In this document: one piece after another, positions 1 to 49,421 of the stretch | Layout of the letters: each line of letters starts with the position of its first letter | How positions within the stretch are numbered: the stretch's first letter is position 1 | NCBI GenBank assembly: GCA_021804485.1 | Contig: JAJZHM010000003.1 | Coordinates: 1 to 49,421 of the forward strand | DNA from: Pseudomonadota bacterium | GTDB taxonomy: Bacteria; Pseudomonadota; Gammaproteobacteria; Pseudomonadales; Moraxellaceae | DNA length: 49,421 nt | Reading direction: 5' to 3' | Made by a program: the position numbers and the translations under genes | The notes under the pieces: model-generated | The model's input: only the letters and a program-made list of their open reading frames with translations | Told to the model about the DNA's origin: nothing | The model's database searches: none

Positions 1-59
1 TGATGCGCTTCCACAAAGAACGCCAGTTGGAGTTATCGGATGCGGTTGCTCATCAGTGA
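1..59 (+). CDS. 3' end of an unidentified upstream gene
   Basis: An open frame enters from the left edge and stops with TGA at 57-59; the last residues read MRFHKERQLELSDAVAHQ. It overlaps the start of the PIN-domain gene by 20 bases, the arrangement typical of an antitoxin or partner gene translated just before a PIN toxin. Only 18 residues are visible, so the family cannot be named. The antitoxin reading is an inference from position alone. Confidence 0.35.
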   Translation, partial: MRFHKERQLELSDAVAHQ

Positions 60-555
60 TACGAACATCTTGATCGATATGGAAGCGGGAGCATTGATGG
101 AGATGCTCTTCCAGCTTCCAATGCAGTTTGGCATCCCTGATCTGCTGTATTTCGAAGAAATTGAACCGGACAGTCCGGGTCTTGAGGAGTTGGGCTTGCT
201 GGTCATGGAGGTCAGCGGCGACTTCGTGGCGTATGCCCAGCAGCTGCCAGGCCAGCACAACCACCTGCTTCCTGCGAAAAACGGCCCCAAGCCCAGTCTC
301 AATGACTACTTGGCACTGGCGCTTGCGAAGCAGGAAACCTGCACCTTGCTCACCGGCGACACCAATTTGCGGATTGTTGCCAACAAGGAGCTGGTGAACA
401 TCATGGGCACCATCGGGCTGCTGTGCGCCATGATCGAGAACCAACTGCTAACAGTCGACGACGGCTGCAATGGCCGGAAGCCGAAAAAGCACTTAACGCG
501 CTGCGCTGATCAGGTTCTGGTACAATCAAGTCCGGCCCCATCAGCATCTGGATAG
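40..555 (+). CDS. PIN-domain protein (toxin-like ribonuclease) with a foreign C-terminal tail
   Basis: The N-terminal two thirds fit a PIN-domain nuclease. An acidic start, SDTNILID, has Asp7 and Asn9; a Glu-rich FEEIEPD follows near residue 40. Later come LNDYLALALAKQ and LLTGDTNLR near residues 90-110, supplying the other conserved acids. PIN proteins of this kind cleave RNA with divalent metal and usually form the toxin half of a toxin-antitoxin pair; the overlap with the upstream frame agrees. From about residue 145 the sequence stops looking PIN-like and the frame runs over a transposase remnant read in another frame, so the last ~25 residues are probably not native. The nuclease core may still fold, but activity is uncertain. 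The start at 40 is the first ATG after the overlapping upstream stop context. Confidence 0.7.
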   Translation: MRLLISDTNILIDMEAGALMEMLFQLPMQFGIPDLLYFEEIEPDSPGLEELGLLVMEVSGDFVAYAQQLPGQHNHLLPAKNGPKPSLNDYLALALAKQETCTLLTGDTNLRIVANKELVNIMGTIGLLCAMIENQLLTVDDGCNGRKPKKHLTRCADQVLVQSSPAPSASG

Positions 556-670
556 CTGGACGCCACAGGATGCTTGGCAAGGTCAAAATCCTTATCTGCG
601 CATACAAAAATCTGTGCTGTTTTTCTCAGCATGGGACAGTCTGCTGACAGGACATCACATCTGCCGATAG
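477..670 (+). pseudogene. C-terminal remnant of an IS transposase (DDE integrase-core type)
   Basis: In the third frame from 477 the sequence reads EAEKALNALR. After a one-base slip near 507 it continues in frame two as IRFWYNQVRPHQHLDSWTP, then QDAWQGQNPY and SAWDSLLTGHHICR before TAG at 668-670. The WYN-x-VRPHQ-x-L-x-x-x-TP block is the hallmark end of IS3-like and related integrase-core transposases, and a final 'aWDgLLTGyy' tail is seen in some families of this type. Only the last ~60 residues survive, with the frame broken, so it is inactive. It overlaps the tail of the PIN gene and probably marks the event that truncated it. No terminal inverted repeat could be recognised downstream. 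Confidence 0.7.
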
Positions 671-705
671 CTATTTGAAAAATGATTGGCTTCATCGCAT
701 CGGAT

Positions 706-829
706 CGTTGTCCGTACTTTGTCATGGCTGATCATTGCCAAAAGCAAAAAAACGGAATGTGAATGTCAAAAACTTGAGTCTGACAGTTCTGATTTTCGGA
801 TCAACCGGTCATTTATTCGACAAAACGAC
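706..829 (+). repeat. Dispersed repeat, copy 1
   Basis: This ~124-base stretch matches 26096-26227 in the same orientation. I count about 11 substitutions, one single-base gap and a length difference in one A-run (7 A here, 16 A there), roughly 90 percent identity by eye. It lies immediately 3' of murB (on the opposite strand) and right after the transposase remnant. Its far end can fold weakly (CGGTC ... GACCG). The nature of the element is unknown. Confidence 0.8.
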
Positions 830-848
830 CGCCTTGTTTTTCATGAGA

Positions 849-1850
849 TTAATGGTAGATGCGTGGCTCAATATCAAGATGAACACCAAAACGATCCAGT
901 ACACAACTCTGTACATATCCGGCCCAGTCCAGAACCTCATGGAGTGTATTCTGACCAGGGCGGTTATTCACGACCACTAGTGCGTGCTGGTTCGAGCAGC
1001 CTACCCCTTCCCTCGATTGACCTTTCAGCCCACACCGCTCAATCAGCCAACCTGCCGCTAGTTTGGCATGCCCAGACGCATCGGGGAAATACATCAGATC
1101 CGGTTCGTGCCGCAGTATCTCCTCAAGCTGTTCGTTCGAAACAACGGGATTCTGAAAAAATGAGCCTGCATTTGGTAGAACCGCTGGATCAACCAGCTTG
1201 CGCTGGCGCATGCTTCGAACAGCCTGGGCGACATCGACAGGAGATGGTTGCCGGCAACCACGTGCCTCAAGTTCGGCACGAATTCCGGCATAGCTCAGAT
1301 TGAGGTGCGGCTGACGCCATAGTCGCAAACGCAGGGCACTGATCAGCCATCTATCCTGTTCTTTGTGCTTGAAGATACTGCTGCGGTACGCAAGCTGGCA
1401 ATCCATGGCACTTCGATTCATCACCGTACCATTATCGAGGTCAACCAAACGCACAGAGTCAAGAACATCCTTTACTTCAACACCATAAGCGCCAATATTC
1501 TGAATCGGAGCTGCACCGGCCCAACCCGGAATTTCAACAAGGTTTTCCAAACCATACCAGCCCTGTTCTAGGCAGTACCAGACTAGATCATTCCAGGATT
1601 CCCCTGCGCCCACCTCAATCAGTATCGATTCGGCATTTTGCTCACACGCTACAATTCCTTTTATCAGGGGGATCAGCACAGGCTGGGTCAGTTCTGCAGG
1701 CAGCAGGATGTTGCTCCCTCCGGATAAGACAAGCCAAGGGCGCTTACGATCAGCGCAGAGCGCAGATGCCTCCGCTTCGCTATGAATCTCAACCACTTCA
1801 TTAGCCTGAACACGTAACGCCAGAGTTGTACGATGGGAAAGATCAAACAT
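849..1850 (-). CDS. murB: UDP-N-acetylenolpyruvoylglucosamine reductase MurB
   Basis: MurB is the cytoplasmic FAD enzyme that reduces UDP-GlcNAc-enolpyruvate with NADPH to UDP-MurNAc, the second committed step of peptidoglycan synthesis. The protein is 333 residues from the chosen ATG. The FAD-binding region shows SGGSNILLP (about 42-50) and IPGWAGAAPIQNIGAYGVE. The catalytic serine is in NAGSFFQNP near residue 230, and an acidic C-terminal block reads LDIEPRIYH. The ATG at 1850 was preferred to a start 63 bases upstream because it begins at MFDLSHRTTLALRV, the usual MurB N-terminus, and overlaps the preceding phosphatase stop by 8 bases (ATGTTTGA). It is the last gene of the envelope operon, and debris with a repeat lies directly downstream. 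Confidence 0.96.
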   Translation of the reverse strand: MFDLSHRTTLALRVQANEVVEIHSEAEASALCADRKRPWLVLSGGSNILLPAELTQPVLIPLIKGIVACEQNAESILIEVGAGESWNDLVWYCLEQGWYGLENLVEIPGWAGAAPIQNIGAYGVEVKDVLDSVRLVDLDNGTVMNRSAMDCQLAYRSSIFKHKEQDRWLISALRLRLWRQPHLNLSYAGIRAELEARGCRQPSPVDVAQAVRSMRQRKLVDPAVLPNAGSFFQNPVVSNEQLEEILRHEPDLMYFPDASGHAKLAAGWLIERCGLKGQSREGVGCSNQHALVVVNNRPGQNTLHEVLDWAGYVQSCVLDRFGVHLDIEPRIYH

Positions 1851-2283
1851 GCTTAAGTGCCTGAACCAAACGCTCAGCCTGATCAATGACTCGGTTGAAG
1901 TCCTCAGGACCACCGTAATAAGGGTCCGCCACTTCTTCAGCCGGAGAAACTGCCAAATTCATCACCAGATGCAGGCGTTCGTGAAGCCTTTCTGGCAAAT
2001 GACTGCGAAGATACTGCAGATTGCGACGATCCATCGGCAAAATGAGATCAAAGAGTTCAAGATCAAGAGTGTCGATTGGGGTAGCCCGATGCAGACGCAA
2101 GTCATAGCCCCGTGTCATGGCAATATCGACAGCTCGTGGATCTGCACTTTCCCCGTAATGAGTGTCAAGAATTGCGGCCGACTGAACATGCATCAGTTCA
2201 CCAAGATGGGTACGACAAACATATTCAAAAATGGGCGAACGGCAAATATTGCCAAGACAGACAAAAAGCAGCGACCGGCTCAT
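1843..2283 (-). CDS. Low-molecular-weight protein-tyrosine phosphatase
   Basis: A 146-residue cytoplasmic phosphatase of the LMW-PTP family. The P-loop CLGNICRSP places the nucleophile Cys9 and Arg15 in the C-x5-R-S pattern, and the general acid is the Asp of DPYYGG near residue 120. Family members dephosphorylate tyrosine-phosphorylated proteins, often autokinases controlling polysaccharide export (Wzb/Wzc type). No tyrosine autokinase is visible in this window. The gene sits between kdsB and murB with 4- and 8-base overlaps, an order also known in Pseudomonas, so it is co-transcribed with LPS and murein genes. The substrate cannot be deduced here. Confidence 0.93.
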   Translation of the reverse strand: MSRSLLFVCLGNICRSPIFEYVCRTHLGELMHVQSAAILDTHYGESADPRAVDIAMTRGYDLRLHRATPIDTLDLELFDLILPMDRRNLQYLRSHLPERLHERLHLVMNLAVSPAEEVADPYYGGPEDFNRVIDQAERLVQALKHV

Positions 2284-3053
2284 CGCATTTCCCCGAAGTG
2301 ACGACGAACCCGAATCAGATCCGCTTCGGTATCAACGCCTCCACCAGGCATCGGACAACAGGCCTTGTCGACGTGAATCCGGTGTCCTTTTTGCAGAGCT
2401 CGCAACTGCTCGAGATATTCAGTCTGTTCAAGGCGAACAGGCGTACTACGGACAAACTCGCGTAAAAAACCAACCCGGTAAGCATAAAGACCAATATGCC
2501 GCAGAAATCCCGCCTTGTGCGGAAATGGCTGATCAGGATTCATGGCACTGCTGCGATCCCAAGGAATCGGTGCCCGACTGAAGTACAACGCATAGCCATG
2601 ATCATCAACAACAACCTTGACGGTATTCGGATCAAGCACCCGAGCCCATTCGTCAATCGGTTCGGCCAGCGTTGCAATGACTGCATCATGGATACGCGCC
2701 AGATTTGCAGCGACCTGATTAATCAATGGGGCCGGCAAAAGCGGCTCATCTCCCTGTACATTGACGACACAAATGTCATCGGACCAACCTGCCAGATCAG
2801 CCACTTCAGCAATTCGGTCGGTACCCGATGCATGATCAGCCCGGGTCAGAACTGCTTCAGCACCAATTTCATGGGCCACTTCCATGATCCGTATATCATC
2901 GGTTGCGATAATAACCCGTTCCGCCCCACTTTCCATGGCCCGATCATGGACGTGCGCCAGCATTGGTCTTCCGGCGATCAGACAGAGCGGCTTTCCGGGG
3001 AGCCGAGAGGATGCGTACCGCGCTGGTATAACCACATGAAATCTGGACGTCAT
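2280..3053 (-). CDS. kdsB: 3-deoxy-manno-octulosonate cytidylyltransferase KdsB
   Basis: KdsB activates Kdo with CTP to CMP-Kdo for transfer to lipid A, an essential inner-core LPS step in the cytoplasm. The 257-residue protein has the nucleotidyltransferase N-terminus [17 protein letters not shown] with the CTP-binding Arg/Lys pattern, the metal-binding block VQGDEPLL, and [18 protein letters not shown] near the C-terminus. Its length matches the family. It overlaps ycaR upstream and the phosphatase downstream by 4 bases each (ATGA), implying translational coupling inside the envelope operon. Confidence 0.97.
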
Positions 3054-3238
3054 GATGACTGTTCCGGTACGGGAAGGACAGGTCGAGCTTCTTCCGGCAG
3101 CATCACCGGAATTCCGTCACGAATCGGAAACGCAAGCATGCAAGCCACACAAACCAGCTCATGGGCATTGGCATCATGACGCAGACCACTCTTACATACC
3201 GGACAGGCAAGCAATGGCAACAGACGTTTATCCAGCAT
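3050..3238 (-). CDS. ycaR: Trm112/YcaR family small zinc-ribbon-like protein
   Basis: A 62-residue protein starting [19 protein letters not shown], with CPVC and a second CVAC pair about 20 residues later, then [16 protein letters not shown]. This is the Trm112/UPF0434 (YcaR) pattern, almost always found between lpxK and kdsB. Trm112 proteins in other domains activate methyltransferases; the bacterial function is not settled. A longer in-frame start exists, but the ATG at 3238 gives the family N-terminus and overlaps the lpxK stop by 11 bases. Confidence 0.9.
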
Positions 3239-4223
3239 TGGGGTGCCTCCATGTTTCAAGCCGGTTATCCAGATACCACCAGAAATCCAGTGATATCGCC
3301 GCTTCGACAGGCATATAGACACTACCCTGCGGAGCAATCTCCCGACATTTTACTGCATCTTTTTCCGTCATGAGCACCGGTTTGTCAATTTCAATGAAAT
3401 CAGCTGTTGAATATGGATGATGATCTGGAAAGGGATACTCCTCTACCTCATAGCCTAGGTCACGCAACTGCATGAAAAATCGTGCAGGATTTCCAACACC
3501 AGCAACAGCGGCAATACGGGCCGGTGGCGACGGAAAACACAAAGGATCACCTGGACGAACCGATCGCAGTGGCAGTTGCCTGAGAACCATCAGACTGGCA
3601 TCAGGCCAGCAGGCATTGGGTGTACCATGAATCACCAGTTGCAACTGTTTTTCCCGCAAACGCGAGGCAGGTTCCCGTAAGGGCCCAACCGGCAGGCAAT
3701 GACCATTGCCCAAAAGACGCTGACCATCCAAAACAACAACCTCAAGCTGGCGATTCATGGCTAAATGCTGCAAGCCATCATCACTCAGAACGATATCTAG
3801 TTGCGGACAGTCCTGTAACAGTCGTTGCACCACCTTGACCCGATCAACACCCACATAGACTGGAACACCCAGCCGGTTTGCCAGGAGAAGGGGCTCATCA
3901 CCACACAGATGCGCCTGCTGCCCTTGTACAGGCCGGGGATCACTTCGCTCGCTGGCATACCCACGGCTGACAATCCCTGGATGCCAGCCTCTTGCCTGCA
4001 AATGCCGGCAGAGTGCTTCCACCACAGGAGTTTTTCCGGTACCTCCGACACTGATATTGCCGACCACAATCACGGGTACAGGCAAGTCAACCCTCCTGAT
4101 CCATCCTCGGGCATAAGCCAGGCGACGTCCCGCTACAACCATGCGGTACAACCATTCAAGAGGGATCAGAACACGCAGAATTCCAGGAGACCCATACCAT
4201 CGATTGAGGATAAAGGCACTCAC
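3228..4223 (-). CDS. lpxK: Tetraacyldisaccharide 4'-kinase LpxK
   Basis: LpxK phosphorylates the 4' position of the lipid A disaccharide at the inner membrane. The 331-residue protein has an N-terminal hydrophobic/amphipathic segment (about 13-35). It then shows the Walker A motif [14 protein letters not shown] (about 53-66), VSRGY, the catalytic-region SDDGLQH, and MTEKDAVKC near the end. It starts with GTG, whose GTGA overlaps the msbA stop by 4 bases. The neighbouring msbA, kdsB and ycaR are classic partners. Its stop overlaps ycaR by 11 bases. Confidence 0.96.
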
Positions 4224-5983
4224 GATGCGGATTCATCCAGCTCTGAAAAATTGCGGCTGTGCATCTGGGCATACAGTCCATTCTGGCTCAGAAGATCGCG
4301 GTGCGTGCCCTGTTCTACGATACGCCCCTTTTCCATCACCAGAATCAGGTCAGCATTTTCAATGGTCGACAACCGATGAGCAATCACCAGTGTGGTACGG
4401 TTTTTCATGACTCGATCAAGCGCCTGCTGGATGTAGTATTCCGACTCGTTATCAAGGGCCGATGTTGCTTCATCCAGAATAAGTAACGGGGCATTTTTTA
4501 ATAAGGCACGAGCAAGCGAAAGTCGCTGCCTCTGCCCACCGGACAACTGAATCCCATCCTGGCCAATAGGTGTATGGATCTGTTGTGGCAGCCTTTTGAT
4601 AAAATCATCCGCATAGGCTAGACGACAGGCTTCATCAATATCCTGATCGGAACACTCCGCAAGTGCCCCGTAAGCAATATTTTCACGAACCGTACTGTTA
4701 AACAGCATGATCTTCTGATTGACGAGTGCGACATGGGCTCGCAAATAATCCAGGGCAAAATCCTGCAAGGGGACGCCATCCAGAAGAATTGTTCCTCGTG
4801 TTGGTGCATAGAACCTTGGCAATAACTGTACCAGCGTACTTTTGCCGGCACCGGATCGTCCAACCAGAGCAACCGTCTGACCTGCTTCAATCCGGAAGTT
4901 GATCTGCTCAAGGACAGTCTCTCCGCCTGGATAAGCAAAAAAAACATCTTGAAATTCCACCGAACCCTGAATTGATAACGGACGCAGGGTTCCATGATCC
5001 TCTTCCTCGTCAAGATCCAGCAAGACGAAAACCGACTGGGCGGCGGCGATACCACGCTGGACTTTCTGATTGACATCGGTCAAAGCCCGAACAGGTTTGG
5101 CCAGCAGGCCTGCGGCCGTAAAATAGGCAATAAATTCCCCTGCCGAGTGAAATCCTGTCTGTCCTGGCCCGAGTGCCAGCCAGACTACGGCAGCCATGCT
5201 CACCGCAATAATCATTTGAACGATGGGTGTGGACACCGAACTGGTTACAACCATTTTCATCGATTGGCGCAAATATTCCTTCGAGGCCAGATCAAAGCGG
5301 TTGCGTTCAAAGTTCTCGCCCCCAAAACTGCGAACCACTTGATAACCTTGAATTGTTTCATTGGTCACATGATTGATATCACCCATCGAAGCCTGAATCC
5401 GGTGGCTCAGTCTGCGAAAACGATCAGAAGCAATCTTAACGACTTTGCCAATCAACGGCCCCATCAACAGAATGAGCAAGGAGAGACGCCAGTTGTACCA
5501 GAACAGCACCGCAAGATAGGCAAGTGTCGTCAGCCCTTCACGAGCTAGGGCAATTACCGCTTCCGTGGCCGCTGACGTAACCTGCTCAACGTCATACATG
5601 ATCTTTGCCGCAATACGCGCCGGGGAGTTTAGATGGTAATATTCGGCTGGAAGTCTGAGCAGTTTATCAAACATCTGGGTACGCAACTGATAGACAATAT
5701 TGCGCGCGACCAACGAGATAAAGTAGTTTCCCAGAAAAGAACCCAGACCACGACCAAACACCAGTACAATGACCATCAGCGGAATAACCCAGCGGGCTCG
5801 CTGGTCATGGGATGTCAAGGCATCGGTAATGTACTTGATGATCTGTACAGCACCATTTTCTGAGGCAGCATTGATGACAAAGCCACCAATCCCGAGCAGA
5901 AAATAATGCCAGTATTGACGCGAATAGGCCAAGAGCCGACGTAGAACAACCGAACCAGGATAAGAAGCTGCATCAACGTCCAT
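4220..5983 (-). CDS. msbA: Lipid A export ABC transporter MsbA
   Basis: MsbA flips lipid A-core across the inner membrane. The 587-residue half-transporter has an N-terminal six-helix ABC membrane domain and a C-terminal ATPase. The ATPase carries Walker A GRSGAGKST (~378), signature LSGGQRQRLSLARALL (~479), Walker B LLILDEATSALD and switch HRLSTI. The ATG at 5983 was chosen because it overlaps the exbD stop by 11 bases and yields a near-standard length; an upstream in-frame start would add 18 residues. Position next to lpxK supports MsbA rather than a multidrug homologue. Confidence 0.95.
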   Translation of the reverse strand: MDVDAASYPGSVVLRRLLAYSRQYWHYFLLGIGGFVINAASENGAVQIIKYITDALTSHDQRARWVIPLMVIVLVFGRGLGSFLGNYFISLVARNIVYQLRTQMFDKLLRLPAEYYHLNSPARIAAKIMYDVEQVTSAATEAVIALAREGLTTLAYLAVLFWYNWRLSLLILLMGPLIGKVVKIASDRFRRLSHRIQASMGDINHVTNETIQGYQVVRSFGGENFERNRFDLASKEYLRQSMKMVVTSSVSTPIVQMIIAVSMAAVVWLALGPGQTGFHSAGEFIAYFTAAGLLAKPVRALTDVNQKVQRGIAAAQSVFVLLDLDEEEDHGTLRPLSIQGSVEFQDVFFAYPGGETVLEQINFRIEAGQTVALVGRSGAGKSTLVQLLPRFYAPTRGTILLDGVPLQDFALDYLRAHVALVNQKIMLFNSTVRENIAYGALAECSDQDIDEACRLAYADDFIKRLPQQIHTPIGQDGIQLSGGQRQRLSLARALLKNAPLLILDEATSALDNESEYYIQQALDRVMKNRTTLVIAHRLSTIENADLILVMEKGRIVEQGTHRDLLSQNGLYAQMHSRNFSELDESAS

Positions 5984-6395
5984 CAGGAGACCGGGTACTA
6001 ATGCTAACATTGACAAATCCAAGTCTTCCGGCTGCATCCATTACGGTCACCACCGACTGATTGGCACTGGCACCATCGGCAGCAATAACAAAATCCATTT
6101 TCCGGTTGCCACCACTGGCCTGATTGATAGCCGCCTGCAGATCCGTTTCATCGGTGCCGTGTACGGCTACTCCGTTAACGGTATAGTGTCCACCCCGAGA
6201 AACCGTAACTTCGATCTGTTGCCCCTGCACCGGCGACTGCAGATCTCCTTTGGCCTGTGGCAAGGCCAGATGCAGCCTGCTAGCCTTGGTAAAACTGGTA
6301 GACAGCATAAAAAAGATGAGCAAAAACAACAAACAGTCAATCAGGGGTGTCAGATTGATCTCAAGTGGGTCTTGCATGGGGCGGCGGAATTTCAT
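5973..6395 (-). CDS. exbD: ExbD/TolR family proton-channel protein
   Basis: A 140-residue inner-membrane protein with a short cytoplasmic N-terminus, one transmembrane helix and a periplasmic domain. The helix sequence PLIDCLLFLLIFFMLSTSF carries the proton-relay Asp at residue 20. With ExbB it forms the proton-motive-force-driven motor that energises TonB- or Tol-type partners. No tonB gene is visible beside it, so the partner is unknown; the Pseudomonas equivalents of this operon also carry this unlinked exbBD pair. It overlaps exbB by 4 bases upstream. Confidence 0.92.
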   Translation of the reverse strand: MKFRRPMQDPLEINLTPLIDCLLFLLIFFMLSTSFTKASRLHLALPQAKGDLQSPVQGQQIEVTVSRGGHYTVNGVAVHGTDETDLQAAINQASGGNRKMDFVIAADGASANQSVVTVMDAAGRLGFVNVSISTRSPDGR

Positions 6396-7030
6396 GAAAC
6401 ACTCCCCCCCGCCTCAACTTCGCGATCACCATGCACAATATCAACCAGTTTAATCGCCTGCTGTTCCATCTCAATCGTCATGGTACCAATACGTCGCATC
6501 AGGGTACGGTGCATGATGAGTGCAGGAATAGCCACCACCAGTCCACCGGCCGTTGTAACCAGCGCTTGAGAAATACCAGCAGCCAGCATGGAAGGATCGG
6601 CATTGCCATGCGATGTGATGCTCATGAAGGTTTGAATAATGCCAAAAACAGTACCCATCAGCCCCAACAGCGGCGATATGACGGCAATGGTCCCGAGCAA
6701 GGTCATATAGTGTTCCATATCATGCACAACCCTGCTGGCTGCTTCCTCAATGGCTTCCTTCATGATTTCTCTGCCGTGCTTGGAATTGACCAAGCCGGCG
6801 GCAAAGATTTCACCGAGCGGCGATTCGGACCGAATGACCTTAAGCTTTTGAGCATCCAGCTGACCGCTCTTGATCCAGTTCCAGACCTTAATCAACAGAT
6901 CATCTGGAGCAATCTTGTTACGACGCAAGGTCCACAACCGTTCAATACTGATCGCCAAGGCAATGATCGAGACCAGAACAATGGGCACCATGGCCCAACC
7001 ACCTGCTTTAATCAATTCCCACACGTGCAT
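6392..7030 (-). CDS. exbB: MotA/TolQ/ExbB proton-channel family protein
   Basis: A 212-residue protein with an N-terminal helix (WAMVPIVLVSIIALAISIERLW, 12-33) and a second and third helix in the last 110 residues. These include LLGTIAVISPLLGLMGTVFGI and an alanine/glycine-rich stretch around ISQALVTTAGGLVVAIPAL, the standard ExbB/TolQ layout. It partners ExbD (4-base overlap) in a proton-driven inner-membrane motor. It begins 8 bases after the lolD stop, within the envelope operon. Pseudomonas often has comEC near this position; no comEC is present here. Confidence 0.93.
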   Translation of the reverse strand: MHVWELIKAGGWAMVPIVLVSIIALAISIERLWTLRRNKIAPDDLLIKVWNWIKSGQLDAQKLKVIRSESPLGEIFAAGLVNSKHGREIMKEAIEEAASRVVHDMEHYMTLLGTIAVISPLLGLMGTVFGIIQTFMSITSHGNADPSMLAAGISQALVTTAGGLVVAIPALIMHRTLMRRIGTMTIEMEQQAIKLVDIVHGDREVEAGGSVS

Positions 7031-7038
7031 ATTCTCCG

Positions 7039-7734
7039 TCAGTTGCGTTCCAAGGTTGAAGAAACCAGAACTCCATCACACATGGTCATGACACGATGTG
7101 CCCTGGCTGCCAGTGCTGCTTCGTGGGTGACCACAACAAAACTGGTCTGCAAGGTCTGATTCAGTTCAAACATCAGACTACGCACCCTTTCAGCATTCTG
7201 TTGATCCAGATTGCCGGTTGGCTCATCCGCAAGTACAACAGCAGGCTTGCTGACCAAAGCCCTGGCTAATGCCACACGTTGCCGTTCTCCTCCTGAAAGT
7301 TCAGGCGGCTTATGCCGGACACGAGCACTCAGCCCAACCGCTTCAAGCATTTCACCGGCCTGAACTGATGCCATGCGCGGTGATACACCACGAATCAGCA
7401 AGGGCATGGCAACATTCTCCAGAGCGGTAAACTCAGGAAGCAGATGATGAAACTGGTAAACAAAGCCTAGATGCAAGTTGCGCAATCTGCCACGGTCTCG
7501 CTCATTTAGACGACTGAACGGCTGCCCCATCAGGATAATTTCCCCCTGGGTCGGTTGCGCCAGCCCACCGAGAATATGCAGTAAGGTGGATTTTCCTGAA
7601 CCCGAACTACCAACAATAGCCAGGAACTCACCCGTATGCACGTCCAGATCAATTCCCTGCAGCACGTCAACCGGACTGGCTAACTCGACAAAGGTCTGCC
7701 GGACATTCCGGGCTTTCAAAACAGACTCATTCAT
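7039..7734 (-). CDS. lolD: Lipoprotein-releasing ABC transporter ATPase LolD
   Basis: LolD powers extraction of outer-membrane-destined lipoproteins from the inner membrane and their handover to LolA. The 231-residue ATPase has Walker [14 protein letters not shown] (~41-53), the Q-loop region [16 protein letters not shown], signature [16 protein letters not shown] and Walker [13 protein letters not shown]. The ATG at 7734 overlaps the permease stop by 8 bases (ATGAATGA). A longer frame upstream is not needed. Confidence 0.96.
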
Positions 7735-8962
7735 AGCGCAAAGCCTCTGCAGGCTGAACCGCAGCTGCACGCCGGGCAGGGTACAGGGTTGCAAGGAAAC
7801 TGAGGGCTAGGGCAAGTCCTGCCACCCATAAAACATCATTCCATTCCAGCCGTGAAGGCAGATAATCAACAAAATAGGCAGCAAACAGATCCAGCCCAAA
7901 AAGTCGCTGTACCGCAGCAACCAGTGGGCTCACGGTCAGCGAGAGAATCACACCAAGCACAACACCCGCCAAGGTACCACCGACACCAATTACAGCACCC
8001 TGAACGGTAAAAATCTGCTGAATCAGGGCCGGTGAAGCTCCTTGGGTACGCAGGATGGCAATATCAGCTTTTTTGTCCGTTACGACCATTACCAGACTGG
8101 AAACAATATTGAACGCAGCAACTGCAATAATTAAAAACAGCAACAATCCCATCATGGTCTTTTCCATACGAATGGCACTAAAAAGATTGCCCTGAGTATC
8201 CTCCCAGGTACTGCCATAAAAATTATCATCCAGATGTCCAAGAATCTTTCGGGTAATGCGCGGAGCCTGAAACAGATCTTTGAGCTTCAGACGTACTCCC
8301 TGAGCCAGACCGAGCTGATGCAGCATCCGACCGGCATCACCTAGATGCACGTACGCCAGAGAGTTATCCAGTTCAGCACCAACTTTAAAAATACCAACCA
8401 CGGTAAAACGACGAAAGCGCGGAATAACTCCAGCCGGTGATGGGGATGTCTCCGGTAACACCAGCATGATCTGATCCCCGTTGTGTACCCCAAGAGACTC
8501 CGCAATACCCTGACCAATCACGATCGCGAAACTGCCATCACGCAGGGAGTCGAGCGAGCCCGACACCATGGCATTGGCAATGATGGATACCTTTCTTTCC
8601 TCATCAGGAAGAATTCCGCTGACCATAACCCCGGACACATTACCGGAAGCGGTCAACATGCCTTGCATCTGGGAAAAAGGAGCAGCCGCGATAACACCTG
8701 GTTGCCGTTCTGCCAGACTCACCAGATCCTGCCAGCGTTTTACGGGCTGATAGGCATTGATGGTCGCCTGCGGAACCATACCCAGAATACGGGTTCGCAG
8801 TTCATGATCGAAGCCGTTCATCACCGAAAGCACCGTAATCATAACGGCAACCCCAAGGGTCAACCCAAGGATCGAAGTCAGCGTAATAAACGATATAAAA
8901 TGGTTACGACGTTTGGCACGGGTATAACGCAGGCCAATAAACAGGGACACAGGCAAGAACAT
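7727..8962 (-). CDS. lolC: Lipoprotein-releasing permease LolC/LolE family
   Basis: A 411-residue inner-membrane permease. The N-terminal block [19 protein letters not shown] is followed by a helix (about 21-46), a ~200-residue periplasmic domain, and three C-terminal helices ([53 protein letters not shown]). It ends with the family motif [17 protein letters not shown]. With LolD it releases lipoproteins to LolA. Only one permease gene is present, whereas enterics and Pseudomonas carry lolC and lolE flanking lolD. If no second copy exists elsewhere, the complex would be a LolF-type homodimer. It is the first gene of the ten-gene operon. Confidence 0.93.
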
Positions 8963-9003
8963 GAGCTAATCTATTCCTTATTACAGTGTATTTGCATGTC
9001 GTT

Positions 9004-9615
9004 ATGAATCCAAAAACCTTTTATGTCGCGTCAGCCCGGGAGCGCCGACAACTGTTGAGGAGCCGGGTCGGGAACATACGGGTCCAATGCACGATCCTTG
9101 AGCCCGATTGCATTCATCTTGACCCTTATGATCCATCCCTGCACCTGTCCAACGGCATGGAATTGATGCAGAATCTCGCCGGTGTCGAAGTTGAACTTAG
9201 ACACCTGACGCGACTGCTTGCCTTGGAAGAGTCACGCCCCCTTCTGCATTACCTGCAACTTCTGGATAAAAAAATCCAGCTGATTGCTCAAGCCATCGTA
9301 CCAGAAGTCACCCAGTCACCGATCGAGTTGATCAACATCAGCGAGGGTGGTCTGCGTCTTTCTCATCCCTTGGCACTATCCGTGGGCACTGTACTTCATC
9401 TTCTCCTGCAAGGTCGTGATTCCGGAATATTGATCAGCTCCATTGGCGAGGTTGTCCACTTATCCAGCGCAGAAGACCAGCACACACTCGGCATCCGCTT
9501 TACCGCACTCAGAGAAGTTGATCGCCAGACAATTTGTCGTCTGGTTATTCGCCAAGGACTGGAACAGCAATCCAAGGTGCATCATAATAAAGCAGATCGG
9601 GAGAAAATGTCATGA
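9004..9615 (+). CDS. PilZ-domain protein (probable c-di-GMP effector)
   Basis: A 203-residue cytoplasmic protein transcribed divergently from the lol/msbA operon, only 41 bases away. The C-terminal half resembles a PilZ domain: SPIELINISEGGLRLSHP carries the N-x-S-x-x-G core, followed by GTVLHLLLQ and HTLGIRFTALREVDRQTI. The N-terminal half has basic RERRQLLRSR (candidate arginine motif) and a long helical stretch around RHLTRLLALEESRPLLHYLQ. A PilZ gene at the same place beside lolCDE is known in Pseudomonas, which supports the call. Ligand binding is inferred and the target unknown. The window also encodes a GGDEF enzyme. The ATG at 9004 has no strong Shine-Dalgarno; a start 18 bases upstream is possible. 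Confidence 0.75.
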   Translation: MNPKTFYVASARERRQLLRSRVGNIRVQCTILEPDCIHLDPYDPSLHLSNGMELMQNLAGVEVELRHLTRLLALEESRPLLHYLQLLDKKIQLIAQAIVPEVTQSPIELINISEGGLRLSHPLALSVGTVLHLLLQGRDSGILISSIGEVVHLSSAEDQHTLGIRFTALREVDRQTICRLVIRQGLEQQSKVHHNKADREKMS

Positions 9616-9878
9616 ACTTCATTTCGTTCCACCACCTCTTTTCAAGAGTTTTAATCGTAACTTTACTCTTTTCCTCGTTCCTCACTTTTGCCATGGAGCT
9701 ACCTCAGCATGGTATGTCAAAAAGCAGGGTGTTGCAGGAGTTTGGTTCACCTACCCGAAAACTGCCCGCTGTTGGACAACCACCAATCAGCCGCTGGGTC
9801 TATGCCGACTATATTGTTTATTTTCAGGATGGCTACGTGATTAATGCCGTACTGACACACGACCCCGCTTCGCACTGA
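9612..9878 (+). CDS. Small exported protein with BamE/SmpA-like fold signature
   Basis: An 88-residue protein with a signal peptide (FSRVLIVTLLFSSFLTFA, cleaved near residue 27). The mature part reads MSKSRVLQEFGSPTRKLPAVG, then ISRWVYADYIVYFQDGYVINAVL. The pattern 'G-M-x-x-x-x-V-x-x-x-x-G-x-P' plus a tryptophan-tyrosine strand is typical of BamE/SmpA-like beta-lactamase-inhibitor-fold proteins. There is no lipobox cysteine, so it is probably periplasmic. It overlaps the PilZ gene by 4 bases and is followed 8 bases later by the phosphodiesterase gene, suggesting one transcript. Exact function is unknown. Confidence 0.75.
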   Translation: MNFISFHHLFSRVLIVTLLFSSFLTFAMELPQHGMSKSRVLQEFGSPTRKLPAVGQPPISRWVYADYIVYFQDGYVINAVLTHDPASH

Positions 9879-9886
9879 ATCATCCC

Positions 9887-10627
9887 ATGCTGATTATTGG
9901 ACATCGAGGTGCCCGGGGGGAAGCCCCGGAAAATACCCTGAGCGGATTTAATTATTTGCGCCATACCGGTATTCTGCGTGTGGAACTGGATATTCAGGTC
10001 GCAGCTGATGGTGAACTAGCGGTCATTCATGACCGCAACACGTTTCGAACCACCGGACATGATGCCCCTGTTGCCAAACAAAGCCTGCATCAACTTGCAT
10101 CGCTCAATGCCTGCCATGCCCTCTTTCCGCAGTGGCCCGAGTCAGATGGTATTCCGGGGCTCATTGACGTCATGCGTACGTTACAGGATTTCGAGCATAT
10201 CCAGTTTGAGGTCAAGGCCGAGCATAGCCATGAGATTGAAGCGGTCATTGCTCAGCTTCCTCACCTGATTGAACACTTTGATCTGGTTGAGCGCTGTATT
10301 TCGACCTCCTTTAACCCGCTTTATCTTCAGGCTCTGCGACAAGACGCCCCCCATATTCGCCGAGGCCTGCTGATTGAAAAAAATCGTTACCCTACAAAGG
10401 ATGGGGTATCACTTGCCCGACATCTCGGTTGTGTCAGTATTGGTCCACACCAGGAACTTTGCACTGCTGAACTGGTTGAAATGGCTCATGAAGCGCGTCT
10501 GATGGTTTCTACCTGGACCGTCAATAATCCTGAACGCATGCGCGAACTGAATCAGCTCGGCATACATTCCATCATTACCGACTTTCCGTGTCTTGCGCAG
10601 CAGGAACAGGGTGTTTCAAGGTCGTGA
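9887..10627 (+). CDS. Glycerophosphodiester phosphodiesterase family protein
   Basis: A 246-residue GDPD-fold enzyme without a signal peptide, so cytoplasmic (UgpQ-like rather than periplasmic GlpQ). The catalytic/metal motif HRGARGEAPENT (residues 6-17) is followed by VELDIQVAADGELAVIHDRN with the paired Glu/Asp and the second catalytic His. QFEVKAE supplies the third acidic ligand and VSTWTVNNPERM the C-terminal strand. It would hydrolyse glycerophosphodiesters to glycerol-3-phosphate and an alcohol. It is the third gene of the PilZ unit, and its 3' end overlaps the convergent START-domain gene by 53 bases. Pseudomonas carries a similar gene next to its PilZ/lol cluster. Confidence 0.93.
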   Translation: MLIIGHRGARGEAPENTLSGFNYLRHTGILRVELDIQVAADGELAVIHDRNTFRTTGHDAPVAKQSLHQLASLNACHALFPQWPESDGIPGLIDVMRTLQDFEHIQFEVKAEHSHEIEAVIAQLPHLIEHFDLVERCISTSFNPLYLQALRQDAPHIRRGLLIEKNRYPTKDGVSLARHLGCVSIGPHQELCTAELVEMAHEARLMVSTWTVNNPERMRELNQLGIHSIITDFPCLAQQEQGVSRS

Positions 10628-11288
10628 TTTCCTGTATACCCGGAAAGCGAGCACCCTGATAACGCACCCTGAGAATCTGGCGTTGCATATTCCTCAGACT
10701 CCCGAAGGGCAGATCAGTGACCACCAGATTAACTGCCCAATCAGGAACAACGCCACCTGGCAAGCCAAAACCAGTAAACGTAACCGCAACCCGCCCATCC
10801 TGTTCAGGCGTAAACACCCATTCCGTAGTCATCTTGGGCATACGGACACATCCTTGGGACAAGCCCTCCCCCCCATCAACAGTATCACTGTGGACAGTTA
10901 CAACACCTGTTTTCATATCCTGTCTAAACGTGGTATGCAACCATGCATCCCGATCCCGAAATGGCCACGGGGAATGCAACTGCATATAAACATTGAAATC
11001 TTGATCATCAATGGTCTGGGTAATCGTAACCCGTTTGATGCGGTGCATCCATACCGGTATGTTTTCCGTATCCTGAACAAGCGCCACCAATGACTGCAGC
11101 CGGGCATGGACCTTCATCTGCCCCCTAAAGGCCATAACATTGGTGCCCAGCATAGGTCGCACATCAATGCGAATGCCATCCTGATCGACCACTTGCTGCC
11201 AGGGACCAATAGGTTGATCCCATGAAGCCGATGCGGGCAAAACGGATATACAAAACAGAAAAACAGCTAACAAACCATAAAGACGCAT
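10575..11288 (-). CDS. Exported START-domain (lipid-transfer-like) protein
   Basis: About 237 residues from the inner ATG at 11288, which begins directly at a signal peptide (MRLYGLLAVFLFCISVLPASAS). A start 33 bases upstream is possible. The mature protein fits a START/SRPBCC fold. It has GIRIDVRPMLGTNVMAFRGQMKVHA in pieces, LVALVQDTENIPVWMHRIKRV, and WPFRDRDAWLHTTFRQD, the conserved 'WPF-x-x-RD' segment of bacterial START proteins. It would sit in the periplasm and bind a hydrophobic ligand; the ligand is unknown. It overlaps the convergent phosphodiesterase gene at the 3' end. Confidence 0.85.
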   Translation of the reverse strand: MRLYGLLAVFLFCISVLPASASWDQPIGPWQQVVDQDGIRIDVRPMLGTNVMAFRGQMKVHARLQSLVALVQDTENIPVWMHRIKRVTITQTIDDQDFNVYMQLHSPWPFRDRDAWLHTTFRQDMKTGVVTVHSDTVDGGEGLSQGCVRMPKMTTEWVFTPEQDGRVAVTFTGFGLPGGVVPDWAVNLVVTDLPFGSLRNMQRQILRVRYQGARFPGIQEITTLKHPVPAAQDTESR

Positions 11289-11376
11289 ACTGTACATCCG
11301 AAGTTCATTCGTTGACATCATCGACTTATATGGCTTCGATGGTCAAGTCACGTTATACAACAGAACTGTATCGGGA

Positions 11377-12114
11377 TTATTGATGAGCGAAGAGATAGAC
11401 ATAGAGATTCGTTTGCAGAACTCCCTTAATTGTAAGGACCTGATCCGGATGCCCGTCAGGGATCTCGAAGGAGTTACTGATCAACAAACTTCCCTTGTGT
11501 CCCTGCTGACTGAACTGGTCGCCAAGCTCTCGCATGGGCTCAGGGGATAAAAAACAATAAATTACGTCAGCCTGATTGATGGGGGCCTGCCAAAAACTGC
11601 TGCGAAAAATCTCAACATTGGCGCAATCCCGACATCGCCATTGTGCCAACAGCCAAGGAATCAGCGCCAACTCAAATCCCTTGAAACCCCAACCTGGGTA
11701 TCGTTTTGATAAATAAGCTAATACCCGCCCATCACCGCAACCCAGATCAAAAAAAACACCCTGATTTTGCGGCATTAGTGTAGCAAGTACGGTCAGTACC
11801 TCATAAGAAGAAAAATACAAGGGAACCCGATCACGATCTGTACGACCCTGCACCAAAAAAACAACCAGAGCCATCAACCCATACCCCATTGGCGAAATCG
11901 GATACAACAGGGCAATACTGCAAAACAGGCTAAGGAGCAGATGCATCCCCAGCCATGATCGCGGACCCGGCCGACGTATCCACCAATAAACCAGCAAGAG
12001 AATAATCTGAACAAGACCTGAAATGAATTGGGGAAACCGACTCCCAAAGCTAAGCAGCACAATCCAGACAGGTACACGAGTCACAGCCTGGATGAGCAGG
12101 ATACGCCATAACAC
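11377..12114 (-). CDS. Membrane-anchored class I SAM-dependent methyltransferase
   Basis: A 245-residue protein in two parts. Residues ~1-90 contain three to four hydrophobic helices (for example LLIQAVTRVPVWIVLLSFG and LVQIILLLVYWWI). Residues ~115-245 form a Rossmann methyltransferase with motif I VFFDLGCGDGRVLAYL, acidic motif II FKGFELALIPW, and a motif IV-like DVIYCFLSPEPM. The substrate is unknown. It lies 2 bases after motB and is probably co-transcribed, although no link to motility is known for such proteins. The MTase part resembles the DLGCGDGR-type enzymes that act on proteins or lipids, but the membrane anchor is not usual in the best-known ones. Confidence 0.8.
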   Translation of the reverse strand: MLWRILLIQAVTRVPVWIVLLSFGSRFPQFISGLVQIILLLVYWWIRRPGPRSWLGMHLLLSLFCSIALLYPISPMGYGLMALVVFLVQGRTDRDRVPLYFSSYEVLTVLATLMPQNQGVFFDLGCGDGRVLAYLSKRYPGWGFKGFELALIPWLLAQWRCRDCANVEIFRSSFWQAPINQADVIYCFLSPEPMRELGDQFSQQGHKGSLLISNSFEIPDGHPDQVLTIKGVLQTNLYVYLFAHQ

Positions 12115-12116
12115 AA

Positions 12117-13109
12117 CTAGAGTTTGCCGTTTTGTAACTGGTCCAGGGTCACACCCTGCTGGGTATCACCCATGCCAGAAAAAATCCCCGTCTCAGTGCT
12201 GCCATTCAACACGGTAATGCTAATGCGACGGTTTACCGGGTCAAAGACATTATCGGGATCATAAGGGACAGCATCGGCAAGACCAACAACCCTCAAAACC
12301 TTGTCCGGCTGCATCCCTCCGGCCAGCAGTTCACGGCGACAGGCATTGGCCCGATCCGAGGAAAGCTCCCAATTGCTGTACCCCAAACCCTGAATACTGC
12401 CGGCATAGGGCGCTGCATCCGTATGACCCGCAATGCTGATGCGATTAGGTACATTGTTAAGAAGACGGCCAATTTCATGCAACAAACTGACCGAATAGGG
12501 CTCAAGACGAGGAGAGCCGCTAGAAAACATCGGGCGGTTTTTCTTGTCCATGATCTGTATGCGCAGTCCTTCAGGAGTCATGCTGAGCTTGATCTGATCT
12601 TTCAGCTTGAGCAGATCCGGATTAGCCTGAATGACCTGTTCAATTTTCATCTCCAATTCCTGAAGTTGCTGCTTTTCCAGATGCTTCTGCTCCTCGGTCA
12701 TGGTTTTTTTCTGGTTCTGAGCTGCCTGCGCCTGCTTGATTTTGGAACTATTATCGGACTCAACTGCTTCCGGAGCCTTGTTACCGTGGGTATTGGGAAC
12801 TTCCTTGACCTTTTTACTGGAATCTCCGGTCGGCCTTGAAAGATCAGCACCGCCACCATCCATAATACTTTCCCGGTTCCCTGTGCCATTGGTGTTAAAG
12901 AGTGCTGCTTGGACAGTCGTGGAAAAGTATTCTGAAATACCACGCAATTTCGCTTGATTGACGGAAGAAAGCAGCCACATGAGCAGAAAAAAGGCCATCA
13001 TGGCAGTCACAAAGTCAGCATAGGCAATTTTCCATGCGCCACCGTGATGACCGTGACCACCCTTTTTGATTTTCTTGACAATAATCGGTCGTTGCGCGTC
13101 GATTCCCAT
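12117..13109 (-). CDS. motB: Flagellar stator protein MotB
   Basis: A 330-residue stator subunit. A basic N-terminus (KKIKKGGHGHHGGAWKIAYAD) leads to the single transmembrane helix FVTAMMAFFLLMWLL, with the proton-accepting Asp at residue 32 as in enteric MotB. A charged, Gln/Lys-rich linker (about 95-180) follows, then an OmpA-like peptidoglycan-binding domain with ISIAGHTDAAPYAG and SSDRANACRREL. It pairs with MotA to form the proton-driven torque generator. The gene starts 16 bases after motA. No flagellar structural genes occur in the window. Confidence 0.96.
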   Translation of the reverse strand: MGIDAQRPIIVKKIKKGGHGHHGGAWKIAYADFVTAMMAFFLLMWLLSSVNQAKLRGISEYFSTTVQAALFNTNGTGNRESIMDGGGADLSRPTGDSSKKVKEVPNTHGNKAPEAVESDNSSKIKQAQAAQNQKKTMTEEQKHLEKQQLQELEMKIEQVIQANPDLLKLKDQIKLSMTPEGLRIQIMDKKNRPMFSSGSPRLEPYSVSLLHEIGRLLNNVPNRISIAGHTDAAPYAGSIQGLGYSNWELSSDRANACRRELLAGGMQPDKVLRVVGLADAVPYDPDNVFDPVNRRISITVLNGSTETGIFSGMGDTQQGVTLDQLQNGKL

Positions 13110-13125
13110 GATTCAGGTCCTTATC

Positions 13126-13986
13126 TTACTTGCTACGCGCCTGTTTAACATGCTCTTCAAGCTCGGCAAATGATGGACGATCCGGAGAAAACAGAGCCTT
13201 ACGGCCAAATTCAACACAGGCCTGCGGAGCAGCCCCATTGACGCTGGCCATAAGAATCATCTTGATGCTTTTGTAAATTACGGCTTCATCCTCAAGACGG
13301 TGAGTCATTGCTGAGGCAATCGGTGCCACAAAACCATAAGAAAGCAGAATACCCAGAAAGGTACCAACCAGAGCATGGGCAATCAGAATACCCAGTTGGC
13401 TCGGTGGCAGAAAAAGCGACTCCATCACATGGACAACACCCATAACGGCCGCAACAATCCCGAAGGCCGGCATGCCGTCAGCGAGACCCTGAACTGCAGA
13501 AATTGGCGCATGGCCTTCGGTATGATGGGTATCAATTTCAAGGTCCATCAGATTTTCCATTTCCATGGGATTAATGTTGCCACTGACCATCATGCGCAAA
13601 TAATCGGAAATAAAATCCACAACGTGGTGATCCGCCAGAATCTTCGGATATTTTGAGAAAATCGGGCTGGCATGCGTATCCTCGATATCCGCTTCAATCG
13701 ACATCAGCCCTTCCTTACGGGCCTTGGAGAGGATCTCGAACAGGAGAGCAAAGAGTTCCATATACAAATCCTTGCCGAACTTGCCTCCCTTAAATACCGC
13801 TGGGACAGCCTTGGCAGCACCCTTCATTGGTTTGCCACCATTGCCACCCATAAAGGCACCAAAAGCACCACCAAAGATCATGACCAGTTCCAGTGGCTGA
13901 AACAGTGCCGCCAGATGCCCACCACCCATGGCATAGGCTCCGAAGATACTAAGCACAGTCAACACATAGCCAATGATCATAAACAT
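13126..13986 (-). CDS. motA: Flagellar stator protein MotA
   Basis: A 286-residue inner-membrane protein with the four-helix MotA plan. The N-terminus FMIIGYVLTVLSIFGAYAMGG is followed by LELVMIFGGAFGAFMGG, a large cytoplasmic loop, and the C-terminal pair MPAFGIVAAVMGVVHVM and LVGTFLGILLSYGFVAPI. The Pro-Ala-Phe-Gly motif carries the functional proline. The ATG at 13986 was chosen over one 24 bases upstream because GGAG lies about ten bases before it and it gives the usual MotA N-terminus. It precedes motB in an operon. Confidence 0.95.
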   Translation of the reverse strand: MFMIIGYVLTVLSIFGAYAMGGGHLAALFQPLELVMIFGGAFGAFMGGNGGKPMKGAAKAVPAVFKGGKFGKDLYMELFALLFEILSKARKEGLMSIEADIEDTHASPIFSKYPKILADHHVVDFISDYLRMMVSGNINPMEMENLMDLEIDTHHTEGHAPISAVQGLADGMPAFGIVAAVMGVVHVMESLFLPPSQLGILIAHALVGTFLGILLSYGFVAPIASAMTHRLEDEAVIYKSIKMILMASVNGAAPQACVEFGRKALFSPDRPSFAELEEHVKQARSK

Positions 13987-14542
13987 GCCGGATCTCCGAA
14001 TATCGAGCAACCTAGTTAATGTAGAACAAAAAAGGAAGTTTGCATCGTACCTAATAGCGGACTCATAGAAATAACATGTGTTTCAGACTTTAACTGTCCA
14101 GCCAATTTCCAGATACCTGCTTACTTGGCCTGTAGATTATCAGTTTGTGCCGTAATCTGCGCCACCATAACCTCCAACCTCTCACATGCCTGCCTATCCA
14201 TATCTGCTTGGAGTATCGACAAATCTCATGAGTACGACCGCATGAGGCACATGACCTTTTAGGAAGAAACCGTCTGGATGTACCGGTTGCCAATCGGACT
14301 TAAGCACTGGGACATCAAAAGATATGGCAAGGCTATGCCCAACGACACCTGACCCAAAAAATCGCAATCAAAAAGACTGATCCGTCAATGGAATCCATGC
14401 ATCATTCTTCATAGAAAAATAGCTATAACACACAGATATAAAGAGCAAATATTTTTTGGTCAGGATAGCCTAAAATAAATCTAAACTGCATAGGGACACA
14501 GCGGATTGTGGTGTAGCTATTTCCGCCCTGTTGTCGTGCTGC
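13987..14542. other. Intergenic stretch upstream of motA
   Basis: About 556 bases with no convincing gene. On the minus strand an open frame at 14194-14367 reads gene-like (SLAISFDVPVLKSDWQPVH and further) but has no plausible start, no recognised family and stops at both ends. It could be a gene remnant or chance. No sigma-28 flagellar promoter (TAAA with GCCGATAA) was recognised. The motA promoter must lie in the left part of this stretch. Confidence 0.4.
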
Positions 14543-14577
14543 AAAAAAAGAGGGCCGGACCATTTCGATCCAGCCCC
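14543..14577 (-). terminator. Rho-independent terminator after tRNA-Pro
   Basis: On the minus strand GGGCTGGA and TCCGGCCC form an 8-bp stem with one G-U pair around a 9-base loop, followed by TCTTTTTTT. It lies about 10 bases beyond the tRNA-Pro 3' end and should end that transcript. Confidence 0.75.
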
Positions 14578-14587
14578 AAAAAAGTAT

Positions 14588-14664
14588 TGGTCGGGGTGAG
14601 AGGATTTGAACCTCCGACCACCTGCACCCCATGCAGGTGCGCTACCAGGCTGCGCTACACCCCG
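14588..14664 (-). tRNA. tRNA-Pro(GGG)
   Basis: On the minus strand a 77-base cloverleaf starts CGGGGTG, pairing with CACCCCG at the 3' end. The anticodon stem CCTGC/GCAGG encloses loop ATGGGGT (anticodon GGG), and the T-arm contains GGTTCGAATCC. Discriminator A is followed by an encoded CCA. It reads CCC/CCU proline codons. It follows the merR-like gene, the order also seen after ihfA in Pseudomonas. Confidence 0.96.
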
Positions 14665-14734
14665 AACGAGGGCGGTATCATAGCTGAACCAAATCCATAT
14701 TCCAAGAGCAATCAACCAATTTTAAATAATTGAC

Positions 14735-15148
14735 TCAAAGTGCCAATATTTCCACAATCTGCTCAAGATCAACCAGCATGTTATGAATCAGCACAGGAAC
14801 CATATCAACATCATCGACAACCATTGTCTGCACTGGAATCCGGGCGGCATGTGAAGCTGACTGCACCACTTCCTGCTGCTTCTGTTCGCCCAGTTTCAAG
14901 CGAGCACCACCAATGGTATAACCCTGCTCGTAAAGGAGACCACGAATCTGACGAATCATCAGCACATCCTGACGCTGATAGTAACGCCGATTTCCCCTTC
15001 GTTTCACAGGCTTGAGTTGGTTAAACTCCTGCTCCCAGTAACGCAGTACATGAGGTTTAACGTCACACAACTCACTGACTTCGCCGATTGTAAAATAGCG
15101 CTTGCTCGGAATGTCCGGCAAAAGCGCATTATTCCCCGGTTCCAGCAT
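14735..15148 (-). CDS. MerR-family transcriptional regulator
   Basis: A 137-residue regulator. Its N-terminal winged helix is [21 protein letters not shown] (about 18-38), then [19 protein letters not shown], the MerR recognition and wing segment. A helical dimerisation part follows, but there is no C-terminal cysteine or metal-binding motif, so the effector is unknown. It overlaps the ihfA 3' end by 20 bases, so it is translated from the pheST-ihfA transcript. The same gene sits next to ihfA in Pseudomonas and many other gammaproteobacteria. Confidence 0.92.
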
Positions 15149-15431
15149 ACATTTCCACTCTTTGCTTCAGCTTCTGTCCCGGACGGAAAGTCACAACCCG
15201 ACGGGCAGTAATTGGAATCTCTTCGCCCGTTTTGGGATTACGACCAGGGCGCTGCCTTTTGTCACGCAGTTCAAAATTGCCAAATCCCGACAATTTAATT
15301 GGGACATTCTCTTCAAGTGCCTGAGCCATTTCTTCAAAGAAAAGCTCAACCATTTCCTTGGCCTCACGCTTATTAATACCAACCTCATTAAAAAGGTGAT
15401 CTGCCATATCTGCTTTGGTTAAGGTTGCCAT
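15129..15431 (-). CDS. ihfA: Integration host factor subunit alpha
   Basis: A 100-residue DNA-bending protein. The helical N-terminus [21 protein letters not shown] is followed by [21 protein letters not shown], which includes the beta-ribbon arm with the intercalating proline, then [20 protein letters not shown]. It forms the IHF heterodimer with IhfB (not in this window) and acts in transcription, recombination and replication. Its location downstream of pheT is the classical one, 63 bases after the pheT stop. Confidence 0.96.
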
Positions 15432-15494
15432 TCTACCACCCTATTTCTGTACTTGTCACAAGATCAACTATGATCAGTGTAGCACTGACCTTCT

Positions 15495-17852
15495 CTAACT
15501 GCGTAATTGCGCACCACAATTTAAGGAAACTGCCTCAAGAACCTGTTGCGACCACTGCTGTACTTCAACATCCGACAAGGTTCGATCCTGAGCCTGCCAG
15601 ACCAGTGCCCATGCCATGCTCCTGTGTCCCTCAGGAAGCCCCCTGCCCTGGTAGACATCAAAAAGTTCAATCGAGACCAGAAGATCACCAGCATGGTCAC
15701 GCATGATCTTTAAAAGATCTGCAGCAGCGATAGCTTGATCAACCACCAGGGCAAAATCACGACGTACCGCTGGAAAACGCGACAAGGGTTTGGCTCTGGG
15801 TCGAGTACAGGACAACACTGCCGCCATGTCCAGCTCAAACAGCCATATTGGTCCGCCTACATCAAAGATCTGCTCAAGATCAGGATGCAATCGTCCAAAC
15901 AACCCTACCGGTTCTTTGCCCAGAATGACCTCGGCTGATTGTCCTGGGTGCAAGGCCGGATGTGTAGCTTTAATCACTTGGCCATCAGGCAACAAGGTTT
16001 CCACAACCCCTTTGAGATCATAAAAATCATGAACCACTTTGGGATCTGTTGACCATCCGGACGCAAAACGGGGACCACACATTACACCCGCAAGGCGTTG
16101 CTCTTGCCTAAGTCCATCCAGACTGGGCACAAAGCGCAATCCGGACTCAAAGAGTCTGAGACGATCCTGCTGACGATTCTGGTTAAACTGAACTGTTGCG
16201 AGCAGGCCCGGCCAGAGGCTCGTGCGCATCACGGCCATATCTTGACTCATCGGGTTGGCAAGAGCCAATGGCTCCAAACCCGGATTGACAGCCTGCTGCA
16301 ATCGTCGATCTTGAAAACTGAAGGTCATGACTTCCTGAAAGCCCAAGGCCACCAACCGCTGCAAAACATGGGACAAGGATCGCTGCTGATCCGAAGCCAT
16401 ACCCAGTTCCAGACGTGATTGCGGGCGGCGAACGGGCAGATTCTGGTACCCATACACCCGCGCCAGTTCCTCAATAAGATCCACTTCCTCCTGCAGATCA
16501 AAACGCCATGATGGAGCTTCGATCTGCCAATTGCCCTGATCTTTGTGAACCTGCATGCCGAGACGGCTCAAGGTTGTTTCGATCAAGACAGGCTCAAGTT
16601 CAATCCCCAACATCCTGCTGACCTGTGAAGGACGCAGGGAGATTCGGGCGGCCTTAGGCAAAAGTGCATTTTGTTCAGCAATCCGGACGGGTCCAGCTTG
16701 TCCACCACAGATCTCAAGAACCAGTTGCGAAGCACGATGCATGGCTCGCTCTGGCAAACAGGGATCCACACCCCGTTCAAATCGATGTGCACTGTCGGTA
16801 CTCACTCCCAGCGAACGAGCCTTACCGGCAATGGCAGCAGGAGTGAAATGAGCCGCTTCCAGAATAATCGAGCCAGTCTGTTCATGCACCCCGGAGTCGC
16901 GCCCCCCGATAATACCGGCAACGGCCAGCACGTTTCGGGAATCGGCAATGACCATAGAATCAGGCTCAAGACTCCAGGTCTGTCCATTCAGGGCATGAAA
17001 GGACTCCCCGGAACGGGCCTGACGAACCAGCAAATCACCCTGGATCAGATCCGCATCAAAGGCATGCATGGGCTGACCAAGTTCCAGCATGACATAATTG
17101 GTTATATCCACCACCGGATGAATCAGACGTATCCCAGAACGTTCCAGCCGCTCACGCATCCAGGCCGGTGTCTGAGCACCCTGATTGATGCCTCGGATGG
17201 TTCGGGCCAGATAGCGCGGACATCCCGCTGCTTCCAGTTGAACTTCGGGGATGTCGTCAATGGCAGCAGCAACCATGATCGATTCTGGCTGCAGCAAGGT
17301 CGTCTGTGCCAGCACCGATACTTCACGAGCCAGCCCAAGGAGACTTAAACAATCACCTCGATTAGGCGTAATACCCAATTCGATGATGGCATCATCAAGA
17401 TGCAGATAATCAATCAGCAGCTGGCCAGGCTTCGCATCAGCACCAAGTTCCAGCAACCCCGCCCGGTCTTCGGAAAGCCCCAGTTCATCAGCACCGCACA
17501 GCATGCCTCGAGACAGCACGCCACGGACTTTGGCTTCTCGAATCGTTAAGCCTGGCAGCACTGCTCCTGGTCGGGCCAAAGGCACATGCACCCCTGGACG
17601 CACGTTGGCAGCACCACAGACAATCTGCCGAAGTTCTGCCTCTCCGTCATCAACCATGACCACATTAAGGCGGTCAGCATCCGGATGCTTTTCAACCTGA
17701 ACGACAAGGGCAACCACAACCTCGGAGAAAGATCCATCCAGACGTTTCCAGACATCGACTTCCAGTCCAGCCATGGTCAGGGCCTCACTCAGACGAGGTG
17801 CATCCCAGGCCACATCCACCATGCTTCTCAGCCACCGTTCACTGAACTGCAT
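15495..17852 (-). CDS. pheT: Phenylalanine--tRNA ligase beta subunit
   Basis: A 785-residue subunit of the alpha2-beta2 PheRS. Visible parts in order: an N-terminal region MQFSERWLRSMVDV; the EMAP/OB tRNA-binding domain (about 38-150, with HPDADRLNVVMVDDG and IVCGAANVRPG); B3/B4 editing region with RFERGVDPCL; B5 domain with ISLRPSQVSRMLG; and the C-terminal FDX-ACB domain starting near PLSRFPAVRRDFALVVD. It aids tRNA(Phe) binding and edits Tyr-tRNA(Phe). It begins 30 bases after pheS on the same transcript. Confidence 0.97.
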   Translation of the reverse strand: MQFSERWLRSMVDVAWDAPRLSEALTMAGLEVDVWKRLDGSFSEVVVALVVQVEKHPDADRLNVVMVDDGEAELRQIVCGAANVRPGVHVPLARPGAVLPGLTIREAKVRGVLSRGMLCGADELGLSEDRAGLLELGADAKPGQLLIDYLHLDDAIIELGITPNRGDCLSLLGLAREVSVLAQTTLLQPESIMVAAAIDDIPEVQLEAAGCPRYLARTIRGINQGAQTPAWMRERLERSGIRLIHPVVDITNYVMLELGQPMHAFDADLIQGDLLVRQARSGESFHALNGQTWSLEPDSMVIADSRNVLAVAGIIGGRDSGVHEQTGSIILEAAHFTPAAIAGKARSLGVSTDSAHRFERGVDPCLPERAMHRASQLVLEICGGQAGPVRIAEQNALLPKAARISLRPSQVSRMLGIELEPVLIETTLSRLGMQVHKDQGNWQIEAPSWRFDLQEEVDLIEELARVYGYQNLPVRRPQSRLELGMASDQQRSLSHVLQRLVALGFQEVMTFSFQDRRLQQAVNPGLEPLALANPMSQDMAVMRTSLWPGLLATVQFNQNRQQDRLRLFESGLRFVPSLDGLRQEQRLAGVMCGPRFASGWSTDPKVVHDFYDLKGVVETLLPDGQVIKATHPALHPGQSAEVILGKEPVGLFGRLHPDLEQIFDVGGPIWLFELDMAAVLSCTRPRAKPLSRFPAVRRDFALVVDQAIAAADLLKIMRDHAGDLLVSIELFDVYQGRGLPEGHRSMAWALVWQAQDRTLSDVEVQQWSQQVLEAVSLNCGAQLRS

Positions 17853-17882
17853 TTGTATTATCCTTAAGGCAAAGGTTCCGGC

Positions 17883-18957
<1,075 letters not shown>

Positions 18958-18964
18958 AGTACAT

Positions 18965-19009
18965 CGCCTATATCACTTCTTTGTACAGCACTTCTATGTT
19001 TAGCACTTC
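18965..19009 (-). repeat. Three tandem 15-base imperfect repeats in the pheS leader
   Basis: On the minus strand three consecutive 15-mers begin with the same block: GAAGTGCTAAACATA, GAAGTGCTGTACAAA and GAAGTGATATAGGCG. They fill the space just upstream of the attenuator hairpin. Their exact 15-base phase is seen directly. A role, such as protein binding or an alternative RNA structure, is conjecture. Confidence 0.7.
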
Positions 19010-19040
19010 GAGCCTTCGTGCATCAATTCAGGCAAGGAAC

Positions 19041-19406
19041 TCAGGCCGCTGCGGCCAAAGCAACCTTAGCCTTCTCTGCTAACGCGGCAAAGGCTGCAGC
19101 GTCATGAACAGCAATATCTGCCAGCACACGACGGTCAACTTCAATGGCCGAACGCTTCAGACCATGAATCAACCGGCTGTAGGAAAGTCCATTCAGCCGC
19201 GCTGCTGCATTGATACGTGCAATCCAGAGCGTGCGGAACTGACGCTTACGCTGACGACGGTCACGGTAGGCATACTGCCCCGCTTTAATCACCGCTTGAA
19301 AAGCAACCCGGTAAACACGCGAACGTGCACCGTAATAGCCCTTGGCGCGATCGAGAATTTTCTTGTGACGACGATGCGCTGTTACTCCACGCTTAACTCT
19401 TGGCAT
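19041..19406 (-). CDS. rplT: 50S ribosomal protein L20
   Basis: A 121-residue basic protein with [24 protein letters not shown] in pieces, then [20 protein letters not shown] and [21 protein letters not shown], the L20 signature. It is an early-assembly 23S rRNA-binding protein and, in enterics, a translational repressor of rpmI-rplT. A short alanine-rich tail (KVALAAAA) makes it slightly longer than usual. It follows rpmI by 15 bases. Confidence 0.98.
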
Positions 19407-19421
19407 GATTCACCCTCCCCA

Positions 19422-19616
19422 TTAAGCGTACGGCAACAGGCGTGATACTTCACGCACATCACATTCGGCAACCATGGTTCTCGGGCGCAGCTGACGGATG
19501 CGCTTGGGAGATTTCTTGGTCAGGATATGGCGTTTGAACGCCTGCTTTCGCTTAAAGCCGTTTGCTGTCTTTTTGAAGCGCTTGGCTGCGCCTCGACAGG
19601 TCTTCATCTTGGACAT
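19422..19616 (-). CDS. rpmI: 50S ribosomal protein L35
   Basis: A 64-residue, very basic protein beginning [20 protein letters not shown], with [23 protein letters not shown], the L35 pattern. It follows infC by 79 bases. That gap holds a weak inverted repeat (CTTGCA ... TGCAAG) where enteric bacteria place the L20 repressor site. Confidence 0.98.
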
Positions 19617-19695
19617 GTCCAGTTACTCTCATTACGTTAATAAAACCCTTGCAACAGCAGTTTGACTGCGTCTGGGGGTAGAAGCAGCTGCAAGA

Positions 19696-20250
19696 CTACT
19701 TCTTTTTCCTGGGGGCAATGACCATAACCAGCATCTTACCCTCCATTTTGGGGTGTTGTTCAATTACCCCAAATTCACTGAGATCTGCTTCAATACGCTG
19801 AAGCATCTTCATACCAAATTCCTGATGCGCCATTTCTCGCCCACGAAAACGCAGGGTCACCTTGGCCTTGTCTCCATCCTCAAGAAAACGAACCATGGAT
19901 TTCAGCTTGACATGGTAATCAGCCTCTTCCGTACCCGGGCGGAGCTTGATTTCCTTGATCTGAACCTGATGTTGTTTCTTTCGCGCTTCTTTCTGCTTTT
20001 GCTTTTGTTCAAAGCGGAACTTGCCATAGTCCATGATCCGGCAAACAGGTGGCTCAGCATCAGCCACAATTTCCACCAGATCCAGCTCAACTTCCTCGGC
20101 AGCAGCCAGCGCTTCCCGAATGGAAACCACGCCAACCTGCTTTCCCTCAAAGTCAATCAATCGGACCGAACGTGCCGTAATCTCATCATTGATAAGCGGC
20201 TTCTTGTCACCTTTGGTTTGTTGCTGTTTTTCCACCTTGCCTCTGTTCAC
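19696..20250 (-). CDS. infC: Translation initiation factor IF-3
   Basis: IF-3 binds the 30S subunit, prevents premature 50S joining and proofreads the start codon. The 184-residue protein has the N-domain from [17 protein letters not shown] through [19 protein letters not shown] and the C-domain [21 protein letters not shown] to [16 protein letters not shown]. The start drawn is a GTG whose GTGA overlaps the thrS stop; a second GTG five codons later has AGAGG a few bases before it and is equally possible. Many gammaproteobacterial infC genes start with the rare AUU used for autoregulation; no AUU in the expected place is obvious here. Confidence 0.95.
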
Positions 20251-22169
20251 TCTGCATTTAAAGCGCCTTTTTCGGCAATTTCCGTGGTCAAGCGACGCAC
20301 CAAGGTATCGATACTCATCTGTCCGAGATCTTTGCCCTCCCGAGTCCGCACGGCCACAGTACCCTGCTCAACTTCACGATCCCCACAGACAATCAGATAA
20401 GGAACACGCTGAAGTGTAAGCTCACGGATTTTAAGACCGATCTTTTCATTTCTCAAGTCTGTTGTGGTCCGTAAATCATATTTTTTCAATTCTTCTTCAA
20501 CAGAACGCACATATTCGGCCTGTTGATCAGTAATATTGAGGATTGCCACCTGAACCGGAGCAAGCCAGAGCGGAAACCAGCCTGCATAATGTTCGATCAG
20601 GATGCCAATAAACCGCTCAAAAGAACCGAGTACGGCACGATGCAACATGACCGGCGTCTGCCGCTCACCCCGCTCGCTGATGTAGCTGGCACCAAGTCGC
20701 TCAGGCAGGAAGAAATCCAGCTGAATCGTACCACATTGCCAGAGACGTCCAAGGCAGTCTTTCAGGGTGAACTCGATCTTGGGACCATAGAATGCACCCT
20801 CACCCGGCTGTAGATCAAACCGAACATCCTGTGCTTGCAGAGCCCGTGTCAGAGCATCCTCGGCTTTGTCCCATAAGGCATCATCACCGACCCGCTTTTC
20901 AGGACGGGTGGACAACTTGTAAAGAATTTCTTCAAAACCGAAATCACGATAAACGTCACGCAGCAGCACAATGAAGTCACTGACTTCTTTCTGCATCTGA
21001 TCCTGGGTACAGAAGATATGGGCATCATCCTGGGTAAATCCACGTACCCGCATGATGCCATGAAGGGCCCCCGAGGGCTCAAAACGGTGGCAGGATCCAA
21101 ATTCAGCCAAACGCAGCGGCAGGTCTCGGTAAGAGCGTAATCCCTGGTTGAAAACCTGGACATGACATGGACAATTCATCGGCTTGATGACAAAATCCCG
21201 ATCCTCTACCGAGGTCACATACATATTTTCCCGGTAATTATCCCAGTGCCCAGATTTGACCCAAAGTGATTTGTCAACAACCTGAGGAGTCCGGATCTCT
21301 TTATAATCGGTAGCCTGCAAGCGTTTGCGCATATAGTGCTCAATCGTCTGCCAGAGCGTCCAGCCGTGCGGATGCCAGAACACCGACCCGGGCGCTTCCT
21401 CCTGTACGTGGAACAAATCCAGCTGCCGACCGATCTTGCGGTGGTCACGCTTGCCCGCCTCTTCCAGACGATGAAGATAGGCTTCCAGATCTTTCTTGTT
21501 GGCCCAACATGTCCCATAGATGCGCTGCAACTGCGCCTGATCAGAGCGTCCTCGCCAGAATGCCCCAGCAACCTTAGTCAACTTGAAAGCCTTGAGAAAA
21601 CCAGTCGAAGGCACATGCGGACCTCGACAAAGATCTTCAAAATCACCTTGCCGATAGAGTGATAAAGTCTCAGCTTCGGGGATGGAACGGATAATCTCGG
21701 CCTTGTACTGCTCGCCAAGATCCTCGAAATAAGTGATGGCCTCATTACGGGGCAGTACACGGCGGGTTACCGGCACATCAGCCTTGGCCAACCCGAGCAT
21801 CGTAGCTTCAATCTTTTCCAGATCTTCGGGAGTAAACGGCCGCTCAAAGGCAAAATCATAGTAAAAACCATCTTCAATTACCGGCCCGATCGTAACCTGA
21901 GCCGCAGGAAACAACTGCTTGACTGCCATGGCGAGCAGATGCGCACAGGAGTGGCGTAACACCTCCAGACCAGCAGCATCCCGATCAGTAATGATTGCCA
22001 GATGCACATCGTGATCAATACAGTAACTGGTATCCACCAGTTGTCCATCAACAACAGCCGCAAGGGCTGATTTGGCCAGACTAACTGCGATGGACTGTGC
22101 AACCTGCCGAACAGTCACGGATTCCGGGAATGTGCGCTGCGATTCATCGGGCAATGTAACAACGGGCAT
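20247..22169 (-). CDS. thrS: Threonine--tRNA ligase
   Basis: A 640-residue class II synthetase. It has an N-terminal TGS domain ([19 protein letters not shown]), and an editing domain with [16 protein letters not shown] (H-x3-H). The catalytic core has [12 protein letters not shown] (zinc Cys), [19 protein letters not shown] (motif 2), [18 protein letters not shown] (motif 3), and a C-terminal anticodon domain ends the protein. The ATG at 22169 gives the standard MPVVTLPD start behind AGAAGG; a TTG nine bases earlier is less likely. It heads the thrS-infC-rpmI-rplT-pheST-ihfA cluster and is divergent from uppP. Confidence 0.98.
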
Positions 22170-22289
22170 GGTAACCAACCTTCTGCAAAATCATCTCAAG
22201 CCCAGCAGTATATGCGATCCGCAGGCAATTTTCAGCAAAAAGTGCTAACATACACGACCTTACAGTCTTGGGGAAGGGAGTACCTCTGC

Positions 22290-23123
22290 ATGTCCTATCT
22301 GCACATTCTTGTTCTGGCCATTGTTCAGGGTCTAGCTGAACTTCTGCCGGTATCCAGTTCCGCGCATGTAATTCTGACCGAGAAATGGCTGGGTCTTGAC
22401 CCCACCGCACCAAGCATGACTCTTTTGCTGGTCATGCTGCATACAGGCACCATGTTTGCCGTTATCTACTATTTCTGGAACAGTTGGAAGAACACCTACT
22501 TCAGTTCCAGGGAACAGTTTCGTATCCAGTTTACCCGTATTGTCGCAGCAACGGTTGCAACCGGCATTCTTGGGCTGGCTATGCTAAAAATCATCCCCCA
22601 TGTGCTCGGAATCAAGGATCACTTCGAAATCGAACAAATCTTTGGCAATAGCCGCCTGATTGCTGGATCACTGGCCGCAGCCGGAATGCTGATTTTCGTT
22701 TCAGGTATCCAAAACATGCGCGCGCCATCCGAAGGCACGATGAATAATGGTCAGTCCATTTTGATTGGCCTGATTCAGGGATTATGCCTTCCCTTTCGAG
22801 GGTTCTCCCGTTCGGGAGCCACCATTTCCCTGGCACTTCTGATGAATATTGGGCGCCGCCAGGCAGAAGAATTCAGCTTTGCGCTTGCCGTGGTCCTAAC
22901 ACCAGCCGTGGTCGTACGGGAACTTTGGCGCGTACTCAAACACCCGCACCCTGACCTGATGACCGTCCTGACCCCGAGCCTAGCAGGAATGGTATTCAGT
23001 TTTTTTGCAGGACTTGTTGCCCTAAAGTGGTTGTCGCACTGGCTGGAACGCGGCAAATGGCACTACTTTGGGATCTATTGCCTGATCATGTCGGCAATCG
23101 TTTTTTTGAGTGCGCACTCCTAA
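22290..23123 (+). CDS. uppP: Undecaprenyl-diphosphatase UppP (BacA)
   Basis: A 277-residue polytopic inner-membrane protein that converts undecaprenyl pyrophosphate to the monophosphate carrier for murein and polysaccharide synthesis. The two signature loops are visible: GLAELLPVSSSAH near the N-terminus, with the catalytic Glu, and RGFSRSGATISLAL in the middle, with the essential Arg/Ser residues. About eight hydrophobic helices can be traced. The ATG at 22290 begins MSYLHILVLAIVQG, the family start; the upstream in-frame extension is not needed. The P of the usual PG-x-SRSG is R-G here, a minor variant. Confidence 0.95.
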   Translation: MSYLHILVLAIVQGLAELLPVSSSAHVILTEKWLGLDPTAPSMTLLLVMLHTGTMFAVIYYFWNSWKNTYFSSREQFRIQFTRIVAATVATGILGLAMLKIIPHVLGIKDHFEIEQIFGNSRLIAGSLAAAGMLIFVSGIQNMRAPSEGTMNNGQSILIGLIQGLCLPFRGFSRSGATISLALLMNIGRRQAEEFSFALAVVLTPAVVVRELWRVLKHPHPDLMTVLTPSLAGMVFSFFAGLVALKWLSHWLERGKWHYFGIYCLIMSAIVFLSAHS

Positions 23124-23327
23124 ACCTCCCCGCCCTCAGTTTGCAACTGCCGCTTACGCGGATCCATGAACCCATTAGGGTCTTAGGAAAGGGCGGAGGA
23201 CACCGTCAAGTTAACTCATTCTAGGGAAAAATACCCTATTAACGATCACATAAGACCGCATTTTGTCCACATACATCGCGCTACTCGGCAAAGCGACGCC
23301 CCATCGACTCACGACCGTGTGTTGCTT

Positions 23328-24599
23328 TCAAAAGGCGGCGGCTGGGTCGGTAAGCCGCCGAATCGTCAGGGCGCAACGCTGCTCAATCAAGGTATTGATT
23401 TTCTCAACCACAGCATTGCCAGCAAAACTGTGTCCGGGGTCAGACTGGAGCGTGCGCGCCTTCGCTGGAAGTAACTTTGCCAATTCCAGAATGCGCCGTT
23501 TGGCCAGCGCCTTGGTAAAGCCCACGCCTTCTGCAAACTGCTCCCAATGCCGCGCCTGAACTTCGCTGAACTTGTATTTACTACCGATTTTCATCGCCAT
23601 CTTCTGCGTCAGGGTTGGATACACCGCCGTCGACAGCGTATCGTAGAGCGGTGCCAGAACAGGGGCCTTGCCTGAGTACAGCAGCGAGAAGTTCTTGGCG
23701 TGCGCATCATGATTGCCAATCAGTGCATTAAAGATCACATAGTCGAGCAGTCGCAGAACCTGCGGCGCATTGGGGCGCGTCGAACTGCGTACCAGATCAA
23801 AACACTGCGCCAGATCCGGGCCACCTTCATTCTGGTATTTCATTTCCGGCACCACGCCCAGTGCTTGGCAAAAGTCCTCTTGATGAAGCCGTTGCCGGTG
23901 CCCCTGGGCATCGATCCGTCGATCGTAACGCTCAACCAGTAGAAAGGAGCGATCCAATACCTGGTGAACTTTTGTCTTTGCCGGTTTGATCTGCATGGCC
24001 TCAGCCAGTGCCATGCAAAATCCTTCGTTGATCACGCTGTCTTCAACAGCGTGGATGGCAGGCTTCAGGATGTGTGAGCTCGGCGTGCCATTGAGAGGCA
24101 GCCCGATGCGCACACCATCAAAAACCACTGGCAGCTTGTCTTGGGCGCCAGCCAAGGAAAGCCGCAAGCCGTCTTTGCCTGCCAGCATAGGACGATGCGG
24201 CAATTCATCAAGGATGTCAACGACTTCATCGTCGTTTACCCATTGAACGTCATCGCTGTGGGTCGGAACAGGCAAAGCTTGTCCCGGCTGAAGGAACGTC
24301 ACGGCCCCAGCGCAGTCGCCGCCGATGTGGTCCAGCAGCGCAAAATCGTTCTGGCCAGACACCTGAAACTGCTGCGCAATCAGGCGGCGCATTTGCCCTT
24401 CGGGTAGAAGACCCGCAAAGAAGGGACGCGTTTTGCGATCATCGAACGGCTCCACTTGCAGGGGCAGTGAGGCGGACAAGGAAACGACGTCTTTGCGTGA
24501 CAGCCAACCGGGTGCGTAGCAAAAGTTTAGCCGTCCATCGACCAGCGCCAACGTGCCGACACGATCTGCGAATAGCCTGACTTCCAGCTCATGCGCCAT
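23328..24599 (-). CDS. hipA: HipA-type serine/threonine kinase toxin
   Basis: A 423-residue HipA-family kinase, the toxin of a type II toxin-antitoxin pair; E. coli HipA phosphorylates glutamyl-tRNA synthetase and induces persistence. Visible parts: the N-subdomain (LPLQVEPFDDRKTRPFFAGL), the P-loop-like SLAGAQDKLPVVF, KPAIHAVEDSVINEGFCMAL, the catalytic loop NALIGNHDAHAKNFSLL and the metal-binding YDTLSTAVYP. All key residues look intact. The ATG at 24599 has GAGGGTG before it and overlaps the hipB stop by 11 bases; an upstream start is less likely. It sits among degraded genes, pointing to an accessory segment. Confidence 0.93.
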   Translation of the reverse strand: MAHELEVRLFADRVGTLALVDGRLNFCYAPGWLSRKDVVSLSASLPLQVEPFDDRKTRPFFAGLLPEGQMRRLIAQQFQVSGQNDFALLDHIGGDCAGAVTFLQPGQALPVPTHSDDVQWVNDDEVVDILDELPHRPMLAGKDGLRLSLAGAQDKLPVVFDGVRIGLPLNGTPSSHILKPAIHAVEDSVINEGFCMALAEAMQIKPAKTKVHQVLDRSFLLVERYDRRIDAQGHRQRLHQEDFCQALGVVPEMKYQNEGGPDLAQCFDLVRSSTRPNAPQVLRLLDYVIFNALIGNHDAHAKNFSLLYSGKAPVLAPLYDTLSTAVYPTLTQKMAMKIGSKYKFSEVQARHWEQFAEGVGFTKALAKRRILELAKLLPAKARTLQSDPGHSFAGNAVVEKINTLIEQRCALTIRRLTDPAAAF

Positions 24600-24849
24600 G
24601 ATTGTCACCCTCGTGTCGATCATTGGCCACAGATGATGGCAATCCGCTCAACTGGATCTCTCCACCCAAGGCATCAATAACCCGCAGTACGTTTTCCAGC
24701 CGCAGGGTGGGCTTGCCTGCTTCAAGGTCGACGATGAAGCGCACCCCCACCCCAGCTGCCAGCGCCAACTGGGGCTGGGTCAGCCCCAGTTGCTTGCGAG
24801 CGGCACGTAGTGCATCGCCGAGTTGTTGCGGTGATCGAATGGGTGTCAT
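24589..24849 (-). CDS. hipB: HipB-like Xre-family antitoxin
   Basis: An 86-residue DNA-binding antitoxin with an Xre/Cro helix-turn-helix (LGDALRAARKQLGLTQPQLA, then LAAGVGVRFIVDLEAGKP). It should neutralise HipA and repress the operon by binding the palindromes upstream. The C-terminal tail (SVANDRHEGDNHGA) is flexible and overlaps the hipA start. Three copies of TTCCCG-TT-CGGGAA in the promoter region are its likely operators. Confidence 0.9.
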   Translation of the reverse strand: MTPIRSPQQLGDALRAARKQLGLTQPQLALAAGVGVRFIVDLEAGKPTLRLENVLRVIDALGGEIQLSGLPSSVANDRHEGDNHGA

Positions 24850-24865
24850 GGCTTACTTTACTCAG

Positions 24866-24981
24866 TTTCCCGTTCGGGAAATTATGAACCAAAACCGGAC
24901 TAAGCGCAAAGGATATTTCCCGTTCGGGAATGTCTGGTGTGGTTAGGGCATGATACGGTCTTATATTTCCCGAACGGGAAT
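24866..24981 (-). promoter_or_regulatory. hipBA promoter with three palindromic operators at 50-base spacing
   Basis: The palindrome TTTCCCGTTCGGGAA occurs at 24866-24881 and 24916-24931, and as its reverse complement form at 24966-24981. The starts are exactly 50 bases apart. Between the first two lies a plausible minus-strand promoter: TTGCGC, 17-base gap, CATAAT (complement of 24881-24886). Operator 1 therefore covers the start region and operator 2 the region upstream of -35. Autorepression by HipB is inferred from known hip operons. Confidence 0.8.
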
Positions 24982-25029
24982 TAGTGTCTCTCTCGATTCC
25001 ACATTGACACCCATTTCCACCCAATTTGG

Positions 25030-25330
25030 CGCGGATTTCATCAGGCTGCCAAACTCAAGCTCGGTATGCGTAGCTCCAATACCTATGAACTGATTTTCGA
25101 GAACTGCCGGATTCCGGCCGATCGTATTCTACGGGGGGCCAACTTGCCCCGTCAAAGTGATGTTTTTCCAGATCATTTGCACGTCGGGCATATTTTTCCA
25201 ATCAGGTGCGTATGTCTGCTGCCAATATTCCTCAGATTAGCGTTGCCATGGGTTGCTACAGCGGGTGGCGCCTATGTGCCTACCATGGCTGATCTTGCCA
25301 TAATGATACGTCAGCAAGATACGATTTTTT
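25030..25330 (+). pseudogene. Fused remnants of isovaleryl-CoA dehydrogenase (liuA) and methylcrotonyl-CoA carboxylase beta (liuB)
   Basis: From 25030 the frame reads GFHQAAKLKLGMRSSNTYEL and IFENCRIPADRIL, an internal piece of an acyl-CoA dehydrogenase of the isovaleryl type. At about 25131 it passes without a break into GGANLPRQSDVFPDHLHVGH, an internal piece of the carboxyltransferase subunit of methylcrotonyl-CoA carboxylase. After a one-base slip near 25198 comes NQVRMSAANIPQISVAMG. After another disruption near 25253 comes [20 protein letters not shown]. In leucine-degradation (liu) operons these genes are adjacent in this order, so a deletion joined them, followed by frameshifts. No functional product is possible. 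Confidence 0.8.
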
Positions 25331-25481
25331 GGCCATTGTCCTGGTGGACGGTGACCAGCACGAGGGACCATTCTACGTCACCAAAACGTTCACTCAGGAG
25401 CCGGACTGGGCAGTAACCAGTCTCAACCTCGAGCTGAATGAGTTGCTGTCAAAGGCAGTGGCCGTAGAGGACTCAATGTAA
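25326..25481 (+). pseudogene. C-terminal fragment of an unidentified protein
   Basis: Directly after the liuB debris, in another frame, about 51 gene-like codons read [20 protein letters not shown], then [20 protein letters not shown] and a stop at 25479-25481. There is no start codon, and the N-terminal side has been lost. I do not recognise the family with confidence. The position beside NYN and DNA-methylase fragments suggests it came from the same accessory or defence locus. Confidence 0.5.
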
Positions 25482-25494
25482 GTGCATTCGAGAC

Positions 25495-25527
25495 CAAAAA
25501 AAGAGACGCCCCCACAAGGGAGGCGTC
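25495..25527 (-). terminator. Intrinsic terminator-like hairpin (minus orientation)
   Basis: GACGCC and GGCGTC with internal CCC/GGG pairs form a strong stem; read on the minus strand it is followed by TCTTTTTTT. No minus-strand gene ends just to its right, so it is orphaned or left over from lost sequence. Confidence 0.6.
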
Positions 25528-25530
25528 GGG

Positions 25531-25620
25531 CCGGAGATGCGATCTCCGGTGGGGTTTATGGAAAGAATTATGACGATGGCCGTTGACATTGTCAATGTCG
25601 TTTTCAAAATGACAATTTTG
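25531..25620. promoter_or_regulatory. Cluster of three inverted repeats upstream of the NYN gene
   Basis: Three palindromes follow one another: CCGGAGAT-GCG-ATCTCCGG (25531-25549), GACATTG-T-CAATGTC (25585-25599) and CAAAAT-GACA-ATTTTG (25605-25620). The last two share TGACA-type half sites and lie just 12-47 bases before the NYN start, the place of an operator. A TTGACA at 25583-25588 could be a -35 box, but no good -10 was seen. The regulator is unknown. Confidence 0.55.
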
Positions 25621-25631
25621 GGTGATAGTGC

Positions 25632-25920
25632 ATGCAGCGCGTGATCGCCTACATTGACAGCTTTAATCTTTATTTCGGGCTCAAGGACAAAAACTGGAAG
25701 AAATACTACTGGCTGGACCTTCCTGCCCTGGCTCATGCACTACTCAAACCAGACCAGCAACTGCTGGCAACACATTATTTCACCGCTCGCATTCGCCTCA
25801 AGGGCAACAACCATTCGGACATGCAACGTCAAACCACGTATCTGGAGCATTGGCCACTAAGAAAAGTCTTATTCTTCACTATGGGCATTATCTGCAAAAG
25901 AAACGCACATGTCGCAACTG
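25632..25920 (+). pseudogene. Frameshifted NYN-domain (LabA/DUF88-like) gene
   Basis: The start [19 protein letters not shown] with YID-x-FNLY is the NYN ribonuclease-fold N-terminus, continuing [18 protein letters not shown] and [20 protein letters not shown]. Loss of one G near 25847 shifts the frame. Adding it back gives [19 protein letters not shown] and [10 protein letters not shown], the start of the zinc-ribbon often present in these proteins. The rest of the gene is missing, because the sequence passes into a DNA-methylase fragment at TGTGGTGCC. Three upstream palindromes suggest the promoter region was kept. Confidence 0.75.
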
Positions 25921-26090
25921 TGGTGCCATTCCACTGGAAGCACAACGCCTAGGTCTGGAAAGTTACGCTTCCGATCTCAACCCTGTTGCCATCACCATCA
26001 ACAAAGCGATGATTGATACCTCGCCCAAATTTGCTCGACGTCCTCCCATCAATCCAGTATGGAACCAACAGAAGGACGAGCAAAAAGCCA
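25918..26090 (+). pseudogene. Internal fragment of a DUF1156-type adenine DNA methylase
   Basis: Continuing in the restored frame after the NYN zinc-ribbon, the translation reads [20 protein letters not shown] and [20 protein letters not shown], then [12 protein letters not shown]. This is the segment after SAM-binding motif I of DUF1156-family DNA methylases, which occur in multi-gene anti-phage loci. The upstream and downstream parts, including the catalytic NPPY-type motif, are absent. It fuses in frame to the NYN remnant at a GCGA-like junction (CGA|IPLE) and runs into the dispersed repeat. It is dead. Confidence 0.75.
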
Positions 26091-26095
26091 TGGCC

Positions 26096-26227
26096 CGTTG
26101 TCCGCACGTTGTCATGGTGATCATTGCCAAAAGCAAAAAAAAAAAAAAAACGGAATGTGAATATCAAAAACTTGAGCCTGACAGTCCTGATTTTCGAATC
26201 AACCGTTCATTTTTTCAAAAAAATGAC
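26096..26227 (+). repeat. Dispersed repeat, copy 2
   Basis: The partner of 706-829 in the same orientation, about 90 percent identical, with a 16-base A homopolymer at 26135-26150 in place of 7 A. Its right end contains TCATTTTTT-CA-AAAAAATGA, a perfect AT-rich palindrome. It lies 20 bases from the 3' end of thrB, mirroring copy 1 next to murB. Confidence 0.8.
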
Positions 26228-26247
26228 TGATAAAATTTCCTGTCCCA

Positions 26248-27171
26248 TCATGCCTGCAAATGCTGCAGGATACGTAGGAATTCGGCGGGGTCTTTCTGCA
26301 AGACGCCATCCTGTTGCGGCTGTAGGGAGGCCATCCGACGCGAAAGGTAGAAACGCAAGGCAGCAATGACCCGCATCGGCTGCAGACAGCGAAGTTCCAA
26401 CCCTGTTAACGGTAGCCGTTGCTGGTATGCGTGAAGAAATGCATCCGCCCGATCAGAATCGCATTGCCCATCGGGCCTACAACACCATTCATTAATGATA
26501 ACCGCCAGCTCAAACAGGCGCACTTCGTATCCAGCCTCGTAAAAATCCAAAAGTGCACTGATTTGCCCGTGCTGCCAGAGCACATTGTCTCGAAAAAGGT
26601 CGGCATGAATCATTTGCCGAGGCAACGAGGATAGATCTGCCTGCCATTGCCGGTCAACGTCATTCGCCCAGAGTACAATGGTTAGCTCCTCTGGATTCAG
26701 CTTCGGCTGAAGTTCGGAAAAAACCCACTGACGCCATTCATGACCTTTTGCATGCGCCGAGCCATTCTTCCAAGTTGCCATAAGTTCGTGGAGCTGGGCA
26801 ACAGTCTGACCAAGCTGGGTGACAGTCGCACAGCTTATATCCTGCTCATGCTGACCAGGCAACCAAGGCAAGATCGCTGCCGGCTTGTCCAGAAACCATC
26901 GAAAAAGGGCGCCATCCGGCTGAGGCAAAGGATCTGGAACCGGCAATCCATGCCCGGCCAGCGCATGCATCAACCCAAGATCATCCGCAACCCGAGCCGG
27001 ACTGGCCTGTTCATAAAAGGTTAGTACCCACTCCCCGCGATCTGTCAATAGGCGGTAATTGGAATTCTGCACACCATGAAGGACGGGTTCCAAAGAACAC
27101 ACCGTTCCAAGACCCACGGGTTTCAGCCAGATCTCGACTTGCTCGGGCGTGCAGGGCGTATAGACCGACAT
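26248..27171 (-). CDS. thrB: Homoserine kinase (choline-kinase-fold, ThrB type II)
   Basis: A 307-residue kinase of the aminoglycoside-phosphotransferase fold. MSVYTPCTPEQVEIWLKPVGLG is followed by HGVQNSNYRLLTDRGEWVLT, the segment that marks the ThrB2 homoserine kinases of Pseudomonas-like bacteria. The catalytic loop is MIHADLFRDNVLW and the metal-binding region ALLDFYEAGYE. It phosphorylates homoserine for threonine synthesis. The start overlaps the sixA stop by one base (TGATG). Its 3' end borders accessory debris and the dispersed repeat. Confidence 0.88.
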   Translation of the reverse strand: MSVYTPCTPEQVEIWLKPVGLGTVCSLEPVLHGVQNSNYRLLTDRGEWVLTFYEQASPARVADDLGLMHALAGHGLPVPDPLPQPDGALFRWFLDKPAAILPWLPGQHEQDISCATVTQLGQTVAQLHELMATWKNGSAHAKGHEWRQWVFSELQPKLNPEELTIVLWANDVDRQWQADLSSLPRQMIHADLFRDNVLWQHGQISALLDFYEAGYEVRLFELAVIINEWCCRPDGQCDSDRADAFLHAYQQRLPLTGLELRCLQPMRVIAALRFYLSRRMASLQPQQDGVLQKDPAEFLRILQHLQA

Positions 27172-27629
27172 CAGTCATAGGTCCTCAGCAAATGAAAAAC
27201 ACCTGAACCAACTGGTTCAATCATCTGCAGATCATGGACTCCAGCGGTTACCAAGGGACAGATACGACCTGGCTCATCAATTAGACGGGCACACAACAAA
27301 CCCAGCAAGGGCATATGAGCGATCAGAATAACGTCCTCTTGCTGGTCTCTGCACCAGGCTTCAAGGGCAACCGGATCCGATTCCGGCTGAAGATCAGCCC
27401 AGACGCAAGCTATAGGCCAACCAGTATGCTTGTGCACCAGCTCAGCAGTTTGCCTGGCACGCAGATAGGGACTATGGATCAGTCTTGGTTGGTCCATAAG
27501 CGACTTCAGAAGATGGGCGCGTTCGACGACTTCCTCGACCCCCTGAACGGTCAAGGGGCGCAGGTGATCCCGTGATGTACCCATATTAGCCACGTCAGCT
27601 TGCCCATGCCGCATTAATAACAACCGCAT
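27171..27629 (-). CDS. sixA: SixA-like phosphohistidine phosphatase
   Basis: A 152-residue member of the histidine-phosphatase superfamily. RHG at residues 8-10 (MRLLLMRHGQAD) gives the catalytic His, PLTVQGVEEV the substrate loop, SPYLRARQTAEL the second Arg, and VILIAHMPLLG the second catalytic His. SixA removes phosphate from histidine phosphotransfer proteins in enterics; the local substrate is unknown. It lies 75 bases downstream of gpsA, as sixA does in many gammaproteobacteria, and is translationally coupled to thrB. Confidence 0.9.
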   Translation of the reverse strand: MRLLLMRHGQADVANMGTSRDHLRPLTVQGVEEVVERAHLLKSLMDQPRLIHSPYLRARQTAELVHKHTGWPIACVWADLQPESDPVALEAWCRDQQEDVILIAHMPLLGLLCARLIDEPGRICPLVTAGVHDLQMIEPVGSGVFHLLRTYD

Positions 27630-27704
27630 CCGGATTCCTTATTGACCATGCAGATGTCATTATATCGCGAAACGGTCCCACAAATCTTCAGGCGCTAACA
27701 AACC

Positions 27705-28712
27705 TCAGACCTTCAGGGTATATTCAACATCGGCACTCGGAACTCCGGTCATCAATCCACGGATGACCTCCGCAACAGGCCGTTGCTCAAACACCAGCGC
27801 ATAAAGACCTTGAACAATCGGCATATAAATGCCAAGTTCATCCGACTTTTCCTTGGTGGCCCGAATTGTATTGATCCCTTCTGCCGTCTGTTCCAGATCG
27901 CCAATGATCTGATCCAGTGTTTTACCTTGAGCCAGAGCCACCCCCACCTGAAAATTACGGCTTAGTGAGGATGAGCACGTAGCAATGAGATCGCCAACGC
28001 CGGCAAGCCCTAGAAAAGTGAGAGGATTAGCCCCCAGATGAACCGCAAATCGACTCATTTCTGCCAGAGCCCGGGTCATCAGCATACTCCGGGTATTTTC
28101 CCCGGCAGCCAGACAGGAAGCCATACCTGAAGCGATTGCATAGATATTTTTAAGAGCACCGGCCAGTTCAACCCCATAAACATCACTGTTGGCAAAAACA
28201 CGAAATCGGGTTGAAGCCAATACCTGAATCACATCATGACGAAGATGCTCATCACTGCTGGCAATCACCGTTCCGGAAAGCGAGCCGGCCATGATCTCAC
28301 GCGCCAGATTGGGACCACTCAGCACCCCAATCGGTCGATCACCAAGCTCTTTACGCAAGATTTGACTCATGAGCGCAAAGGTACCCACCTCAATACCTTT
28401 GGTTGTGCTAATAACTCCGGTGGATGAGCCCATAATGTTTTTCAGTTCATGCGCCAGAGAACGGACTGCCTTTCCGGGAACCGCACAGAAAACCAGATCC
28501 GCCCGTTCAACACTTTCCGACAGATTGGCGCTGTAAACCAGACGGCCATCCAGAGGATAACCCGGCATATACTTGAGATTCTCATGAGATTCCCGCATGG
28601 ACTGACACTGCTCGGCATCACGCATCCACAGGCGCACATCGTGGGCGTTGGCGGCAGCCAGATGGGCCAGAACGGTTCCAAAACTACCTCCACCCAGGAC
28701 TGCAACGCGCAC
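27705..28712 (-). CDS. gpsA: Glycerol-3-phosphate dehydrogenase [NAD(P)+]
   Basis: A 335-residue enzyme that makes sn-glycerol-3-phosphate from dihydroxyacetone phosphate for phospholipid synthesis. The Rossmann motif VAVLGGGSFGTVLAHL is at the N-terminus. Further motifs are VISTTKGIE, VLSGPNLAREI, the catalytic-Lys region GVELAGALKNIYAIASG and GAGDLIATCSS-like GVGDLIATCSSSLSRN. The length is normal. It precedes sixA-thrB on the minus strand. Confidence 0.96.
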   Translation of the reverse strand: MRVAVLGGGSFGTVLAHLAAANAHDVRLWMRDAEQCQSMRESHENLKYMPGYPLDGRLVYSANLSESVERADLVFCAVPGKAVRSLAHELKNIMGSSTGVISTTKGIEVGTFALMSQILRKELGDRPIGVLSGPNLAREIMAGSLSGTVIASSDEHLRHDVIQVLASTRFRVFANSDVYGVELAGALKNIYAIASGMASCLAAGENTRSMLMTRALAEMSRFAVHLGANPLTFLGLAGVGDLIATCSSSLSRNFQVGVALAQGKTLDQIIGDLEQTAEGINTIRATKEKSDELGIYMPIVQGLYALVFEQRPVAEVIRGLMTGVPSADVEYTLKV

Positions 28713-29015
28713 GGCAAAACTCCCTTCTCGTTCCTGTTTACAAAATTATAGGGATCACATCCCAATGGCGCAAGGCAGGCAGGATGAGCTCTGCATATAC
28801 TCATGCGTCTGTTTCTGATTGAATCCATTTTTCACCGCAAATCGGAATCGCACACCCACCCGTCGCCCCGATTTGAGATAATTTTCAGGTTCAGCCGCAT
28901 GGCTGATGATTTTTTAACGAATCAGGATTATGATACTTATGCAGTATTGTTCGTCCCAAGGAATTCAGCATCAGGGAAGTTTTACGTCCAAGACTGCAGC
29001 AATGAGGTAAATACC
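28713..29015. other. Divergent intergenic region between gpsA and the secreted-protein gene
   Basis: 303 bases separating two divergent genes, so it holds both promoters. An open frame upstream of 29016 is continuous with the secreted protein but has no signal of coding. TATGAT at 28929-28934 is a plausible plus-strand -10 box without a clear -35. Nothing else is evident. Confidence 0.35.
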
Positions 29016-29510
29016 ATGAAAACTATTTCGGTACGTCCCATACTTCTGATGTGTTTGTGTGTTCCTGTACTGGCAGGAATCCAAGAAATTGCTCCCAAGG
29101 ATCTGACTGATTCCTATATCCAAGGCATATCGATACAGCACGTCAACAAGAAGATACCCTGCGCGGGCAAGAAAAGCGGTGTTTCGGAGTGCAACGTCAA
29201 CGAAAATCTGGTGTTGACCGACACCGGACAGTCTGCTTCGCCCAATTCCGCCGCTGCTACCGGAACCGCAAATCTGGCTGCAACCCAAGCGGCTGTCAGT
29301 GTGCTTAATAACGGTAGCGCCACTGCTGCCGTTGATCAGGCTCAGCGCAGCCTTTCAACCACTGGTGCCGCCCTGAACCAGTCCGGCTCGCAGGTAAACA
29401 TACAGTTGTTCACACCAATGCCCATTTCAACCAGTTCCAATTCGACCAACGTCGATATCAGCACCAATCACGGTGGCGCGGTTCTGATGTTTAACGTGCC
29501 CCAGCGCTAA
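29016..29510 (+). CDS. Secreted protein of unknown function
   Basis: A 164-residue protein with a signal peptide (MKTISVRPILLMCLCVPVLAG). The mature part has two cysteines (IPCAGKKSGVSECN) and then a long Ala/Ser/Asn/Thr/Gln-rich, low-charge stretch (for example NSAAATGTANLAATQAAVSV and SATAAVDQAQRSLSTTGAAL). It ends STNHGGAVLMFNVPQR. I do not recognise a family. The composition recalls exported matrix or fibre proteins, but no repeat unit typical of curli or Fap is clear. The ATG at 29016 has GAGGT seven bases before it; a longer frame upstream lacks a signal peptide. The stop codon lies in a hairpin loop. It stands alone between gpsA and htpG. Confidence 0.75.
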   Translation: MKTISVRPILLMCLCVPVLAGIQEIAPKDLTDSYIQGISIQHVNKKIPCAGKKSGVSECNVNENLVLTDTGQSASPNSAAATGTANLAATQAAVSVLNNGSATAAVDQAQRSLSTTGAALNQSGSQVNIQLFTPMPISTSSNSTNVDISTNHGGAVLMFNVPQR

Positions 29511-29520
29511 GCGCCGGGGC
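29498..29520 (+). terminator. Hairpin with the stop codon in its loop
   Basis: GCCCCAGCGC and GCGCCGGGGC form a 10-bp stem (one mismatch) around TAA, the stop codon of the secreted-protein gene. TTGTTA follows, a poor T-run, so termination efficiency is uncertain. It may also protect the 3' end or serve the convergent htpG transcript. Confidence 0.6.
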
Positions 29521-29534
29521 TTGTTACTGCAACT

Positions 29535-31454
29535 TCAGGCAAGCAATTGGGCAAGCAGTCGATTGAGCTGCCCAACAAACTCACTTGGATCCTTCAGCTG
29601 TACACCCTCAGCAAGTGCGGCCTGTCCATACAGAACAGTGGCCAATGCCTTAAAGCGATCCTCATCAGCTTCCTGCTCCATCCGCTGAATCAATGCATGT
29701 TCCATATTCAGCTCCATGCGAGGCTTGCTTGGCGGCAGTTTCTGACCGGCTGCTTCCAGCATCTGGCGTGTTGCCAGTCCAATATCTCCCTCCGGAACAA
29801 CCAAACAGGCCGGTGAATCGACCAGTCGAGAGGAAACCTTGACTTCGGTAATTTGCTCTGACAACGCCGATTTGATTCGGTCAAGCAAACTACGGTGCTC
29901 CTTTTCCTGAGCCTCAATCTGCTTTTTCTGTTCTTCCTGTTGTCCTGCATCATCGAGCTGCAAATCACCTTTGGCGATATGTACAAAGGACTTGCCCTTG
30001 TATTCATGCAGCCAAGACATCATCCATTCGTCAATCCGATCCGTCATGACCAGTACCTGGATGTCCTTTTTGCGGAAAATTTCCATATGGGGGCTTTGTT
30101 TGCCCGCATTGAAGCTCTCTGCGGTCACATAGTAAATTGCCTTCTGATCGGCAGGCATCGACTCAATGTACGCATCCAGGCTGGTGGTCTGAGCCTCTTC
30201 GGATTGTTTGCTTGTGGCAAAACGGAACAGGCTGGCGAGTTTTTCCTGATTGGCATGATCCTCAACTACCCCTTCTTTAAGCACCGTACCAAATGTATTC
30301 CAGAAATTCTGATACTGTTCCGCTTGAGATTCGGTCAGTTTGGCCAACATATCCAGAACACGTTTGGTCAACGTCGAACGTATTGTTTCAATGGACGGAT
30401 TGGACTGCAACAGTTCGCGGGAGACGTTCAAAGGCAAATCATTTGAATCAATCACCCCTTTGATAAAGCGCAGGTACAGGGGGAGGAACTGTTCAGCCTG
30501 ATCCATGATGAATACACGTTGCACATAAAGCTTTAAGCCTTTAGGTGCTTCACGATTGTACAGATCGAATGGCGCACGGGAGGGTACGTACAGCAAGGAT
30601 GTGTACTCCAGTTTCCCCTCAACCTTATTGTGGCTCCAAATCAACGGATCAGTGAAGTCATGAGCAATATGCTTGTAAAATGACTTGTACTCATCTTCAG
30701 AGACTTCATTACGGGGGCGTGTCCACAATGCTGCTGCCTGATTGATCGCCTCCCATTCAGGAGTTTCCGATGTTTTGTCTTCTTCCCCTTCTTTGGCAGG
30801 GGGCTGTTCCTTGTGCATGTAAACCGGAACACCAATATGTTCGGCATACTTGTGAATAATGTTACGCAGTTTCCAGGCATCAGCATATTCATGACTGTCA
30901 TCACGCAGATGCAGAACAATTTCGGTCCCGCGCTCCGGACAGTTCAGATCACCGATTTCAAAATGACCCTCACCGGTAGACGACCAATAAACACCCTGTT
31001 CTGCGGAAGCACCTGCACGCCGTGTCCGTACCTCAACCTTGCGTGCAACAACGAATGATGAATAGAAGCCGACACCAAACTGACCGATCAGACCTGCATC
31101 CTTCTGCTGTTCCTCACTCATCTGTTTGAGGAACTCGGCAGTTCCGGAATGAGCAATTGTTCCAAGATTAGTGACGACCTCTTCGCGAGACATGCCGATA
31201 CCATTATCACGAATGGATACCGTATGCAGGTCACGATCAAAATCAATCCAGATCGCCAGATCGGGCGATTCGGCAAGATATTGCGGATGCGACAGGGATT
31301 CAAACCGAAGTTTGTCAGCAGCATCAGCAGCGTTGGAAACCAGCTCACGCAAAAAGATTTCCTTGTTGCTGTAAAGCGAGTGAATCATCAGGTGCAGCAG
31401 TTTGGATACTTCCGTCTGGAACCCTCGAGTTTCCGTAGCTGGGGCTTCACTCAT
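29535..31454 (-). CDS. htpG: Chaperone protein HtpG (Hsp90)
   Basis: A 639-residue bacterial Hsp90. The N-terminal ATPase has FQTEVSKLLHLMIHSLYSNK, FLRELVSNAADAADKLRF, the GHKL motifs IRDNGIGMSREEV and GQFGVGFYSSFVVA, and ERGTEIVLHL. The middle domain follows with LPLNVSRELLQSNP carrying the catalytic Arg. A C-terminal dimerisation domain ends RLLAQLLA. It is an ATP-driven cytosolic chaperone for stressed proteins. A sigma-32-like promoter lies 44-71 bases upstream. It is divergent from suhB. Confidence 0.98.
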   Translation of the reverse strand: MSEAPATETRGFQTEVSKLLHLMIHSLYSNKEIFLRELVSNAADAADKLRFESLSHPQYLAESPDLAIWIDFDRDLHTVSIRDNGIGMSREEVVTNLGTIAHSGTAEFLKQMSEEQQKDAGLIGQFGVGFYSSFVVARKVEVRTRRAGASAEQGVYWSSTGEGHFEIGDLNCPERGTEIVLHLRDDSHEYADAWKLRNIIHKYAEHIGVPVYMHKEQPPAKEGEEDKTSETPEWEAINQAAALWTRPRNEVSEDEYKSFYKHIAHDFTDPLIWSHNKVEGKLEYTSLLYVPSRAPFDLYNREAPKGLKLYVQRVFIMDQAEQFLPLYLRFIKGVIDSNDLPLNVSRELLQSNPSIETIRSTLTKRVLDMLAKLTESQAEQYQNFWNTFGTVLKEGVVEDHANQEKLASLFRFATSKQSEEAQTTSLDAYIESMPADQKAIYYVTAESFNAGKQSPHMEIFRKKDIQVLVMTDRIDEWMMSWLHEYKGKSFVHIAKGDLQLDDAGQQEEQKKQIEAQEKEHRSLLDRIKSALSEQITEVKVSSRLVDSPACLVVPEGDIGLATRQMLEAAGQKLPPSKPRMELNMEHALIQRMEQEADEDRFKALATVLYGQAALAEGVQLKDPSEFVGQLNRLLAQLLA

Positions 31455-31497
31455 ATCATGTTCTCCAAATGTTTGAGGTGATCTTTTGACCTTTGAA

Positions 31498-31525
31498 AAC
31501 TGGGGGTGAATCCCAGTTTTTCAAG
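31498..31525 (-). promoter_or_regulatory. Sigma-32-type heat-shock promoter of htpG, overlapped by an inverted repeat
   Basis: On the minus strand CTTGAAA (complement of 31519-31525) and CCCCAGTT (complement of 31498-31505) are separated by 13 bases, close to the sigma-32 consensus. AAAACTGGG-7 bases-CCCAGTTTT (31496-31520), a perfect 9-bp inverted repeat, covers the -10 and part of the -35 region. It is not the CIRCE operator of HrcA. Whether a repressor binds it is unknown. Confidence 0.7.
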
Positions 31526-31621
31526 GGCAGCATCCTGCTATCTTGCGGTAAAGCAGAAGCAAAAGTCGTCAACATCGTGTAAAATGAAGCCTAATCCGTG
31601 TTTCCTCAGGAATGACCCCCA

Positions 31622-32434
31622 ATGCTACCAGCTTTGAATATCGCCTTGCGCGCTGTACGCGCCGCCGGTGAGATCATCATGCGTTCTTATGAACGACAAG
31701 ACAGCTTTACGATCACCCAGAAGGGGGCGCATGATTTTGTCACTGAAATTGATCAGAAAGTTGAGCAAGCCATTTTCAGACAATTGCGCCAGACCTATCC
31801 GGATCACGCCTTTCTCGGCGAAGAGTCCGGTGCGTCAGTTGAAAACAGTGACTTTCTCTGGATTCTTGACCCACTGGACGGTACAACCAATTTTATTCAT
31901 GGCTTTCCGCAATTTGCCATCAGTCTAGCCTTGCGGGTGAAAGGGATTACCGAACTGGCCATTGTCTATGATCCACTCGCCCGGGAAGAATTTACGGCTG
32001 TTCGTGGTCGCGGCGCCAAACTGAACAGCCGCCGACTGCGTGTCAGCCAACAGCCTGGAATTCGCGACGCTTTGATTGGGACTGGTTTTCCCTTTCGGCC
32101 CGAACAGATGTCCCAAATGGATCAATACCTGCATGTATTTCAGGAAGTTGCCCGTCAAAGCGCCGGAATCCGGCGCGCTGGTGCGGCCGCACTGGACCTT
32201 GCCTATGTGGCCGCCGGGCGGCTTGACGGGTTCTGGGAATCAGGCCTGTCGATCTGGGATATAGCCGCAGGAGATTTGCTCATTCGTGAAGCCGGGGGGC
32301 TGGTTACTGATTACGCCGGCGGTCACGACTATCTGGAAAAGGGAAGCATCATTGCCGGCAACGCAAGAATGGTCAAGGCCTTGCTGACCCTTATTCTGGA
32401 ATCAGGCAAGGACACAAGTGCCACTGCATCATGA
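31622..32434 (+). CDS. suhB: Inositol monophosphatase family protein SuhB
   Basis: A 270-residue Mg2+-dependent phosphatase. The metal-binding motifs are all present: FLGEESGASVE, WILDPLDGTTNFIHGFPQFA, and GLSIWDIAAGDLLIREAGG. RRAGAAALDLAYVAAGRLDG completes the signature. SuhB hydrolyses inositol phosphates and, in E. coli, also joins rRNA transcription antitermination complexes. Its 3' end overlaps the convergent GGDEF gene by 6 bases. Confidence 0.95.
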   Translation: MLPALNIALRAVRAAGEIIMRSYERQDSFTITQKGAHDFVTEIDQKVEQAIFRQLRQTYPDHAFLGEESGASVENSDFLWILDPLDGTTNFIHGFPQFAISLALRVKGITELAIVYDPLAREEFTAVRGRGAKLNSRRLRVSQQPGIRDALIGTGFPFRPEQMSQMDQYLHVFQEVARQSAGIRRAGAAALDLAYVAAGRLDGFWESGLSIWDIAAGDLLIREAGGLVTDYAGGHDYLEKGSIIAGNARMVKALLTLILESGKDTSATAS

Positions 32435-33418
32435 GGCCGATGCAGTGGATTTTAAGGCATCAAAGAAAAGCGTAACCTGATTACGTCCATGCTCCTTGGA
32501 ATGGTAGAGCGAGCGGTCAGAGCGTTCGATCCATTCCTTGGTATCGGTAACATCGTTGTTCAGTGGTGCTACGCCCAAACTGATGGTGTAGCGAATTTCA
32601 AGACCTTCGTGCATGACCAGTCTCTTTTCAATATCGGCACGAAGACGTTCGGCAAATATCATCGCACCCTCAGCGTCTGCACCGACCAGTATCGCCCCAA
32701 ACTCCTCTCCGCCATAACGGCCGCCAATATCCGTTTCACGCAATTGCTGGCGTAATGCCGATGCTGTAATACGAATCACCTCATCACCGGCTTGATGCCC
32801 ATAGGTATCATTGACGCGTTTGAAATGATCAATATCGAACATCACCAAGGCACAGGGCGTGTGCTGGGTACGTTGCCAGCGTTTGAACTCACGCACCAGA
32901 CATTCTTCCCAGTAACCACGATTGTAAAGCTGGGTGAGGCGATCCGTCCGACTGAGGCGCTCCAATTCCTGATTGGCATTCACCAGCGCCTTGCGGTTAA
33001 CGGCAACATCGGTCACGTCGTACACCATAACACCAATATGATTGACCTCACCGTGCACCGAAGTCAGCGGTATGATGCTGACATTCTGGAACATGAAGTC
33101 AGATCGGCCGGTAATCGGCCGGTAGTTGGCGAAACGAAACAGAAAAGGACGATGCTCCCAGTTGGTATAAACTTGGGTATTCAACATGAAAACCGAACGG
33201 GTCTTCTGCCGGAACCACTGTTCCTGAATCTCTGGAAATAGTTCAAACAAGGAGCGCCCCTGCACTGTCCTCGCTTGTTTGCCACTGTGGTTTTCCATAA
33301 AAGAATTCCAGAGGCATACCCGGTAATTCTGATCCAACACCAGCAGACCGACATCAATAGTCTGCAACAGCCCCATCATCCAGTGAAATTCCTGGAGATC
33401 AATACTGGTCTCGCTCAT
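32429..33418 (-). CDS. PAS-GGDEF diguanylate cyclase
   Basis: A 329-residue cytoplasmic signalling enzyme. Residues ~10-140 form a PAS-like sensor (LQTIDVGLLVLDQNYRVCLW, then a PAC-like strand set). Residues ~160-325 form a GGDEF domain with LTQLYNRGYWEECLVREF, FDIDHFKRVNDTYGHQAGDE and the active-site GRYGGEEF near 235-241. RETD five residues before it forms an intact inhibitory I-site, so c-di-GMP synthesis with product inhibition is expected. The ATG overlaps the REC-CheC stop by 4 bases, so the two are coupled and probably work together. Confidence 0.93.
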   Translation of the reverse strand: MSETSIDLQEFHWMMGLLQTIDVGLLVLDQNYRVCLWNSFMENHSGKQARTVQGRSLFELFPEIQEQWFRQKTRSVFMLNTQVYTNWEHRPFLFRFANYRPITGRSDFMFQNVSIIPLTSVHGEVNHIGVMVYDVTDVAVNRKALVNANQELERLSRTDRLTQLYNRGYWEECLVREFKRWQRTQHTPCALVMFDIDHFKRVNDTYGHQAGDEVIRITASALRQQLRETDIGGRYGGEEFGAILVGADAEGAMIFAERLRADIEKRLVMHEGLEIRYTISLGVAPLNNDVTDTKEWIERSDRSLYHSKEHGRNQVTLFFDALKSTASAS

Positions 33419-34425
33419 ACACTCTCCACGAGATAGCCGACTTTCTTCTGCAATACCGGCAAGGAATCTTCGGTAAAAAGCAACAAAAGATCGCAGCGAA
33501 TATTCTGCTTTTCAATGATATAGGTAATTTCAATGGCCAGTGTACGTTGCCATCGGTGCGCGTTATTTCGCACCAGGTCGCTAAAATCGAGATGACGTCC
33601 GAGAATCACCGGATGACTGCTGCTAAAGGCCACATCAAGCTGTTCGGCCAATCCCTTGGAGAATGCGCCAATGAGAATGCTGGCAATATCCATGACCATT
33701 TCCGATTCCAGAGTGGGATTCAGTTTATCCTGATAACCCAGAAGCTGGGCAAGATCCTGATAGGAGGAATCGTACATGATCAACAACCCCTCACCCCGCA
33801 TGCCCTCCCCGATCAAGCCTTGGCAGACCGCAGAAAAAGTTTCCTGACGGGCCGCCAGATCCAAGGCCATCTGCAACTCGCTCACTTCAAGCTGATTGAC
33901 TTTGGGAATCGGCAACTGAACGAACACATTGAGCAGTTGCGCCAAAAGATCAGCCGCACGCCCCATGGCCACATTACTGATCTCACGCAGCGCATCAAAG
34001 CCTTTCGGTGTGGTTGCCTGAACATCGTAGACAACGGGCTCGGTCCATTCACCGCGCAGGCTGAACAAGCCAAATTGTTCCTGGATCTCTAGCAACCGCT
34101 CTAGGGAAACTGGCTTTTTGATAAAATCATAGGCACCTAAAGCTCGGGTCCGCTGCACGGCTTCAGGCTGTATGTCACCTGACACAACAATCACAATAAC
34201 AGGCAGATCACAGCGCTGAATTTCCTCGAGCGTCTCATAACCATCCTTGACCGGCATGTTCAGGTCAAGAAACATGACGTCCACACCACCCGTCTGTATT
34301 TTCTCCAGAGCCTCAGCACCGTTACCTGCAAAATCAATCGTAACATCCCAATCTTTTGGCAAGGCTTTACTTAATTGCTTGCGAGCCATCGCCGAATCAT
34401 CGCAGATTAAAACATGACAGCTCAT
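33415..34425 (-). CDS. Response regulator fused to a CheC-like phosphatase domain
   Basis: 336 residues. The REC domain (1-120) has acidic Asp9/Asp10, phospho-acceptor Asp54 in MFLDLNMPVKDG and Lys104 in FIKKPV. From ~140 a CheC/CheX-type domain starts GFDALREISNVAMGRAADLL. Its first active site matches D-x3-E-x2-N-x22-P exactly. The second helix (SEMVMDIASILIGAFSKGLA) has Asp and Ser where Glu and Asn are expected, so one of the two sites looks lost. CheC proteins dephosphorylate CheY-P. Here the domain may act on its own REC or on a partner. Coupled to a diguanylate cyclase gene downstream. Confidence 0.9.
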   Translation of the reverse strand: MSCHVLICDDSAMARKQLSKALPKDWDVTIDFAGNGAEALEKIQTGGVDVMFLDLNMPVKDGYETLEEIQRCDLPVIVIVVSGDIQPEAVQRTRALGAYDFIKKPVSLERLLEIQEQFGLFSLRGEWTEPVVYDVQATTPKGFDALREISNVAMGRAADLLAQLLNVFVQLPIPKVNQLEVSELQMALDLAARQETFSAVCQGLIGEGMRGEGLLIMYDSSYQDLAQLLGYQDKLNPTLESEMVMDIASILIGAFSKGLAEQLDVAFSSSHPVILGRHLDFSDLVRNNAHRWQRTLAIEITYIIEKQNIRCDLLLLFTEDSLPVLQKKVGYLVESV

Positions 34426-34489
34426 GGAGCGTCCTCGAATCCGTTTAATAGCCAGTTACAGTTAAGACGAAAATCGGTAAACTCTCCAA

Positions 34490-36595
34490 TTAATGTCGGT
34501 GATAACGCATGAAAAAGACAATAAAAACCATCGCCAGCACAATGGCAAGCAAAAGCCAGCGCTTCCAGGAATGTTCCTCGGCATAAGGATCGCTCAAAGA
34601 GCGCTCAGCCAAATCCGGCAAGGTTGCTAACTGGGTTAAAGCGGTACCAAAAACAATATTGATTCGCGCCCTGGAATTGATGGCCCAGCCGTTGCCTTCC
34701 AGAATCGGACCCAGATTACGAGCATGCAGTTTGAACCAGGCCAGTACCATACTCGGCCCTGAAACCAGCGCAGTTACACCGACAGGTACCAGCGGAATCT
34801 GCCACCAGTGCAGGGCCAGAATCCCGGACATCAGCGAAGCAAGCGCACTCCCCAATGCCCCAAGTGCCAGACCAATGGCTGCAAAGATTCCGGCGAATTT
34901 CCCCACATCAAAAGCTGTCGGTGCTGCAGATACCTGGGGATGTGCCGAAGTCAGTGTATGATCAATACCAGAGGATGCAGCCTTCTCAATGCCTTGTTCC
35001 TTGCTTTTGGCCATTTTCTGAATCTGGTCACCCAGCATGGCGGCCATTTTTCGATAGGGTGTCCAGAATGCTTCCCGAACACTGATCGGGTTCTCAATCA
35101 ATTTTGTGACTCTGGCATCCCAGTCCCGACCTTCACGATCAAAAAATACAGCATGCCGACCCACCATGATGGCTCCTGCCTCCCCTGCCGTAACCGCTGC
35201 AACGACAGCCTTATCCTTTTCTCCGGCGCGACTTAACTGGCAATAGACCAGATAGGTACGACTTAGACCCGCAATGGAACTGTGCAGGGCCACATCGTCA
35301 ACTTCCACACACAGATCGCAACTGCGCTGGTCAATATACAACCGTCCAGCCTGAAAAATCGCCAGATTTCGCCTGCTGTAAAAATCACGCAGCGACACAA
35401 AATTATTCAAGAAGGTGACCAGATGACGCTGAAAATGGAGCAGACGATCAACGTCTATGATGGCATCAGCCTCTTTCTTAACCGAACAGTCCGATTCAAT
35501 CAGGTCAAGGATGCGCTGTTCCATATCCTGCTCCATCCAGGCCTGTAAAATTTCCCGGTCAGCAGCAGGTTTCCACGCCGGTTCTGCCTGCTTCCAACTG
35601 GCATAATTCTGCATGATGCTTCTGATTCGACGCCAGGAGGAAAGATCCAAACGGTCCGTAGCACCCAAAACAGGCTGGATGAGGGTTCGGTACAACTCAT
35701 CCAGCGTAGCCTGCCAGGCTGGGTGCACTCTGGCAGCAAGATTAAGAACAGGTTCTGGACCTGGCTGGGCAAGCGGTACATCTGCGGCATCGACAGCATC
35801 AAGTGCAATCTGTCCTGTTGCCAGCGAAGCGATGCGTTCACGAATCGGGTTAAGATCCTCTGATACAGCTGGATCAAAAGCTATCAGCTGACAACGGGCA
35901 AAATAATCATCCAGTTTGTCAGCCAGTGAACTGTATACTGGCCACGCCTGATCGAAATCAAGACCAGCGACTTCCGGCCTGTGCGACAGCCAGGCCAAGT
36001 AATTACGACAGTTTTCAAAGAAAGCCTGAGTAATGGCGGCATCAACTCCAGCCACACCACTGCGATCTTGAACAGTTGTGCCTTGGGCAATGATCCGTTC
36101 AACAGCTTGCTGGATGTCGGTATCCGCTGAAAGTGCAACGGGGACAATACCATCACCATTGGGATGATCGGGCGGGAACAAACGGGCTCGATCCTGAACA
36201 TGCTCAAGGGTTAAAGCTTCAGAATCATCAATTTTCAGCATCGCCCGCAGTTCACGAGCAGACTGAAGTAGTCGCTGGCCGATATCGGTGTCTTGACGCA
36301 GATCACTGAGCTGCAGCGACAATCCACCAAAAATCAGTTGAGGGTCCACCAAACTGTCAAGAATGAAACGTACGGCTGCCAGTACTTCGGGTACACGAAT
36401 TCGACCATCACCATCAAAATCCAGATACTTCAGTGATTGTTCATCCAGACGCAACCCACGGGTTGGACAGGCCAAAGCTGCCCATAGTTTCGGATCTAGG
36501 TCGGCCAGAAAGCGCAAATCATCGGCCTGTTCAATACAAACCTGATCAAAGCCTCCTGATCGCCAGAATTTCCAGACATGGGGCTTGGTGGACAT
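34490..36595 (-). CDS. Large EF-hand membrane protein of unknown function
   Basis: A 701-residue protein I cannot assign to a characterised family. A canonical EF-hand loop occurs at residues 59-70 (DFDGDGRIRVPE; acidic 1, 3, 5, Gly 6, Ile 8, Glu 12). A partial second loop, DHPNGDGIV, follows near 145. A long helical, mostly soluble middle part has several W/D-rich segments. Near 555-640 there are two or three transmembrane helices (AGIFAAIGLALGALGSALAS; WWQIPLVPVGVTALVSG), and the C-terminus ends with helix WLLLAIVLAMVFIVFFMRY. Calcium sensing at the inner membrane is inferred. It lies between a hydrolase gene (23-base gap) and the REC-CheC gene (64-base gap). Confidence 0.75.
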   Translation of the reverse strand: MSTKPHVWKFWRSGGFDQVCIEQADDLRFLADLDPKLWAALACPTRGLRLDEQSLKYLDFDGDGRIRVPEVLAAVRFILDSLVDPQLIFGGLSLQLSDLRQDTDIGQRLLQSARELRAMLKIDDSEALTLEHVQDRARLFPPDHPNGDGIVPVALSADTDIQQAVERIIAQGTTVQDRSGVAGVDAAITQAFFENCRNYLAWLSHRPEVAGLDFDQAWPVYSSLADKLDDYFARCQLIAFDPAVSEDLNPIRERIASLATGQIALDAVDAADVPLAQPGPEPVLNLAARVHPAWQATLDELYRTLIQPVLGATDRLDLSSWRRIRSIMQNYASWKQAEPAWKPAADREILQAWMEQDMEQRILDLIESDCSVKKEADAIIDVDRLLHFQRHLVTFLNNFVSLRDFYSRRNLAIFQAGRLYIDQRSCDLCVEVDDVALHSSIAGLSRTYLVYCQLSRAGEKDKAVVAAVTAGEAGAIMVGRHAVFFDREGRDWDARVTKLIENPISVREAFWTPYRKMAAMLGDQIQKMAKSKEQGIEKAASSGIDHTLTSAHPQVSAAPTAFDVGKFAGIFAAIGLALGALGSALASLMSGILALHWWQIPLVPVGVTALVSGPSMVLAWFKLHARNLGPILEGNGWAINSRARINIVFGTALTQLATLPDLAERSLSDPYAEEHSWKRWLLLAIVLAMVFIVFFMRYHRH

Positions 36596-36618
36596 GAGAT
36601 CAACTCCGGTATTTATGT

Positions 36619-37581
36619 TTAATGTGATGGCTGCAGCATGAAGCGCAACCGGAACTCAACAGGCTGACGCAAATGCACTGCTTCATTGGCAAGATGGTGG
36701 CTGGCATATTCTAAAAAAAGAATACGAGCTGCCGGAAAATGCCGGTGCAAAAAGGCAAGATTATAGGTCCAGTCCACCGTCTCATCTCTGCCCCCCTGCA
36801 CCACCTGAATGCGCTTAGAGCACTGTCGAGGTGATTGGCGCCAACGCTCTTCCCAGTCAAGCATGGCCCGGACCCAGGCCATACTCAGCTGCCTTGGCTG
36901 TAGCGGATCCTTGTGATGGGTAAACTGGATGAAAGCGGTGTCTGAACTGTTGACCCGAAACGTACGCGGAGTGGATTTCAGCCAGTGTCCGAGGGCCCGG
37001 TACGACCATTGCACCTGACGGAAGGACGCTGGTCGGACCAAAGGAGCCAGCAACATGACTTCGTTCAGGGGACTGTCGGATCGTTCCAGCAGATGCGCCC
37101 AAAGAATTCCACCGCCGGTACTCTGTCCAAGCCCGTGCCAAGGCCCGGGAAATTGCAATCGAGCCAGATGTTCATGCAAGCCGAGCAGAATTTGCTGATA
37201 ATCGTTAAAATCATCAATACGTCCACGTTCACCGCTGCTTAACCCATGACCTGGCAAATCAACCCCAACCACACAGTAGCCCAGTTCCAGAGCCAACTGT
37301 ATCATGGGACGGTAGATGCAAAGGTGATCAAAAAGTCCGTGCCAGAGCACCAAAGTTCCCAATGGGGATTGGTTCAGAGGCATCCAGACATGGAGCACCA
37401 GACGCCAGGTGCGGTGGTGCCAATAGGCCAAACGACCCGTACCAGGCAACTCATTGAGATGGTAATAGGAAAAAAGTTCCTGAACTGCCGTACTCGGGGA
37501 CGATTCCAGAAAACGTGACTGAACCGGAGGCAGCGGCATTTCCAACCATCTTTGCAGCAATTCGTTCATGACACCCATCAT
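36619..37581 (-). CDS. Alpha/beta hydrolase, lysophospholipase-like
   Basis: A 320-residue serine hydrolase without a signal peptide. The oxyanion region is VLWHGLFDH, the DLPGHGLSSG loop follows, and the nucleophile elbow is GLGQSTGGG (G-x-S-x-G). The acid is in QGGRDETVDW and the His in EYASHHLANEA, giving a complete triad. The family includes monoacylglycerol lipases and lysophospholipases (PldB-like); the substrate is not determinable. It is the first gene of the hydrolase-EF-hand-REC-CheC-GGDEF series. The drawn ATG or one 12 bases downstream could be used. Confidence 0.88.
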   Translation of the reverse strand: MMGVMNELLQRWLEMPLPPVQSRFLESSPSTAVQELFSYYHLNELPGTGRLAYWHHRTWRLVLHVWMPLNQSPLGTLVLWHGLFDHLCIYRPMIQLALELGYCVVGVDLPGHGLSSGERGRIDDFNDYQQILLGLHEHLARLQFPGPWHGLGQSTGGGILWAHLLERSDSPLNEVMLLAPLVRPASFRQVQWSYRALGHWLKSTPRTFRVNSSDTAFIQFTHHKDPLQPRQLSMAWVRAMLDWEERWRQSPRQCSKRIQVVQGGRDETVDWTYNLAFLHRHFPAARILFLEYASHHLANEAVHLRQPVEFRLRFMLQPSH

Positions 37582-37724
37582 TGCACCACCAGAACAACTT
37601 CATAATCTGGAAGTGTACCTGCTTGACACAAAAACGACCAGAATTTCAAAGATTACAGTTGATCATGACGCCCAGCCTTGCCAAGCAGGCTGATGTCTCT
37701 TAGTCTGAATAGGGACAAGATCAG

Positions 37725-39176
37725 ATGCGTGGGTTTTCAATGGCCGATCATGGAACCCGAACCGTAGTTCCGATGCTTCTGGAAGGCGTTTTTGCTCCGG
37801 GAAGTGGGTCTTCTTTTCGTCTGGCTGACCCTATCTCAGGTATTATGCGCTGGGATGTGCCGCATGCCAGCATCAGCGAGCTTGATCTGGCGGTTGCCTC
37901 AGCCCATAACGCCTGGTCCTCATGGTTGAAACGTCCTTGGCAGGACCGTCAGCTCCTGATGTGCAATGTTGTACAGCTGCTGCGCCAAAAAACTGAATTG
38001 CTGACGCAAACGCTCTCCATGGAAACGGGCAGAACCCTGCGCGACTGCCGTAACGAAGTTCAGACCGGAATCGAACATGTGCTTAACGCACTCAGTCAAT
38101 TAAACAGTCCTGGCACTGCTGCACGAACACCGATATTGCTCCAGCCACTGGGTGTCTGTCTGGTACTGGCACCGGTCAGCTATCCGGTTTTGTTTGCCCT
38201 GGCAACGTTTCCCCTAGCCCTTCTTGCTGGCAATACCTGCATCATCAAACCTTCGGAGTTTACACCGCAGAGCATCATCAAGCTGGCTGAATTACTGATT
38301 GAAGCAGGAATTCCGCCAGGTGTTCTGCAGGTTGTCCACGGCCGGGAGAGCGAAGTTACCGCACTGATCGAGCATCCGGATGTACGTGCGGTAAGCTCGG
38401 CAGGAAGTTCAGCCTCGGCGTTTTCCATCCAGCAGTTGGCTGCCCGGCATGGCAAACGCTATCAGTGTCTTGCCAGCACCCGCAATCATGTTGTCGTCAT
38501 GCCCGATGCAGCCTTCGAACAGATTGTGCAGGATCTGGCAACATCAACCTGCTTGAGGGCGGGTCAAAACTGCATGGCTTGGTCCTCTGCCCTGCTTGTT
38601 GGTAAGGCAGATGAACTTCTGGATGATCTGGTCGACCTGTTTGAAGAAATTCATGTCGGACCACCTTCCAGCAGTCTTGCCCGCTGCGGACCACTTGCTG
38701 CATCACGCTATTGGGAGCAGAGCCTGGATGCCATTCAAGATGCCCTTGAAGAGGGTGCCATTGGCCTGGTCGATGGCCGTGACTGCCATGTTGCCGGCTT
38801 TGAAGACGGTTACTGGATTGGCCCGACCCTGTTCAGCAGCGTTCAGACCGATATGCGCCTTTATCGTGAAGATCTGCCGGGACCGATACTAAGTTGCCTG
38901 CATGTCAGTGACCTGCAAGAAGCCATTAACATCATGAACACCCAACCCAACATTCTGGTGTCGAGCATTTATACCAGCGATGCCACCCAAGCCCGAAACT
39001 TTGCCGGACAGATTCAATGCGGCCTGATTAGTGTCAACCAGCCTGTTTTTTATCCTGCGCCCTTATCGGGAAGTCTGGGCTGGAAAAAAACATTTTTTGG
39101 CGACATTCAGCCATTTGGTCCTCATGCCATGGATTTCTACATTCAGCACCAGACTATTATGGAACGATGGTCCTGA
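37725..39176 (+). CDS. MmsA-like aldehyde dehydrogenase
   Basis: A 483-residue aldehyde dehydrogenase closest in pattern to methylmalonate-semialdehyde dehydrogenase. It has RLADPISGIMRWDVPHAS at the N-terminus, NTCIIKPSEFTPQS, RNHVVVMPDA in place of the usual E-x-GG (so the classical catalytic Glu is absent, as in MmsA), and the nucleophile Cys283 in AGQNCMAWSSALLVG. The C-terminus GWKKTFFGDIQPFGPHAM-x-FY is MmsA-like. MmsA oxidises methylmalonate semialdehyde to propionyl-CoA in valine degradation. Several otherwise conserved stretches (AVSSAGSSASAFSI for FVGSTP-type) diverge, so the real substrate may differ. Divergent from the hydrolase gene, upstream of ppnP. Confidence 0.8.
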   Translation: MRGFSMADHGTRTVVPMLLEGVFAPGSGSSFRLADPISGIMRWDVPHASISELDLAVASAHNAWSSWLKRPWQDRQLLMCNVVQLLRQKTELLTQTLSMETGRTLRDCRNEVQTGIEHVLNALSQLNSPGTAARTPILLQPLGVCLVLAPVSYPVLFALATFPLALLAGNTCIIKPSEFTPQSIIKLAELLIEAGIPPGVLQVVHGRESEVTALIEHPDVRAVSSAGSSASAFSIQQLAARHGKRYQCLASTRNHVVVMPDAAFEQIVQDLATSTCLRAGQNCMAWSSALLVGKADELLDDLVDLFEEIHVGPPSSSLARCGPLAASRYWEQSLDAIQDALEEGAIGLVDGRDCHVAGFEDGYWIGPTLFSSVQTDMRLYREDLPGPILSCLHVSDLQEAINIMNTQPNILVSSIYTSDATQARNFAGQIQCGLISVNQPVFYPAPLSGSLGWKKTFFGDIQPFGPHAMDFYIQHQTIMERWS

Positions 39177-39236
39177 TTGCACCCGGGCCTGAGTATACGT
39201 ACACTGCTGTCCTCAGCAATCATCCGAGGTTCTACC

Positions 39237-39548
39237 ATGTCACAATTTGAAAACGTCAGCGTCATCAAAAAATCCAATGTTTTTCATGATGGCCGCTGCA
39301 TCAGCCATACTGTTCTTTTCGCTGATGGCAGCCGCAAGACCGTTGGCGTACTGTTTCCATCGACACTGACGTTCAATACGCGTAGCGCTGAGACAATGGA
39401 AATCACCTCGGGCAGCTGCCGGGTTCGGCTCCCTGGCAAGACAGGCTGGGATTCCGTTCAGGCTGGCGATTCCTTCTTTGTTCCCGCCGAGTCGAGCTTT
39501 GATATTGAAGTCAGTGAAATCACGGATTACGTCTGTTCTTTCGAGTAA
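39237..39548 (+). CDS. ppnP: Pyrimidine/purine nucleoside phosphorylase PpnP
   Basis: A 103-residue cupin-fold protein (YaiE/DUF1255). FENVSVIKKSNVFHDGRCIS opens the protein, KTVGVLFPSTLTFNTRSAET follows, and PAESSFDIEV and DYVCSFE close it. PpnP phosphorolyses a range of nucleosides. The ATG at 39237 gives the family N-terminus MSQFENVSV; the frame is open 60 bases further upstream. Its 3' end overlaps convergent mpl by 22 bases. Confidence 0.95.
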   Translation: MSQFENVSVIKKSNVFHDGRCISHTVLFADGSRKTVGVLFPSTLTFNTRSAETMEITSGSCRVRLPGKTGWDSVQAGDSFFVPAESSFDIEVSEITDYVCSFE

Positions 39549-40912
39549 CCAAGACGATCAAGGAGGCGCTGGTGCAGGCCTCCAAATCCACCGTTTGACA
39601 TGATCACCACGTGATCGCCCGGTTGCAATGTTTGAGCAAGCTGATCGATCAGTTCATCAAGATCACGCAGAACAAAGGAAGGGACGGTACTTCGGTCGAT
39701 GACCTGTCCAATATCCCATTGCACCTGTGGCGGCATATACCAGTAAGCGGCATCAGCTGCTGCCGTACTCTCAGCCAGGGCCTGCTGATGCACACCGAGC
39801 TTCATGGTGTTGGACCTTGGTTCAATAACCGCAACAATCCGTCCAGAAGTACCCATCCGTTCGCGCAACCCACGCAAAGTGGTCTCTATGGCGGTTGGGT
39901 GATGGGCAAAATCGTCATAGACATCAATTCCACGGGGAGACCCGAGCAGTTCCATACGACGCTTGACACCAGGAAACGCCTGCAAGGCCTTGATAATCGC
40001 TGCCGTTGGCACACCACAGGCATGAGCCGCCATAAAACACATCAGGGCATTGTGCCGATTGTGGCGCCCCAGCAGGGGAAGGTGCACAAGTGCTGCCTCC
40101 TGATCAGCATGCAGGATGTGGCAAGGTTCATGCGGATGCTCAGGCTCCAGCAGAACCCAGTCGGCACCGGCCTGAGGATCATTTAACGCCATGGAACAGC
40201 CCTTACTCCAGAAACCTCGTTGCAGAACCTGCTCGACCGCCTGATCTCCCTTGGGATAAAACAATGTTCCTTTGCCTGGCAGCGTTCGGATTAAATAATG
40301 AAACTGTGTCTGGATGGCCGCAAGGTCGGCAAAGATATCGGCATGATCAAACTCAATATTATTGATAATCAGCATCTGAGGATGATAGTGGATAAACTTG
40401 GAGCGCTTGTCAAAAAAGGCCGTATCGTACTCATCAGCTTCAAGCACAAAAAAATCCCCGTGACCAAGCCGAGCACTTTCCGATAAGCCAAGGGGTACTC
40501 CGCCAATCAGATATCCAGGCTGATAACCAGCATGATCCAGAACCCAAGCCAACAAACTGGTTGTCGTCGTTTTGCCATGGGTCCCCGCTACAGCAATAAC
40601 CTTGCGGCCTTTCAAAACATGTTCTGCCAGCCAGCCAGGTCCGGACACATACGGAATGGACTGGTTGAGTACATATTCAACGGCCGGATTGCCACGCGAC
40701 AGCGCATTGCCAATAATCACCAGATCCGGGGCAGGAATGAGGGCCGAAGCATCATAGCCTTCGTGCAAATGAATCCCGGCCTGATTGAGCTGGGTGCTCA
40801 TGGGAGGATAAACACCGACATCAGACCCACTCACTTCATGGCCGAGACTCCTTGCTAGAAGTGCGAGCGAACCCATGAATGTTCCACAGATTCCAAGAAT
40901 ATGAATACGCAT
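39527..40912 (-). CDS. mpl: UDP-MurNAc:L-Ala-gamma-D-Glu-meso-DAP ligase Mpl
   Basis: A 461-residue Mur-ligase-fold enzyme for murein recycling: it attaches the recovered tripeptide directly to UDP-MurNAc in the cytoplasm. MRIHILGICGTFMGSLALLA is the Mpl-type N-terminus (no VHFVGIGG as in MurC). The ATP loop is VAGTHGKTTTTSL, the metal block EADEYDTAFFDKRSKF, and VYDDFAHHPTAIETTL the Mur C-domain signature. It follows dnaX by 35 bases. Confidence 0.96.
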   Translation of the reverse strand: MRIHILGICGTFMGSLALLARSLGHEVSGSDVGVYPPMSTQLNQAGIHLHEGYDASALIPAPDLVIIGNALSRGNPAVEYVLNQSIPYVSGPGWLAEHVLKGRKVIAVAGTHGKTTTTSLLAWVLDHAGYQPGYLIGGVPLGLSESARLGHGDFFVLEADEYDTAFFDKRSKFIHYHPQMLIINNIEFDHADIFADLAAIQTQFHYLIRTLPGKGTLFYPKGDQAVEQVLQRGFWSKGCSMALNDPQAGADWVLLEPEHPHEPCHILHADQEAALVHLPLLGRHNRHNALMCFMAAHACGVPTAAIIKALQAFPGVKRRMELLGSPRGIDVYDDFAHHPTAIETTLRGLRERMGTSGRIVAVIEPRSNTMKLGVHQQALAESTAAADAAYWYMPPQVQWDIGQVIDRSTVPSFVLRDLDELIDQLAQTLQPGDHVVIMSNGGFGGLHQRLLDRLGYSKEQT

Positions 40913-40947
40913 TCAGAAAACACCTTGTCACAAAGTTTATCAGGGAT

Positions 40948-42597
40948 TTAATGCAGCCGCGCAGGTGCCGGGCTAATGATGCTCACATCCGTCGAGGCAA
41001 CGTCCAGATGCTTTATCCAGAACTGTATGGCATCATCGTTCACAACCTGTTCACGCAACAGGTTGTGCTCACGCTGACGCTGTTCTTCAAGCAGCTGTTT
41101 GGGCGTTGCCTGTCCCGGGTCTGCGTGTCTGATCAGTACGCGCATGTGCGGACGATCATAGTACGTGCGCAAGGAAGCCTCAAGAGCAGGTGCCGCAAGT
41201 TCCAGCAGGGCCGTAGGTGCCAGCGTGTGCAACTCCCAGTACTGCTCTTCGATACGTACCGGCAAAGACTGCATGGCAACCGTGGCAACGGAACCATCAA
41301 GCTTCAGTTTCTCAAGAAGGGCAAGCCAGTGCCCCGCGGACATGGCAACAATGTCTGCAACGCCTGAAGACTGTCCTAACGGTTTCGCCTCAGCAACACA
41401 TGAGGCTTGAGCGGTGATCGCCAATGAAGACGACACTGCAGCTGATGTTTTTGAAGCTGATGGGGGCCCTTGCTCTTGGCCCGACACATCGCCACCTCCT
41501 GCTGATCCATTTCCAGGGGTCCGTTTCAATGGCTTGAATGCCAACATGCGCAAGACCATCATTTCAAAACCAGATTGACCATCATAGGCAAGCGGCAGGT
41601 CCTGCCGTGCCTGCAAGGCAATCTGATAAAGCAATTGCAGCCATTCCGGCCGGATCAACCCTGCATAGCTCGCCACCATCGGTTCGAGATCCACCTGTTC
41701 GGGAACAACCTGAGCAAGAGCAATCTGGTGTAACAGGGAAATCATAGTTTCCAAAACCCGGTCAAAGGCAAGATTCTGCTCGGCAAATGCCCTTACAGCC
41801 TGAATGGCAACAGCGGCATTACCGTCAACAAGAGCCTGCAGCAGCTGACTCATGGCTTCGATACCAACGGAACCCAACAGATCAGACACCTCAGCCTCTT
41901 TTAGACTACCTCCGCCAAAAGCAATACTTTGATCCGTCAATGATAATGCATCCCGCATGGAGCCACGGGCTGCCCGGGCAATGACCCTCAGAGCAGCCGG
42001 CTCAAAGGGGATGTTTTCTGCCTGTAGTACATGCTCCAGCTGAGCAACAATCCCGGTGATCGTAATCGGCTTGAGGGCGAACTGCATGCATCGGGACAAG
42101 ACCGTTACCGGTAATTTTTGTGGATCGGTTGTGGCCAGAATAAACTTGACATGCTCTGGGGGTTCTTCGAGGGTCTTGAGCAGCGCATTGAAGCTGTGTG
42201 TTGAAAGCATGTGTACTTCGTCAATCAGGTAGACCTTGTATCGCCCCTGCTGAGGAAGGTACGGGACCTGGTCAAGCAGGTCGCGGGTATCCTCCACTTT
42301 GGTACGTGAGGCAGCATCAATCTCAATCAGATCGATAAATCGTCCTTCAGCAATGGCCTGACAATGACTGCACTGCCCGCAAGGATGGGCAACCACACCC
42401 AACGCACAATTCAGGCAACGGGCCAGAATACGTGCCAGCGTAGTTTTGCCAACACCACGGGTACCGGTAAAGAGATAGGCATGATGCAACCTGCCCTGCT
42501 CAATTCCATGGGTCAGTGCCTGCACAATATGTGACTGACCGACAAGATCCCCAAAATGGGTCGGACGATATTTGCGGGCAAGAACCTGATAGGACAT
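40948..42597 (-). CDS. dnaX: DNA polymerase III subunit tau/gamma
   Basis: The 549-residue clamp-loader ATPase. YQVLARKYRPTHFGDLVGQ opens it, Walker A is GTRGVGKTTLARILA, the zinc cluster CLNC...CGQCSHC follows, Walker B/DEAD-like is VYLIDEVHML, and sensor TTDPQKLPVTVLSRC comes next. After ~370 a Ser/Gly/Gln/Ala-rich linker leads to a C-terminal domain. It is shorter than E. coli tau (643). I see no A-AAA-AAG slippery heptamer, so a separate gamma form is not predicted from sequence. The usual followers ybaB and recR are missing; mpl follows instead. Confidence 0.96.
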   Translation of the reverse strand: MSYQVLARKYRPTHFGDLVGQSHIVQALTHGIEQGRLHHAYLFTGTRGVGKTTLARILARCLNCALGVVAHPCGQCSHCQAIAEGRFIDLIEIDAASRTKVEDTRDLLDQVPYLPQQGRYKVYLIDEVHMLSTHSFNALLKTLEEPPEHVKFILATTDPQKLPVTVLSRCMQFALKPITITGIVAQLEHVLQAENIPFEPAALRVIARAARGSMRDALSLTDQSIAFGGGSLKEAEVSDLLGSVGIEAMSQLLQALVDGNAAVAIQAVRAFAEQNLAFDRVLETMISLLHQIALAQVVPEQVDLEPMVASYAGLIRPEWLQLLYQIALQARQDLPLAYDGQSGFEMMVLRMLAFKPLKRTPGNGSAGGGDVSGQEQGPPSASKTSAAVSSSLAITAQASCVAEAKPLGQSSGVADIVAMSAGHWLALLEKLKLDGSVATVAMQSLPVRIEEQYWELHTLAPTALLELAAPALEASLRTYYDRPHMRVLIRHADPGQATPKQLLEEQRQREHNLLREQVVNDDAIQFWIKHLDVASTDVSIISPAPARLH

Positions 42598-42766
42598 GAA
42601 TCGACCTCGAATTGAAGTGTCGTTCCCGGAGGGATTGACTGAATCTGCCCCGAATCATAGCCCTGAGCACATCAAGGTTGCAAGGATTGCGCGAACAGGA
42701 TGCACCTTGCACGCCTCTCCATATCCCGCTGTCATCCATCCTAAGATTTGCTAGAAAGCCTAAAAA

Positions 42767-43990
42767 TTAATGACGATTGATCTGCCGACTGAGAAGCTCG
42801 AGTTCATCTTCAACATGAGCAGAATCTTCCTGATTCAGTAGAAAACGCTGCAGAACCTCAAGGGCTTTGGCAGAAAACTGCACCCCTGCATCCCGATCGA
42901 AGTATTGGGCCACCCCTTGGGCATGTTCGAGAATACCCCTGCTCGCCTCGATAAAAGGATCACGTTCGATCTGACCACCCCGATGAGCAGCCAGCATACC
43001 CACTGAACGAGCGATATCATCCTGAACATTTTCCTGGGCAAAAAATTCGAGAAACTGCCGAGCCTGATCAGGCTGCCTCGTCTTTGCGGAAATAACCAGA
43101 ACATCCGTAGGCGAGTCCTCATAGAGCGGCACATGGGCATCAACCACGGGAAAAGGAACCAGGGCGATATCAGCGCGCATCGGTGTCGGGATCTGTGCGG
43201 TCCAGAAGTTTCCCATCAGCATCATCGCTGCCTGACGATGATATAAAAACGGCAGAACATCCCGCCAGCCAAGCATTTCATGTCCTTGCATAAAACAATT
43301 CGATCGAATCAACTGTTGCCATAAAGCCAGCACCTGAGTCACCCGGGGATCATGCCAGAACTGTCTGCCTCGGAGCAGTTCCTGATGAAATTGCAGCCCG
43401 TTAAGACGCAGATCGAGATAGTCGAACCAGGCAGCAACCGGCCAGAGATCCTTGGAGCCCAGAGCAATTGGCGTAATCTGTCTTTGCCTCAGTAAGAAAC
43501 AGGTATCAAGTAGTTCCTTCCAGGTCTGGGGAGGCCGAAGTCCATAGGCACTAAACACAGCCACATTGTAATAAATACCCCAAGCATAATAATCCAGTGG
43601 CAATCCATAATGCAGCCCATTGACAGCAACCGCACTTGAAGCAGCCGGGCTCAATTGATTCTTCCATTCTGCCTGCCATTGTGTCTCTACCGATAAAACA
43701 AGATGATTCTGAACAGCTTCTTCGATATCCCGACCACCAAACATGAACAGGACATCCGGAGGATCTTTTTGCTGCAGTGCAGCAAAAAGCAATTTTTTAT
43801 AGGCTTCATTTTCCATGACGTTCAGCTGAACATGGAACCCTGGATGCAATGCCTCGAACCTACTTACCTCCTGAACAAAAACACTGCGCTGCGCGCCGTT
43901 GACGGCCAGTAACCAGACACGCAATGGCTGGGCCTGCGTCGCCATACTGAACAACAGAAAAAAAGTTAAAACAAAGCAATTAATACTCAT
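42767..43990 (-). CDS. Extracellular solute-binding protein (sugar-type, family 1)
   Basis: A 407-residue periplasmic protein with a signal peptide (MSINCFVLTFFLLFSMATQAQ). The fold signatures of sugar/polyol binding proteins (MalE/UgpB type) are visible: FEALHPGFHVQLNVMENEAY, PPDVLFMFGGRDIE, LPLDYYAWGIYYNVAVFSAYG, PQTWKELLDTC, and the late ARQFLEFFAQE. The ATG at 43990 has AGGAACG before it and starts the signal peptide; an upstream start is unnatural. No MalFGK-like permease or ATPase is adjacent. It follows the maltoporin gene by 35 bases and a histidine kinase further upstream, so a sensory role with the kinase is as likely as transport. Confidence 0.88.
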   Translation of the reverse strand: MSINCFVLTFFLLFSMATQAQPLRVWLLAVNGAQRSVFVQEVSRFEALHPGFHVQLNVMENEAYKKLLFAALQQKDPPDVLFMFGGRDIEEAVQNHLVLSVETQWQAEWKNQLSPAASSAVAVNGLHYGLPLDYYAWGIYYNVAVFSAYGLRPPQTWKELLDTCFLLRQRQITPIALGSKDLWPVAAWFDYLDLRLNGLQFHQELLRGRQFWHDPRVTQVLALWQQLIRSNCFMQGHEMLGWRDVLPFLYHRQAAMMLMGNFWTAQIPTPMRADIALVPFPVVDAHVPLYEDSPTDVLVISAKTRQPDQARQFLEFFAQENVQDDIARSVGMLAAHRGGQIERDPFIEASRGILEHAQGVAQYFDRDAGVQFSAKALEVLQRFLLNQEDSAHVEDELELLSRQINRH

Positions 43991-44025
43991 GGCTCGTTCC
44001 TGATCAACAGCAGCACAACCACCGT

Positions 44026-45378
44026 TCAGTACCATGATGATCCCCACCAGGTCTCAACTTGGAGCCCCGTTGAAAAATCAGATCGTGTGGCCCCCAGCGG
44101 ACCGGCATTATTATTGGCGCTTATTGTTGCAATGGCTGCCTGATTCCAGTGGGCATAGGTAAAATACCAGCGCATTTCTGGCCGATCCAGAAATCCCCTG
44201 CCAAGAGACAGTGTCGGTGCGATTGTATATTTGGCAAGCCACTCAACAGGTGCTCCCGGATAAGCAACCCGGTCACGCGCAACCTCCATCTGCACCTTGA
44301 AATGACGTGCAACGATATACTCCGGACGAATCCCAATGGAATCCCAACGGGAAGATCCACCATAGACCGGTGATTGATCAGCCTGATGCAGGATATCGAA
44401 TGAAGCGGCAAAATGCTCATTGGGTTGCAGGATCAAGTATTCAAAAAAACGTAATCGACGATCCGCTGAGCCAAGCAGAGTTGAACCGGACTGACCCATA
44501 CGGTTACAGCAAAGGGCATCCGGAGCACTGGCATCCGGAACAGAAGTGAACGCAGCATAAGGGGTCGCCGTCTGATAAACACCCGGATCACCCCGGCCGG
44601 TTCCAGGACCAACCCCAAACTGGATTCCAAACGTATTCCATCCCCAGGAAGAATGCTGATGATCAAAAAGGTGAAGGTTATAGCCACTGTGTCTACGGGT
44701 TTCTGTCCGAGGCGAAGCGGGCAGAATCCAGCCAGCAATGACATCCAGTGTTCCCAATGCATGCAGCGGAATATCCCTGTAGAGCAGATCCTGGCGAATG
44801 GCCGAATTGGAATCGTGAATCATTACAGAACCATTGGGTGGTATGTTATTGGTATCGTTATCTTTGAATACGGCATAGCTCAAATTTCCACCGATTGGCA
44901 CCGGCCAGCGATCCATACCTGCGCCCACACCATCAAGATTGATATACTGCAGATCCATGCTGTAAATATCCTGCCGGCCATAATAGCGTTCACCGATCCA
45001 CAGACGTGATCCTCCCAAAGCATCGAGTCCAGATGCTTGAATGAAAAGCTGGGCCAGTTGGGGCGTTGCACCAACGCCCGAAGTACTGGAGTAGTCATTA
45101 AGCATGGCATAGCCAGTAAACTTGAGGCCATCATCCGCTTGTGCAATGGTTCGGGCATAGCCCAGTTCGATATAGGTATCACATTCATTACCGAGACGAT
45201 AACCGTGGCCATCACCATTACCAAGGTAGTAACAGTTCTCTGGGCCACCTTGATGCGACACGCCAGCCCCAGCGCGCACATAGCCAGCAAATTCACCTGC
45301 ATCCAGATCGGCCCAAAGCTGGAACTGGGTAAAGAGCAAAACAATGGCGATGAAAACGGGTCTCAGAAGAGCATTCAT
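44026..45378 (-). CDS. LamB-type maltoporin
   Basis: A 450-residue outer-membrane sugar porin with a signal peptide (cleaved after LWA near residue 23). The start of the barrel, FAGYVRAGAGVSHQGG and YRLGNECDTYIELGYA, matches LamB, as do LFIQASGLDALGG-x-x-LWIGERYYGRQDIY and RRLRFFEYLI. The C-terminal SSWY places an aromatic near the terminus for BAM recognition. It should admit maltodextrin-like or other oligosaccharides. It starts 8 bases after the histidine kinase stop and precedes the binding protein. Confidence 0.9.
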   Translation of the reverse strand: MNALLRPVFIAIVLLFTQFQLWADLDAGEFAGYVRAGAGVSHQGGPENCYYLGNGDGHGYRLGNECDTYIELGYARTIAQADDGLKFTGYAMLNDYSSTSGVGATPQLAQLFIQASGLDALGGSRLWIGERYYGRQDIYSMDLQYINLDGVGAGMDRWPVPIGGNLSYAVFKDNDTNNIPPNGSVMIHDSNSAIRQDLLYRDIPLHALGTLDVIAGWILPASPRTETRRHSGYNLHLFDHQHSSWGWNTFGIQFGVGPGTGRGDPGVYQTATPYAAFTSVPDASAPDALCCNRMGQSGSTLLGSADRRLRFFEYLILQPNEHFAASFDILHQADQSPVYGGSSRWDSIGIRPEYIVARHFKVQMEVARDRVAYPGAPVEWLAKYTIAPTLSLGRGFLDRPEMRWYFTYAHWNQAAIATISANNNAGPLGATRSDFSTGLQVETWWGSSWY

Positions 45379-45386
45379 ATCTTCTC

Positions 45387-46895
45387 TTAAATCTTATCCG
45401 GAGTCTTTCGAGGCAGAACCAGAACGAATAGTGCCCCTGATCCTGAAGTGGGAATCTGTACCTTGATTGTGCCCTTGAGTACACCGGTTACCACATTATG
45501 TACTGTATGGAGTCCGAGCCCAGTTCCTCCCCTGCCCATACGGGTGGTAAAAAATGGCTCAAAAACATGCGGCCGATGTTCAGAGGCAATTCCCTGACCA
45601 TTATCTTCACATTCAATCGTGACTTCATGACCTGACCTGCTTAAACGGCTTCGAAGAATAATTTGGGCATCGTCACGATGCTGCTCAAATCCATGCTGGA
45701 TGGCATTAAGGATCAGTTGACTGATAACCTGACTAAGAGGGCCTGGAAAGCTGTCCATCAATATTGGCTCATTGTGTTCACAGCGAGCAAGAATGCCTGC
45801 CTGAGCGAGCATGTACTGGTGTGTTCCCAATATCTCGCTGACCAGTTCCTGCAAAATGAACGATTGACGCTGCACACTGGACTGATCGATCGAAATCTGT
45901 TTGAACTTGGTAACCAGGTCAGCAGCCTTGGAGACGTTGTTGACCATGACCGTAGAACAGTCAACCAGCTGAAGCAGATATTCCTGTAATGCGGTTTTAG
46001 TGATTGGGCCCACAGCAACACTTTGGTTCAGTATCTGGCTGCTTTCCTGAATCAGCGTTGCAACAGTAAGTGCATTCCCGATTGGTGTATTCAGTTCATG
46101 GGCAATACCAGCGACCAGAACTCCAAGAGCTGCCATTTTTTCAGTCTGCACCAGCATTTCCTTAGCCTGCGTCAGTTGTGCAAGGGCTTGAACTGCTTGA
46201 GCTTCAGCCCGCTGCCTTGCTGCAAGATCATTGAGTAACCGCCGGATAATCCCATTTACTTGCTGAGCGACTTGGCCGACTTCATCCTGATTTTCTTGAA
46301 GTGTGATGATCGATGCAATGGGATCAGATACCGCCACTGCACCAGCCAAGGCACTTTTCAGTTCAACTAGTCTGCGGAATATGAAAATATTCAGAATCAG
46401 GCGCAGGGCAACAATCAGGCTCAGATCAAGAACTACAACTTCGATAATCGTCTGTCGCACCAGGATATTCAGGGTATTCTGCATGGGAACACGGGAAAAA
46501 TAGGCGGTCACAACCCCCAGGACAATGGGATGATGGGCAATTGCATAGGTGACCGGGAATCGTCTGATCTGCAGGTGATCCTCAGGAGGAGGAGACGAAC
46601 GTGTTGAATAATGCACTCCTGAGTTGTCAATCACATCCAGATAGGGAACAGATGCACTCATTTCCGAATTCAGTTGCTCACGCACCTGACTGGCATCAAA
46701 ATTCCACAAAGGTAAGCGCAGGGACGTCTGCAGCCGGTTCTGCAAAGCCACCTCATCCTGAAGCATTTGCTGCAGCAAGTGCCGAGAAGTAGTCTGATAA
46801 TTGATGGCACCAAGAAGCATCAAGATTGCTGAAACGAGGAGAATCAGCAATCCATTGACTTTGCGGGCAATCTTGCCAGAAATCATGAACATCAT
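45387..46895 (-). CDS. Membrane sensor histidine kinase
   Basis: A 502-residue kinase. Helix 1 (LLILLVSAILMLLGAINY, ~16-33), a ~110-residue periplasmic domain, helix 2 (~150-175), then a HAMP-like linker, a coiled coil (ARQRAEAQAVQALAQLTQAK), and HisKA with GVLVAGIAHELNTPIGNAL (phospho-His about 266). The catalytic ATPase has N-box SQLILNAIQHGF, ECEDNGQGIASEH and GRGGTGLGLHTVHNVV. All kinase motifs look intact. No response regulator is adjacent. It is the first gene of an operon with a maltoporin and a sugar-binding protein, suggesting that sugar, possibly bound to that protein, is the signal. Confidence 0.93.
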   Translation of the reverse strand: MMFMISGKIARKVNGLLILLVSAILMLLGAINYQTTSRHLLQQMLQDEVALQNRLQTSLRLPLWNFDASQVREQLNSEMSASVPYLDVIDNSGVHYSTRSSPPPEDHLQIRRFPVTYAIAHHPIVLGVVTAYFSRVPMQNTLNILVRQTIIEVVVLDLSLIVALRLILNIFIFRRLVELKSALAGAVAVSDPIASIITLQENQDEVGQVAQQVNGIIRRLLNDLAARQRAEAQAVQALAQLTQAKEMLVQTEKMAALGVLVAGIAHELNTPIGNALTVATLIQESSQILNQSVAVGPITKTALQEYLLQLVDCSTVMVNNVSKAADLVTKFKQISIDQSSVQRQSFILQELVSEILGTHQYMLAQAGILARCEHNEPILMDSFPGPLSQVISQLILNAIQHGFEQHRDDAQIILRSRLSRSGHEVTIECEDNGQGIASEHRPHVFEPFFTTRMGRGGTGLGLHTVHNVVTGVLKGTIKVQIPTSGSGALFVLVLPRKTPDKI

Positions 46896-47198
46896 GACAA
46901 AGTCCGGACAATCGTTGTGCTAAAAGGCAAATCCTTGCCCACCCTGTATCGATGCTCATCACCGCTTCAACCCGAGAAGAACGATTGAAGCGGATACCCA
47001 CTCAATGACAACCAGTCTGCGGATTAAAACGGTTCTACCTTATGCCAAGGACAGGCCCAGTCCGTGCAACGGCAATTATGAAATTAGTATAGGTGACGAT
47101 AAACGGAAGCATTAGTACCGTTTATCGTCCATCGGGAAGAAGCTTACTGGCAAACCGAGCAAAAGGATGACACATAAGCTCAAGCCATTCGGGTTCCA
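46896..47198. promoter_or_regulatory. Regulatory region of the kinase-porin-binding-protein operon with a 12-bp inverted repeat
   Basis: 303 bases between the lipocalin stop and the kinase start, containing the kinase promoter. At 47095-47129 GACGATAAACGG and CCGTTTATCGTC form a perfect 12-bp inverted repeat around 11 bases. There is no T-run on either strand, so it is more operator-like than terminator-like, though a 3' processing hairpin for the lipocalin transcript is possible. No confident -35/-10 pair was seen. Confidence 0.6.
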
Positions 47199-47720
47199 TC
47201 AGGGTGGGGTGAACTCGAGCTGGCTCAAGTCATAACCTTGTGATCGGGCAATCGCCAGCGCCTGTTGAACATCAGAATCCGGCAGGTGTGGGGTCCGTGC
47301 CAACAACCAGAGGTAATTGCGGGAAGGTTCACCAACGAGGGCCCAGCGATAATCGGGACCAAGGCCAATAATCCAGTAGTTGCCGTAAAAAGGCCAAAAG
47401 AAGGTTACCCGCAAACGCGCTCCTTCTGAGCCAGAAACAACAAAGGCCCGTCCATGAACCTTTTCCCAGCCGTGATCCGTTTTGCAGCGATTGACAACAT
47501 CAACCTGACCATCAGCACGCGCCTGATAATCAGCCTGAGTTGAACTCAGGCACTGACGCTGGAAAAACATTGGATTATGGGCAATTTCATACCAATGCCC
47601 GAGATAACGAGGTACATCTACCCGGTCAACCGTTTTCAGTTCTGACTTTGTGGCCGCGCATGCGGACAAGAATACAAACAGCAAGAGCGCATATTGCAAT
47701 TTTGAGCGAATGAAAATCAT
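47199..47720 (-). CDS. blc: Outer-membrane lipoprotein lipocalin (Blc-like)
   Basis: A 173-residue lipocalin with lipobox LSAC near residue 21. The mature protein has YLGHWYEIAHNPMFFQRQC, the G-x-W signature. NRCKTDHGWEKVHGRAFVV follows, then FFWPFYGNYWIIGLGPDYRWALVGEPSRNYLWLLAR in pieces, and the conserved C-terminal Arg/Tyr stretch. Blc binds fatty acids or lysophospholipids at the outer membrane. It lies 3 bases after the Sel1-repeat gene and is likely co-transcribed. Confidence 0.94.
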   Translation of the reverse strand: MIFIRSKLQYALLLFVFLSACAATKSELKTVDRVDVPRYLGHWYEIAHNPMFFQRQCLSSTQADYQARADGQVDVVNRCKTDHGWEKVHGRAFVVSGSEGARLRVTFFWPFYGNYWIIGLGPDYRWALVGEPSRNYLWLLARTPHLPDSDVQQALAIARSQGYDLSQLEFTPP

Positions 47721-47723
47721 TGG

Positions 47724-49067
47724 TTAACCCGCAGCGTCCTTGAGAAGTTCCGAAAGCTTGCCAGCTGCTTTACTGATCTGCTCAAAAAGATGCTTCGCCT
47801 GTAGTTTCTGTTCGGCACTCATACCCTGGGCAAGCGTTTCAGCATGCTGCCCGGCATGTTGCACAAATTGACTGCCTGGAGCACCCTCCGATGCTGCTGC
47901 CCTATACAGAGCATAAGCCTTGACCGCAGATTGAGGGACACCCTCACCCAACCGGTACATGGAGGCAAGACCCCGCAATCCACGGGGATCGTGTTCTACC
48001 GCAGCATGCTCATACTCCTGCATGGCTTTTTGCAGATCTACAGCTACTCCCGTCCCATGCCGATACAAGACTGCCAGATGGTAAGATGCAGCGCCCAGGT
48101 TCTGTGCCGAAGCACGTTGAAAAAAGTCAAATGCCTTTAAGGGATCCTTGGCAACACCGATGCCATGCTCATATAGGTATCCAAGTGCGTTTTGGGCTTC
48201 AGCACAACCCTGTTCTGCGGAAAGACGGTAAAGTTGCACTGCTTCCGGCAAATCCCTCACTGCGCCTTGACCCGTTTCATAGAGAAAAGCGAGGTTGTTC
48301 TGAGCAAAACGATCGCCTTGCAAAGCTGCCTTGGTGTACCAGAATGCTGCATGGGAAAAATCAGCAGGTACACCATGTCCATACTCATAAGCAACACCAA
48401 GATTATTCTCTGCGGCTGCATAACCCTGATCCGCAGCCTTTTGATACCATTGCAACGCCGTAGCCTGATCCGCTGGACGACCAGAATGCTCCAGTAAATA
48501 GCCCAGGTTGTTCTGAGCCAGGGCAAGACCCTGATAAGCGGCCTTGCTGAACCACGCCTGAGCCTTGGAAAGATCCCGTTCCCCTCCGAGACCAAATTCA
48601 GCAGCAATCCCCAGATTATTCTGAGCCAGCGCGTACCCCTGCAACGCAGCCTTTTCATACCACTGACGGGCTTTTTGCGGATCTCTGGAACCCAGAAGGC
48701 CTTGATCATGCATCACACCAAGATCGAACTGGGCAGCAGCCATGTTGTGTTCGGCCGCACGGCGAAAAAAGTTCTCTGCCTTGGCAACATCACGGGGAAC
48801 CAGATGACCCTGCAGGTAAAGAACACCAAGATTAAACTCGGCATTGACCTGACCCTGACTGGCCGCTTTCTGGAACCACTGCAGCGCCTCCTGCTGTTTG
48901 CCCGCCTGTTCAGCCAACAATGTAGCCAGTTGATTTTGAGCATCTGCATGACCTGCCTGCGCACGCGATAACAGATCATTGGCAGGATCTGCAATTACAA
49001 CAGGCGCAAGCAAGGCCGTTGCCACCAGAGCGCACAATGTTTTAATGATAAAAGAACGATTCCGCAT
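47724..49067 (-). CDS. Exported Sel1-repeat (TPR-like) protein
   Basis: A 447-residue protein with a signal peptide (SFIIKTLCALVATALLAPVVIA, cleaved before DPAND). It has about ten 36-residue Sel1 repeats, for example ALAQNNLGIAAEFGLGGERD, AAAENNLGVAYEYGHGVPAD and AEAQNALGYLYEHGIGVAKD. A short helical C-terminus follows. Such periplasmic alpha-solenoids bind proteins or peptidoglycan; the partner is unknown. The ATG at 49067 has AAGGAAG before it; a 25-residue longer frame exists but would bury the signal peptide. One repeat (GYLLEHSGRPADQ) is shortened. Confidence 0.9.
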   Translation of the reverse strand: MRNRSFIIKTLCALVATALLAPVVIADPANDLLSRAQAGHADAQNQLATLLAEQAGKQQEALQWFQKAASQGQVNAEFNLGVLYLQGHLVPRDVAKAENFFRRAAEHNMAAAQFDLGVMHDQGLLGSRDPQKARQWYEKAALQGYALAQNNLGIAAEFGLGGERDLSKAQAWFSKAAYQGLALAQNNLGYLLEHSGRPADQATALQWYQKAADQGYAAAENNLGVAYEYGHGVPADFSHAAFWYTKAALQGDRFAQNNLAFLYETGQGAVRDLPEAVQLYRLSAEQGCAEAQNALGYLYEHGIGVAKDPLKAFDFFQRASAQNLGAASYHLAVLYRHGTGVAVDLQKAMQEYEHAAVEHDPRGLRGLASMYRLGEGVPQSAVKAYALYRAAASEGAPGSQFVQHAGQHAETLAQGMSAEQKLQAKHLFEQISKAAGKLSELLKDAAG

Positions 49068-49176
49068 AGACAGCTTCCTTGATTCAGACCATTTCAGGGC
49101 ACAATGGAACATATCATAGATTGTCGCACACACGGTTGCCAATGGCTTATTATTCGACTATCATTCCGCATCCTGT

Positions 49177-49267
49177 GGTGAGGTGTCCGAGTGGTTGAAG
49201 GAGCACGCCTGGAAAGCGTGTATACGTGAATAACGTATCGAGGGTTCGAATCCCTCTCTCACCGCCA
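49177..49267 (+). tRNA. tRNA-Ser(GGA)
   Basis: A 91-base class II tRNA. The acceptor GGTGAGG pairs with TCTCACC. Anticodon stem CACGC/GCGTG encloses CTGGAAA (anticodon GGA), and the long variable arm TATACGTGAATAACGTATCG and T-arm GGTTCGAATCC follow. Discriminator G is followed by encoded CCA. It reads UCC/UCU. The remaining ~150 bases to the window end show no gene and no recognisable duplicated tRNA end (att-like site). Confidence 0.97.
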
Positions 49268-49421
49268 GAAACTTTTTGGCCTGCCAAGCTGTGGTATCGC
49301 TGATCACAAAATATTCCATGAAATTTGCCTCATGGTACATCGCTCTGGATTTACACTCTCCCTAAAGGTAGGATCCAACCCGGTTGAGCACAGTGGTGAC
49401 CAACATTATTACTTGCAAAGT

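Follow-up and report, generated by a model that had tools for sequence, protein, structure and literature searches.

A sensor histidine kinase (HK), a LamB-type porin and a sugar-binding protein (SBP) are encoded one after the other on the minus strand of the window (the whole stretch of 49,421 nucleotides analysed here), and we propose that they make up a permease-free sugar-sensing operon. LamB would pass a sugar, likely of the galactose or galactoside type, across the outer membrane, and the stand-alone SBP would catch it in the periplasm. Once loaded with the sugar, the SBP would dock on the HK's periplasmic sensor domain and so alter how active the kinase is towards a response regulator whose gene lies elsewhere. 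We judge the chances of this proposal to be evenly balanced. It is built on the genes themselves, their order and its conservation, the motifs of the HK, the lack of a sugar-type representative among the six BPD permeases of the genome and the nearest solved relatives of the SBP. If it is right, sugar sensing has been split from sugar uptake and a maltoporin has been recruited into signalling.

Gene order and products of the trio

All three open reading frames are intact. The HK gene (502 aa; 45387..46895, minus strand; identified by ORF, Pfam, motifs and alignment) is followed after 8 bases by the LamB-family porin gene (450 aa; 44026..45378, minus; PF02264 and alignment with solved maltoporins) and, after another 35 bases, by that of a periplasmic, AcbH-like SBP of the SBP_bac_1 family (407 aa; 42767..43990, minus; Pfam, structure comparison and alignment). 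These coordinates agree with the sequence-only reading, which had described three complete genes on one strand with the same gaps and order. For the SBP gene, the ATG at 43990, with an AGGA 7 bases before it, is a more likely start than the GTG at 44047 of the ORF list, with which the gene would run into that of LamB. Lipocalin and Sel1-repeat genes flank the trio upstream, dnaX and mpl downstream. Neither a permease nor a response regulator adjoins it, as had been claimed, a response regulator gene lying about 8 kb away (34425-33415), and there is no ATPase gene inside the operon. The two tRNAs that Rfam detects in the window are both distant from the trio and its flank. Also in the window are a HipA-like protein (23328-24623, minus strand; HipA_C E 6.7e-53), preceded upstream by a 100-aa ORF with no Pfam match, hence no HipB was identified, and a 126-aa plus-strand ORF (25850-26230) amid few long ORFs, which resembles a DNA methylase fragment by eye and has no Pfam match.

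The HK consists of a membrane helix, a periplasmic sensor domain, a second membrane helix, a HAMP-like linker (by alignment only, Pfam making no call), HisKA and HATPase. The HATPase_c domain scored 72 bits, above the cut-off (E 6.9e-20), and has its N, G1, F and G2 motifs; HisKA was weak (22.4 bits against a cut-off of 26.9), with AHELNTP starting at residue 265 and the histidine at 266. The HK therefore has both the periplasmic sensor and the intact catalytic motifs of the SBP-activated kinases. Its sensor is probably a Cache/PAS-like domain of about residues 35-145, in which the motif LPLWNFD begins at residue 61. The AlphaFold model (pLDDT 77, pTM 0.53) has a small beta sheet surrounded by long helices, and the structure search returned an integrative model of WalK as the best match (Z 12.8, 3.4 A over 186 residues), followed by many middling Cache/PAS-like sensors at Z about 9. 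The sensor falls outside the CHASE5 family (PF17149), at 14.7 bits against a cut-off of 27.

The porin matches PF02264 over the full model (1-378 of 378; 254.1 bits, cut-off 25.1, E 5.5e-75) and the SBP matches SBP_bac_1 with an E of 1.9e-32, which bears out the LamB-like porin and sugar-binding protein of the sequence-only reading. Compared with LamB of E. coli, Y6, R8, R33, Y41, E43, R109, D111 and D116 are kept, while Y118 (Q144 here), W74 (G) and W358 (L) are replaced; all these residues presumably have roles in the sugar path. The replacements alter this path in part, so the specificity may differ, and judging from the alignment we are likely dealing with a LamB-type sugar pore of altered selectivity.

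By sequence, the best solved relative of the SBP is 4g68 (E 1.6e-32), from a xylan-using bacterium, slightly ahead of AcbH (5.8e-31). By fold the nearest is AcbH, since a Foldseek search with the predicted structure (pLDDT 90) gave AcbH, with E values from 2.4e-29 to 2.2e-27, in all of the top five rows. According to PMC8233162, AcbH binds beta-D-galactopyranose. Its D-R pair (chain positions 372 and 373) corresponds in the alignment to D365/R366 of the SBP, a pair located in QYFDRDA and conserved without exception in the 15 SBPs aligned. The AcbH entries 3oo8 and 3oo9 carry substitutions of precisely this pair, D to E and R to K respectively, and the substituted residues may touch the ligand. 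The likeness to AcbH, together with the galactosidase operons of the relatives described below, makes a galactose or galactoside the most likely ligand, as far as sequence and predicted structure can indicate.

Conservation of the trio and permeases of the genome

We searched 117 related genomes for the three genes. Matches to the SBP were found in five (E up to 1e-10), to LamB in five (1e-10) and to the kinase in four (1e-60), the genome of the window being included in each count, and all three genes together appeared only in this genome and in a sister genome of the same genus (G002, contig L002). There, the order Sel1-lipocalin-HK-LamB-SBP is as in the window and the tight spacing of the SBP is kept; dnaX sits near the end of another contig, so that the comparison of junctions covers the upstream side. 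The three-gene order, for which the sequence-only reading had asked other genomes to be searched, thus recurs in the sister genome, but it was seen in just these two genomes. As the order recurs between genomes in which the proteins are 69-81% identical (HK 70%, LamB 81% with its start region left out, SBP 69%) and synonymous sites are at or near saturation, the arrangement is hardly due to chance. The start region of LamB deviates in the sister contig, which is of low coverage (1.5). Against the model, the trio is absent from the third searched genome of the genus (G001), where neither SBP nor LamB gave a match and the genes upstream of dnaX differ from those of the window. In a search of 369 genomes of the class at 1e-12, LamB matched its own genome alone. 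At the three other LamB loci among the 117 relatives, reading of the 1.5-kb flanks found neither an SBP nor an HK.

The dN values between the window and the sister contig were 0.21 for the HK, 0.12 for LamB and 0.19 for the SBP, with 68-77% of the synonymous sites differing, at or near saturation. Since dS is saturated for some genes, only the contrast of dN with dS is informative. Four flanking genes behaved in the same way (dN 0.11-0.21). These low dN values against nearly saturated synonymous sites, similar to those of the flanking genes, indicate from the alignments that the trio is kept by purifying selection and has diverged at the pace of its neighbours.

SBP_bac_1 proteins normally supply BPD-type permeases. 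We searched the whole genome with PF00528, a search that was positive in 14 of 14 known genomes used as control, and found six BPD-type permeases. From their neighbourhoods we read them as two pairs, one for oligopeptides (Yej/Opp-like) and one for phosphate (PstC/PstA), plus a nitrate/taurine-like and a molybdate (ModB-like) permease, and none of the six, read by eye, was of sugar type. The sister genome also has six, of the same types by reading and none for sugars, and G001 has five by the same search. The BPD permease genes that a CUT1 (MalEFGK-type) system has linked to its SBP gene are therefore lacking here. The genome is 94% complete, so that a sugar permease could have been missed; still, because the matching sugar pump seems absent, the trio more likely detects a sugar than feeds on it.

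Relatives of the binding protein and of the sensor

Within the order, 40 of the 390 genomes searched contain relatives of the SBP (E up to 1e-20), and within the class a profile search at 1e-60 found them in 7 of 369, both counts including its own. In a plasmid collection, the SBP has 525 matching records and the HK has 259, none of them reaching 60% identity. Larger stretches were opened around part of the SBP-bearing relatives, and a tree was built from the SBP ORFs of the opened loci (E below 1e-25, de-duplicated; 45 rows with that of the window). A row was labelled as permease-linked when a MalF, MalG or galactosidase gene lay within 4.5 kb. This was the case for 28 of the 45, 13 with MalF/MalG and 15 with a galactosidase only, many of the latter coming from short loci. 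All 28 fall in one clade of 32 rows (support 100/100), together with four lone ones. The SBPs of the window, of the sister contig and of a genome of another family (G120) stand outside it, as do ten other lone SBPs; the row of the window is itself labelled lone as its locus ends before the HK. Whether homologous loci normally carry permeases, a finding that the sequence-only reading had named as a refutation, thus received a divided answer: most of the SBPs adjoin galactosidase or MalFG-like genes, but that of the window lies outside their clade. For this reason a recent loss of permeases at the locus is not the simplest story. Placement in the tree is unsure for six rows with long branches and for six of unusual composition (the window, L002 and L074 being among these last).

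In G120, a kinase of the same layout is encoded directly upstream of the SBP gene, and in the 16 kb opened around the pair neither a porin nor a permease was recognised. The three HK-linked SBPs (window, sister and G120) are found on the same side of a branch whose support is 75/75, unstarred, and this is no more than suggestive. Lone relatives of the SBP with no MalFG-like permease or kinase recognised nearby were seen at L003:7968-9185, L015, L060, L061, L065, L070, L075, L076, L077 and L079. Another arrangement was found in G077 (L016:4480-10629), where a chemoreceptor gene directly follows the SBP gene of a galactoside operon and precedes the gene of a PAS-containing kinase, possibly an SBP-chemoreceptor link.

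A sensor profile built from the sensors of the window, the sister contig and G120 detected 22 places in 16 of the 369 genomes of the class, its own included, and the 21 others were all opened, their neighbours being read from mechanically chosen ORFs, so that a short or hidden gene can escape. Eleven of them resemble chemoreceptors (MCPs), and by reading none of these 11 has a directly adjacent SBP gene. By hhalign, the sensor of the window matches this group more closely (99.0%, E 3.5e-18) than it does the CHASE5 group (95.5%, E 1.4e-8), and this likeness to sensors without an adjoining SBP gene speaks against the model. The ten other places comprise kinases, short sensor-HAMP proteins and one case, L191, in which GGDEF and EAL can be read in fragments from the frames that follow. 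Eight of these ten (L118, L124, L191, L192, L194, L195, L196 and L197) have a directly adjacent SBP-like gene on the same strand, and L121 and L193 have none. Pfam placed these SBP-like proteins in SBP_bac_3 above the cut-off in L194 and L195 and below it in four, and gave nothing relevant for L191 and L197; that of L191 is homologous to the others by BLAST, and that of L197 was assigned by reading alone. Five of the eight pairings belong to one family and two to another, so they amount to about three independent pairings. As a control, none of 11 kinases counted as lacking this sensor adjoins an SBP gene of the query families, although this control is small, sees only those families and shows only one side of the kinase at some loci.

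The plasmid collection provided an independent check. The N-terminus of a CHASE5 receptor matched 25 of its records, of which 12 were opened, the remaining 13 being mostly of the same genera. In 6 of the 12 (Rhizobium indicum, Vibrio sp. THAF191d, Caballeronia sp. SBC2, V. campbellii, Photobacterium sp. DA100 and Vibrio sp. THAF190c) the receptor gene has a divergently oriented SBP-like gene as its neighbour, and in the other 6 it has none; in R. indicum the two are 669 bases apart and a mechanical ORF intervenes. SBP_bac_3 was above the cut-off in four of these genes and just below it in Caballeronia, and THAF191d has a weak ABC_sub_bind match. CHASE5-like receptors of differing outputs therefore often adjoin a lone SBP-like gene of at least two SBP families (the eight loci named above; L206, L207, L209, L211, L212 and L213). 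The phrase "CHASE5 domain" was not found in the open-access library searched, and the papers with "CHASE5" among the matches listed look unrelated by title and start of the abstract; the pairing of such a receptor with a lone SBP gene gives a testable answer to the function of CHASE5. The periplasmic sensors with a conserved LW motif, a superfamily to which CHASE5 belongs, might serve quite generally as docking sites for stand-alone binding proteins, with partners from several families (SBP_bac_1 in the window, elsewhere SBP_bac_3-like and perhaps ABC_sub_bind-like ones) and several outputs (kinase, hybrid kinase and cyclic-di-GMP type), the window being a version with its own porin that would never import the sugar. 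We offer this generalization tentatively and think it rather doubtful, and, the sensor of the window being closer to those of chemoreceptors, the CHASE5 pattern backs the sensing model for the window only indirectly.

The sensing model, its alternatives and known systems

Four parts of the model are inferred: the ligand, the docking, the direction in which the HK responds and its partner regulator. Regarding the partner, the core of the HK is best matched by AtoS among the NCBIfam models, with ZraS third, and ZraS comes first among solved structures. The partners of AtoS and ZraS are sigma54 activators. The genome has 61 receiver domains, and no partner response regulator was found in the seven stretches opened among them, because each of the three NtrC-like regulators seen lies beside a kinase gene, which leaves no orphan NtrC-type regulator as a candidate in these stretches. 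Upstream of the HK, sequence comparison detected a block of 19 bases identical in the sister contig (46926..46944, minus) that contains GGCAA-N4-TTGCC and the spacing TGG-N8-TTGC. It might be operator-like or sigma54-like; the latter pattern occurs 20 times in the window against 13.2 (sd 3.75) expected, so enrichment is not clear. A repeat scan gave a 12-bp perfect inverted repeat without a T run between the lipocalin and HK genes (47095..47129, minus), possibly a boundary. A second perfect inverted repeat, of 9 bp around a loop of 14 bases, lies at 46962-46993, 67-98 bases upstream of the HK start. Neither window repeat has an inverted repeat in the corresponding stretch of the sister genome, and promoter and terminator scans showed no excess over shuffles (2 vs 5.9 and 5 vs 4.9).

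The HK might instead sense a signal of its own directly and control LamB and the SBP, these gathering sugar for a non-BPD transporter encoded elsewhere or in the missing 6% of the genome. With the Cache/PAS-like fold predicted for its sensor, as found in many direct ligand binders, the HK could bind a small ligand by itself, its closest sensor relatives do without an adjacent SBP gene, and a porin plus an SBP is a normal uptake pair. However, the permeases that an SBP_bac_1 protein usually serves are of BPD type, and a sugar-type one was not found in either genome with the trio, so we hold direct sensing to be somewhat unlikely. A chance neighbourhood of the three genes, or one that reflects only a shared promoter, with an unrelated role for the HK, is improbable in our opinion. 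The LamB loci of relatives in which, by reading, the flanks had no SBP or HK would fit such an accident, as would AgtS and AruS of P. aeruginosa, which according to PMC11113362 are encoded near SBP genes without any binding between the proteins, cases that show how gene adjacency can mislead; but the order and the tight SBP spacing are kept in the sister genome, and the HK-SBP pair reappears in another family.

Least of all do we favour the trio as the remnant of a galactoside ABC operon that lost its permease and enzyme genes, with SBP and LamB lingering functionless, which we consider very improbable. This would agree with the many SBPs of the tree that adjoin galactosidase or MalFG-like genes. 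It is weakened by the low dN against nearly saturated synonymous sites, as well as by the genes being open in two genomes (the start of LamB differing in the low-coverage contig) and by the position of the SBP, which is not nested in the permease-linked clade. The sequence-only reading had regarded the trio as a self-contained module to admit, bind and sense. That no sugar-type permease was found in either genome and that G120 has an HK-SBP pair favour this sensing module; its restriction to two genomes and the permease-linked or galactosidase-linked majority of SBP relatives count against it.

The porin of the window and the maltoporin LamB of E. coli have PF02264 in common and differ in a partly altered sugar path. 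AcbH of Actinoplanes, nearest to the SBP by fold at about 22% identity, carries a PDB name that assigns it to an ABC transporter as binding protein, while the SBP of the window has no linked permease. Galactoside ABC operons elsewhere in the order and the class encode SBPs homologous to that of the window (about 30-35% identical where listed) along with MalF, MalG, galactosidases and, by reading, GalK/GalT-like proteins at some loci; the window locus has neither the permeases nor the enzymes, and its SBP falls outside the clade of these operons.

SBP-activated histidine kinases as a kind are described in PMC11113362, according to which the genes are adjacent or very near in 10 of 11 characterised couples and P. 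aeruginosa PAO1 has two cases near SBP genes among 58 sensor kinases. Signalling from an SBP to a kinase encoded by an adjoining gene is therefore already known, LuxP-LuxQ, TorT-TorS and ChiS with its chitin-binding protein being examples. New here, as far as searched, are the LamB porin in the same operon and a genome in which no sugar-type BPD permease was found; no title or abstract opening among the papers listed in literature searches described the HK-LamB-SBP trio. The window thus differs from these couples by the LamB gene placed between the two others (also in the sister contig), by its lack of a detected sugar-type BPD permease and by a docking that is only proposed. It has in common with LuxP-LuxQ, TorT-TorS and ChiS the gene of a periplasmic binding protein next to or near that of a membrane HK.
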